Part shown: positions 1-35,427 of the stretch, piece after piece
Position numbering within the stretch: the stretch's first letter is position 1
Layout: each line of letters begins with the position of its first letter
Source: a virus
IMG/VR virus record: IMGVR_UViG_3300042350_000566
Coordinates: 1-35,427 of that record
Reading direction: 5' to 3' (one strand)
DNA length: 35,427 nucleotides
Program-made: the position numbers and the translations under genes
Notes under the pieces: model-generated
The model's database searches: none
What the model was told of the DNA's origin: nothing
What the model saw: the letters and a program-made list of their open reading frames with translations, nothing else

Positions 1-147
1 ATAGAAAAAGTTACGACCCTTGGGAGTTCCGATGAACATTGCCCGACCTTTTTTGTCAGACAGAGAAGCACGAATAACCTGTTCCCATGCTTCTGGTTTG
101 ATGTCGGCAACCTCGTCAAGCACAGCGTAGGTGAGTGACACTCCTCG
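1..147. repeat. Terminal direct repeat, left copy (circular-assembly overlap)
   Basis: These 147 bases recur at the right end of the window with one mismatch (G at 127 versus A at 35407). Both copies lie inside the large terminase reading frame, and joining them restores one continuous gene. The simplest reading is a circular map (circularly permuted genome or circular assembly) of about 35,280 bp rather than a biological terminal repeat. Confidence 0.95.
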
Positions 148-474
148 CAAAGTATCTGGGCGATCTGCACCTCTAACATAGATTTTTGCTCCGTTTATCA
201 GGGTGATGTCCATGTTATTGATGTGGCTAGACTGAATAACTTCTCTACCCAACTCCATCAAGACATCCCAAATAATCTGTCTGGCTTGACCATTGGTAGG
301 TGCAACATACAGCACAGCAGAACCAGCAGTACATTGGAGTCCTTCAATCAGGAGGGTAACGGCTGACAGGCGTGACTTACCGCATCTTCGACCAGCGGCA
401 ATGACTTTAAATCTTGTTTTATCAGCAAAGACTTCTTGTTGCCAAGGGAGGAGACTGAAGTTCAAATCAGACAT
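1..474 (-). CDS. terL: Terminase large subunit, N-terminal part (continues at right end of window)
   Basis: This is the ATPase half of the DNA-packaging motor. It starts at ATG 474-472 and reads leftward off position 1, continuing at 35280 to the stop at 34495; the joined product is 419 residues, normal for this family. Visible motifs are a Walker A-type P-loop (AAGRRCGKS, residues about 26-34) and a Walker B strand (TYAVLDE, about 115-121), followed by the IGTPKGRNFFYD coupling segment. It overlaps the end of the small terminase gene by 8 nt, a translational-coupling arrangement. The terminase cuts concatemeric DNA and drives it into the prohead through the portal encoded directly downstream. 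Only the linear cut of the circular sequence makes it look partial. The family call is secure; the packaging mode (headful or other) cannot be read here. Confidence 0.95.
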   Translation of the reverse strand, partial: MSDLNFSLLPWQQEVFADKTRFKVIAAGRRCGKSRLSAVTLLIEGLQCTAGSAVLYVAPTNGQARQIIWDVLMELGREVIQSSHINNMDITLINGAKIYVRGADRPDTLRGVSLTYAVLDEVADIKPEAWEQVIRASLSDKKGRAMFIGTPKGRNFFY

Positions 475-901
475 CTTTGCTTTCTATATCTTCTGCTTCT
501 ATAGGGTTTTCACCAATCACTACACCACCTATGCCTGAGATTGTGATGTTGACAGCGGAGCGTTGTTTTCCTTCTTTTTCAAACAGGGAGACAGGAAGCA
601 TTCTGTCCATACAGAGTTTGAGTGCCGCCATTTGAGCAGGGTGTTCATCATTCATGGCAATTTCAACTGCCTTGTAGACGACATTAGAACCAGCACTGTT
701 TATCAGTAGTTCTTTGAGTTCTTTGATTTTCTGTTGTTCAGTCTTGGGTAAGACGAGTGCCGCAGGGTTGTCTGCGTACTTTGATAAGGTCATCTTTCCT
801 GTACCACGGGGGCGACCTCTTGGCATAGCCAAGTTGTCTTGTTCCTTCGGAGGACGACCCTTTTTCTTCAGGTTATCAGGAAGTGCATCTACAGCGTTCA
901 T
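467..901 (-). CDS. Putative terminase small subunit with AT-hook-like motifs
   Basis: The 144-residue protein is placed directly before terL and overlaps it by 8 nt, the usual place for the DNA-recognition subunit of terminase. Near the N-terminus are two basic Gly-Arg-Pro motifs (KKKGRPPKE at about 13-21 and PRGRPRGTGK at about 27-36) resembling AT-hooks, which bind the minor groove. A helical middle section (about 55-105) follows, with a short Ile/Gly/Val-rich tail. The ATG at 901 is preceded by only a weak GGAT ribosome site. Function is inferred from position, size and the DNA-binding motifs; I see no unambiguous family signature. Confidence 0.7.
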   Translation of the reverse strand: MNAVDALPDNLKKKGRPPKEQDNLAMPRGRPRGTGKMTLSKYADNPAALVLPKTEQQKIKELKELLINSAGSNVVYKAVEIAMNDEHPAQMAALKLCMDRMLPVSLFEKEGKQRSAVNITISGIGGVVIGENPIEAEDIESKDV

Positions 902-927
902 CTTTTATCCAGTTAGGGAAGAAGGTT

Positions 928-1034
928 GTTGGTGGCTGGATTTGAACCAGCGACTCGCCTACTGTGCTTTGTTGCAACTCTACACAGCATCGACAGAAAT
1001 CTGCCCATGACTCTACCAACTGAGTTACACCAAC
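928..1034 (-). tRNA. tRNA-like gene with abnormal anticodon region
   Basis: Read on the minus strand, a 7-bp acceptor stem pairs GTTGGTG (1034-1028) with CACCAAC (934-928). After the TA linker comes a canonical D arm (ACTC-AGTTGGTA-GAGT, 1025-1010), and the T arm is canonical (GCTGG-TTCAAAT-CCAGC, 951-935). Between C1009 and the T stem there are 57 nt instead of about 22. That segment folds as two hairpins: CATG/GGCAG...CTGTC/GATG with a 4-nt loop (1009-988), and CTGTG...CACAG with a 16-nt loop (987-962). No ordinary 5-bp stem with 7-nt anticodon loop is present, and CCA is not encoded. It lies 26 nt upstream of terS on the same strand. It may be a degenerate tRNA, an interrupted tRNA or a tRNA mimic; amino-acid identity cannot be assigned. 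Confidence 0.6.
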
Positions 1035-1040
1035 ACGGCT

Positions 1041-1249
1041 GGAGACTATTTAAAAGGCTGGTGACTATTACTAATAGTACCTAGTGACAATCTCCATGCG
1101 TCTTGGAAGTTAGCACTTACTTTACACGAGAATCAGATTCTTGTATAGTGGAGGTAAGTCTGATTGCGCCAGACTATGAGTCTTTTAGAAGTGGTACAGC
1201 CTCCGTGCATTCGGGGGGCGCAACTGTGCCACCCCTAAAAGGCTTTTTT
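1041..1249. other. Structured intergenic region between tRNA-like gene and HNH gene
   Basis: This gap has no gene but several potential stem-loops: ACTATT/AATAGT around 1065-1080, AGAATC/GATTCT near 1131-1143, AGTCTG/CAGACT with a 7-nt loop near 1157-1175 nested inside GGAGG/CCTCC (about 1150-1203), and GGGG.GGC/GCC.CCCC just before a run of seven T at about 1242-1248. The last could act as a terminator for plus-strand transcription or as leader structure for the HNH gene. The promoter for the leftward late operon must also lie in or near this gap, but I see no convincing -35/-10 pair. Confidence 0.45.
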
Positions 1250-1250
1250 T

Positions 1251-1706
1251 ATGGCAATTTACAGCAAGACAGGAATGACCGCAGTCAAGAAACAGCGTAA
1301 AGCCAGAGCCGCCAAAGCTAAAAAAAATTTAGCAAAACTAGCAGAATCCAGCCCTGTCATCCAAGCACTTATTAACAAAAAGGCTTCCCAAATAGCTTGG
1401 GCTATGCAAAAGAAGTCTCCCAAGAAGAAGGTTGAGTTCTTGCCACCACCAGTCTATTTCTTTGGAATGGGTAAAGACTTCTATAAGACTCGTGAATGGC
1501 GTGATGTCAGATACAAGGCTTTGGTTAAGTTTGGCAAGAAGTGTCAGGCTTGCGGAGAAACAAGTGGCTACATCCATGTTGACCACATTCTTCCAAGGTC
1601 AAAGCATCCAAAACTAGAACTTGATATTGAGAACTTGCAAGTCTTGTGCGAGGCGTGTAACATTGGTAAATCCAACACGGATACAACTGATTGGCGTTAC
1701 AAGTAA
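1251..1706 (+). CDS. HNH endonuclease, free-standing
   Basis: A 151-residue protein with a lysine/alanine-rich basic N-terminal third (residues about 12-60) and a compact C-terminal HNH nuclease domain. The domain shows a Cys pair (CQAC, about 98-101), the metal-binding HVDHILPRSKHP motif (about 109-120) and a second Cys pair with the closing Asn (CEACN, about 133-137). Such proteins nick or cut DNA and are either homing nucleases or helpers of terminase. Here it lies near terS but on the opposite strand, alone between two structured non-coding stretches. The start is preceded by AAGG about 9 nt upstream. A packaging-associated role is possible, but the isolated position and strand favour a mobile homing gene. 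Confidence 0.88.
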   Translation: MAIYSKTGMTAVKKQRKARAAKAKKNLAKLAESSPVIQALINKKASQIAWAMQKKSPKKKVEFLPPPVYFFGMGKDFYKTREWRDVRYKALVKFGKKCQACGETSGYIHVDHILPRSKHPKLELDIENLQVLCEACNIGKSNTDTTDWRYK

Positions 1707-1711
1707 AGGGA

Positions 1712-1775
1712 TGTCGGGTGTGGCAGTCGCACCCTCAAAGGCATGAGATATACGGTTGCCCAACATGACCCGACA
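1712..1775 (+). ncRNA. Candidate structured RNA downstream of HNH gene
   Basis: An 8-bp perfect stem (TGTCGGGT with ACCCGACA) closes a 48-nt interior. The 5' arm can instead pair locally, GGGTG 1716-1720 with CACCC 1730-1734, so two folds compete. It begins a few bases after the HNH stop codon. No known RNA family is recognised; the call rests only on base pairing. Confidence 0.25.
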
Positions 1776-2195
1776 GGGAAGTCAAGGGCGGTGGCTATAA
1801 AGAGGTACGCACTGGAAACAGTAATACGGCCTGATGCCCCACAGAGATTAACTTAACTCTGTACGCTATACGACACCCACCCTAGTCTAGGGACTCTCAA
1901 GACCATGAGATGTGCTACGACTGCCTTGCTACGCCCATACTATCCTGACTTTCCTATTTCGTCTTCTTCCCTAATCCAGATAGCCATTGTTTAGTGTTGT
2001 ACGCTACATACTGCTTCTCGTGTGCGTAGGAGGGTTCACAAATATTTACAGCACCACGACTACCCCCTCCCCCCTATCAAAGTAAGCACACACTTACATC
2101 AAGCACATTCCACATGGTGAAACGCAGTCTTATATAAGACATAAGACACAAGACCATGTAAGAGGGCGATGTAGCATCTCGCCACATGATTCCAT

Positions 2196-2212
2196 ATTTC
2201 ACATTATGAAAT
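2196..2212. promoter_or_regulatory. Palindromic operator/enhancer-like element, copy 1
   Basis: ATTTCACATTATGAAAT is an inverted repeat (ATTTCA-N5-TGAAAT). A near-identical copy lies at 2292-2308 and a degenerate one at 2329-2344. All three lie upstream of the early operon, as expected of binding sites for a dimeric regulator. Confidence 0.55.
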
Positions 2213-2221
2213 TTCTACAAT

Positions 2222-2237
2222 GTTAGTATTCACTAAC
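2222..2237. repeat. Inverted repeat GTTAGT-N4-ACTAAC, upstream copy
   Basis: A 6-bp inverted repeat with a 4-nt spacer. The same arms and spacing recur at 4506-4521, just past the last gene of the early operon, so the two copies bracket that operon. A partial GGTTACTAAC lies near 2262-2271. Confidence 0.5.
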
Positions 2238-2291
2238 TGAGTGCACTATATAAGGGCAGAGTGGTTACTAACATCACCAATTAAGTGCATG

Positions 2292-2308
2292 ATTTCATGA
2301 TGTGAAAT
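2292..2308. promoter_or_regulatory. Palindromic operator/enhancer-like element, copy 2
   Basis: ATTTCATGATGTGAAAT is the reverse complement of copy 1 with one base changed. It is flanked by GTGCAT (2285-2290) and ATGCAC (2312-2317), which extends the dyad to about 33 bp. Confidence 0.55.
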
Positions 2309-2328
2309 GGTATGCACCAAGTTGGATT

Positions 2329-2344
2329 TTCCACAATGTGAAAT
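2329..2344. promoter_or_regulatory. Palindromic element, degenerate copy 3
   Basis: On the minus strand this reads ATTTCACATTGTGGAA, matching the first nine bases of copies 1 and 2 exactly and diverging in the right arm. It is the copy closest to the candidate promoter, about 40 bp upstream of it. Confidence 0.4.
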
Positions 2345-2379
2345 TCCTTATAAATCAATGAGTTATAGTGTCGGACATA

Positions 2380-2396
2380 TTGGCATGGTGTTTGCA
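2380..2396 (+). promoter_or_regulatory. Candidate sigma-54 (-24/-12) promoter of early operon
   Basis: TTGGCATGGTGTTTGCA fits the sigma-54 pattern YTGGCACG-N4-TTGCA with one mismatch in the -24 block and exact GG-to-GC spacing. The expected start is near 2406, giving a leader of about 40 nt before the ATG at 2445. No equally good -35/-10 sigma-70 pair was found here. Sigma-54 promoters need an upstream-bound activator, and the palindromes at 2196-2344 lie at a suitable distance. Sequence match only. Confidence 0.4.
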
Positions 2397-2444
2397 TAGT
2401 ATTTATTGTCCACTGTCGGACTGTTTCAACAAATAGGTGTCAAC

Positions 2445-2672
2445 ATGAAATATCAAAAGCCAATCAATATCTGGAATGTCGTCCCAGCAAGCCGCATTAA
2501 AGACATACAAGCGGGTCAATGGGTGTATGCTGGTGACAAGGCAGACAAGGGCATTTTCCTTGGTGTAAAACCCTCTGGTGTGGTTGTCTGTGCATGGTAT
2601 CGGAATGCCAAGAATTCAGGCGATTTCAAGGCTTATGTCAAGGCTTTGCGTCAATACGCACTGGGTGTCTGA
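2445..2672 (+). CDS. Hypothetical early protein, 75 aa
   Basis: This is the first gene of the early operon, about 40 nt after the candidate promoter. The ATG at 2445 is chosen because it follows AGGTGTCAAC, a ribosome-binding context repeated before three other genes of this operon; an upstream GTG in frame at 2406 lacks it. The product (MKYQKPINIWNVVPASRI...) is small and soluble, with a likely beta-rich core (QWVYAGDKADKGIFLGVK) and a basic, aromatic C-terminal helix. No family is recognised and no function is proposed. Confidence 0.75.
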   Translation: MKYQKPINIWNVVPASRIKDIQAGQWVYAGDKADKGIFLGVKPSGVVVCAWYRNAKNSGDFKAYVKALRQYALGV

Positions 2673-2683
2673 CAATTCAGAGT

Positions 2684-2724
2684 TAAGCCCGTAAGGGCTT
2701 ACCTGTGCACTGTCGCACATTTTT
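2684..2724 (+). other. Intergenic stem-loops (GTAA tetraloop hairpin and TGTGC/GCACA hairpin with T-run)
   Basis: TAAGCCC-GTAA-GGGCTTA (2684-2701) is a 7-bp stem with a stable GNRA tetraloop. TGTGC/GCACA (2704-2719) follows and is succeeded by five T, a weak terminator shape. They may tune read-through or RNA stability within the operon. Confidence 0.5.
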
Positions 2725-2738
2725 GAAAGGTGTTAATC

Positions 2739-2996
2739 ATGAACGACATAGTAATTTTCAAACAATCATATGGTGAATTCACTACAGAAAAAGACGGGCG
2801 TTTGTCTGGCACTGTATTGACCATTAAGAGCAAAAGAAAAGACGGGAAATATAGCGTTGTTCATGCCTATGGCAGTGGCAAGCGCATAAACAAAATCTAC
2901 ACTGTAGAGCAATTGCAATGGGTAATATTCCAAATGCAAAAAACTGAGCAATTCCAAAAAGAATGTGCACAGAAATATGAAAATTTAACCGCTTAA
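2739..2996 (+). CDS. Hypothetical early protein, 85 aa
   Basis: The start ATG 2739 follows AGGTGTTAATC, the shared ribosome-binding context of the operon; the in-frame GTG at 2730 falls inside that box and was rejected. The protein is basic and probably soluble. Its N-terminal two-thirds looks like alternating beta-strands (NDIVIFKQSYGEFTTEKDG, TVLTIKSKRKDGKYSVV), and a C-terminal amphipathic helix (about 59-83) is rich in Gln and Lys. It is second in the operon, between an unknown protein and the clamp. No family is recognised. Confidence 0.75.
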   Translation: MNDIVIFKQSYGEFTTEKDGRLSGTVLTIKSKRKDGKYSVVHAYGSGKRINKIYTVEQLQWVIFQMQKTEQFQKECAQKYENLTA

Positions 2997-3006
2997 ATTC
3001 TAGGGT

Positions 3007-3053
3007 TTAAGGCATTGTCAATCAGTGCCTTAACACCTAGTGATTTTACTAGG
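3007..3053 (+). other. Two intergenic stem-loops upstream of clamp gene
   Basis: TTAAGGCA (3007-3014) pairs perfectly with TGCCTTAA (3026-3033), and CCTAGT (3036-3041) with ACTAGG (3048-3053). The second hairpin ends 13 nt before the ribosome-binding site of the clamp gene. Confidence 0.5.
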
Positions 3054-3077
3054 GTTTCTACTTAAAAGGTGTTAATA

Positions 3078-3725
3078 ATGAAATTCTCAATTCTCAAAAA
3101 AGAACTCAAAGCTATTTCACGCTTTGCGGCAACAAAAGACCTTCGCTATTACCTTGTAGGGGTTCACATTGTGCAAAATGCAAGGGGCACATACTTAGAA
3201 GCTACTAATGGGCACATGATGGGCAGATTATTGGTTATGAATGAACCAATGCCAGAAGCTAGCATTATTTTGCCATTGGATGCCGTAAAAACCCTTTGCG
3301 GCACTGCTAAAAATGGCGATGGTGGATGGTTACACTTTGAAACCGAAGGCGTGAAAATCAGCGTTATTGATGGGCTAAACACATACACATTTCAGGCAGT
3401 AGAGGGTACATTTCCCGATTGTGACCGTGTAGTTCCTTTGGTGCTGAAAAAAGAGGATGAATCCCCTAGCGGATACAACCCTGAATATTTGATGGCATTT
3501 CAACAAGCGGCAAACGACATCAAAGGCACTCGAAAAGGTGCAAGCCCTACTATTTCACTGATTCAAAGGGGAAATAGCTCAGGAATTGTGAATATCGGTG
3601 TCGACAATTTTATTGGCATCATTATGCCAATGCGTGACGGAATTGGTGCTAGTGTGCCAGAATGGTGTTATCGTTCTAAAACAAAGCCCGTAGAGGCTGA
3701 AAACTATGAACCAGTGACAGAATAA
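3078..3725 (+). CDS. DnaN-like sliding clamp, shortened (two-domain)
   Basis: This 215-residue protein resembles the bacterial DNA polymerase III beta clamp, the ring that tethers polymerases and repair enzymes to DNA. Residues about 20-52 match the start of clamp domain II (DLRYYLVGVHI... then LEATNGHMMGRLLV, compare DVRYYLNG...VATDGHRLA). PLDAVKTL (66-73) and FQAVEGTFPDCDRVVP (105-120) continue that domain. YNPEYLMAF (133-141) and IIMPMRD (181-187) match the end of domain III, including the MPMR segment that lines the client-peptide pocket. The bacterial clamp is about 366 residues with three domains, so domain I and part of domain III are absent here. The start follows AGGTGTTAATA. It sits in a phage with no polymerase of its own and could redirect host polymerase. 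Ring assembly is untested. Confidence 0.8.
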   Translation: MKFSILKKELKAISRFAATKDLRYYLVGVHIVQNARGTYLEATNGHMMGRLLVMNEPMPEASIILPLDAVKTLCGTAKNGDGGWLHFETEGVKISVIDGLNTYTFQAVEGTFPDCDRVVPLVLKKEDESPSGYNPEYLMAFQQAANDIKGTRKGASPTISLIQRGNSSGIVNIGVDNFIGIIMPMRDGIGASVPEWCYRSKTKPVEAENYEPVTE

Positions 3726-3734
3726 GAGTTCAAA

Positions 3735-3809
3735 CCATTGGGGATATTGTCCCCTTTGGCTTGCATTTTCACAATGTAAGGGCTTACAAGGGCTTTCCTT
3801 GTGTTTTTT
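3735..3809 (+). terminator. Intergenic hairpins ending in a terminator-like stem and T6
   Basis: CCA-TT-GGGGA/TCCCC-TT-TGG (3735-3759) forms one stem. TGTAAG/CTTACA (3775-3788) and ACAAGG/CCTTGT (3786-3802) share bases and so are mutually exclusive; the last is followed by six T (3804-3809), a rho-independent terminator shape. It lies inside the operon, so it would act as an attenuator limiting transcription of the next genes. Confidence 0.5.
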
Positions 3810-3824
3810 GAATAGGTGTCAATC

Positions 3825-4097
3825 ATGATTGCAATTCACACAAAATTTATATCTGCAACCAATACAAGGGGCAGTAGAGTTAAAGCGTATACAGTGGGCA
3901 ACAGTATGCGAAAAGGGTTTCAGGCGACAATTTCATATCCGCATGAATATTCTTATGAGGTTTGCCATTTCCAAGCAGTTAAGGCATTGGTCGAAAAGCA
4001 CAAATTAGACTGGGATTTAAATGATATGCGCTTTGGTGACAGTGCCGATGGCAAAGGCTATACATTCTGTTTCGACAATTCAAAGGTGGGCGCATGA
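3825..4097 (+). CDS. Hypothetical phage protein, 90 aa (conserved type)
   Basis: The start ATG 3825 is preceded by AGGTGTCAATC, the operon's ribosome-binding context. The N-terminus (IHTKFISATNTRGSRVKAYT) is a pattern I recognise from small proteins common in environmental phages, with a basic N-terminal strand region, a central helix (about 51-64, HFQAVKALVEKHKL) and a closing segment DGKGYTFCFDN. No biochemical role is known to me. The stop overlaps the next start as ATGA, so the following gene is probably translationally coupled. Confidence 0.8.
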   Translation: MIAIHTKFISATNTRGSRVKAYTVGNSMRKGFQATISYPHEYSYEVCHFQAVKALVEKHKLDWDLNDMRFGDSADGKGYTFCFDNSKVGA

Positions 4098-4288
4098 ATT
4101 ACATAGATGCACAATTATTTAAATGCTTGCCTTTCCCATTGGATGAGCGCAATTCATCGGATGACCGAAACGGACAGATCAAGCTAAAAATCCACACCAT
4201 TAGGGGCGAAACCAATTGGCTGAATGTCAGCCCCGACCAAATGCGTGAAATTGAGCAAATCCTAAACAAATCAGAGGTGACAGAATGA
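4094..4288 (+). CDS. Hypothetical protein, 64 aa
   Basis: It begins in a 4-nt ATGA overlap with the upstream gene and ends overlapping the next, so it belongs to a tightly coupled trio. The product is acidic overall with mixed charge (IDAQLFKCLPFPLDERNSSD at the N-terminus) and a C-terminal helix (SPDQMREIEQILNKSE). No family is recognised. Confidence 0.65.
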   Translation: MNYIDAQLFKCLPFPLDERNSSDDRNGQIKLKIHTIRGETNWLNVSPDQMREIEQILNKSEVTE

Positions 4289-4458
4289 CGCAAACCCAAG
4301 CCCTCACCCAAGCCCTCATTTTGGCATTGATTGCCCCAAGTGACATAAAGGCAACCCAAGCCGCAAACCTTGCCGAAAAAATCGCCAAAGGGCTAGATTT
4401 TGAACAAATAGAACAATGCAAACTCGATGCGCTTGAAATGATAGGGGAAAACCCTTGA
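4285..4458 (+). CDS. Hypothetical protein, 57 aa
   Basis: A short reading frame starting at ATG 4285, overlapping the previous stop by 4 nt. The ribosome site GAGGTGA lies 6-12 nt upstream. The product is all helical in appearance (TQALTQALILALIAPS, then ATQAANLAEKIAKGLDFEQIEQ) and resembles short phage proteins of unknown role. It is the last gene before the operon terminator. The coupling and codon quality argue that it is real. Confidence 0.6.
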   Translation: MTQTQALTQALILALIAPSDIKATQAANLAEKIAKGLDFEQIEQCKLDALEMIGENP

Positions 4459-4505
4459 TTTACGCCACAATTGCCCTTATCCTAAAAATAATTCTCAGAA
4501 AATAA

Positions 4506-4521
4506 GTTAGTAGCCACTAAC
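4506..4521. repeat. Inverted repeat GTTAGT-N4-ACTAAC, downstream copy
   Basis: Same arms and spacing as 2222-2237, here between the last early gene and the terminator. A further half-site GTTAGTGAG lies near 4561-4569. Confidence 0.5.
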
Positions 4522-4525
4522 ATTC

Positions 4526-4548
4526 AGCCCGCCTAGTGCGGGTTTTTT
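4526..4548 (+). terminator. Rho-independent terminator of early operon
   Basis: CCCGC (4528-4532) pairs with GCGGG (4538-4542) around a CTAGT loop, extended by A/T and G/T pairs, and is followed by six T. It ends the plus-strand early operon facing the leftward operon that finishes at 4657. Confidence 0.85.
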
Positions 4549-4656
4549 ATTGCCTGACAAGTTAGTGAGTACTTTTCAATTTCAGCCGTTTTAAGCCATT
4601 ATTTGCTGTTACCCTTTGTCAGGTATTCATTGACTTTTTTATGCGCCTAAAACCGC

Positions 4657-4887
4657 CTATAAATCGTCTGCATGAGGGTCGTCAACAAACAGACAGATGC
4701 CGACATGGTTTAAATCGAAATCAGGTCGCAAACCCACACGCCAAAAATGCGCCGCCCATCTAATGCTAATCCTTGCGCCTTCAGCCACTGAACCACCGCC
4801 AATGTGCATTAGGGCTTGTTTTTCCTTGTCAGTGTAGAAAATGACCTGACCCTTAGCGTTAGGCGGTTTTCTGCTTTTCAATGCCAT
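4657..4887 (-). CDS. Hypothetical protein, 76 aa
   Basis: Last gene of the leftward replication-type operon, starting 29 nt inside the 3' end of the resolvase gene. The N-terminus is basic (ALKSRKPPNAKG), followed by a helix (TDKEKQALMHIGGGSVAEGAR) and a segment ISIRWAAHFWRVGLRPDFDL; the shape is like small phage DNA-associated proteins with 'LGGGS..GAR' helices, but I cannot name a family. Codon use matches its neighbours. Confidence 0.65.
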   Translation of the reverse strand: MALKSRKPPNAKGQVIFYTDKEKQALMHIGGGSVAEGARISIRWAAHFWRVGLRPDFDLNHVGICLFVDDPHADDL

Positions 4888-5344
4888 GCAATGTGTGCCT
4901 TAGATATTCTGCGATTAGTAGGGCTTCAGCCTTGTTTATGTCCTTTTTGCGCTTTAGCTTAGCTTCAGGCCAAAGGTATCGTGCCATATCCAGCGATTCA
5001 CTTTTATCTGCTGTCAGATGAAAATGCTTTTTCCACTTCTGAGGGGTGACAAGGTGAACAGGGTAGCGTGTAAGCTCGCAAACTGCTGAAATGACCCCTA
5101 CTGCCCGACCAAACGAAAAGGTAGAACTAACCCCTTGGTTTGGCATTGAATGCACCTGTTCCATGCAAATTTCTGCACCTTCTTTTGGGTCAATTATTGA
5201 CAATAGCCTAGATTTAAAAACCAAAGCCAAAATATGTTTATCCTTATGTTCAATGTCAAAAGATTCAACATAATTACCATAATCATCAACTGCGCCTATT
5301 GCGCCTGATACGGCTCCGGGGTCACAACCAATCCACAAAGTCAT
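4859..5344 (-). CDS. RuvC-like Holliday junction resolvase
   Basis: A 161-residue protein of the RuvC/RNase H-like nuclease fold. The first strand carries the catalytic Asp (WIGCDPGAVSGAIGAVD, Asp8). The second acidic position is in ICMEQVHSMPNQG (Glu62), followed by the helix TFSFGRAVGVISAV typical of phage RuvC-like enzymes. The C-terminal acidic site is DINKAEALLIAEYL (Asp135/Glu140). Length fits the family. The enzyme resolves four-way junctions formed by recombination-dependent replication and clears branches before packaging. It sits in a leftward operon with a replisome-organiser-like gene and complements the annealing protein and exonuclease at 9241-10675. The start overlaps the preceding stop by 4 nt. 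Confidence 0.88.
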   Translation of the reverse strand: MTLWIGCDPGAVSGAIGAVDDYGNYVESFDIEHKDKHILALVFKSRLLSIIDPKEGAEICMEQVHSMPNQGVSSTFSFGRAVGVISAVCELTRYPVHLVTPQKWKKHFHLTADKSESLDMARYLWPEAKLKRKKDINKAEALLIAEYLRHTLHGIEKQKTA

Positions 5345-5568
5345 TGTTTATCTTTCATTATTTTGGTCAATTCCTGACTGATTCCCCGAAATATACCCAA
5401 TGGGTGCTGTTCCAGTTCCTTCGCCCGATACCATGCGTGTGCTTTCCATCCATTCGTTGATGCCATCTTCACTAAATGGGCGAGTGTGGACTGGTACAGG
5501 TCGTACCGCATCCCCTGTGACCCATAACGCTTCGGTAATTTTTCGTACAGATAGGTAAGCGTTCCCAT
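5341..5568 (-). CDS. Hypothetical protein, 75 aa, possibly the 3' part of a frameshifted gene
   Basis: Its stop overlaps the resolvase ATG (4 nt), as expected of a real member of this operon. The C-terminal half (NGWKAHAWYRAKELEQHPLG then IFRGISQELTKIMKDK) resembles short phage proteins with a 'W+.YAW.RA.EL...P.G...G....LT..M' pattern. The first 43 codons of the gene starting at 5611 lie upstream, and the two frames overlap by 221 nt with a +1 offset. Either the two are genuine overlapping genes or one gene is read through a +1 shift near 5520. The ATG at 5568 has no good ribosome site, which favours the second view. Confidence 0.55.
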   Translation of the reverse strand: MGTLTYLYEKLPKRYGSQGMRYDLYQSTLAHLVKMASTNGWKAHAWYRAKELEQHPLGIFRGISQELTKIMKDKQ

Positions 5569-5611
5569 CTTTCACGCTGTCCAAAAGTTCATTGGCTTCT
5601 TCTTTCGTCAT
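5348..5611 (-). CDS. Hypothetical protein, 87 aa, possibly the 5' part of a frameshifted gene
   Basis: It starts in an ATGA overlap with the preceding gene and has AGGAAG as ribosome site. The N-terminal part (MTKEEANELLDSVKDG... RKITEALWVTGD, about 1-34) looks like the start of a phage family whose members read '...I..AL..TGD'. The remainder after residue about 35 (VHTRPFSEDGINEW, GEGTGTAPIG, NQSGIDQNNER) looks like an out-of-frame reading of the overlapping gene. I therefore trust the first third more than the rest. Confidence 0.5.
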   Translation of the reverse strand: MTKEEANELLDSVKDGNAYLSVRKITEALWVTGDAVRPVPVHTRPFSEDGINEWMESTRMVSGEGTGTAPIGYISGNQSGIDQNNER

Positions 5612-6039
5612 TGTCTTCCTCTCAATGCCGCCAGTTTTTCCCTGATATGGTCAGGCATAGGAATAGCGTTTTGGCGGTCTTTTTCTAGTTTGGCTATGGC
5701 AGGGTCAATTTGTGGTTTTATCTGCGTTTCAGGCACTTCTGCGCCATCCCATCGTTGTTGATTGAGATAGACCAAAGGTGCTGGAATAAAAGCCCCGTTT
5801 GCTTTTAACCATTGCTCTGTGGTCTTCATCCATGCAAGGTGTTTGAGAATTTGGTCTGCTTGTGTGTCGCAATAAGACTTTATCCACACCTGTTTACATT
5901 TAGCCTTTGCCCCTTTTCTTGGAGTGTTAGGCCACATTTTCCAGAAGTCATCAAACATCGGTTTACTTTCAGACATAGTTTCTCCAAGGGTGGATAGAGT
6001 CATTTCTATCCTACCTTCTCCAGACAATCTAGTGTTCAT
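5608..6039 (-). CDS. DnaT/replisome-organiser-like protein
   Basis: First gene of the leftward operon. The core FDDFWKMWPNTPRKGAKAKC (about 29-48) followed by a helical stretch and GAFIPAPLVYLNQQRWDG (about 82-99) matches the C-terminal domain found in phage replication organisers and primosomal proteins, where the F..FW..YP.+..K and IP....LNQ.RW motifs recur. Such proteins help load the replicative helicase at a phage origin. The N-terminal DNA-binding domain of larger relatives is missing, so it may be a partner rather than an initiator. Three in-frame ATGs (6039, 6003, 5976) each have a ribosome site; the first has AGGAG at 7 nt and was kept, while 5976 begins just before the conserved core. 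Confidence 0.65.
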   Translation of the reverse strand: MNTRLSGEGRIEMTLSTLGETMSESKPMFDDFWKMWPNTPRKGAKAKCKQVWIKSYCDTQADQILKHLAWMKTTEQWLKANGAFIPAPLVYLNQQRWDGAEVPETQIKPQIDPAIAKLEKDRQNAIPMPDHIREKLAALRGRQ

Positions 6040-6270
6040 TCATTGACTCCTATTAACATTGAAAAACCAAAAAGCCCCAAGTGCGCTTGACGAATTTGTT
6101 TGCTTATACACATGGCCTTGTTTACCACCGATGTACCATGTGCTTTACCAGTCGCCAAATCAACGCTGGTCACATTTTTCACAAGGGGTGTACTTGTGTG
6201 CGGTGTTTTCTTCCAAGCAGTCCATGCAGACTCACTACTATCGTGTGGAGTACGGATGCTGTGAAAACAT
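6040..6270. other. Intergenic region, probable promoter of leftward replication operon
   Basis: No convincing gene on either strand. A 21-codon minus-strand frame with a Cys-rich end (YTPCEKCDQR, about 6234-6169) was noted but is too short to call. The leftward operon beginning at 6039 must be transcribed from here because a minus-strand terminator lies immediately upstream at 6271-6347. No clear -35/-10 pair was identified. Confidence 0.4.
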
Positions 6271-6347
6271 AAAAAAAAAGCCACTTAGCTCTACCCTCGG
6301 TGGAAACCCAAGGGTAAAAACCAAGGGCGAGAGTAGAATTAAGTGGC
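6271..6347 (-). terminator. Large stem terminator of the regulator gene
   Basis: Nested pairing GCCACTTA 6280-6287/TAAGTGGC 6340-6347, TCTAC 6290-6294/GTAGA 6333-6337 and CTCG 6296-6299/CGAG 6328-6331 gives about 17 bp in one long arm. On the minus strand the arm is followed by nine T. It ends transcription from the small regulator gene at 6410-6568 and is larger than a typical terminator. Confidence 0.8.
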
Positions 6348-6409
6348 CTAATTTCATTGCTTTCCACGGCAACAGATTCAGTATATATCAAAAACAATTT
6401 GTGTTGCAA

Positions 6410-6568
6410 CTATTTTTTTTCATTTTTCCGATTCTCCATCGAATTCTTGAGTAAATTTCTCAACCAAACAGAACCGCCAAGTTTGCGAAATTCCAACCAT
6501 TGGTCAAAAGTAACTCTTGTGGCGATTTTGAGAGGACTGCCCGTGATTTCCGATTTGTGTCTAGCCAT
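6410..6568 (-). CDS. Small ribbon-helix-helix-like transcriptional regulator, 52 aa
   Basis: A short minus-strand gene between two operons. The product starts MARHKSEITGSPLKIATR and continues VTFDQWLEFRKLGGSVWLRN, a basic N-terminal strand followed by two helices, the layout of Arc/MetJ-type ribbon-helix-helix proteins and of small phage proteins with the '...LGG..WLR..L' motif. It has its own terminator downstream and divergent genes upstream, the usual setting of an autoregulated repressor. ATG 6568 is chosen because the candidate promoter would start transcription about there (leaderless); ATG 6574, two codons earlier, is the alternative. No Shine-Dalgarno is visible for either. DNA binding is inferred, not shown. 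Confidence 0.65.
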   Translation of the reverse strand: MARHKSEITGSPLKIATRVTFDQWLEFRKLGGSVWLRNLLKNSMENRKNEKK

Positions 6569-6574
6569 GCCCAT

Positions 6575-6603
6575 ACCGTATCAATCAATTTAATGTTTGA
6601 CAA
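6575..6603 (-). promoter_or_regulatory. Candidate sigma-70 promoter of small regulator
   Basis: Minus strand TTGTCA (6603-6598), 17-nt spacer, TACGGT (6580-6575). Transcription would start near 6568, the ATG itself. A plus-strand TTGACA (6597-6602) overlaps it and may serve the rightward genes from 6675. The -10 match is weak. Confidence 0.3.
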
Positions 6604-6674
6604 TAAGGGTATGTCCTAATGTACGACAGAATAATAGTGTTGCACATTATCCATTCAACAACTGAAAGGCGTAA

Positions 6675-6923
6675 ATGAAATTCGATCTTTGTTTAGATGA
6701 ACTCAGAGACTTACAGCTTCCTGAGACTGAATGGGACTTGAGGGTTAAGTGGTCATACGACCCAGATTACAGTCCCAAAGAGGGACTCTACAAAAAATAT
6801 GAGTTTGAACTGCAAAAGTTTGCTGATGGCAAATGGGTTGACATTACTGACGAACTCTCCAGTTTTGACTTTGCCAAAATCTTGCGTTTGATTGAGGAGA
6901 ATGACAATGATGACATTCTCTGA
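6675..6923 (+). CDS. Hypothetical acidic protein, 82 aa
   Basis: First gene of the rightward middle operon. The ribosome site GAAAGG precedes ATG 6675 by 8 nt. The protein is acidic, with alternating charged and aromatic residues (WDLRVKWSYDPDYSPKEGLY, KYEFELQKFADGKWVDITDE) suggesting a small beta-sheet domain, and a C-terminal acidic helix ending NDNDDIL. No family is recognised. The following gene starts within its last codons. Confidence 0.7.
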   Translation: MKFDLCLDELRDLQLPETEWDLRVKWSYDPDYSPKEGLYKKYEFELQKFADGKWVDITDELSSFDFAKILRLIEENDNDDIL

Positions 6924-7116
6924 AGCCTTTGTGCGCATAGCATTCATTGTTGCCTTGCAGGTGGGCATAAACCATGTCTTAACGCCATCGCCACAATCAC
7001 AGAGCATCCAAGTCATCAGCAAGAAGAAAAGTCTCTTGAAGGCTTGTATTAGGCTTCACAAAAGAAAGGCAAAAAACTATGCAACCGTCTGTGAAAAGCG
7101 AGGAATCTATGTCTGA
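6907..7116 (+). CDS. Small protein with N-terminal membrane segment, 69 aa
   Basis: Starts inside the previous gene. GAGGAG at 6894-6899 is best spaced for ATG 6907; ATG 6901 and 6910 are alternatives. Residues about 4-22 (FSEAFVRIAFIVALQVGINH) form a hydrophobic helix, followed by a strongly basic tail (KKKSLLKACIRLHKRKAKN). This could be an inner-membrane protein with a cytoplasmic basic tail. No function is proposed. Confidence 0.5.
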   Translation: MMTFSEAFVRIAFIVALQVGINHVLTPSPQSQSIQVISKKKSLLKACIRLHKRKAKNYATVCEKRGIYV

Positions 7117-7258
7117 ATGGAAGACCCAACAACAAGTCTATGACGAACTGAGGAATGACATTCTTGAAGAAGTAGCAGTCGAGATTGAGAAGATGCAAGG
7201 GTTCGGCAAGGATACTCTTGATTCGTTTGGGATTTTTATCAGAGGAATGAAGAAATGA
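7109..7258 (+). CDS. Hypothetical acidic protein, 49 aa
   Basis: ATG 7109 has GAGGA 5 nt upstream and overlaps the end of the preceding gene; an in-frame ATG at 7079 would add ten residues. The product is acidic and helical (QVYDELRNDILEEVAVEIEK) with a short Phe/Gly-rich end (FGKDTLDSFGIFIRGMKK). The stop overlaps the next start as ATGA. The same AAGCGAGGAATC-N-ATG context recurs at 8108-8122. Confidence 0.5.
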   Translation: MSEWKTQQQVYDELRNDILEEVAVEIEKMQGFGKDTLDSFGIFIRGMKK

Positions 7259-7695
7259 CACAAGAAGCATTGAAGCTGGCGCTTGATTTTGTTGAAACTG
7301 TACATGTTGGCGAATGGGTGGGTTCAATTGAACGCCAGTTAGAAGTTATCACCGCCATCAAAGAAGCCTTGGCACAGCCAGAGCAAGAGCCTGTGGCGTG
7401 GCTTATTACAGATGAAAAAATCAACAGCCTTCAAGTGGATTCAATTCAACGCTTGGTTGACCGAGCAAGACACGCACACATGACTGACATCAAGTTGCGT
7501 ATCAACGGTCAAGATGAGTGGCATCAGGCTGATTGGCTGAAGCATCTAACTCGCACCACCCCACCACAGCGCACATTTGTAGGGCTGACAGATGAGGAGA
7601 TTGCACAGGGCTGTAAAGAATCTTGGGTAACTGAACAGGCGTGGCAGTCAGCAGTGTGGTGGGCAGAGGAAAAGCTGAAGGAGAAGAACACTTGA
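7255..7695 (+). CDS. Hypothetical phage protein with LAQPEQEPVAW and PPQRT modules, 146 aa
   Basis: The N-terminal helix (EALKLALDFVETVHVGEW... ITAIKEALAQPEQEPVAWLI) is a signature I associate with small proteins of betaproteobacterial phages. The C-terminal module TPPQRTFVGLTDEEIAQ...EEKLKEKNT recurs in the next gene, showing a local duplication. No catalytic motif is visible. It starts in an ATGA overlap with its upstream neighbour and ends TTGA, where the next gene appears to start with TTG. Function unknown; the context is a middle operon of small accessory genes ahead of recombination genes. Confidence 0.75.
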   Translation: MTQEALKLALDFVETVHVGEWVGSIERQLEVITAIKEALAQPEQEPVAWLITDEKINSLQVDSIQRLVDRARHAHMTDIKLRINGQDEWHQADWLKHLTRTTPPQRTFVGLTDEEIAQGCKESWVTEQAWQSAVWWAEEKLKEKNT

Positions 7696-8006
7696 TTAAC
7701 TGCCAAAAGTGTCAAAAAACCAGTTGCGCTAAACAAGTAGCAAAACAAAAACTAACTGTTCTTACTTGTACCGCATATAAAGCAAAGAAAACAAACATGA
7801 AAACTTGTCCAAACTGCGGAAAGGTAGAGGGTGGTCACTCAAGCATATTGCAAGGGTGTGTATGTCAATACTCTATGCAAGCACCACCACAACGCACATG
7901 GCAGGGACTGACGGATGAGGATATTTCAGAAATTGTTAGGGGTACACATAACACAGGAAGTTTTGTTAGAGCCATTGAATCCAAACTCAAGGAGAAAAAT
8001 ACTTGA
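7692..8006 (+). CDS. Zinc-ribbon protein with PPQRT C-terminal module, 104 aa (TTG start)
   Basis: The TTG at 7692 overlaps the previous stop (TTGA) and has AAGGAG at 7677-7682, ideal spacing, so it is preferred to the ATG at 7798. The N-terminal part has two Cys clusters (INCQKCQKTSC at 2-12 and CPNCGK...GCVC at about 38-58), suggesting one or two zinc sites. The C-terminal module APPQRTWQGLTDEDISE...ESKLKEKNT is a diverged copy of the end of the upstream gene. Function is unknown; the zinc sites suggest nucleic-acid or protein binding. Confidence 0.6.
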   Translation: MINCQKCQKTSCAKQVAKQKLTVLTCTAYKAKKTNMKTCPNCGKVEGGHSSILQGCVCQYSMQAPPQRTWQGLTDEDISEIVRGTHNTGSFVRAIESKLKEKNT

Positions 8007-8058
8007 CAAACGCATTCAACTCAAGGGTCAACCATCTGTTTGGCTGAGTGACGAGAAG

Positions 8059-8172
8059 ATGAAACGCTTCAAACAGGGTGAGGAGTTTGCCAAACGCAAG
8101 CAGGACAAGCGAGGAATCCATGAGCAAAACCAAGTCTTTATCTACTCCAAAGCCTTATCCAACAAAAAATGA
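8059..8172 (+). CDS. Possible small basic protein, 37 aa or longer with non-ATG start
   Basis: The frame MKRFKQGEEFAKRKQDKRGI continues to the stop at 8170-8172. Upstream the same frame reads KRIQLKGQPSVWLSDEK back to about 8000 without a stop and looks protein-like, but no ATG, GTG or TTG opens it in frame. A shifted TTG at 8003 opens only 14 codons. The gene may therefore be decayed or use an unusual start. Confidence 0.3.
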   Translation: MKRFKQGEEFAKRKQDKRGIHEQNQVFIYSKALSNKK

Positions 8173-8200
8173 TTCAGCAGATCAGGACATTCTTTGGTAA
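8120..8200 (+). CDS. Possible micro-gene, 26 aa
   Basis: ATG 8120 follows GAGGA by 4 nt, the same context as at 7109. It encodes a short Ser/Pro/Lys-rich peptide (MSKTKSLSTPKPYPTKN...) overlapping its neighbours in another frame. Too short to be sure. Confidence 0.25.
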   Translation: MSKTKSLSTPKPYPTKNDSADQDILW

Positions 8201-8354
8201 ACAAAGAGGTGAAAGCGGTAAGCGCAGAACCGAAGTAAAGATGGGAATTGCTTGGATTTGCTTGGGTTGCGGCAAAGTGTTCACTAACAAAGCACTTGCA
8301 GATATTCATAAGTGCATTAGGGGAATCCCTTATATCAATTATGATAATGTCTGA
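8169..8354 (+). CDS. Small zinc-finger-like protein, up to 61 aa
   Basis: The C-terminal part ICLGCGKVFTNKALADIHKC carries a C-x2-C...H-x-C arrangement like a short zinc finger, which suggests nucleic-acid or protein contact. ATG 8169 gives 61 residues with a basic N-terminus but lacks a ribosome site; ATG 8241 would give a 37-residue product that still includes the finger. The start is therefore uncertain. It lies between decayed-looking micro-genes and a well-formed gene at 8396. Confidence 0.5.
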   Translation: MIQQIRTFFGKQRGESGKRRTEVKMGIAWICLGCGKVFTNKALADIHKCIRGIPYINYDNV

Positions 8355-8395
8355 CAGAATACACACATTGATAGGTTTTTTAACAGGAGTGAATT

Positions 8396-8731
8396 ATGGA
8401 TTTTGAGAGAGAAAAATGGATGGCATTGCAAGACCTGAATCCCTCAGATGTTGCAGATGCGATATGCGATAGCCAAGCTATCGTTGAAGCAATCCAATCA
8501 AACGCATGGGCTGATGTTGCAGACATGGTTCGGTCAAGAGTTGAACTCAAAGCAGAACGACTTGCACAAACAGCATTAGAAATTCCATTGACTCGTTGGG
8601 TTGATAGTGAAGAAGAACTTAATCTCTGGCGTTTTTATCGCATGGAATTACAGCGTGAAGCTATTGAACAGAACAAGCCTAAATTGCCTAAAATCAACCC
8701 CTACACCAGCGAGGCCAGCAATGAAAACTAA
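8396..8731 (+). CDS. Hypothetical protein, 111 aa
   Basis: AACAGGAGTGAATT precedes ATG 8396, a strong ribosome site used in almost the same form at 9047 and 11115. The product is acidic and predominantly helical (PSDVADAICDSQAIVEAIQS, ELKAERLAQTALEIPLTRW) with a C-terminal helix rich in Arg/Glu and a Pro-rich end. It resembles small conserved phage proteins adjacent to recombination genes, but I cannot assign a family. Confidence 0.75.
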   Translation: MDFEREKWMALQDLNPSDVADAICDSQAIVEAIQSNAWADVADMVRSRVELKAERLAQTALEIPLTRWVDSEEELNLWRFYRMELQREAIEQNKPKLPKINPYTSEASNEN

Positions 8732-8909
8732 GCTGAATTTAGAGAGAATCATTGAGGAGCATTCCAATGAGTATTACTGTGCGTTCTGCATTAAACCTCG
8801 CAATCCAACAGATCAATGTTGCGATGACTCGGTTTTTATCTTATTTTCAGATTTGGACACCTACACTCAGTTTGAAAGAGCGGCAGAGATTGCTCAAAAG
8901 GGCGGCTAG
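8721..8909 (+). CDS. Small Cys-rich protein, 62 aa
   Basis: Starts inside the end of the previous gene, with GAGG about 10 nt upstream. It has the Cys pattern YYCAFCIK...DQCCDD (about 19-35), a possible zinc or iron site, and a C-terminal helix (TYTQFERAAEIAQKGG). No family is recognised. Confidence 0.6.
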   Translation: MKTKLNLERIIEEHSNEYYCAFCIKPRNPTDQCCDDSVFILFSDLDTYTQFERAAEIAQKGG

Positions 8910-8913
8910 GCGA

Positions 8914-9141
8914 GTGAAAGAACAACCTAAGACGCAACGGGTGGTTATGCCATCCAAACTCATCACCGACCCAACATTCGGGTATGTGAACTCAGCCCTG
9001 ACAAATGTTCAGGATACATGGAAGAAGCATTCAACAGGAGTAAACAATGCTGGATTATTCAACAATCCTAATGCGCATAGAACGAACGACAAAGAGTCTG
9101 GAGGACAAGTGCCTACACAAAAAATTCGTAGGGTTCAATAA
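8914..9141 (+). CDS. Hypothetical basic phage protein, 75 aa (GTG start)
   Basis: The GTG at 8914 follows the upstream stop by 4 nt and has AGGCGA as ribosome site; ATG 8947 is the fallback start. The segment VVMPSKLITDPTFGYVNSAL and TNVQDTWKK resembles a small phage family whose members read 'LTTDP.F.Y..S..TDV..TW'. The function of that family is unknown to me. The next gene begins inside its 3' end in another frame. Confidence 0.6.
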   Translation: MKEQPKTQRVVMPSKLITDPTFGYVNSALTNVQDTWKKHSTGVNNAGLFNNPNAHRTNDKESGGQVPTQKIRRVQ

Positions 9142-9244
9142 CGATATTGCTCAGATGCACAGCGATTTGACGCTGTTGGCAATGTGGTCAGTTAATCAAG
9201 AGGCGATAGATATTTTTAACGATGTAATGGGAGTCAAGGAATGA
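9047..9244 (+). CDS. Hypothetical helical protein, 65 aa
   Basis: ATG 9047 has AACAGGAGTAAAC upstream. The product is short and helical (MLDYSTILMRIERTTKSLED then NNDIAQMHSDLTLLAMWSVN). It overlaps the previous gene by 95 nt out of frame and the next by ATGA. It lies directly before the annealing protein, so a recombination accessory role is possible but unsupported by motif. Confidence 0.6.
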   Translation: MLDYSTILMRIERTTKSLEDKCLHKKFVGFNNDIAQMHSDLTLLAMWSVNQEAIDIFNDVMGVKE

Positions 9245-9840
9245 ATCAAGAAAAGGTGTTAACAGTGGGTAATTTGGTTGACAGAAAAGAAGCAATCAAC
9301 AAGATGCTGTCAGCAAATGTCAATAATCACACTGAGAAAAAAGGCAATTTGACATATCTTTCATGGGCGTGGGCATGGGCAGAAGCACTCAAAGCTGATG
9401 AAGATGCCACTTTCAGAGTTGAAATGTTTAACGACAAGTGTTACATGGATATAAACGGCACTGCAATGGTGTTCGTCACAGTCACAATGTTTCGCAAACC
9501 AGTGACTTGCCAACTTCCAGTAATGGATTTCCGCAACAAAGCAATCCTCAATCCTGACGCATTTGCAGTCAACACCGCCATCATGCGTTGCATGACTAAG
9601 GCTTTGTCTCTGCATGGCTTGGGTTTGTATATCTATGCTGGAGAAGACTTGCCTGAAGGCGAAGGTTCAGACATAGATGTCAACAGCATGATTGACCATT
9701 TAGCGGCTATTGAAGCGGCATCCACCATTGAGGAGTTGAAAGATGTTTACACCACTGCTTACAGTGCTTGCGGTTCTGATAAGACTTGGCAGAAAAAAAT
9801 GATTGATGCTAAAGAAAAGCGTAAAGGAGCATTGAAATGA
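9241..9840 (+). CDS. Single-strand annealing recombinase, Sak/DUF1071-like
   Basis: A 199-residue protein. LTYLSWAWAWAEALKADE (about 39-56), INGTAMVFVTVTMF (about 76-89) and NPDAFAVNTAIMRCMTKALS (about 103-122) with HGLGLYIYAGEDLP form the core of phage Sak-type annealing proteins, which pair complementary single strands after exonuclease resection. The C-terminal third is a helical tail. It sits two genes before a YqaJ-type exonuclease, the classical annealing-protein/exonuclease pair, with an SSB-like protein after that. ATG 9241 overlaps the previous stop; an internal GTG at 9265 is preceded by AGGTGTTAAC, the early-operon ribosome context, and could give a shorter form. Confidence 0.82.
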   Translation: MNQEKVLTVGNLVDRKEAINKMLSANVNNHTEKKGNLTYLSWAWAWAEALKADEDATFRVEMFNDKCYMDINGTAMVFVTVTMFRKPVTCQLPVMDFRNKAILNPDAFAVNTAIMRCMTKALSLHGLGLYIYAGEDLPEGEGSDIDVNSMIDHLAAIEAASTIEELKDVYTTAYSACGSDKTWQKKMIDAKEKRKGALK

Positions 9841-10067
9841 CTTTTACTGAAAATGAAGTTGCTGTTATGGCGGCTGAAGCGTGTAAAACAGATGTTGGCT
9901 TTAAGTCATGGACTATTTCAACTAAACACTTGCAAATCTTTGCTGAAATGGTTGCGGCAGAGGAGCGTGAAGCCTGCGCAAGAATTGCGGAACATTTGAA
10001 AGAGTATTTTCCAACTGATGACGTTGCTCCTCATCTTCGATCAAGGGGACAAACATGGGAGAAGTAG
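9837..10067 (+). CDS. Hypothetical protein, 76 aa, between annealing protein and exonuclease
   Basis: Coupled to the annealing protein by an ATGA overlap and overlapping the exonuclease start by 13 nt. The middle FAEMVAAEEREACARIAEHL is the helix 'A...EREACA.IAE' that I recognise from many small phage proteins of unknown function. It is acidic and helical. Confidence 0.7.
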   Translation: MTFTENEVAVMAAEACKTDVGFKSWTISTKHLQIFAEMVAAEEREACARIAEHLKEYFPTDDVAPHLRSRGQTWEK

Positions 10068-10675
10068 AACAACTTTCTGCCGAATGGTTTAAACAGCGTT
10101 GCGGTAAAGCTACTGCTTCTCGTATCTCTGACATTGTTGCTAAGACAAAGACAGGCTACAGCACAAGCAGAGTTAACTACATGGCACAGTTGGTAGTCGA
10201 GCGCATGACTAACCAAGTCGGAGAGTCTTACTCAAATGCCGCAATGGAATGGGGTGTTGAGAATGAACCCTTTGCCAGAGCCGCATACGAGGTTAAAACA
10301 GGCAATACAGTCGATCAGGTAGGTGCTATTGACCATCCAAGTATTGCCATGTCTGCCGCCTCTCCTGATGGCTTGATTGGTGACGATGGATGCTTAGAGA
10401 TCAAGTGTCCAAACACTTCAACCCATATCGACACTATTCTTGGTGGTGAGCCAGCAAAGAAGTATTACGACCAAATGCAGTGGCAAATGGCGTGTGCAAA
10501 CAGAAGTTGGTGTGACTTTGTGAGTTTTGACCCACGAATGCCAGCACACTTACAACTGTTTGTCCAAAGAATCCAGCGCAATGATGCTTACATTGCAGAA
10601 CTGGAAAGTGAGGTTGTCCAGTTTCTTGTGGAAGTGGATGACAAAGTGAAAAAACTCAATGAAATTAAGGTGTAA
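10055..10675 (+). CDS. YqaJ/lambda-Exo-type exonuclease
   Basis: This 206-residue protein belongs to the viral recombinase nuclease family that degrades one strand from double-strand ends. [15 protein letters not shown] (9-23) is the family's N-terminal motif and [12 protein letters not shown] (61-72) carries the first acidic residues. [19 protein letters not shown] (101-119) gives the PD-(D/E)xK site with Asp105, Glu115 and Lys117. [20 protein letters not shown] is the conserved QxxWQ helix region. Length is typical. It follows the annealing protein and precedes the SSB-like gene, making a complete recombination cassette that can act with the RuvC-like enzyme at 4859. Confidence 0.92.
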
Positions 10676-10677
10676 AT

Positions 10678-10923
10678 ATGGAACAGCGTGATAACTCAGG
10701 TGTGCTTTTTAAAGAGCAAGACAAAAAAACTCCCAATCATCCGGACTATAAAGGGAACATTATGGTCAATGGGCAAGCCTATTGGCTGTCAGCATGGATT
10801 AAAGAGGGAAAGAACGGCAAGTTCATGGGACTAGCGGTCAGCCCTAAAGAAGAACAAACAACCCAACCTCAAAGCAAGCCTAAAGCCAAGATTGAGGACA
10901 TGGATTCGGACATCCCTTTCTAG
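10678..10923 (+). CDS. SSB-like/single-strand DNA-associated protein, 81 aa
   Basis: The central segment [20 protein letters not shown] followed by [18 protein letters not shown] looks like a minimal OB-type beta sheet found in small phage proteins near recombination genes. After a Gln/Lys/Pro-rich linker the chain ends EDMDSDIPF, which closely resembles the acidic tip (DDDIPF) that bacterial SSB uses to recruit partners. It starts 2 nt after the exonuclease stop. I infer a single-strand DNA or repair-partner role from the tip and context; the core is not a full-length SSB. Confidence 0.65.
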
Positions 10924-10936
10924 GTTCTTACAAAAT

Positions 10937-11016
10937 TAAGGGGTGAAAGAATTGCATCTTGTATATGTGTGTGTCTGCAATTCCCCTTATTAGTCAATTG
11001 CAGACAGTCAGACACA
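10937..11016 (+). promoter_or_regulatory. Region with mutually exclusive stem-loops ahead of winged-helix gene
   Basis: The segment 10970-10983 can pair three ways. It pairs upstream with GAATTGCA 10949-10956 (with TAAGGG/CCCTTA 10937-10942/10984-10989 extending the stem), downstream as TGTCTGCAATT 10972-10982 with AATTGCAGACA 10996-11006, or as TGTGTCTG 10970-10977 with CAGACACA 11009-11016. Such competing folds are typical of leader RNAs that switch state. No T-run follows. Confidence 0.5.
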
Positions 11017-11114
11017 GCCTTCCAAGGCACAAGGTTAACCGCAAGCCAAATATACTGAGGCGGTGACAGTCGGAGAGACGACAATGTGAGTGACTACTAA
11101 CTTAACAGGAGTGA

Positions 11115-11459
11115 ATGATGACAAAACTAGACGATATACATTTTGGTGGTGGCGTAAAGAAGTTCTTTGACTTGCCTATCTTTAATCGGGTGAGAACATC
11201 TGACCCAACAACCAGTTATGAAGCCGCTGATTCTGCAAAGGACTTGGCTTCTAAGCATTTTTGCATGATTGTGGACGCTTTAAAGGCTCATGGCTCACTT
11301 GGTAAAGATGGAATAGCCCAACATAGTGGGTTAGAGTCTAATCAGGTTGCAAGGCGTTTAAACGAGTTGTCTAATATGAACTTGATTGAGTTGACAGGAC
11401 GCACAGTCAAATCAAAATCAGGTCGCAACGAGCGTGAATGGAGAGTTACACATGATTGA
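11115..11459 (+). CDS. Winged-helix DNA-binding protein, 114 aa
   Basis: The N-terminal third (VRTSDPTTSYEAADSA) resembles phage proteins of the 'ND P.TS..AA' type, and the rest is a winged helix-turn-helix: ASKHFCMIVDALKAHGSLGK, then a recognition region DGIAQHSGLESNQVARRLNE and a wing LIELTGRTVKSKSGRNEREW. Proteins of this kind act as regulators or replication accessory factors. A strong ribosome site (AACAGGAGTGA) precedes ATG 11115. It lies downstream of a leader region with competing hairpins and upstream of a small membrane protein, at the end of the rightward arm. It could control the early-to-late switch, but there is no direct evidence. Confidence 0.7.
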   Translation: MMTKLDDIHFGGGVKKFFDLPIFNRVRTSDPTTSYEAADSAKDLASKHFCMIVDALKAHGSLGKDGIAQHSGLESNQVARRLNELSNMNLIELTGRTVKSKSGRNEREWRVTHD

Positions 11460-11550
11460 AAATGTACTTAGCATAATCACCGTTTTGGCAATTGGTGGAG
11501 GAGTACTCATACTTGGTATATGGGTCTTCCTCCACTTCTTTGACGATTAA
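11452..11550 (+). CDS. Small single-pass membrane protein, 32 aa
   Basis: ATG 11452 overlaps the preceding gene by 8 nt. The product is almost entirely one hydrophobic helix (VLSIITVLAIGGGVLILGIW, then VFLHFFDD) with acidic ends. Its TAA shares bases with the stop of the convergent endolysin gene. The size and position next to lysis genes allow a lysis-timing role, but this is a guess. Confidence 0.5.
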   Translation: MIENVLSIITVLAIGGGVLILGIWVFLHFFDD

Positions 11551-12011
11551 GCAACTAAGCCATTGAGGTAGGTGGTCTTACCAGCTATCTTGGTGGCAGT
11601 CAGTTCTTGTTTCTTAAGGTTGTTTGGGTCATAAGACACATGAACCCAACCAGAATCAGGTACACCTTGGGTGTAGAACTCTAAGATCAATTGCGTGTAA
11701 TCTAAGTTGTCCATAATCCACTGAGCCAAATCAGCATTGGCAACACCAACTATTTCTATATCTGCCGCCATGCCCTTGCAATGGTCTGAGGACTTCGAGC
11801 CATTCACAGCCGCATTGGATTCAGGGCTACGATAGCCAGAGTTCACTGTGACAGACTTACCAAAGTGTTCACGAACAGGTTGCAGAACCATCTCACAAAG
11901 AGTTTTCAAGTTCTCCAGTGCCTCATCATCAGGTGTATTGTCTAACCCCAAACGAGTGGCAGTGTCTGACTTGGTGAGTTCTCTCAAGGTAAAGTTTGCT
12001 GACAGGTTCAT
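11547..12011 (-). CDS. Endolysin, peptidase M15 type
   Basis: A 154-residue L-alanyl-D-glutamate/D-Ala-D-Ala-type peptidase that cuts peptidoglycan stem peptides. After an N-terminal helix (FTLRELTKSDTATRLGLDN) come SGYRSPESNAAVNG (58-71) and the metal motif SSDHCKGMAADIE (Zn ligands His77 and Asp84). The catalytic Glu probably lies in LILEF (about 111), and the third ligand is in GWVHVSYD (His124). No signal peptide is visible, so release depends on the holin upstream in the same operon. It is the last gene of the leftward late transcript. Its stop overlaps the stop of the convergent gene by sharing TTAA. Confidence 0.92.
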   Translation of the reverse strand: MNLSANFTLRELTKSDTATRLGLDNTPDDEALENLKTLCEMVLQPVREHFGKSVTVNSGYRSPESNAAVNGSKSSDHCKGMAADIEIVGVANADLAQWIMDNLDYTQLILEFYTQGVPDSGWVHVSYDPNNLKKQELTATKIAGKTTYLNGLVA

Positions 12012-12490
12012 GGTTTCTCCTTTAAGGTTTCGTAGACGGATTGATAGGCTTGCTGACAGGCTGTGAGTTGTCTGATTGCTTCATCTCCTGAGTCGGTGAT
12101 GGCGACAAGAGATCGAGCAGTCTCTGCGTCAAGTTCGGCTCTCTCTTCACCGCTATCTCGGGGGGGAGTGGTGTTATCTGTGGGGGCTTGTACGGGGCAG
12201 TTGGTTGCTTTGACAGGAAGCCGCAACCGCAAAGCACCAGAGGAAATAGCCAAATCACGCTCTTTTGAAATCTGTCTTGCCTTTTCATTTGATGTCCTTA
12301 AAGCTGTTGCGGTTTGTGTGACTGCCATTGTCAGTGCCTGTTCTTTCTGCCTAGCTTCAGCATTGAGTTTGGCAATCTCAAGTTGCTGACGAGTGACCTC
12401 ATCCTCTGAGCCTTTCCAATACCCACCACCAAATGCACTTAGCACCGCCAAGACAATGCCAAGAAGCACATACGGGTTGAAGATGGTCAT
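12008..12490 (-). CDS. Rz-like inner-membrane spanin
   Basis: The 160-residue protein has one N-terminal membrane helix (YVLLGIVLAVLSAFGGGYW, about 7-25) followed by a long coiled coil rich in Ala, Gln and Glu (about 30-80), then a Pro/Thr-rich linker and a C-terminal helix with a Cys. This is the Rz layout: the inner-membrane subunit of the spanin that fuses inner and outer membranes in the last step of lysis. The partner Rz1 gene lies entirely within it in another frame. It overlaps the holin stop and the endolysin start by 4 nt on each side. Confidence 0.88.
   Translation of the reverse strand: MTIFNPYVLLGIVLAVLSAFGGGYWKGSEDEVTRQQLEIAKLNAEARQKEQALTMAVTQTATALRTSNEKARQISKERDLAISSGALRLRLPVKATNCPVQAPTDNTTPPRDSGEERAELDAETARSLVAITDSGDEAIRQLTACQQAYQSVYETLKEKP
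12022..12288 (-). CDS. Rz1-like outer-membrane lipoprotein spanin, nested in Rz
   Basis: Encoded wholly inside the Rz gene in a different frame, as in lambda. The N-terminus is basic (MKRQDRFQK), followed by a hydrophobic stretch and lipobox IWLFPLVLCGCGF with the likely lipidated Cys near residue 22. The mature chain is Pro-rich (APYKPPQITPLPPE), typical of Rz1. The product would be anchored in the outer membrane and bind Rz across the periplasm. At 88 residues it is a little longer than lambda Rz1. The nested arrangement makes the assignment strong. Confidence 0.82.
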   Translation of the reverse strand: MKRQDRFQKSVIWLFPLVLCGCGFLSKQPTAPYKPPQITPLPPEIAVKREPNLTQRLLDLLSPSPTQEMKQSDNSQPVSKPINPSTKP

Positions 12491-12807
12491 GGCTTGGGCG
12501 GCTCATCGTTGTCGATTGATTCAGCCTTGGCAGTAGCAGAAGCTATCGCCTTGACTCCTGAACGACCAGCAACACCACCAAGTACACCAGTGATGAAAAC
12601 CATGATGGTTGAAATCTGTTGCGTGTAGACCTTATCAATTGCCGCCATTCCATTCATGGGTTGGGTGACAAATGAAACTGAGTACAAGAACATACCCATA
12701 GAAGTCAACAGGATGGTCACTAAGACCACGATAACGAACGCCCATACCCTGACTTCAATTTCATCAGCGGTAAGGCGATTATTTGGTTTGTATCCGACTG
12801 TTGGCAT
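12487..12807 (-). CDS. Putative holin with two membrane helices
   Basis: A 106-residue membrane protein with helices at about 21-43 (VWAFVIVVLVTILLTSMGMF) and 66-83 (ISTIMVFITGVLGGVAG), a charged N-terminus and a hydrophilic acidic C-terminus. It lies directly upstream of Rz/Rz1 and the endolysin and overlaps Rz by 4 nt, so it is the best holin candidate, responsible for timed membrane permeabilisation. Holins share little sequence, so the call rests on topology and context. It also overlaps the small lipoprotein gene upstream by one base. Confidence 0.75.
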   Translation of the reverse strand: MPTVGYKPNNRLTADEIEVRVWAFVIVVLVTILLTSMGMFLYSVSFVTQPMNGMAAIDKVYTQQISTIMVFITGVLGGVAGRSGVKAIASATAKAESIDNDEPPKP

Positions 12808-12980
12808 TACTTTTTCTCCTTTTCAATTGTTACAAGTTGGTCTGGGCAAGTACCTGAAGCAGTGCAAATGGGTGGTTTGCATTCATCAAGTTCCCAATTT
12901 TCAGGGTCTTGGCAAGGGTAGCGGTATCTGTCTTCACAGGCAGACAACATGACCAACACCATTAAACAAACTATTCTCAT
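12807..12980 (-). CDS. Small Cys-rich lipoprotein, 57 aa
   Basis: The product has a short lipoprotein signal (MRIVCLMVLVMLSAC, lipobox L-S-A-C) and a mature part with regular Cys residues (YPCQDPENWELDECKPPICT, then GTCPDQL). The YPCQDP..W pattern is one I recall from small phage lipoproteins near lysis or ejection genes. It would be lipidated and exported; possible roles are superinfection exclusion or lysis, neither shown. It overlaps the upstream gene by ATGA and the holin start by one base (TAATG), which supports its being real despite the size. Confidence 0.72.
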   Translation of the reverse strand: MRIVCLMVLVMLSACEDRYRYPCQDPENWELDECKPPICTASGTCPDQLVTIEKEKK

Positions 12981-13264
12981 TTCTCTTTCTCCCTATCTTT
13001 TTGTTCAACTTGTCTTCTTAACTTCTCAACCTTTTCAATCTGAGACTTAGCCTCATTTTTAGTCTCCAAGATGTCAAGATAAAGAAATGCCATCAAAGGC
13101 AACAACAACGCAATCAGTACGCAAGCCGCAATCCAACCCATCACTTCTTCCCCCAATGGCTTACGAACACGAACCACATCCACAGGTAAAGGAGGAATAT
13201 AAAAGTCACCACCACTGCCGCTAGCTTTGCTTGTAGGTTTCTTTCCTCCTCTTTGCGTAGCCAT
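12977..13264 (-). CDS. Small membrane protein with C-terminal coiled coil, 95 aa
   Basis: A basic, Gly/Ser-rich N-terminus, one strong membrane helix (VMGWIAACVLIALLLPLMAF, about 41-60), then a charged helix (KNEAKSQIEKVEKLRRQVEQ) predicted to coil. The first 124 nt lie inside the 3' end of the upstream gene in another frame. Topology suggests an inner-membrane protein; it may be part of the lysis or DNA-entry apparatus. No family is recognised. Confidence 0.65.
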   Translation of the reverse strand: MATQRGGKKPTSKASGSGGDFYIPPLPVDVVRVRKPLGEEVMGWIAACVLIALLLPLMAFLYLDILETKNEAKSQIEKVEKLRRQVEQKDREKEK

Positions 13265-13743
13265 GCCTCTTGCCTCTTAATTGCCTCTTGCTTCAACCTC
13301 GCCTGAGTCTGCTCCTCATCAATCTTGTCCTTCATGCTGAAGACTTCTGAGTACAGTGCGCCCATCTCAGGAGGGCTTTGATACACCATGCACTCACGAA
13401 TCTGCACTACCAACGCATCCATCTCTTGCTGTGCCATCACCCTCTTTAAAGCCGCTTCCATGTGGTTTTGGTCAGGGTCATAGACTGTCAAACTTTTTTC
13501 TTCTTCTTCCCTTATGTGTGCCGCTAATTGTTCCTGAAGCCTGAAAAACTCGGTCAGATTCTTGACAATATCAACTTTGACTTGGGTTTCATCTACCGCA
13601 ACAAACTTTTCTTTCTTTTTCGCCACAGGCTTGGGCGTTGACTGTTTTGCCTTGGGTTTAAAGAAGTTACTAAAGTTACTCCAAAATCCAGTAACTTCCC
13701 TATAAACGCCAACAGCCTCGTCAACAGTGCTCTTGACCTCCAT
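13141..13743 (-). CDS. Hypothetical protein with C-terminal membrane helix, 200 aa (start may be upstream)
   Basis: A charged, mainly helical protein with long coiled-coil-like segments (DEEQTQARLKQEAIKRQEAW) and a C-terminal membrane helix (LAAVVVTFIFLLYLWMWFVF). It follows the large putative ejection proteins and precedes the lysis genes, so it may be a minor virion or membrane-entry protein. ATG 13743 leaves a 102-nt gap, unlike its tightly packed neighbours. The frame stays open upstream, reading DPISICLLAAGLVKQIQ from an ATT at 13836 that has AAGGA 6 nt before it; that may be the true start (231 residues). Confidence 0.65.
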   Translation of the reverse strand: MEVKSTVDEAVGVYREVTGFWSNFSNFFKPKAKQSTPKPVAKKKEKFVAVDETQVKVDIVKNLTEFFRLQEQLAAHIREEEEKSLTVYDPDQNHMEAALKRVMAQQEMDALVVQIRECMVYQSPPEMGALYSEVFSMKDKIDEEQTQARLKQEAIKRQEAWLRKEEERNLQAKLAAVVVTFIFLLYLWMWFVFVSHWGKK

Positions 13744-13845
13744 GAAAGACTCTTTGGCTTGCTTATACAGGTCACAGCCAGCTTGAATCTGTTTGACAAG
13801 TCCTGCCGCAAGGAGGCAAATGCTAATCGGGTCAATTTTGTATCC

Positions 13846-15807
13846 TTATCGTAATCTTTGTTCTAGCATTTCCAACTCTTTAAGCTCATCAGGTGTCATG
13901 GCTTGATTAGGTTGATTTGGTTGATTGGGTTGTTCAGGTTTAGCAATACCCAAATCTTCCTCTGTTATACCCGCTGTTTTATAAGCCTCATTCATAAAGC
14001 CAACTGTTTTTAAAGCCAATTTTGTTTTTTCTTCTCCTGTAGCTTTAAGTGCTTGAGAATATGTTTGCTCTGCTTTTAGTAAGTCTCTAACACCATTTTT
14101 ACTGGTTGCAAATTTTGCCAAAGCTAAAGGCGTTAAAAGTATTCCACCAGCAGATAAAACTGTTCCTGCCAATCCAATTCCACCAGCAACAGATGCACCT
14201 GCTGTTATGCCCAATAACACTTTTTGTGCCGAATCAGCTTGGGCAGACGCAAGAGCAAGAGAAAAAGTATTTTGTGGTTTTGCTTGGCTTAATCTTGCGG
14301 CATTCACAAGTGTTTTAATGTTATTTCGTATTTCCTCATCAGGTATTGCGGCATCAAATGTTCTTTTGAATTTTTTGTCTTGTAATTTTTTATCAAGAGA
14401 CAACAAAGAAGCAACAGCAGTTTCTTGACCTTCAGTTCCTATCAATCCAGAAAGATAATTTTTTTGTAAAGACGCTTTAATTTCACCCACATTTAATTTT
14501 GGATTGATTGTTTGCGCTCGTTCCAAAGATTTGTACATTTGCTCTATCTCTGTAACATTACCAGTAGCAAATATGGTGTCGCCTACTCGCTCAACAGTTT
14601 TATTGTTAAGTTTGGCTAAAGATTCTGGAAACAACTCAGTTGTACTTTCTCTATAAAAATTAGATGTTTCTCTATAAGCCTCTTTTAATCTAGGATTTAG
14701 TTTTGATGCTGATAAATCCATAGCCTGTTCAATTGCGTTAATATTTTGAGACAAAACAGCTACCAATGGGCTATTTGCTCCAAATTCATTCTTAACATCT
14801 CTTAACTGAGCATTTAAATCAGAACGCAATTTATGTGCTTGAGTAAAAGTTATGTTGCCTTTTAGGTCAGAAATATTTTTAAGTTGAGTTACAACTTGGT
14901 CGCTCAATGCAATGTTAGGAGTCCCTGATCTAGAAATATCAGCCGCTTCTTTTAATCTTGCTAAAGCATTATTTGCTATTGGACTTACATCCACAGAAAC
15001 ATTTTTTCCTGCTTGCTCAATTACCCCATAAGCCTCATTAGCCGCTAAACTTAGTTCTGATTGAGCATCCTTTATTGCCTCTTTATAACTTTTACCAGCC
15101 TCTACATCATCAACAATTTTGGGTGTAAATTGATTTAAAATTTTATCTCTTTTGTTTTGCAATGCTGTTGTATTGGCTTCTTCAAGTTTTGCAAATGTGC
15201 CTTTACCAGCTATTGAGCCTCTACCAATTGACTCAATAACTCCAGATGTAGATGATGGCTTAACTTGAAAACGAGTTAATCCACCAAAACCTTCTTCTTC
15301 CAATAAAGTTTGTACTTGTCTTTTTATTTCTATGTCTGGTGGAGCTTTTGTTGCAAATAAACCCAATGAAGGTAATTTTGCTTTTGCAATTTTAAATAAA
15401 CTTCCACCTAATTTAAAGACAACATTCCCTGCCGCATCTATAGTTACTTCATTGATAGTGTTTGATAACTGTTCAGCAAACTGTTTAGTCAATGGCTGAC
15501 TCTTGCCTTGAAATGCTTCAATTTGTTGTTTTGTTACTGTGCCTGTAAGCGCACCAGCACCTGTACCTACAAGACCTCTAATTACCCCTGCTGTACCTAC
15601 TCTTGCCTCTGCCCCAAGCACTGGATTTCTTGTGCCAAATGTTGTAAGCGCACCGCCAACTAAACCACCTATCTCTGGCAAAGCCTGCACTGTTGCTCGA
15701 CCTAATTGTTGACCAAATGATGGTTGAGGTCTTGGTGGTTCAAACACAGACCCATATTGTTGTTCAAGAGCCTCTAACTCTTGTTGTTCAGCAGGTTTTA
15801 ATGCCAT
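13846..15807 (-). CDS. Large helical protein, putative ejection/internal virion protein, 653 aa
   Basis: The chain starts with a short Pro/Gln-rich segment, then a Gly/Ala-rich hydrophobic region (residues about 44-95, for example GGLVGGALTTFGTRNP and GVIRGLVGTGAGALTG) that could insert in membranes. Long amphipathic helices follow, with a second hydrophobic stretch near residues 530-570 (VLLGITAGASVAGGIGLAGT) and a Gln/Pro/Asn repeat (QPNQPNQPNQ) near the C-terminus. Position after the adaptor, nozzle and fibre genes matches internal proteins that are ejected with DNA in podoviruses. There is no sequence signature, so the role is inferred from order and composition. Codon use is more AT-rich than in flanking genes. 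Confidence 0.6.
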   Translation of the reverse strand: MALKPAEQQELEALEQQYGSVFEPPRPQPSFGQQLGRATVQALPEIGGLVGGALTTFGTRNPVLGAEARVGTAGVIRGLVGTGAGALTGTVTKQQIEAFQGKSQPLTKQFAEQLSNTINEVTIDAAGNVVFKLGGSLFKIAKAKLPSLGLFATKAPPDIEIKRQVQTLLEEEGFGGLTRFQVKPSSTSGVIESIGRGSIAGKGTFAKLEEANTTALQNKRDKILNQFTPKIVDDVEAGKSYKEAIKDAQSELSLAANEAYGVIEQAGKNVSVDVSPIANNALARLKEAADISRSGTPNIALSDQVVTQLKNISDLKGNITFTQAHKLRSDLNAQLRDVKNEFGANSPLVAVLSQNINAIEQAMDLSASKLNPRLKEAYRETSNFYRESTTELFPESLAKLNNKTVERVGDTIFATGNVTEIEQMYKSLERAQTINPKLNVGEIKASLQKNYLSGLIGTEGQETAVASLLSLDKKLQDKKFKRTFDAAIPDEEIRNNIKTLVNAARLSQAKPQNTFSLALASAQADSAQKVLLGITAGASVAGGIGLAGTVLSAGGILLTPLALAKFATSKNGVRDLLKAEQTYSQALKATGEEKTKLALKTVGFMNEAYKTAGITEEDLGIAKPEQPNQPNQPNQAMTPDELKELEMLEQRLR

Positions 15808-15835
15808 GATTAAGTCCTTTTATATCGACAAATTA

Positions 15836-17413
15836 TTATTTAGATTGGTTTTGTTTTTCTCTAAGCTCAAGAAGGCGTTTTTTATCTTTCCTAATTTGTT
15901 CAGTTACTCTTTTTCTTTCTGAAGCAAAATTGTATTTGTTCAAATCGCCGCCTTGGTCAAGATAGGTTGCAAGTGCATCATTCACGCCATTATCAATTAA
16001 GGCATTTTCTTCAATCCTATCTGCAACATATTGCAAAGTTCGTAATGACAAACCTCTTGAACCAATAGTATCTTTTAGGAACTTTACATCCTTGTCAGAC
16101 AAAGAACCTTTAAGATTTGATGCCGCACCAATTGTTAATTCACCCAAAATAGTGTCAATAATTTGTGATGCTGGAACACCTTGTATGTTTATACCAAATA
16201 CTTCTGCTAATCTACTTGCATCCAATGCAACATCACTACCAAATCCTGTAAATGCTTGTGGCAAAAGAGTTTTAAGATTTCGTGCAAGAGTTAGTCGATC
16301 AGATGCACCATAAGCATCTGTTTCAACAGTTGCGGCAAGTTTAGCTTTGTTATCTAAAATTGCTTTATCTTGTCTTTGTTGTGGAGAAGTTCCTGCTTTT
16401 GCTTTTTCTCTTTCTGATTTTTCAACAGCCGCATCTACTTTTCCTGATTCTTCAGGAGTTAAGTCAGCATAAGGCTTTCCATACATTGTTTTAGATTTTC
16501 TTTCGGCTTCTGTTCCAAAGGCAATGCTTCTTTCTTTTTCTGATTTTTCAAGATATTTAACAATTTCAGCGTTATATTCAGCAGTTCCTTTAGTAAATCC
16601 TTTACTAGTGGCAACTGTTTGAGCTTCTTGAATTTTTGCTGGAATTTTGTCTGGATTTTCAATTTCTCTTAGATCAGCAACATTTTTGCTAACCTTATAA
16701 GTTGCCATGCTTGCAGGGGTGTATTTACCTGAACGAAGCAATTGTTCAAATGGGTCAGCACCTTGTTTTTCACGAAGTCGTTGAGTAGTCAAAGCCATTT
16801 CAGACATTGATTTACGAGCACTTTCAGCAATCTTCATTGCCAAATCAGGAGCACTTCTGGCATATTTCTGAGCAACTCTCAATTGTTGTTCAGGGTCACT
16901 TGGGTCAAGTTCACTCAAGATTTGTTGTTGCAAACCAATCATCTGCAGTTGAGGGTCTTTACCACCCAAAGCACCACCAATAGCATCACCTAACTGTTGA
17001 CCACCACGATAGAAGCCAAACTGAGCTTGTTGCATGGGTGTTAACTGTGCATAAGCCAGTGCTTCATTTTGCATAGCCGCTTGCCGTCTTTGCAAGTATT
17101 CCATCTCTGCCGCACGGGAAATTTCAGGACTAAACATTCCACCCACAACAGATGGAGGTGCTTGTCTTACTGACAGTGCTGAGTATGGTTCAGCATCTGG
17201 TATTGGAACTTCACTTTGCACCCTCTCTGCTGGAGTAAAGTCAGTAAGGAGAGATTGGCGGAATGGTGGAGCCATAATTCGATCAAACTCTGATCTTGCC
17301 ATGTCAGCCCTACGCTGTTCTTCTTCTCTAATTCTTTGAGATTCAAAATCCATATCCATATTTTGATTTGCAAAAAGTCTATTCATTGGAATTGTGTAGG
17401 TACGGGTTGGCAT
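15836..17413 (-). CDS. Large helical protein, putative ejection/internal virion protein, 525 aa
   Basis: A charged, mostly helical protein (DFESQRIREEEQRRADMARS near the N-terminus; a Gln-rich segment about 150-190; a Lys/Arg-rich C-terminal helix). A Gly-rich patch GGQQLGDAIGGALGGKD lies near residue 136-152. It is second of three consecutive large genes between the fibre/cupin genes and the lysis cassette, the place where P22- and T7-like phages encode DNA-injection proteins. No transglycosylase motif was seen. Start ATG 17413 follows its upstream neighbour by 10 nt. Confidence 0.58.
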   Translation of the reverse strand: MPTRTYTIPMNRLFANQNMDMDFESQRIREEEQRRADMARSEFDRIMAPPFRQSLLTDFTPAERVQSEVPIPDAEPYSALSVRQAPPSVVGGMFSPEISRAAEMEYLQRRQAAMQNEALAYAQLTPMQQAQFGFYRGGQQLGDAIGGALGGKDPQLQMIGLQQQILSELDPSDPEQQLRVAQKYARSAPDLAMKIAESARKSMSEMALTTQRLREKQGADPFEQLLRSGKYTPASMATYKVSKNVADLREIENPDKIPAKIQEAQTVATSKGFTKGTAEYNAEIVKYLEKSEKERSIAFGTEAERKSKTMYGKPYADLTPEESGKVDAAVEKSEREKAKAGTSPQQRQDKAILDNKAKLAATVETDAYGASDRLTLARNLKTLLPQAFTGFGSDVALDASRLAEVFGINIQGVPASQIIDTILGELTIGAASNLKGSLSDKDVKFLKDTIGSRGLSLRTLQYVADRIEENALIDNGVNDALATYLDQGGDLNKYNFASERKRVTEQIRKDKKRLLELREKQNQSK

Positions 17414-17423
17414 GATTTATTCC

Positions 17424-18470
17424 TTAATAGTAACCAGAGGATAAATTGTTTACAGGAATGGATGCTTGGTAGGCATCAGAAAACGCTTGTTGTTGCGGAG
17501 GATTAAAGTATTGATTTAATCCTTGTTGTACATAAGGATTGTTTCCAAATCCTGTCAATGCCGCACCCAATCCACTTTGCCCAGAAGCCGCTTGCAGAGT
17601 CCTAGCCGCACCCAATCCACCAGTTAATAGTGCTTGACCAACATTGCCACCAGCGGTAGCAGAACGACCACCAAGTTCAGAACCTAAAGCTAAAGGTTGT
17701 TGACCAAGAGATTCAATGGTAGAACCAGCACCCAAGTAACTTGTAAACGGACTCAAAGCACCGACTTGACCAGCTTGATACTGACCCATTAAGCCAGCAC
17801 CAGAACCTAACAATCCTGCACCAAAAGCCACATTCTGTTGACCAGCTTGTTGAGCCTGAGAAGCCAATTGCAAGTCTTGTTGTGCCAATGCGTTGTAATA
17901 CGCTTCCATCTCAGGACTAGTAGCACCCAAACCACCAGCACCACTAGGGCGCAACCCTGTAGCACCTACCGACAAGCCACCACGACCTGTTTGAAACAAC
18001 TGGTTTTGCAACTGAGCATATTGACGCTCACGGCTAGGCGCAAGTAAATCTTGTTGTTGTTGAATGTACTGAGCCGCTACTTGCTGTGGAGACTGCTGTA
18101 GGTATTGCTGACCCAATCCAAACAATCCTTGAGCACCTTGCTGAAGCGGAGCATACTGCTCCTGTGCCATCTCAGCCTGAGTTAATGCACCGCCTGTAAG
18201 AGCCTGTAATCGGTCTTGATAGGCTCTTAATTCAGGAGAAACTGTATAACCAGCACCAGAGACATAACCATCAGGGCCAAACTGGAAGTTTGAAGTGCCG
18301 TAACGAGTAGTTACACCAACAGGGCGAAACTTAGCCGCTTCAGCCGCAATTCGTGCAGACTCAAGTTGAGCTTGTGCAGATTGTCGTGCCGCATCTCCAG
18401 CGGCTTTACTTTGCATCGAACCGCCAAGCAGTGATGCACCCCCCATAATTGCGGCGGCGGCTATAGGCAT
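17424..18470 (-). CDS. Gln/Ala/Gly-rich putative DNA-transfer (ejection) protein, 348 aa
   Basis: The N-terminus (MPIAAAAIMGGASLLGGSMQS) is a hydrophobic Ala/Gly helix followed by a long Ala-rich amphipathic helix (SAQAQLESARIAAEAAKF). This pairing is common at the start of phage DNA-transfer proteins of the P22 gp7 kind. The rest is low-complexity, rich in Gln, Ala, Gly and Leu (QQYLQQSPQQVAAQYIQQQQ), ending in a Tyr/Asn-rich tail. It is the first of the three large internal-protein genes and lies 2 nt from the cupin stop. Composition and position support ejection; sequence alone does not prove it. Confidence 0.65.
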   Translation of the reverse strand: MPIAAAAIMGGASLLGGSMQSKAAGDAARQSAQAQLESARIAAEAAKFRPVGVTTRYGTSNFQFGPDGYVSGAGYTVSPELRAYQDRLQALTGGALTQAEMAQEQYAPLQQGAQGLFGLGQQYLQQSPQQVAAQYIQQQQDLLAPSRERQYAQLQNQLFQTGRGGLSVGATGLRPSGAGGLGATSPEMEAYYNALAQQDLQLASQAQQAGQQNVAFGAGLLGSGAGLMGQYQAGQVGALSPFTSYLGAGSTIESLGQQPLALGSELGGRSATAGGNVGQALLTGGLGAARTLQAASGQSGLGAALTGFGNNPYVQQGLNQYFNPPQQQAFSDAYQASIPVNNLSSGYY

Positions 18471-18471
18471 A

Positions 18472-18792
18472 TCAATCTCCCTTAATCAAAATTTCATCCA
18501 CTTTAGACGGGTCTTTCTCGTCAGTGGCGTGAATACAAAACCAAACACAATCTGTTATCGCTTTGACTCCATGAGTCAACCCTGCTTCAATCTCAATACA
18601 CGCTGGTGCAGAAACAATGTCAATCTCAGTACCACGCAAAACAGCAACCTTGCCATGCGCCAATATCGACAAATGACTGAAATTGTGCGTATGCTTCAAG
18701 ATGCTCATTCCAGCAGTGAAGAATGACTCTTTGGCATACAACCCATCACTAAAATGATGAGTAATGCGATATTGAGGGTCTTGCATCATCAT
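18472..18792 (-). CDS. Cupin-domain protein, 106 aa
   Basis: A single small beta-barrel: KHTHNFSHLSILAHGKVAVL (about 33-52) holds the first cupin motif with metal-binding His residues and the G(X)V turn, and APACIEIEAGLTHGVKAI (about 62-79) holds the second motif with its His. WFCIHATDE closes the barrel. Start ATG 18792 overlaps the fibre gene stop as ATGA; an in-frame GTG at 18807 is possible. Short cupins in phage tail regions may be structural caps or sugar-modifying enzymes; metal ligands are largely kept, so catalysis is possible. Sits between the collar-type fibre gene and the ejection genes. Confidence 0.78.
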   Translation of the reverse strand: MMMQDPQYRITHHFSDGLYAKESFFTAGMSILKHTHNFSHLSILAHGKVAVLRGTEIDIVSAPACIEIEAGLTHGVKAITDCVWFCIHATDEKDPSKVDEILIKGD

Positions 18793-19469
18793 GCTGTGCG
18801 CTTCCACATATACACAGTAATGTATGGCTGGTAGTTAGCATTTGTTCCACTTGAACCAGTTGTACTGACAGCAACACTGATACCAGTAGTAGCACTACCA
18901 GTATTTGCAGTTTGAGCACTAACCCTTGCACCACCACCACCAGCGTTACCAATTCCGGGCTGGTTGTATTCTGTTTGTGTATGCAAGTGTCCGGGGTCTG
19001 TAACTGTTGCTGTGTGAGTATGGCTTACAGTGATTGCATCTGCACTACCACCAGTTTCTTCAGCAGTGTCAAACAGTGCATTGCCTGAATCAAAACCAAC
19101 CATGACACGACCAGCACCAAATGCAGTCCATGTACCAAATCCAAGCAATGTTGCAGGGTTAGTGCTGACAGAAGCATTTGTGTAGATAGAACCTACTGGA
19201 TACAACAAAGCAATTGCCGCTTGAACAAAAGCAGTGGTTGCTATAGTGGTTGTATTACTGCCAGAAGACTGAGTAGTCGCAATAGTACCTGTAGGCAGTG
19301 TAGGCGTACCAGTAAAGGTAGGACTTGCCAAGTCTGCCTTAGTCGCAACAGCAGTAGCAATGTTGTTGAACTCAGTATCAATCTCTGTACCTTTGACAAT
19401 CTTCAAAGGATTGCCAGAAGACAAATTGTCTTTTGTGGCAAAGTTCGTGCTTTTGGTGTAGTCACTCAT
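18789..19469 (-). CDS. Tail fibre/collar-like protein (T4 gp10/gp12 C-terminal type), 226 aa
   Basis: After a Thr/Ser-rich shaft (TPTLPTGTIATTQSSGSN) comes the motif LLYPVGSIYTNASVSTNPAT, then LLGFGTWTAFGAGRVMVGFD (about 88-127), the conserved entry of the gp10/collar-type receptor domain. This is followed by a His-rich SHTHTATVTDPGHLHT segment, which can bind metal, and the closing NYQPYITVYMWKRTA. These features define the family that ends in 'PY..VY.WKR'. It likely forms a trimeric tip for host attachment. It is downstream of the nozzle gene and coupled by ATGA to a cupin. Confidence 0.85.
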   Translation of the reverse strand: MSDYTKSTNFATKDNLSSGNPLKIVKGTEIDTEFNNIATAVATKADLASPTFTGTPTLPTGTIATTQSSGSNTTTIATTAFVQAAIALLYPVGSIYTNASVSTNPATLLGFGTWTAFGAGRVMVGFDSGNALFDTAEETGGSADAITVSHTHTATVTDPGHLHTQTEYNQPGIGNAGGGGARVSAQTANTGSATTGISVAVSTTGSSGTNANYQPYITVYMWKRTA

Positions 19470-19478
19470 AATTTTCCT

Positions 19479-21038
19479 TTAAGTCATCTTGCCATTTTTG
19501 GCTTGAATTTCAATCTTCTGAATAGACAATGGAGTTCCATTGATGTTTGATTCATAACCTGTCTGCACAACCTTGCCTGTTCCTGACGCTGGAACAACCA
19601 ATGTCTGTAATGCAACACCATCAGAATAGTAAGCAATCGTTGTGGCATTTGCGCCATACTCAGCAATGCCATAGTAATAAACATTCTGAGTTGGAATAGT
19701 TGCATTGTCAGACAAGTAGTTTGTCTTGAAATCAAAACCCCATTTAAATGTAACCACTTGATTTGACCCGCCAATCACAACAGTTGACAACTTCTTCAAA
19801 ATTGAAAGCACATTCTGATCGCCAAGGTCAGCATGGTTTGTGTAATACAACATACGATAAGCAGTATCGTAATCTTGATAGGTGTTGTAGTAACCAACAT
19901 AACCATTTTTGCCAATGTAAAGACTTCCATCTCTACGAGACACCATTGATTTAGGTGTAATCGAATCCCAAGTAGTTACCCTTGCAGAGCCATCAGGCAA
20001 GTAAGCCTTGGTATCAAAACACCAAGTTGTATCAATGCTAGGAGTTGTCAACAAGTAAAAGGCTTCACGCTCTGAATAGACAGACTTGATATTTGCTAAT
20101 GTCTCACCAGCCACAGCACCCATCAAATCATTACGAATGTTCTTAGACAAGTCTCTTTCAGGTGCAGACTTCTCTTGAATTGTTCTCATCAACGATCTGA
20201 CACCAGAGTTTGACAAGAACAACACATCAGTGCTTGTAGTCTGAATACTATCTCTAGCAATGCAACCAATACCTTCAACAGTGTCACTCAGTGTCATGGT
20301 TGATGGTGAAGTAGCACCAGAATAAACAAGAATCTGACGCTTACCAAAGATGAACAAGAAACCATTGTGTGCCGCTAAACCAGTGATCTGGTCAGCACCA
20401 TTCACCCAAACATTGTTCACATTCAATGAACCAGCAGTACCTGTTGACCATACATGACCAGCAATCAAGTCGCTGAAGTAAACAGTGGCATTAACAGAGT
20501 TTGTATTTGCCGCCCACAAACGACCAAACGCTGAAATCACAATATCAGCATCAGGAACAGTAGCGGCATAACCTGTCTTCTCTGAAACTCTACGATATGT
20601 TGTAGTCGATACAGCAGGGTCATAAATCAAAGGATTCTGACCAATTTGGAAAAAATAAGTGATGCCGTTCAGTGAAGCACATTGCCAATTGCTTGCAGTA
20701 ATAGTTGGTGCAGTACCACCCCCCCCATAGGTGAGTTCGGTAACTACATTACTTGCTCCAAGTTTGAATATCTTGTTGTTTCCAGCAAACAATACAGTCA
20801 AAGAACCATCAGCCAACACTAATTCATGGATGACCTTGACATCATTTGCACCCAAGTCACCAGAAGAAGCATTGACTCTTGACCAACCTTTGCGTGAACC
20901 AATACGACCATACTGGTCAATGATGCAGTTTGTCGCAACCAATGCAAAGCCAGCATTCAAATCAAGAGGCGAGTCTTGAGTGTTCAACCCATAAAAGCCG
21001 GGGGCTGAGATGCTGTAAGTTTGAATTGCTTGGCTCAT
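19479..21038 (-). CDS. Tail nozzle / stabilisation protein (T7 gp12, P22 gp10-like)
   Basis: A 519-residue beta-rich protein. NTQDSPLDLNAGFALVATNC (about 19-38) and DQYGRIGSRKGW (about 41-52) are typical of the N-terminus of podovirus tail-nozzle or packaged-DNA stabilisation proteins, which wrap a beta-propeller-like body. ITGLAAHNGFLFIFGKRQIL and VEGIGCIARDSIQTTSTDVL (blades near 218-285) and DVLFLSNSGVRSL continue this pattern. It lies directly after the adaptor gene (4-nt overlap) and before the collar-type fibre, the normal tail order. It would close the portal channel after packaging. Confidence 0.8.
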   Translation of the reverse strand: MSQAIQTYSISAPGFYGLNTQDSPLDLNAGFALVATNCIIDQYGRIGSRKGWSRVNASSGDLGANDVKVIHELVLADGSLTVLFAGNNKIFKLGASNVVTELTYGGGGTAPTITASNWQCASLNGITYFFQIGQNPLIYDPAVSTTTYRRVSEKTGYAATVPDADIVISAFGRLWAANTNSVNATVYFSDLIAGHVWSTGTAGSLNVNNVWVNGADQITGLAAHNGFLFIFGKRQILVYSGATSPSTMTLSDTVEGIGCIARDSIQTTSTDVLFLSNSGVRSLMRTIQEKSAPERDLSKNIRNDLMGAVAGETLANIKSVYSEREAFYLLTTPSIDTTWCFDTKAYLPDGSARVTTWDSITPKSMVSRRDGSLYIGKNGYVGYYNTYQDYDTAYRMLYYTNHADLGDQNVLSILKKLSTVVIGGSNQVVTFKWGFDFKTNYLSDNATIPTQNVYYYGIAEYGANATTIAYYSDGVALQTLVVPASGTGKVVQTGYESNINGTPLSIQKIEIQAKNGKMT

Positions 21039-21682
21039 ATTGCCACAAACTCCTGATTCTCAGGATAGCGAGTGCCTTCCAAAGCAATGTAGTCAGAGAG
21101 CATTGACTTGTATAACAGATAAGCCTCAGATGAAGACAGACCACCATCTTCACCACGCTCAACCAATGCACGAGCATAAGCATTCTGAGAAACCAAAACA
21201 TCAGGCACAGCAATAACTGTTGCATCTGCTGACAAAGTAGCTTGAGGCACTGTCAGGCTAAATGGGATGCTATACACGCCATCAGGACGAGGATACAGCG
21301 TTACCTTAGTGTTGTAGCTACCGTCAACACCATCAAAGGCATAGTAAAAAGGGATACCATTAACAGGAGTCGAGAAGTTCTGAAACCTGTTCATGGATGC
21401 AAAATCAATGTTCTTCATGCGTAGATTACTTGTGACATTCAACACATCAAGAACTTGGAATTTCTGACCAGCACCTGTCAGGGCATAAGAGTATGTGCCT
21501 GAAGTAGTGCTCAGAGTAATTGTTGTGCCAAGAACATTCCAAGCAAAAGCATCTTCTACTTGACGCTTGGCATCATTGATAAATTTACCAATAAGGGAAG
21601 AATAAGATGTTTCGGAAACAGTTGAAACAGTTGCTTCACGCAACCGAACTAAAACATCGTTTACAAGTTCTAAGTATGTCAT
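21035..21682 (-). CDS. Head-to-tail adaptor protein (P22 gp4/T7 gp11-like)
   Basis: The 215-residue chain opens with helices MTYLELVNDVLVRLREATVS and SLIGKFINDAKRQVEDAFAW, the typical adaptor start that docks under the portal, followed by a beta-rich part with KVTLYPRPDG and a C-terminal helical part (SQNAYARALVERGEDGG, EAYLLYKSMLSDYIALEG). Length and order (adaptor then nozzle) fit podovirus connectors. It overlaps both neighbours by 4 nt. Confidence 0.8.
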   Translation of the reverse strand: MTYLELVNDVLVRLREATVSTVSETSYSSLIGKFINDAKRQVEDAFAWNVLGTTITLSTTSGTYSYALTGAGQKFQVLDVLNVTSNLRMKNIDFASMNRFQNFSTPVNGIPFYYAFDGVDGSYNTKVTLYPRPDGVYSIPFSLTVPQATLSADATVIAVPDVLVSQNAYARALVERGEDGGLSSSEAYLLYKSMLSDYIALEGTRYPENQEFVAI

Positions 21683-21984
21683 CTGCTTGCCTTCGCTTTG
21701 TTCCTTGCGGATATAGCTTTAGCTTTTGCCTTTGCGTCAGCCTTTGAGGATGCACCCCATGCCTTGAGCGAAAGAAGCAGTCTTGTCGGTTCACCATCCT
21801 TGTACTCTGCACCAGCCATACCGCCCATGCGAGCCAAGAAACTTGCTCTGCGAGGGTTATCCCCCGACTTTACTGGTGCTTTTAAGTTGCCACCAGTTTC
21901 TGCATTATAAGATGATCTCCCCTTGGCATTCAACCCCCCTTTGGGATTTTTGCCCTCGGAGCGTTGCCAAGCAGGAGTTTTCAT
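21679..21984 (-). CDS. Small basic phage protein of the 'NPKGGLNAKGR' type, 101 aa
   Basis: KTPAWQRSEGKNPKGGLNAK, followed by GRSSYNAETGGNLKAPVKSG and ASFLARMGGMAGAEYKDGEP, matches a family of small basic proteins common near the portal/adaptor genes of environmental phages (I believe classed as DUF6321). The C-terminus is an Ala/Lys helix (SSKADAKAKAKAISARNKAK). ATG 21984 overlaps the upstream stop (TGATG) and has AAGGTGAAG upstream; a GTG one codon earlier is less likely. A virion or DNA-associated role is inferred from charge and location. Confidence 0.8.
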   Translation of the reverse strand: MKTPAWQRSEGKNPKGGLNAKGRSSYNAETGGNLKAPVKSGDNPRRASFLARMGGMAGAEYKDGEPTRLLLSLKAWGASSKADAKAKAKAISARNKAKASR

Positions 21985-22142
21985 CACTTCACCTTTTTAG
22001 GTTTCTTTGCAGTCTTTGCCGCCTGTTTAAAGTCAGCCGCAGTAGGAGCACCCTTGCTACCTACTTTACGCATCTTCTCGCCAGACCCTGCGGCTATACG
22101 AGCCTTTTTTGCATTGATGTTTGAGTACAAGCCAGTTTTCAT
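21984..22142 (-). CDS. Small basic protein, 52 aa
   Basis: The product MKTGLYSNINAKKARIAAGS continues GEKMRKVGSKGAPTAADF and ends in a Lys-rich run. The 'GLYANI..K+.RI..GSGE+M+' start is one I recognise from very small proteins in the structural region of environmental phages. It overlaps the upstream gene by ATGA and the downstream gene by one base. Highly basic, so nucleic-acid contact in the capsid is possible. Confidence 0.75.
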   Translation of the reverse strand: MKTGLYSNINAKKARIAAGSGEKMRKVGSKGAPTAADFKQAAKTAKKPKKVK

Positions 22143-22306
22143 TTCATCTTCTTCTTTGGCTTAGACATCCCTGCTTCACTCAAAGCAATGGCAACTGCCT
22201 GTTTTGGGTTCTTTACAACCTTGCCACCTTTGCCAGAGTGCAAAGTACCTTCCTTGAATTCACCCATGACTTTCTTAATCTTCTTCTGTGATTTAGTCAT
22301 CTTCAT
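22139..22306 (-). CDS. Small basic protein with KVMGEFKEGTL motif, 55 aa
   Basis: KKIKKVMGEFKEGTLHSGKG followed by KNPKQAVAIALSEAG is the pattern of a tiny conserved phage and bacterial family (I believe DUF6496): a basic helix, a glycine turn and a helix with 'KQAVAIALSEA'. The start has AGGAGAAACCCT upstream (ATG 22306; ATG 22300 is possible). It belongs to a run of four small lysine-rich proteins in the head region. Function unknown. Confidence 0.78.
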   Translation of the reverse strand: MKMTKSQKKIKKVMGEFKEGTLHSGKGGKVVKNPKQAVAIALSEAGMSKPKKKMK

Positions 22307-22317
22307 AGGGTTTCTCC

Positions 22318-22602
22318 TTAGTACATGATCTTGGCAGTGATCGTGCCAGAGGTGTAAGCAGTGCAGTTTGCTCGCAAATACTTGGGAGCATTAGCCAAAG
22401 TAACAAAACCATCAGCAGTCAAAGCAGTACCAACAGTACTGAATGTTGTGCCATCAAGACTGCCTTGTAGGGCAACAGTGGCGGTTGTAATGCCTGTTAC
22501 ATGAAGAATTGCTGGTTGACCAGCATCTGCTTGAACAGCTTTAGATGCGCCTGTTGCCACTACAGCACTCAGGAGTGTTACAGGAGTAGTTAAGGATGCC
22601 AT
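22318..22602 (-). CDS. Small beta-rich structural protein, 94 aa
   Basis: The sequence alternates beta-strands rich in Thr, Ala and Val (ILHVTGITTATVALQGSLDG, FVTLANAPKYLRANCTAYTS) with the ending GTITAKIMY. This is the layout of small Ig-like or decoration-type virion proteins found near capsid genes. A ribosome site GAGGTAAATA precedes ATG 22602, which overlaps the preceding stop by one base. Capsid decoration is a reasonable guess, not shown. Confidence 0.65.
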   Translation of the reverse strand: MASLTTPVTLLSAVVATGASKAVQADAGQPAILHVTGITTATVALQGSLDGTTFSTVGTALTADGFVTLANAPKYLRANCTAYTSGTITAKIMY

Positions 22603-22787
22603 TATTTACCTCTTGAGGATTTCTTCATCATGTTGGTAGCAGTTCTGCCACCACGCATAGGCAAACCTTTAGGTTTTCCAATAGCAACCATGATGGTCAC
22701 AGGAACACCCTTCTTCTTGCCGTATTCTTTTGCTTCTTTCTCCCCTTTTTCAGAGTAGGGAAACTTCTTTTTTCCGACCATAGGCAT
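22602..22787 (-). CDS. Small Lys/Gly-rich protein, 61 aa
   Basis: ATG 22787 is chosen because GGAGAAC precedes it; an ATG 33 nt upstream lacks a ribosome site. MVGKKKFPYSEKGEKEAKEY followed by GKKKGVPVTIMVAIGKPKGL ends in a basic Arg/Gly segment (PMRGGRTATNMMKK). The KKFPYS..G...A..Y start recurs in small head-region proteins of environmental phages. Function unknown. Confidence 0.72.
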   Translation of the reverse strand: MPMVGKKKFPYSEKGEKEAKEYGKKKGVPVTIMVAIGKPKGLPMRGGRTATNMMKKSSRGK

Positions 22788-22797
22788 AGTGTTCTCC

Positions 22798-23001
22798 TTA
22801 TTTCCAGAGTCGATCAGCAATAAAGGTAATGATGCCGCCCATGAATGAAGCGATAGTCATACCCATCCAAAATCCACCTTTGCCTTTGTTGGCAAGTTCA
22901 AGTAAGGCTTTTACATCGCTACTAAGTAAGTGCATCTCCTTTTGGAGTGCTTCTACTTGAGCTTCTAATTTTCCAAAGTCTCTAGCATCAATGTCAGACA
23001 T
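22798..23001 (-). CDS. Small coiled-coil membrane protein (XhlA-like layout), 67 aa
   Basis: A heptad-rich N-terminal helix (DFGKLEAQVEALQKEMHLLS, about 8-27) leads to a membrane helix (FWMGMTIASFMGGIITFIAD, about 44-63) and a short basic end. This is the layout of haemolysin XhlA-type and holin-associated proteins. It is encoded in the head gene region rather than beside the endolysin, so it may be a second holin-like protein or a membrane anchor for assembly. Confidence 0.65.
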   Translation of the reverse strand: MSDIDARDFGKLEAQVEALQKEMHLLSSDVKALLELANKGKGGFWMGMTIASFMGGIITFIADRLWK

Positions 23002-23218
23002 TTGTTAATACCTTTCTTGGTCTACCCATGCGTTTAATTGTGGGAATGACAGGCGCACGAAAGGCGGTATCTGTTCTAGTCTCTGATTCTACAGATTCTA
23101 TGGTTACTTCTGGTTCGTCAACTCTTACATAACCCTGATGACCCTTCATAGAGTCAATGTCATGCTGGAGGGTAAAAGTCACACAATTACCCGATTGAAG
23201 ACAACGAAAAGTAGCCAT
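22994..23218 (-). CDS. Hypothetical protein, 74 aa
   Basis: ATG 23218 has AAGGGG 6 nt upstream; the longer in-frame start at 23263 has none. MATFRCLQSGNCVTFTLQHD continues IDSMKGHQGYVRVDEPE, a small strand-rich unit found in similar short phage proteins, followed by a linker and a basic end GRPRKVL reminiscent of an AT-hook. The stop overlaps the next start by 8 nt. Function unknown. Confidence 0.65.
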   Translation of the reverse strand: MATFRCLQSGNCVTFTLQHDIDSMKGHQGYVRVDEPEVTIESVESETRTDTAFRAPVIPTIKRMGRPRKVLTNV

Positions 23219-23262
23219 AAAACCCCTTAAATGAGAAAGGGGGAGACTAGCCCCCCCTATCA

Positions 23263-23589
23263 TTAAACTACAGCACGACCAATGATGAGTTGTAATGTAG
23301 TTCCACCCAAGTCAACAGAACCTGCTGTTGGGTTGTAGGTCACGATAGTCACTGTGTCAGCGGCTGAGACATAGGCTCTACGAACCAATCCAGCTTCACT
23401 AACCTTAACTGACATACCAAGAACCATGTCACCCAAAACAACGCCTGAAACAGTTACTGTATCTGTAGCTGTAGCACCAGTACCAACTGATGCGCTATCT
23501 AAGGTACAGGAAACATCCCAAGTGTCTGTAAACAATCCACGAAATTGGTCATTGCCCCTGCGGGAAACGACTGCTGTTGCTGATGCCAT
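23263..23589 (-). CDS. Small beta-rich virion-type protein, 108 aa
   Basis: Rich in Thr, Val, Ser and Gly with repeated strands (TDTVTVSGVVLGDMVLGMSV, AADTVTIVTYNPTAGSVDLG), a layout of small capsid-decoration or head-completion proteins. A good ribosome site (GGAG) precedes ATG 23589. It is the first gene after the capsid-gene terminator, so it would be expressed at a lower level than capsid protein. Confidence 0.68.
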   Translation of the reverse strand: MASATAVVSRRGNDQFRGLFTDTWDVSCTLDSASVGTGATATDTVTVSGVVLGDMVLGMSVKVSEAGLVRRAYVSAADTVTIVTYNPTAGSVDLGGTTLQLIIGRAVV

Positions 23590-23609
23590 TTTGTTCTCCT
23601 AATTAGGTT

Positions 23610-23650
23610 AAAAAAGTCCCCCTACCCCTATTGCTAGAAGTAGGAGGGAC
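23610..23650 (-). terminator. Rho-independent terminator after major capsid gene
   Basis: On the minus strand a 10-bp stem pairs GTCCC-CCTAC (plus 23616-23625) with GTAGG-A-GGGAC (23640-23650, one bulged A) around a 14-nt loop, followed by six T. It directly follows the capsid gene stop, so it allows capsid mRNA to be more abundant than mRNA for downstream genes, as with the terminator after T7 gene 10. Confidence 0.88.
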
Positions 23651-23658
23651 AACTGCAA

Positions 23659-24645
23659 TTAGCTAGGAACAACCAAAGCGAACATGGATGAGGACTTAGC
23701 CGCACCCACAGTAGCGGCATTACGCAAAGCGGCAACGCCATACAAAGTGTCAGATGTGAACAGAGTAGCCAAATACTCTTGTTTGTACTGAACTTGTGAA
23801 CGCACACCAACTTGCTCAACCAAGACCATAGCGTCTTTGTGACCCATCAAGCAGACACGAGCAATAGCAGTACCAGACGCAGGGAAAGCGGCTGTTGCAG
23901 ATGCAGAGTCAGCATTGCTAGAGGTGAACACAGGGATACCATACAGGTTACCGATTTCACCATTGCGGATAGCATCGCCATTACCGACAAATGCTTGTTC
24001 GGTGTAACGAGCCAGACCCATCAAAGTGTTGCGGCTTGATGGAGGGATGATGAAGAAACGATTGTCCATAGGAGTATCGTTGTCATCAAGACGCTGAATG
24101 GTGCGGCGAATAGCCGAATCAGTCAGAGCAGACGCATTACCAGTGTTGGTGTTTGCAGTGTAGTCAAAGGTAGTTGTACCGTCACCGCCAATGAAACCAG
24201 CGTCATAACGAGCAGAACCAGCAGTGCCACCGTTGGCTGAACGACCCAACTGAATCAAGTCAGTATCAACTTGACGAGCCAAGGCGTAACCAGCATCAGA
24301 AGTGTAGAACTGACGCATGGAGTTCAGAGCTTGCGCTTCAACGATGTCCTCAATCAAGCGGCTATATTCATAGTGCTTGTTGATAGACACAGTGACTTCA
24401 GACTCAGTTGCGGCAATCAAAGTGACTGCTGTTTCAGCAACTTTAGCGGCGGCAGAACCACGAGTAGGTGCAGGAATGTGAACAGTGTCACCTTTCTTGC
24501 CCTTGAAGTTCATCTTCATAACGAGGTTAGCAAGAACCAAGTTTTTCTTGTAAGACGCTACGATTTCATCTGACCAAATGTCTGGGATGAATTTATCTGC
24601 GGTGGTAACTGTTACCGAGTTTGTGGGGGAAAATGATGTTGCCAT
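23659..24645 (-). CDS. Major capsid protein
   Basis: A 328-residue protein. FIPDIWSDEIVASYKKNLVL (about 19-38), VHIPAPTRGSAAAKVAET and VSINKHYEYSRLIEDIVEAQ (about 85-104) form the N-arm and E-loop/spine region, followed by DTPMDNRFFIIPPSSRNTL (about 188-206), NLYGIPVFTSSN and the late strand KQEYLATLFTSDTLYGVAAL. This pattern is that of HK97-fold capsid proteins of T7-like and related podoviruses. It follows the scaffold gene and has a strong ribosome site (GGAG) and a dedicated terminator, as expected for the most abundant virion protein. It would assemble the icosahedral shell around the scaffold. Confidence 0.92.
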   Translation of the reverse strand: MATSFSPTNSVTVTTADKFIPDIWSDEIVASYKKNLVLANLVMKMNFKGKKGDTVHIPAPTRGSAAAKVAETAVTLIAATESEVTVSINKHYEYSRLIEDIVEAQALNSMRQFYTSDAGYALARQVDTDLIQLGRSANGGTAGSARYDAGFIGGDGTTTFDYTANTNTGNASALTDSAIRRTIQRLDDNDTPMDNRFFIIPPSSRNTLMGLARYTEQAFVGNGDAIRNGEIGNLYGIPVFTSSNADSASATAAFPASGTAIARVCLMGHKDAMVLVEQVGVRSQVQYKQEYLATLFTSDTLYGVAALRNAATVGAAKSSSMFALVVPS

Positions 24646-24675
24646 TTGTGTACTCCAATAAGATCAAAAGTTAAG

Positions 24676-25437
24676 TTATTTGACCCTGCCCTCTGCGTAT
24701 GCTTGCATGATTTCATCACTCAAAGCATCGTATCGGTTAGGGTCTTGCATCTTCAGCCGAATAAGGTCTGCCCTGCGATAGACTCGTTTTCCAGACTCTC
24801 CAGTACCACCAACATCAACTGTTGCCGCTTTAAGGTTTGACTTGCGTTGGGTTTCCCCTGCATCGCTAGTCTGTTTTGCCTTAACGCCCTTCAATTCCTT
24901 GTAGGTGCTCAACAATTCGTTAGCACTGTCATAGTCAAACTCACCATCAGCTTTAGCGTACAAACCAATGCGAACAGGTGAAGATTTCACCCAATTCACA
25001 AAGTCTGAGTCTTGAACAATCTGACCAAAATCAGGGTGTTCTTGCGCCAGCTTTTGCTGAATTTGCATCTTTTTGAAGTCTTGACCCGCTTGGCGAGCCG
25101 CAACAACATCAGGATGGTTATCAACAGTCTTACGAACAGCCGCCTGTGGATTCTCGAAAAAATCTACTTCAGGTTCTTCCTCTTTAATAGGTTGAGACTT
25201 ATCAGCAAGGTTTTGCTTAATGAGTTCATCAGCGAGTTTTCTAACCTCACCAACTTCTTGAGCTTGCTTGCCAATTAGCTTTTCAGCTTCTTGGTGCATC
25301 CTAATAATGTCAGATAACTGTTTGCCCCGATACTTATCAGGAATATCATCTGAACTATGCTCAATTGTTGATTCAAGTTTCTTCTGCTCAACAATGTCTA
25401 ACTCACTCTGCATCTCGTCTGGATTGTCAATCAACAT
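24676..25437 (-). CDS. Scaffolding protein
   Basis: A charged, mostly helical 253-residue protein directly upstream of the capsid gene. IPDKYRGKQLSDIIRMHQEA followed by EKLIGKQAQEVGEVRKLADE is typical of the N-terminal part of podovirus scaffolds ('...+Y.GKS..EI...H..AE..IG+Q..E...L+...'). A basic helical C-terminus (ADLIRLKMQDPNRYDALSDE) would bind the capsid protein. ATG 25437 is chosen for its AAGGA ribosome site; GTG 25458 is an alternative lacking one. It directs prohead assembly and leaves before or during packaging. Confidence 0.85.
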   Translation of the reverse strand: MLIDNPDEMQSELDIVEQKKLESTIEHSSDDIPDKYRGKQLSDIIRMHQEAEKLIGKQAQEVGEVRKLADELIKQNLADKSQPIKEEEPEVDFFENPQAAVRKTVDNHPDVVAARQAGQDFKKMQIQQKLAQEHPDFGQIVQDSDFVNWVKSSPVRIGLYAKADGEFDYDSANELLSTYKELKGVKAKQTSDAGETQRKSNLKAATVDVGGTGESGKRVYRRADLIRLKMQDPNRYDALSDEIMQAYAEGRVK

Positions 25438-25493
25438 ATTTTTCCTTTTTCCTGCCACTTTTGGGTTCTAGGATGACACAACGGCATAAATGC

Positions 25494-25721
25494 TTATGTT
25501 GTGGTTTTGCGCTCTTGCACCAACTTATCACGATGTTTCTTGTCAAATTTCATCCATGAAGATGGAAAATGACCCGACCAACCTTCTAAATTGACGCTAG
25601 GTGCGCTGATTGTGCGATTGGCTGAACCACCGCACTCACATTGAGTTACTTGCGCCTCATAATCGCAGTACCTCTCAATTCTGTGTCCACTCTCGCAGAC
25701 AAATTCATACATTCTTTTCAT
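25494..25721 (-). CDS. FmdB-type small zinc-ribbon protein, 75 aa
   Basis: MYEFVCESGHRIERYCDYEA then VTQCECGGSANRTISAP gives the C-x3-H...C...C-x-C-GG...R arrangement of short zinc-ribbon proteins of the FmdB type, with a basic C-terminal tail. Such proteins are frequent just upstream of phage scaffold genes, but their role is unknown. It overlaps the preceding gene by 17 nt, and GAGG precedes the start. Confidence 0.8.
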   Translation of the reverse strand: MKRMYEFVCESGHRIERYCDYEAQVTQCECGGSANRTISAPSVNLEGWSGHFPSSWMKFDKKHRDKLVQERKTTT

Positions 25722-25944
25722 TCAATTCCTCGTAGGCTCGTTCGCTGACCTCTTTCAAGGTTTTCAGCCAAGTCAAGATGGAAAGTTCTCCTTTGCGAAA
25801 CTGCAAGGTCTTTTCATCAGGAATTACGCTTATATTATTGAGTGACTCTATCATATTGTCAATATCAATAATTAAATCCTTCCAACCATCCATCCCCATC
25901 ATCTCAAATCGGGATTCGTAATACTTTTGTAGGTCAGGACTCAT
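25705..25944 (-). CDS. Hypothetical helical protein, 79 aa
   Basis: An acidic helical protein (LQKYYESRFEMMGMDGWKDL, then IIDIDNMIESLNNISVIPDE, then a Leu/Lys-rich helix). The pattern 'Y...RF+M+...GW.D+I.D.+.+....N' recurs in short phage proteins paired with a zinc ribbon near scaffold genes. Function unknown. It overlaps both neighbours. Confidence 0.75.
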   Translation of the reverse strand: MSPDLQKYYESRFEMMGMDGWKDLIIDIDNMIESLNNISVIPDEKTLQFRKGELSILTWLKTLKEVSERAYEELNEKNV

Positions 25945-26177
25945 GGCGTGTCCGTTTTTGGCATTGCCGCTTTGATTGCGTCAGCAGTTGTTGCCGCATC
26001 AATTGCAGTCTGCATGGCGGTGTACTTGTCACGCACAGCTTGCCTTGCCGCTTCAGCCGCTGTTGCTTCAGAGGGAATAGTTGCCTTGATGTCCAATGGC
26101 GCAAACTCAAGCGTTCGTGCTTCTCTGCGCTTGTCGTGGGCAATGGCTTTTGCTTTAGTGATGTTGATGGTAATCAT
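25941..26177 (-). CDS. Hypothetical protein of tail-fibre neighbourhood, 78 aa
   Basis: ATG 26177 overlaps the previous gene as ATGA; the longer frame start at 26192 is a GTG inside that gene. ITKAKAIAHDKRREARTLEF followed by APLDIKATIPSEATAAEAAR is a signature I know from short proteins encoded next to phage tail-fibre genes. It is an Ala-rich helical protein with a basic start; its role may be in fibre assembly, but this is not established. Confidence 0.75.
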   Translation of the reverse strand: MITINITKAKAIAHDKRREARTLEFAPLDIKATIPSEATAAEAARQAVRDKYTAMQTAIDAATTADAIKAAMPKTDTP

Positions 26178-26380
26178 GCTGTGTACTCCCATGCGTTGCG
26201 GAATGTGCGGTCTTCAGGAATGTCAGCCACATCCACAATTTTGTAGGGCTTGCCTTCAGGGACTTTTGTTTGGGCAAGCACCTCCATTGTGTTTCCTTCT
26301 TGTGCAAGCCACTCAGGTGCTGGAATTTCGATTGCCACACCACCATCGTCTGTTGGGTAAATCACGCGAAAATTAGACAC
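26174..26380 (-). CDS. Hypothetical protein of tail-fibre neighbourhood, 68 aa (GTG start)
   Basis: The GTG at 26380 is preceded by AAGGAG at 7 nt and overlaps the homing endonuclease stop. SNFRVIYPTDDGGVAIEIPA, then KPYKIVDVADIPEDRTFRNA and WEYTA is the pattern of a short conserved phage protein found beside fibre genes ('I+YP.DDGGV...IPAP....VP.G.PY.IVD..DIP.DR.FRNAW'). Function unknown to me. It pairs with the following small gene. Confidence 0.75.
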   Translation of the reverse strand: MSNFRVIYPTDDGGVAIEIPAPEWLAQEGNTMEVLAQTKVPEGKPYKIVDVADIPEDRTFRNAWEYTA

Positions 26381-26837
26381 GAGCAAACTCCTTAAATGTT
26401 TGTTTTGCCACCGCCATGTAAGCGGCTTGGGCAAGTTCTGAGGTTTCAAAGACACCGAGGTAGTTATTCTTACCTTCAATGCAAATGGATGCTGCAAATT
26501 TTTTCCCGTGTGGATACACGCCCTTCATGCCTGTGACATTATCAGAACGAATCTTACGGTTCATGGCGTTTTGCGCTTTTGTCGCAGGGCGCAAATTTTC
26601 AATACGATTGTTCAGCGGGTTGCCGTCAATGTGGTCAAGAAATTGCGGACATTCGCCGTGGTGCAAAAACCAAATCACCCGATGAACAAGGTGCTTCTTA
26701 CCATCAACACCTACATACAGTCTGCCATTTGGAATGATTGAGCCAGCTTCGTCACCAGCACAAGCGCGTCCACGATTCACGCGCCACAACAACTTGCCGT
26801 TGGCGTAAGCAAACAATTCATGCAGTCGTTGGTTCAT
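26373..26837 (-). CDS. HNH homing endonuclease with AP2-like C-terminus, 154 aa
   Basis: The HNH core is LVHRVIWFLHHGECPQFLDH followed by IDGNPLNNRIENLRPAT (about 50-86), the HNH_3 type with the H-N-H residues in place. The C-terminus GVYPHGKKFAASICIEGKNN then YLGVFETSELAQAAYMAVAK (about 106-145) is a short AP2-like DNA-recognition domain. ATG 26837 has AGGACA upstream. The gene lies between two fibre-region genes in the same direction as the operon and overlaps the next gene's start, so it is inserted without breaking the operon. These are mobile genes that cut related phage DNA. Confidence 0.9.
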   Translation of the reverse strand: MNQRLHELFAYANGKLLWRVNRGRACAGDEAGSIIPNGRLYVGVDGKKHLVHRVIWFLHHGECPQFLDHIDGNPLNNRIENLRPATKAQNAMNRKIRSDNVTGMKGVYPHGKKFAASICIEGKNNYLGVFETSELAQAAYMAVAKQTFKEFARV

Positions 26838-26847
26838 AGTTGTCCTT

Positions 26848-27375
26848 TTAACGAAAGATGGCGACAGACATAACAACTGCATCATGTAAATCACCGTTTA
26901 CAGGATAAAGCCCATTAACTCTACATTTGCCTGTTTGGTATGTTGTTGCAACATTCTGCCTAGTTGTCCCAAACATTGCTCCATCTGCTACTGTTGAGTC
27001 TAGAATCCTTGCAGACCCTGTAATTACATAATTAGTGTCTGGCATAGAAGTTGAAAAATTTACATAATAATCGCCTGTCCCATTATCAGTAATGCTCGTC
27101 ACATTTCCACTTGCACGAATTGCCACAGTGCCTGTGCCGTTGAAGTTCACCCAAGCACGACAGGCATAAGCAGTAGCAACAGAGCCGTAGCCTGAGTTGA
27201 ATTGCAGATTTGCGCTAGAGTCAATCCGCATAACCTCAACACCACCCTCGCTAAACCCAATAATGTCTGTGCCAAAGAAGATACCTGTGTTTGCGTCTGT
27301 TCCCCTGATAGCAGGGGTTGCGGCAGAACCATCAACATCTGAGAGTCCACTTGTTCCTGAAAGAATTAGAGTCAT
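26848..27375 (-). CDS. Tail fibre protein fragment or module, 175 aa
   Basis: It starts MTLILSGTSGLSDVDGSAAT, then PAIRGTDANTGIFFGTDIIG and FSEGGVEVMRIDSSANLQFN, a beta-strand module repeatedly found in phage fibre proteins. The second half (NFNGTGTVAIRASGNVTSIT, DGAMFGTTRQNVATTYQT) is a compact C-terminal domain of the 'V.FNGTG' kind seen at fibre tips. The start overlaps the HNH gene stop (ATGA). It may be a separate fibre tip or an exchangeable receptor-binding module. Confidence 0.72.
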   Translation of the reverse strand: MTLILSGTSGLSDVDGSAATPAIRGTDANTGIFFGTDIIGFSEGGVEVMRIDSSANLQFNSGYGSVATAYACRAWVNFNGTGTVAIRASGNVTSITDNGTGDYYVNFSTSMPDTNYVITGSARILDSTVADGAMFGTTRQNVATTYQTGKCRVNGLYPVNGDLHDAVVMSVAIFR

Positions 27376-28004
27376 TGTTGTTCCTCTGCTGGCAATGGTG
27401 TGTTGCCCTCTGCAAGCGCACGTTCAGTTGTCCATCCGTAGCGCAAGCGGCTACGCAACTTATCTTGTTTCATTCCAAGCTCCTTTGCCCATTGAGCAAT
27501 TGTTTGCCTTTTGCCGCCGTACTCCAAGAATACATTGGCTCTTGTGTTGTTTGCCTGTTGTTCACGGGTAGCCCATCGGCAATTGGCTTTATGATAATTT
27601 CCATTGCAATCAATTCTGTCAAGACTTAACTCATCAGGCGCTTCACCCATGTCTTCCAAAAAGTTTTCAAAGGCATCCCAACGCTCATCGTAAGTAATAC
27701 CTCGGCATGAGTAATCTTGATTGATGCGGTTACATCGGTTACGCATTGCTTCCCATAATTGGTATGTGCGTGTTTTGCTCATGCCATGCGTAATGTTTGA
27801 CTTTGCGATACGTTTGGCGTGTTCACATCCACAAGAGTTAATCCTGCCCTGCACCATATCGGTGGCTGGAATATTCTTTTGATTGCCGCAGTCGCACAGG
27901 CATAGCCACCAAGCACCATTGTGCTGGCGTTGCTTCTCACCCAACTGTAGAACAGTCAGGCTACCAAAGCGAAAGCCTTGTAAGTTATTCAGCGGCTTGC
28001 CCAT
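27372..28004 (-). CDS. HNH homing endonuclease with fibre-gene-like C-terminal tail, 210 aa
   Basis: The N-terminal part has a Cys-rich zinc motif (WWLCLCDCGNQKNI...SCGC, about 33-61). It is followed by THGMSKTRTYQLWEAMRNRC, a feature of phage HNH homing proteins, then the nuclease core LSLDRIDCNGNYHKANCRWA (about 126-145). The C-terminal region YGGKRQTIAQWAKELGMKQD is a helix-turn-helix-like DNA-binding unit. The last residues, LAEGNTPLPAEEQQ, are unlike a nuclease and match the usual end of a small fibre-associated family, represented by the preceding gene at 27985. ATG 28004 is chosen for AGGAAG upstream; longer in-frame starts lie inside the previous gene. Confidence 0.87.
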   Translation of the reverse strand: MGKPLNNLQGFRFGSLTVLQLGEKQRQHNGAWWLCLCDCGNQKNIPATDMVQGRINSCGCEHAKRIAKSNITHGMSKTRTYQLWEAMRNRCNRINQDYSCRGITYDERWDAFENFLEDMGEAPDELSLDRIDCNGNYHKANCRWATREQQANNTRANVFLEYGGKRQTIAQWAKELGMKQDKLRSRLRYGWTTERALAEGNTPLPAEEQQ

Positions 28005-28164
28005 TAGGGACTTCCTCATCTGCGCCATAGACCTTGCCGCCTTCGGCTTGGTACTTTAAAAAGGCTTGGTAGTCTGTGTTGGCGGGGTCAAAGGGAATGA
28101 ATGCGCTATCAGATAAACGCTGAACACCAATAAATTCGCCTTTATAGTTTTGCAATTTATACAT
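27985..28164 (-). CDS. Small tail-fibre-associated protein, 59 aa
   Basis: MYKLQNYKGEFIGVQRLSDS then AFIPFDPANTDYQAFLKYQA is the pattern of a short phage family encoded next to fibres, whose members read 'VQR..D.A.IP.DP.NTDYQ.FL.W.AEGN'. The C-terminus here diverges (EGGKVYGADEEVPNGQAAE). The last 20 nt overlap the start of the homing endonuclease, whose own C-terminus carries the ending normally seen in this family. Function unknown. Confidence 0.78.
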   Translation of the reverse strand: MYKLQNYKGEFIGVQRLSDSAFIPFDPANTDYQAFLKYQAEGGKVYGADEEVPNGQAAE

Positions 28165-29250
28165 TTATAACTCCGAAGAAAATTCTAAATACGGCGCAGT
28201 TGAACTGCTATTTTGTATAGCTACTGCGTATGCAGTCGCCCATGTGCCGCCTGTCTTTGCAATTGCAATTGATGCCGTGTTATCTGTGTACAACGCAGAC
28301 CCTAAAGAAGTTAATGAGTTACCCAAGCCATCCAAAAAACTACCACTGCTTGCAAAGGTGGGAGAAGCTCTCATAATTGGCGTATTTATTTGAACTCGGG
28401 CAGAAGAAGAAGAATCAGCAAACCCTGTACCATAAATTGAAAAAATAGAAGTTCCTTTTAACTTTATATAGTACCTCTGACACAAAGCCAACTCAGTCCC
28501 ATAAGGTCTGTAATCAAAGCTCGTTGCTGTTGAGCCTTTTTCAAGCTGTACGCCTGTGATGTAGAAAGTAGCTCCTGATGTTCCGACCACTGATGTTGCG
28601 CCTGTGGCTGAAATATAGTTATTAGCCGACCATGAACCAGCAGTTCCATTCCATGTTGAACCAGCACCTAAACCAAGTTGAACATAAATACCGACTCCAT
28701 TATTAGTTAACCAAGTTCCACTTGTATCGCCAGCAATAGTTATTGTTTTTTGTTCCCAAGTGTTTGCTGATGAAATTGTGTACGTAAATGGGTAGCTTCT
28801 GTTACTAGCAGAATTCTTTAACGCACCACCAAAAGTACCAGTTAAAGAACTACGCACCCAAAATGAAAAGGCGATAGTTGACGCTGATGCTGTACCCCAT
28901 CCAAAGTCAGCAACATTAAATCCTTCTATTGATTGATTTAAAGCAAAATAATCACCTGACGCAACAGAGTAGGCAGACAAAGATGTCACGCCCAAATAAT
29001 TTATAAATCCCGCTGGAGGTGTTACAGAGCCAGCATTTTGCTGAACCGAATATTTAGATGCAACACTTTGAAACGCTTGCCATCTATCTAATGTGTAAGC
29101 CAAATTAGCAGGAGTAACACTCGCCCCCGCATTCCTTTGGTCAATCACCATTGCACCATTGATAATGCGGTTCTTGAAGCCCATTGATGACGCAGAATTA
29201 AACTGCCCATCAAGGGTGATTCCCGTTGTGCCTGAAATCGCTATGGTCAT
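28165..29250 (-). CDS. Tail fibre protein with carbohydrate-binding-like module, 361 aa
   Basis: ATG 29250 overlaps the upstream stop; a longer in-frame start lies inside that gene. ITLDGQFNSASSMGFKNRII followed by NGAMVIDQRNAGASVTPANL and YTLDRWQAF (about 10-60) is a motif set frequent in phage fibres and glycan-binding domains. The body is Ser/Thr/Gly-rich beta structure with FSFWVRSSLTGTFGG and FYITGVQLEKGSTATSFDYR, then PYGTELALCQRYYIKLKG, the usual end of the lectin-like part. A further 90-residue C-terminal domain may be the tip. It probably recognises host surface sugars. Confidence 0.82.
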   Translation of the reverse strand: MTIAISGTTGITLDGQFNSASSMGFKNRIINGAMVIDQRNAGASVTPANLAYTLDRWQAFQSVASKYSVQQNAGSVTPPAGFINYLGVTSLSAYSVASGDYFALNQSIEGFNVADFGWGTASASTIAFSFWVRSSLTGTFGGALKNSASNRSYPFTYTISSANTWEQKTITIAGDTSGTWLTNNGVGIYVQLGLGAGSTWNGTAGSWSANNYISATGATSVVGTSGATFYITGVQLEKGSTATSFDYRPYGTELALCQRYYIKLKGTSIFSIYGTGFADSSSSARVQINTPIMRASPTFASSGSFLDGLGNSLTSLGSALYTDNTASIAIAKTGGTWATAYAVAIQNSSSTAPYLEFSSEL

Positions 29251-29522
29251 GTAGTCACCTTGGGATATTTTGCTTTGATTGCTTGGCAATCAGCAATGTA
29301 CTTATCAATCTGTACTTGATCGCCTTTGACTACGCCATCAAGATAGTCTGTGATTGGTGGGTACTCTAATGCTCGTTTGGCTTTGTATGCGTTGGGGTCA
29401 ACCCAAGCATTGACTGCATCCATGTCAATTTCAACTTGATTGCCTTGGGCATCCCTTGCGCCATCAGTATCATCAACTGTGACAACATTTGGATAGAGCG
29501 CATATATTGCATTGTGGTTCAT
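29247..29522 (-). CDS. Small fibre-associated protein with REYPPI-type C-terminus, 91 aa
   Basis: ALEYPPITDYLDGVVKGDQV followed by QIDKYIADCQAIKAKYPK is the conserved C-terminal pattern of XkdW-like and related fibre-gene neighbours ('R..EYPPI.DQLD....G......Y...C.AVK.KYPK'). The N-terminal half has an acidic turn region (TVDDTDGARDAQGNQVEIDM). It is coupled at both ends by 4-nt overlaps to fibre genes, so it is probably a fibre assembly factor or structural partner. Confidence 0.78.
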   Translation of the reverse strand: MNHNAIYALYPNVVTVDDTDGARDAQGNQVEIDMDAVNAWVDPNAYKAKRALEYPPITDYLDGVVKGDQVQIDKYIADCQAIKAKYPKVTT

Positions 29523-30124
29523 GCGGCAATCTCCATCAAAATAAGAGTGCTAATTGACCGAGCGGCAGGAGCATCATTATTGTCTGTGTTATTCCCATTT
29601 CGGTTGATAACGGTTGCCTCTCCGTTGTGTCCAGACATTTGTATTTTGTATGTCAATGCGCTAGTAGATGCTGGTGAGTCAATAAAATTGAGTGATGCTG
29701 ATAGCCCTTGTTCCGAGGTGGCAACCGAGCTACAGAAAGAAATGCGAACCCTGTTGCCCGCTGTGTCACCAAGCGCAATTGATGTGCCGTTTCGGTCTAA
29801 GCGAAAATTGACGGATCGGCTAGATGTGGTACAGCTACATTTACCAATACTTGCTAACACCAGAATCGTGTTTGTTGCAGAAGTAGGCGTAATTGATGCG
29901 CTTAGACCCGTAATGTCTACAAAAACAGTGTCTTCCACAGTGGTGGAAAAAGTATCCGTCTTGGTTGCGCTAACAACTTGCAACACAGTTCCCGCTGTCT
30001 TATTTGTAAGAACAGTTCCTGTCAATTCTGGAAGTGTCAGCGTGTAATTGCTGTTTGTATTAGGCGATGCAATGGTCAGCGTTCCTGTACCACTTGCATT
30101 TCCTGAGATTGCTACTTGTGACAT
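29519..30124 (-). CDS. Tail fibre protein, 201 aa
   Basis: MSQVAISGNASGTGTLTIAS followed by PNTNSNYTLTLPELTGTVLT is the common N-terminal anchor-like repeat of phage fibre modules. A beta-rich domain follows with ITGLSASITPTSATNTILVL and FRLDRNGTSIALGD, ending SISTLILMEIAA, a typical fibre-tip domain. It is probably a second fibre or a tip attached to the long fibre encoded upstream. No enzyme motif seen. Confidence 0.8.
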   Translation of the reverse strand: MSQVAISGNASGTGTLTIASPNTNSNYTLTLPELTGTVLTNKTAGTVLQVVSATKTDTFSTTVEDTVFVDITGLSASITPTSATNTILVLASIGKCSCTTSSRSVNFRLDRNGTSIALGDTAGNRVRISFCSSVATSEQGLSASLNFIDSPASTSALTYKIQMSGHNGEATVINRNGNNTDNNDAPAARSISTLILMEIAA

Positions 30125-30133
30125 TGTTTTCCT

Positions 30134-32419
30134 TTACACCACAGTCCAATTTGAACCGCTTGCAATCGTTACAGTGATGCCTGAGTTAACAGAAACAGTC
30201 CCTGCACTTAATCCATTGTTTCCTGCCGCAATAGTGTAGTCAGCAGATACAGTCTGAGAATTCACAACAATACCATTGGATGCTACCAAAACAGTTGACT
30301 GCAACTCGCCAGTGCTAGGCTTATAAAGCAACTTGGCATTGCCAGTGTAAATCGTAGTTGGTGTACCTGATGTTGCATTTGCAAACAACGGATACAGATT
30401 GGTTGATGTGCTTGTGTCATTGCTGATACTTGCGCCAGCAGTTCCATTAGATGCGGAAGTTACTCGACCATAAGCATCAACAGTGATGTTTGCCGCTGTG
30501 TAACTTGCCGCTGTTACTCCACTTGTTGCCAATGCAACAGTGCCACTTGTTGTAATCGTTCCACCAGTTAACCCTGTTCCAGCAGTGATTGAAGTCACAG
30601 TGCCAGAATAAGCATCATTGGAAGTGATGGTGAAGTTAGGGTAAGTACCAGTAATGCTTGTTGTACCAGCACCAGTTAAGGCAACTGTTTGGTCAGGAGC
30701 AGAATTGGTAATTGTGAAGTTGGGGTAAGTTCCGCTTGTGCTGATTCCTGTGCCAGCAGTCAATGCAACAGTCTGATCTGGTGCAGAGTTGGTAATAGTC
30801 ACAGCACCAGTACCACTAGATACAGAAATTCCTGTACCAGCAACTGCTGAAGTCACGCCTGAGTTAGCAATGGTGATTGAACCAGCACCTTCAGTAATGC
30901 TGATTCCAGTGCCATCAGTCAGTGTGTTCTTCTCCCACAATGAAGTAGAAGCGTTATAGATAAGCACTTGTCCATTGCTAGGAGATTGAGCAGAAACATT
31001 ATGCAACTCATCCATTTCAAAGCCGTTTTGTATACGAACATACAAACGACCATTGCCGCTGGTGGCTCTTTCAACCACGCCAATATAAACAAGGTGGTTA
31101 GGTGCGTAAGGTTTGGTTGCAGTCAATGTTCCTGCTGTTGCACCAAGATACAAAGTATCTCCTGCCGTATATGCTCCAAGATTCAATCCATCTTGAACAC
31201 CTTGGCACAAGACCATACCAGTTTGTCCAGCGGCAATGTCTTCAGCACAAAGACCAAGCGTCTTAGCCGATGTTGCGTCACCAGTGTTGTATGCTAATTT
31301 GACCGATACACGATCACCTTGAGCCGCATACATATAAACAGGCTGACCTTTAGTGATCGTAGTAGCTTCATCATTGGTGACATAAGCATACAAAGTCTGA
31401 CCAATATCAGCGGCAATGTTAGTTGTCAAACCAACAGTCAAAGTCTTTTGAGTGTCATCCCAATACAACTTACCAACAGCATTTGTATTTGTTGCGGTGG
31501 TATCAAATTGCACAAAATCAGGTGATGAAATACCACCTGTGATGCCTGTCATTGAGGTGATGTTGTCGTTTGCGCCAGCAATAGCCCAACTTTGGTCAAT
31601 CTTTTGCCAAGTTGAACCATTGAAAATCAACCAATCCCCTGCTTGCCAATCAGTGATGCCGTTCAGGTTTGTAGTGCCAGCAACAGAGACTACATAGTAG
31701 TAGCCATTCGTTCCAGTGCTACTTGCAAGCGTAGGAGTGTTGGTAGATGCGTTCCAAGTGCCTTGATAGCTTAATCCACCAGCAACTGATGCCCATGAAG
31801 TGCTTGTGCCATTGGTGGTTAAAAACTTTCCTGCATTTCCTGTCTGGCTAGGAATCAGGTTGTCAATCTGAGTCTGAAGTGAGGCTAGAGTATCAAGAAC
31901 AGACTGAGAAGTGCCGCCACCATTAGTAATGACTTTGATGCGTTCTGCAAGGTCAGGAGCAACAACCTCACCAACATTGAGTTCAACACCAGAAGACAAT
32001 GTAATGATAAGACTACCATCAAAATCAATGCGAGCAGAGGTAACAGAAACACCATCAACACCATCCACTCCATCACGCCCATCTCTACCAGCGTCACCCT
32101 TATCACCCTTTGAGCCATCTCGACCTGCTTTTCCATCTTTGCCATCCCTTCCATCTGTGCCGTTGATGCCATCACGACCATCTTTGATAGAAGCAACACG
32201 CTTTTCAATGGCATTGCCTACATCGTCATAGCGAGAACGAATGTCAGCTTCAATCTTCTTCAGGGCTTGAACAACGAGGTCAACATTCTCGCCAATCTTC
32301 TTCTTTTGCACTTCTTTGGCTTGAAGAACCGACTGACGCACTGAGTCCAAAACAGCCATTTGCTGTTCAGGAGTCATGTTCTTAAGGATTAACTCCTTGG
32401 CGAGTTTTTCTACATCCAT
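30134..32419 (-). CDS. Long tail fibre with collagen-like stretch, 761 aa
   Basis: The N-terminus is helical (LAKELILKNMTPEQQMAVLD, then coiled coil to about residue 77). About 15 Gly-X-Y triplets follow (residues 81-123, for example GRDGINGTDGRDGKDGKAGR), able to form a collagen-type triple helix. A beta-rich shaft contains a predicted capping/chaperone-like middle domain (DWQAGDWLIFNGSTWQKI, and GLCAEDIAAGQTGMVLCQGV). Two near-identical repeats TYPNFTITNSAPDQTVALT lie at about 570-620. The C-terminus reads VASNGIVVNSQTVSADYTIA. It follows the portal gene directly, an unusual place for the main fibre. Confidence 0.85.
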   Translation of the reverse strand: MDVEKLAKELILKNMTPEQQMAVLDSVRQSVLQAKEVQKKKIGENVDLVVQALKKIEADIRSRYDDVGNAIEKRVASIKDGRDGINGTDGRDGKDGKAGRDGSKGDKGDAGRDGRDGVDGVDGVSVTSARIDFDGSLIITLSSGVELNVGEVVAPDLAERIKVITNGGGTSQSVLDTLASLQTQIDNLIPSQTGNAGKFLTTNGTSTSWASVAGGLSYQGTWNASTNTPTLASSTGTNGYYYVVSVAGTTNLNGITDWQAGDWLIFNGSTWQKIDQSWAIAGANDNITSMTGITGGISSPDFVQFDTTATNTNAVGKLYWDDTQKTLTVGLTTNIAADIGQTLYAYVTNDEATTITKGQPVYMYAAQGDRVSVKLAYNTGDATSAKTLGLCAEDIAAGQTGMVLCQGVQDGLNLGAYTAGDTLYLGATAGTLTATKPYAPNHLVYIGVVERATSGNGRLYVRIQNGFEMDELHNVSAQSPSNGQVLIYNASTSLWEKNTLTDGTGISITEGAGSITIANSGVTSAVAGTGISVSSGTGAVTITNSAPDQTVALTAGTGISTSGTYPNFTITNSAPDQTVALTGAGTTSITGTYPNFTITSNDAYSGTVTSITAGTGLTGGTITTSGTVALATSGVTAASYTAANITVDAYGRVTSASNGTAGASISNDTSTSTNLYPLFANATSGTPTTIYTGNAKLLYKPSTGELQSTVLVASNGIVVNSQTVSADYTIAAGNNGLSAGTVSVNSGITVTIASGSNWTVV

Positions 32420-34494
32420 TATTCAGTACCAGTTTGTGCAGAACTTAATTGCTTGGTCAATTGGTTGAGGAAATCTTCTTCCATGCCTGAAATCTTGTTG
32501 TTTTTCTCTGCCATTTGCAGTTCAACAATCTTAGACTTGTTCTTGATGTCAGCTTCCTTCAACATCAATTCGGCAATCTTAACTCTCTTATCGAATTCCC
32601 TAGCCGCTTGGTCATCTTCATTAGGAAGATTCTTTGTCATTGCCGCCATGTTCTTGGCTTGTACTTCTTGAGGCATTAACTGTGCTTCAACAGACAATTT
32701 TGTAGCCTCTGCCCGATTTTGTTCAGCCTGAGTGGTGTTTACAGCAATCTGAGCCTGTGCCGCTTGCATAGCCAACTGCTGTTGCATTTGTTGCATTTGC
32801 TGTTGCTCAGGATTTGGTTGCATCATCTCATCCAACTTAGCAATCAACTCCATTCTGTTGCTTAAACTAGAGTTTGCAACGATACCTTTGAGGATAATCG
32901 GCAAAACAGGAGTCTCAGCACCCAAAGTCTGCAACAAACCAATGAATTGTTGTTGTTCATACTCACGAGCAATGATGCCCAAGGTGGCAGTAGGCACAAA
33001 ATTCATGTCCACAGAGGGATAACGCTCTGGGTCAAACTGCATATAGCGGAAAGCCGCTTTTTTAATGAATGGAATCAAGAAATCTTCTTGGAAATTCACC
33101 AATGTACGCTTGTATTTCTTGATAATGGAGGCTACTGCCATCGACATACCACCACCATCACGAGCAGATTGGCTCACCATACCCTGAGAATCCAGAGTTC
33201 CAGTGGCTTGCAACAGCATTCTCTCAAATTCTTTGGCAGTTGCTAGGTTGTTGGGGTCACTTTGACCAAACTTGAATGGATAAAGAATCTCTGACGGGTT
33301 GCCATTGGTGAGAATAGCTTTTCCGGGCTTTATCTCAAACTTCATACCCCTTGGAAGACGAGTTGCATCCATCGCAATCATGGGAGAAGTGGTCAATGCC
33401 AGTGAATCCAAGTGACTACGGGTCTGTGCATCAATGGCTTTTTGCATATTGAATGCTTTTTCCACTGTCCCACGACCCAATAAGCGGTTGGGAACGGTAT
33501 CGTCTTGGTAAGACAGAACAGGTCTGTCTTTCATCATGTAAGGGTTTTCCTCAGCCTTAAGCAATAAACCATCGTTGGCAATCACAACAATGGCTTCCAC
33601 CATATCGGTGTAGTCCTCGGCATAAGAATTGTCAGGAAACAACTCAACAATGTCCTTGTTTTCCTCTAAGTTGTTCAAATACTCACGGGGTACTAACCCG
33701 TAGTAGGTCAACAGCAATACCTTCTCATCTTGGTACTGCGATACTTCTTGGGTAGGTTCAAGATCGGTGTCTTCATAGGTAGGGGTGATGTCTACTTTGC
33801 GGTAGATGCCTTTCTCAATGCCAGCAACTATCTTGTGTATTGAGACATACTTCTCAATAGCAACACCCATACAGTCATCAATGGATGTGCCGTTAGGGTC
33901 AAAGAGGAAGTTCTTTGGGTTGATCGGCATGATTTTCACGCCAATTCTGTCTCTCTCAATCACACCAATTGCGGCTTGCCCTTGCATATTGGGGATTGCT
34001 TGAGTGGCAGGGATATATTCTTTTTCGGTCTTGACAATAATCTCGCCAATGCCTGTTCCATAGATTTCAGCCATCAACTCGATTTGATCGATAGATTTTC
34101 TGATTTTGTCTTTTTTGAAGTCTTCCATCAGTTGAGCCTTGATTAACTCAACATCAATGGGGTTGCCGTTCACATCTTGGATATTGTCTTCAATGTCAAA
34201 GAATTCACCTTGACCAAAGATTGCTTCCATGATCTCAGCATGACGAGTCTCAACTGCTTGTTGTGTGGCAGGGGTGACGATACGGCTACGCTCTGACTCA
34301 CGAGTCTTGTCTTCTACAGCCCATTGACCACGGAAGATGCGCTCATATTCAAGCCAATCAGGGAGGAAGTTTGTGTCTCTGTAGTCACGCCACTTGGTGC
34401 AATGGTCAGTAACAAATGCTGTCAGTTCTTTATCAGCCTCAGTAGGCTCATAAAATTCGTTTTGTTCAAGTTTGACTTCTTTATCTGTTGCCAT
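32419..34494 (-). CDS. Portal protein
   Basis: A 691-residue protein directly downstream of terL. FVTDHCTKWRDYRDTNFLPD then WLEYERIFRGQW (about 28-59) and SRIVTPATQQAVETRHAEIM (about 70-89) are typical of the wing domain of large podovirus portals. VLSYQDDTVPNRLLGRGTVE (about 326-345) and DAQTRSHLDSLALTTSPMIA lie at the stem/crown. The C-terminal part is Gln/Met-rich (PEQQQMQQMQQQLAMQAAQA) and helical, a barrel-like extension. The length matches P22-type portals. It forms the dodecameric DNA channel to which terminase and adaptor dock. Start and terL stop are directly adjacent. Confidence 0.92.
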   Translation of the reverse strand: MATDKEVKLEQNEFYEPTEADKELTAFVTDHCTKWRDYRDTNFLPDWLEYERIFRGQWAVEDKTRESERSRIVTPATQQAVETRHAEIMEAIFGQGEFFDIEDNIQDVNGNPIDVELIKAQLMEDFKKDKIRKSIDQIELMAEIYGTGIGEIIVKTEKEYIPATQAIPNMQGQAAIGVIERDRIGVKIMPINPKNFLFDPNGTSIDDCMGVAIEKYVSIHKIVAGIEKGIYRKVDITPTYEDTDLEPTQEVSQYQDEKVLLLTYYGLVPREYLNNLEENKDIVELFPDNSYAEDYTDMVEAIVVIANDGLLLKAEENPYMMKDRPVLSYQDDTVPNRLLGRGTVEKAFNMQKAIDAQTRSHLDSLALTTSPMIAMDATRLPRGMKFEIKPGKAILTNGNPSEILYPFKFGQSDPNNLATAKEFERMLLQATGTLDSQGMVSQSARDGGGMSMAVASIIKKYKRTLVNFQEDFLIPFIKKAAFRYMQFDPERYPSVDMNFVPTATLGIIAREYEQQQFIGLLQTLGAETPVLPIILKGIVANSSLSNRMELIAKLDEMMQPNPEQQQMQQMQQQLAMQAAQAQIAVNTTQAEQNRAEATKLSVEAQLMPQEVQAKNMAAMTKNLPNEDDQAAREFDKRVKIAELMLKEADIKNKSKIVELQMAEKNNKISGMEEDFLNQLTKQLSSAQTGTE

Positions 34495-35427
34495 TTATAT
34501 CCCCGAAATTACATCTAGTGGTTGCCACTCATCTTCATCATCTTGTTCAAAGTATGTGGTGACAGCAAGTTGGTCGATGTATGACAAAGAGTCGGGTAAG
34601 TCATCATGTACACCATTGGCAGGGAACATTAAGAGTTGGTCTTTGAATTCATCCCAATCTTCCTCAGAGTTCAGCACAATGCGCCCATGCTCAAACCGCC
34701 CTTGGAGACTCCAGATAATCCTGTCTGTCTTTTTCCTGTTGCCATGCGTTAAGTCAACTATGTGTGAATATACATTATTTTTCCGCATTAAGTCACTCAA
34801 ATACGGCAAAACTGCATTTTTTAACGCTCCCCTCTCAATTCCAACTGCCAAAGGGCGGTATTCCCTCATTTTCAGCAGAATCGTAGCGGCTGTTTCCCTA
34901 ATGTCCCATCGACCATAAGCAATCTCTTTGACAAACCACTTCCCATCGTCTGTAACCTTAACCACAGAGATAGCAGTCTGATCTAGTCTTTTCTTGGAAT
35001 TGGCGGCTTGTTTGGCAACTTCTTCAAATCCAGCCAAGTCCACAGCAATGTAGTAGCTTCCATAGTCAGGTTCTTCTCCATACTTAATCCATTCTTCCTT
35101 GAAGACATCTGAGCCAGCATTGTCAAAGGAAGCCATGTACTCTTGTTTGAAAGCAAAGGTAGAGAGAGTTTTCTTGGCAGATTCAATCTCTGTTGGGTCT
35201 ATCAAGGGGTTGTCTTTGGTGGTGAAATGCCAACTTTTCCAATCTGAATCGGTTTCTGAGTTTCCGAGTTTAAAAATGTCATAGAAAAAGTTACGACCCT
35301 TGGGAGTTCCGATGAACATTGCCCGACCTTTTTTGTCAGACAGAGAAGCACGAATAACCTGTTCCCATGCTTCTGGTTTGATGTCGGCAACCTCGTCAAG
35401 CACAGCATAGGTGAGTGACACTCCTCG
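34495..35427 (-). CDS. terL: Terminase large subunit, C-terminal part (continues at left end of window)
   Basis: This is the nuclease half of the gene whose start lies at 474. The segment runs off the right end and overlaps the left part by 49 codons. It repeats Walker B (TYAVLDE) and the coupling motif, then carries the RNase H-like nuclease: YYIAVDLAGFEE with the first Asp, LAVGIERGALKNAV with the second acidic residue, and NGVHDDLPDSLSYID with the third. The nuclease cuts DNA at the start and end of packaging. The stop is immediately followed by the portal ATG. Confidence 0.95.
   Translation of the reverse strand, partial: RGVSLTYAVLDEVADIKPEAWEQVIRASLSDKKGRAMFIGTPKGRNFFYDIFKLGNSETDSDWKSWHFTTKDNPLIDPTEIESAKKTLSTFAFKQEYMASFDNAGSDVFKEEWIKYGEEPDYGSYYIAVDLAGFEEVAKQAANSKKRLDQTAISVVKVTDDGKWFVKEIAYGRWDIRETAATILLKMREYRPLAVGIERGALKNAVLPYLSDLMRKNNVYSHIVDLTHGNRKKTDRIIWSLQGRFEHGRIVLNSEEDWDEFKDQLLMFPANGVHDDLPDSLSYIDQLAVTTYFEQDDEDEWQPLDVISGI
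35281..35427. repeat. Terminal direct repeat, right copy
   Basis: Same 147 bases as 1-147 except A at 35407 in place of G at 127. In the terminase frame the change is TAT versus TAC (both Tyr), so it is silent. Removing one copy gives a 35,280-bp circle. Confidence 0.95.

Follow-up and report, generated by a model that had tools for sequence, protein, structure and literature searches.

The open reading frame at positions 3078–3725 (+) of the window, by which we mean the whole 35,427-nucleotide stretch of viral DNA analysed here (IMG/VR record IMGVR_UViG_3300042350_000566), encodes a protein of 215 residues plus a stop codon that is homologous, well above chance, to the bacterial sliding clamp DnaN. 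The protein is composed of DnaN domain II, the second half of domain III and a C-terminal tail, amounting to 1.5 domains per chain, and its gene, hereafter the half-clamp gene, belongs to the phrog_3007 family. We tentatively propose, at somewhat below an even chance, that the DnaN-derived half-clamp is a non-ring, pocket-bearing arc that binds host proteins carrying the clamp-binding motif, probably while touching DNA.

Homology to DnaN and domain architecture

The relationship to DnaN is detected at several levels. The clamp model TIGR00663 matches the window protein with an E-value of 6e-7, at a score of 28.6 bits that lies well below the cut-off of 137.65 bits for a full clamp, and the Pfam domain II family PF02767 matches it with an E-value of 2.4e-4, under the curated cut-off of that family. 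PF02767 is also matched by all of the relatives in our alignment (34/34), and domain II homology is thereby found both in the window protein and in its family. In searches against clamps in the PDB, the window protein gives an E-value of 1e-6 with phmmer, and the family profile built from the 34-sequence alignment gives an E-value of 5e-18. A second stretch of the family profile places residues 132–183 on residues 319–366 of the Pseudomonas aeruginosa beta clamp, and the MPMR segment is aligned with E. coli M362–R365.

The predicted fold is that of a clamp. The AlphaFold2 model of the window protein, computed from the 34-sequence alignment, has a pLDDT of 87.8 and a pTM of 0.82, and a Foldseek search with this model returns bacterial clamps at the top (E-value 9e-12). 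The DnaN-like identity that an earlier note had read from the letters of the sequence is thus borne out by the TIGR00663 match, the family profile and Foldseek, and two of the checks suggested there, a profile search against DnaN and a structure prediction of the monomer, returned DnaN families and a clamp fold, respectively. VIA-align superimposes the model on residues 126–366 of E. coli beta with a Z-score of 18.0 and a deviation of 2.4 Å over 175 residues. Because the matched stretch of beta comprises 241 residues, of which 175 are aligned, about 66 residues must be missing, and the sequence alignment places the gap at E. coli residues 251–317 (approximately), the first half of domain III. 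A separate model of a member from a Bordetella prophage is weaker (pLDDT 77.0) and has the same fold (Z-score 17.3, 2.5 Å, 178 residues against E. coli beta).

The truncation is shared by the family. Among 24 divergent members, only 7–11 residues per member are aligned within DnaN 251–317, and domain I and the first half of domain III are absent in all 24. Consistent with this, the domain I family PF00712 finds no match in the genome, and the window protein does not have the three clamp domains per chain of the DnaN ring. Compared with bacterial DnaN (PF00712/PF02767/PF02768, TIGR00663), the window protein is therefore alike in domain II and the second half of domain III, in both sequence and predicted fold, and unlike in what it has lost and in its C-terminal extension. 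The loss of domain I and of part of domain III with retention of the MPMR pocket segment, as described in the earlier note, is confirmed by the alignment; its count of two domains per chain has to be lowered to 1.5, the remnant of domain III being exactly its second half (P. aeruginosa beta 319–366).

Specifically, residues 1–121 (3078–3440, +) correspond to DnaN domain II (E. coli 126–250), residues 122–131 (3441–3470, +) form a short linker that takes the place of the first half of domain III (E. coli about 251–317), and residues 132–187 (3471–3638, +) correspond to its second half (E. coli about 318–366). Some HMMER and hhalign alignments continue straight from domain II into helix 135–149, which would make it the first helix of domain III. 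We rejected this assignment and place the helix in the second half of the domain, since divergent members carry the pattern IGFN-x-x-Y (DnaN N320 and Y323) and the final strand has MPMR at its end.

Residues 188–215 (3639–3722, +) form a tail of 28 residues that extends past the C-terminus of DnaN. In the subgroup of the window protein the tail is conserved, and it is longer than elsewhere in phrog_3007: P194 and W196 are conserved in close relatives, and many distant members have no tail. The last residues of the AlphaFold2 model are of low confidence. Directly after the pocket strand, the tail of close relatives contains a conserved A-x-V-P-x-W-C-Y-x-P motif, which could possibly be a lid of the pocket or a separate binding motif.

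Two features speak for the ATG as the start: a ribosome-binding box, AAAAGGTG, lies just 5′ of it at 3064–3071 (+), and the proteins of nearly all close relatives begin with MKF or MQF. The box lies within a start-site repeat, TTxAAAGGTGTTAAT.ATG, that is common to neighbouring genes, with copies at window positions 2723–2743, 3062–3082 and 3809–3829 and a similar sequence, AGGTGTCAACATG, at about 2435–2447. A near-identical start box, AAAGGTGTTAAT.ATG, is common to several small early genes, which suggests duplicated or jointly regulated translation starts. The half-clamp gene contains a small antisense open reading frame that is open in 38 loci; we read it as a side effect of the frame that it overlaps.

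Ring interface, partner pocket and helical face

In the DnaN ring, one side of the subunit interface is formed by K74, I78, R96, R103, R105 and F106 of domain I, and the other side is formed by I272, L273 and E298–E304 of domain III (PMC11139829). Every one of these residues falls in the parts that are deleted from the window protein, which hence has no known subunit interface.

The pocket that receives clamp partners is kept nearly whole. In DnaN it is composed of R152, L155, T172, G174, H175, R176, L177, P242, R246, V247, V360 and M362, together with N320, Y323, V344 and P363–R365 (PMC11139829), and the window protein has the identical residue at 14 of these 18 positions, including the equivalents of R152, L155, T172, G174, H175, P242, R246, V247, N320, Y323 and M362–R365. 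In particular, residues 23–26, RYYL (3144–3155, +), represent subsite I with E. coli R152 and L155 (pocket list from PMC11139829), while residues 134–137, NPEY (3477–3488, +), represent subsite II with N320 and Y323. The remaining pocket segments are residues 43–48, TNGHMM (3204–3221, +; E. coli T172, G174, H175, R176 and L177), residues 112–118, FPDCDRV (3411–3431, +; P242, R246 and V247), and residues 181–186, IIMPMR (3618–3635, +; V360 and M362–R365).

Across the 24 divergent phage and prophage members, the 18 pocket residues are on average 73% identical to Salmonella DnaN, compared with 20% at the other positions of the shared region; the members are related to each other, which makes these figures, like those for charge below, optimistic. 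A full-length phage clamp used as a control shows the same pattern (94% in the pocket versus 33% elsewhere), indicating that the half-clamp family conserves the pocket as a working clamp does. Full-length phage DnaN proteins (phrog_947, for example that of Rhizobium phage RR1-A) are homologous to the window protein in domains II and III and have an equally conserved pocket, but with 370 residues and all three domains they can form a normal dimer ring.

The half-clamp family is conserved and functional by selection, with dN/dS values of 0.06–0.15 between close relatives, indicative of purifying selection. These values contradict the notion of a functionless, decaying remnant of a host dnaN gene, which we find barely credible. 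Its shortness relative to DnaN and an in-frame TAG in one relative (L006) would fit such decay, but 287 relatives are present among pattern-selected IMG/VR stretches and the same architecture recurs across distant phages. The retained pocket points to the partners of the clamp and away from the clamp itself. Loss of the ring contacts, with the pocket under strong selection in many unrelated phages, suggests that phages benefit from the pocket by itself.

The inner, helical face of clamps is basic and the outer face is mainly acidic (PMC11139829). In the half-clamp family, the columns of the three helices on the DNA-facing side carry an excess of positive charge in every one of the 24 members. 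The summed charge of this face is +91, compared with +11 (sd 13) after shuffling, an excess that is less significant than it appears because the members are related. As judged from sequence, this polarity suggests that the helical face of the half-clamp may still meet DNA.

Host replication and candidate functions

A direct terminal repeat of 143 bases (142/143 identical; window 5–147 and 35285–35427) indicates that the genome is probably complete, and a terminase gene spans the window ends. Profiles of family A, B and C polymerases (PF00476, PF00136 and PF07733) find no match in the genome, in agreement with the earlier note, which had described the phage as having no polymerase of its own; PolA is absent from 12 of 13 related contigs as well. 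The phage apparently relies on the Pol III of its host. Its genome also encodes a Sak-like annealing protein, a YqaJ/RecE-like exonuclease, a RuvC-like resolvase and an initiator-like gene, and none of the genes scanned resembled a clamp loader. Among 16 named phages, PolA is present in five and PolB in none, and since relatives occur with and without PolA, the occurrence of the half-clamp is not linked to whether a phage has a polymerase. The phage's own proteins contain two clamp-binding motifs versus 3.7 expected by shuffling, and with no excess of motifs a phage-encoded client of the half-clamp is not evident.

Several observations concern other genes of the window. A terminase fragment at 34495–35421 (−) contains QLLMF, which fits the clamp-binding motif, in a genome whose motif counts are not above chance. 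The match of the initiator-like protein (5608–6039, −) to phage replication initiation families is confined to their C-terminal part, and several related contigs have a longer initiator-like gene (about 254 residues) at a similar place. Three large genes at 13846–18470 (−), encoding 653, 525 and 348 residues and adjoining the tail genes, have no match in Pfam or PHROGs.

In the mechanism that we propose, the half-clamp would be a sliding-clamp arc centred on the partner pocket, with neither half of the ring-closing interface. The pocket would capture host proteins with clamp-binding motifs, candidates being Pol III alpha, clamp-loader delta, repair polymerases, MutL and Hda, while the basic helical face would stay near DNA, and the captured proteins would be tethered or redirected to phage replication or recombination intermediates. 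We infer the binding of host motifs by the pocket, the contact of the basic face with DNA and the non-ring state, the last from the missing known interfaces; a new interface could exist. The position of half-clamp genes beside PolA and helicase genes (BcepC6B, Xanthomonas PhiXhv-1 and Acinetobacter 4316) counts for such an adaptor, and the lack of the tail in many distant members counts against it. A monomeric mutant of beta, which binds DNA and gives no processive tethering of Pol III (PMC11139829), also counts against it. The nearest functional analogy is herpesvirus UL42, a monomeric processivity factor of clamp fold that presents a basic helical face to DNA with no ring (PMC9690074). The likeness is one of working only: the lineage is unrelated, and UL42 has its own polymerase partner.

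The main rival, which we consider rather unlikely, is that the half-clamp is a soluble, DNA-independent decoy, whose free pocket titrates away host partners of the clamp (clamp-loader delta, Pol III, mismatch repair and RecBCD). Such a protein would inhibit or reprogram host replication and repair early in infection. Retention of the pocket with loss of the ring interfaces agrees with a decoy, and so does the binding of delta to monomeric beta, which is about 50 times tighter than to the dimer (PMC11139829), and the use of the canonical pocket by RecB as well (PMC13254535). In Bcep781, Shewanella phage 1/41 and TheodorHerzl, moreover, the gene stands alone, antisense, amid structural genes and resembles an independently expressed gene. 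However, a broad block of Pol III would harm a phage with no visible polymerase, the basic helix face has been kept and would be superfluous for a DNA-free decoy, and some members lie within replication operons with PolA and helicase.

To our knowledge, cellular clamps are all closed rings of 12 half-domains, and four chains of the window protein would reach this number (12/3 = 4). An unconventional oligomeric clamp, in which new interfaces make a ring or a C-shape and the half-clamp is a true phage processivity factor, would also account for the clamp-like charge polarity and for the adjacency of PolA and helicase in several phages. We nevertheless judge it improbable: both canonical interfaces are absent, no clamp loader is found among the scanned genes, and with an odd number of half-domains per chain, the alternating contacts within and between domains would not be simply repeatable head to tail. 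We know of no clamp with interfaces of the tetramer type. PCNA and the T4 gp45 trimer belong to the same clamp fold family, but each of their chains has two complete domains and interfaces that match, in contrast to the 1.5 domains of the window protein. The ring of three subunits that the earlier note had envisaged, as in PCNA, fails on this count; a trimer holds 9 of the 12 half-domains, both interface sides are deleted, and we rejected it.

It is possible, if doubtful, that the pocket module of three half-domains is a DNA-bound monomer that serves host Pol III as an adaptor, or else that four chains (12 half-domains) assemble into a tetrameric clamp of a new symmetry. If true, each of the two would be a kind of clamp that is not known in cells.

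The earlier note had also raised binding to the host clamp itself. The half-clamp might poison or remodel the ring in this way, for instance with its tail or by taking the place of part of a subunit. The subunits of clamps contact each other by sheet edges, a type of contact through which host beta could pair with a fragment, and phage proteins that bind the clamp exist, such as Twort Gp168 (PMC11139829). We regard this as very improbable, however, for the subunit-contact residues are the deleted ones, and no canonical clamp-binding motif occurs in the tail, which many members lack.

The partner network of the bacterial clamp is a drug target, and in the half-clamp nature would offer a probe, or an inhibitor, of this network. 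The gene is present in the E. coli phages TheodorHerzl (Bas14) and Skarpretter, which makes the pocket-only idea directly testable in E. coli.

Family distribution and naming

The window protein matches phrog_3007 with an E-value of 6.6e-29 over positions 1–186 of 190, essentially the full length of the profile. Members with the same truncated architecture include Bcep781 gp15, TheodorHerzl bas14_0007, the Skarpretter protein and others, and three bacterial genomes (Bordetella and Pandoraea) also carry the gene. Among close relatives, no constant partner gene directly adjoins the half-clamp gene; small-terminase-like, RuvC-like and initiator-like genes are common in its vicinity.

The half-clamp is a sequence family that is already catalogued, but mislabelled. 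phrog_3007 carries the label 'RusA-like Holliday junction resolvase' and is also annotated 'DNA polymerase III beta subunit', the latter being the deposited name of several relatives, and the GenBank note of Bcep781 gp15 reads 'DNA Pol III b subunit fragment'. Apart from the PHROGs label and the GenBank names copied from it, the findings speak against a RusA-like resolvase. No RusA family in Pfam or NCBIfam matches up to an E-value of 1, the only sensible matches are DnaN families, and the predicted fold is a clamp; furthermore, Bcep781 has a separate annotated RusA gene (gp22) and the window has its separate RuvC-like gene. The likelihood of this identity is virtually nil, and we ruled it out. 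The open literature that we searched yielded no study of the truncated phage clamp family. The family is widespread, GenBank and PHROGs have long contained it, and phages that encode a PolA of their own are among its carriers, all of which weakens the claim of the earlier note that the gene represents a new way of taking over host replication.

Three observations on deposited records were made in passing. The name 'RusA-like' is spreading over clamp fragments by automatic annotation, for example in PV764598, PQ569993 and PP763254. In L006 (positions 260–508; same contig as L031), an in-frame TAG stands where relatives have Trp, which may be a sequencing error, a nonsense mutation or recoding. 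The record of Campylobacter phage A11a (L098; MG065691, marked 'UNVERIFIED') contains a DnaN about 96% identical to that of Salmonella and appears to be contaminated with enterobacterial DNA.
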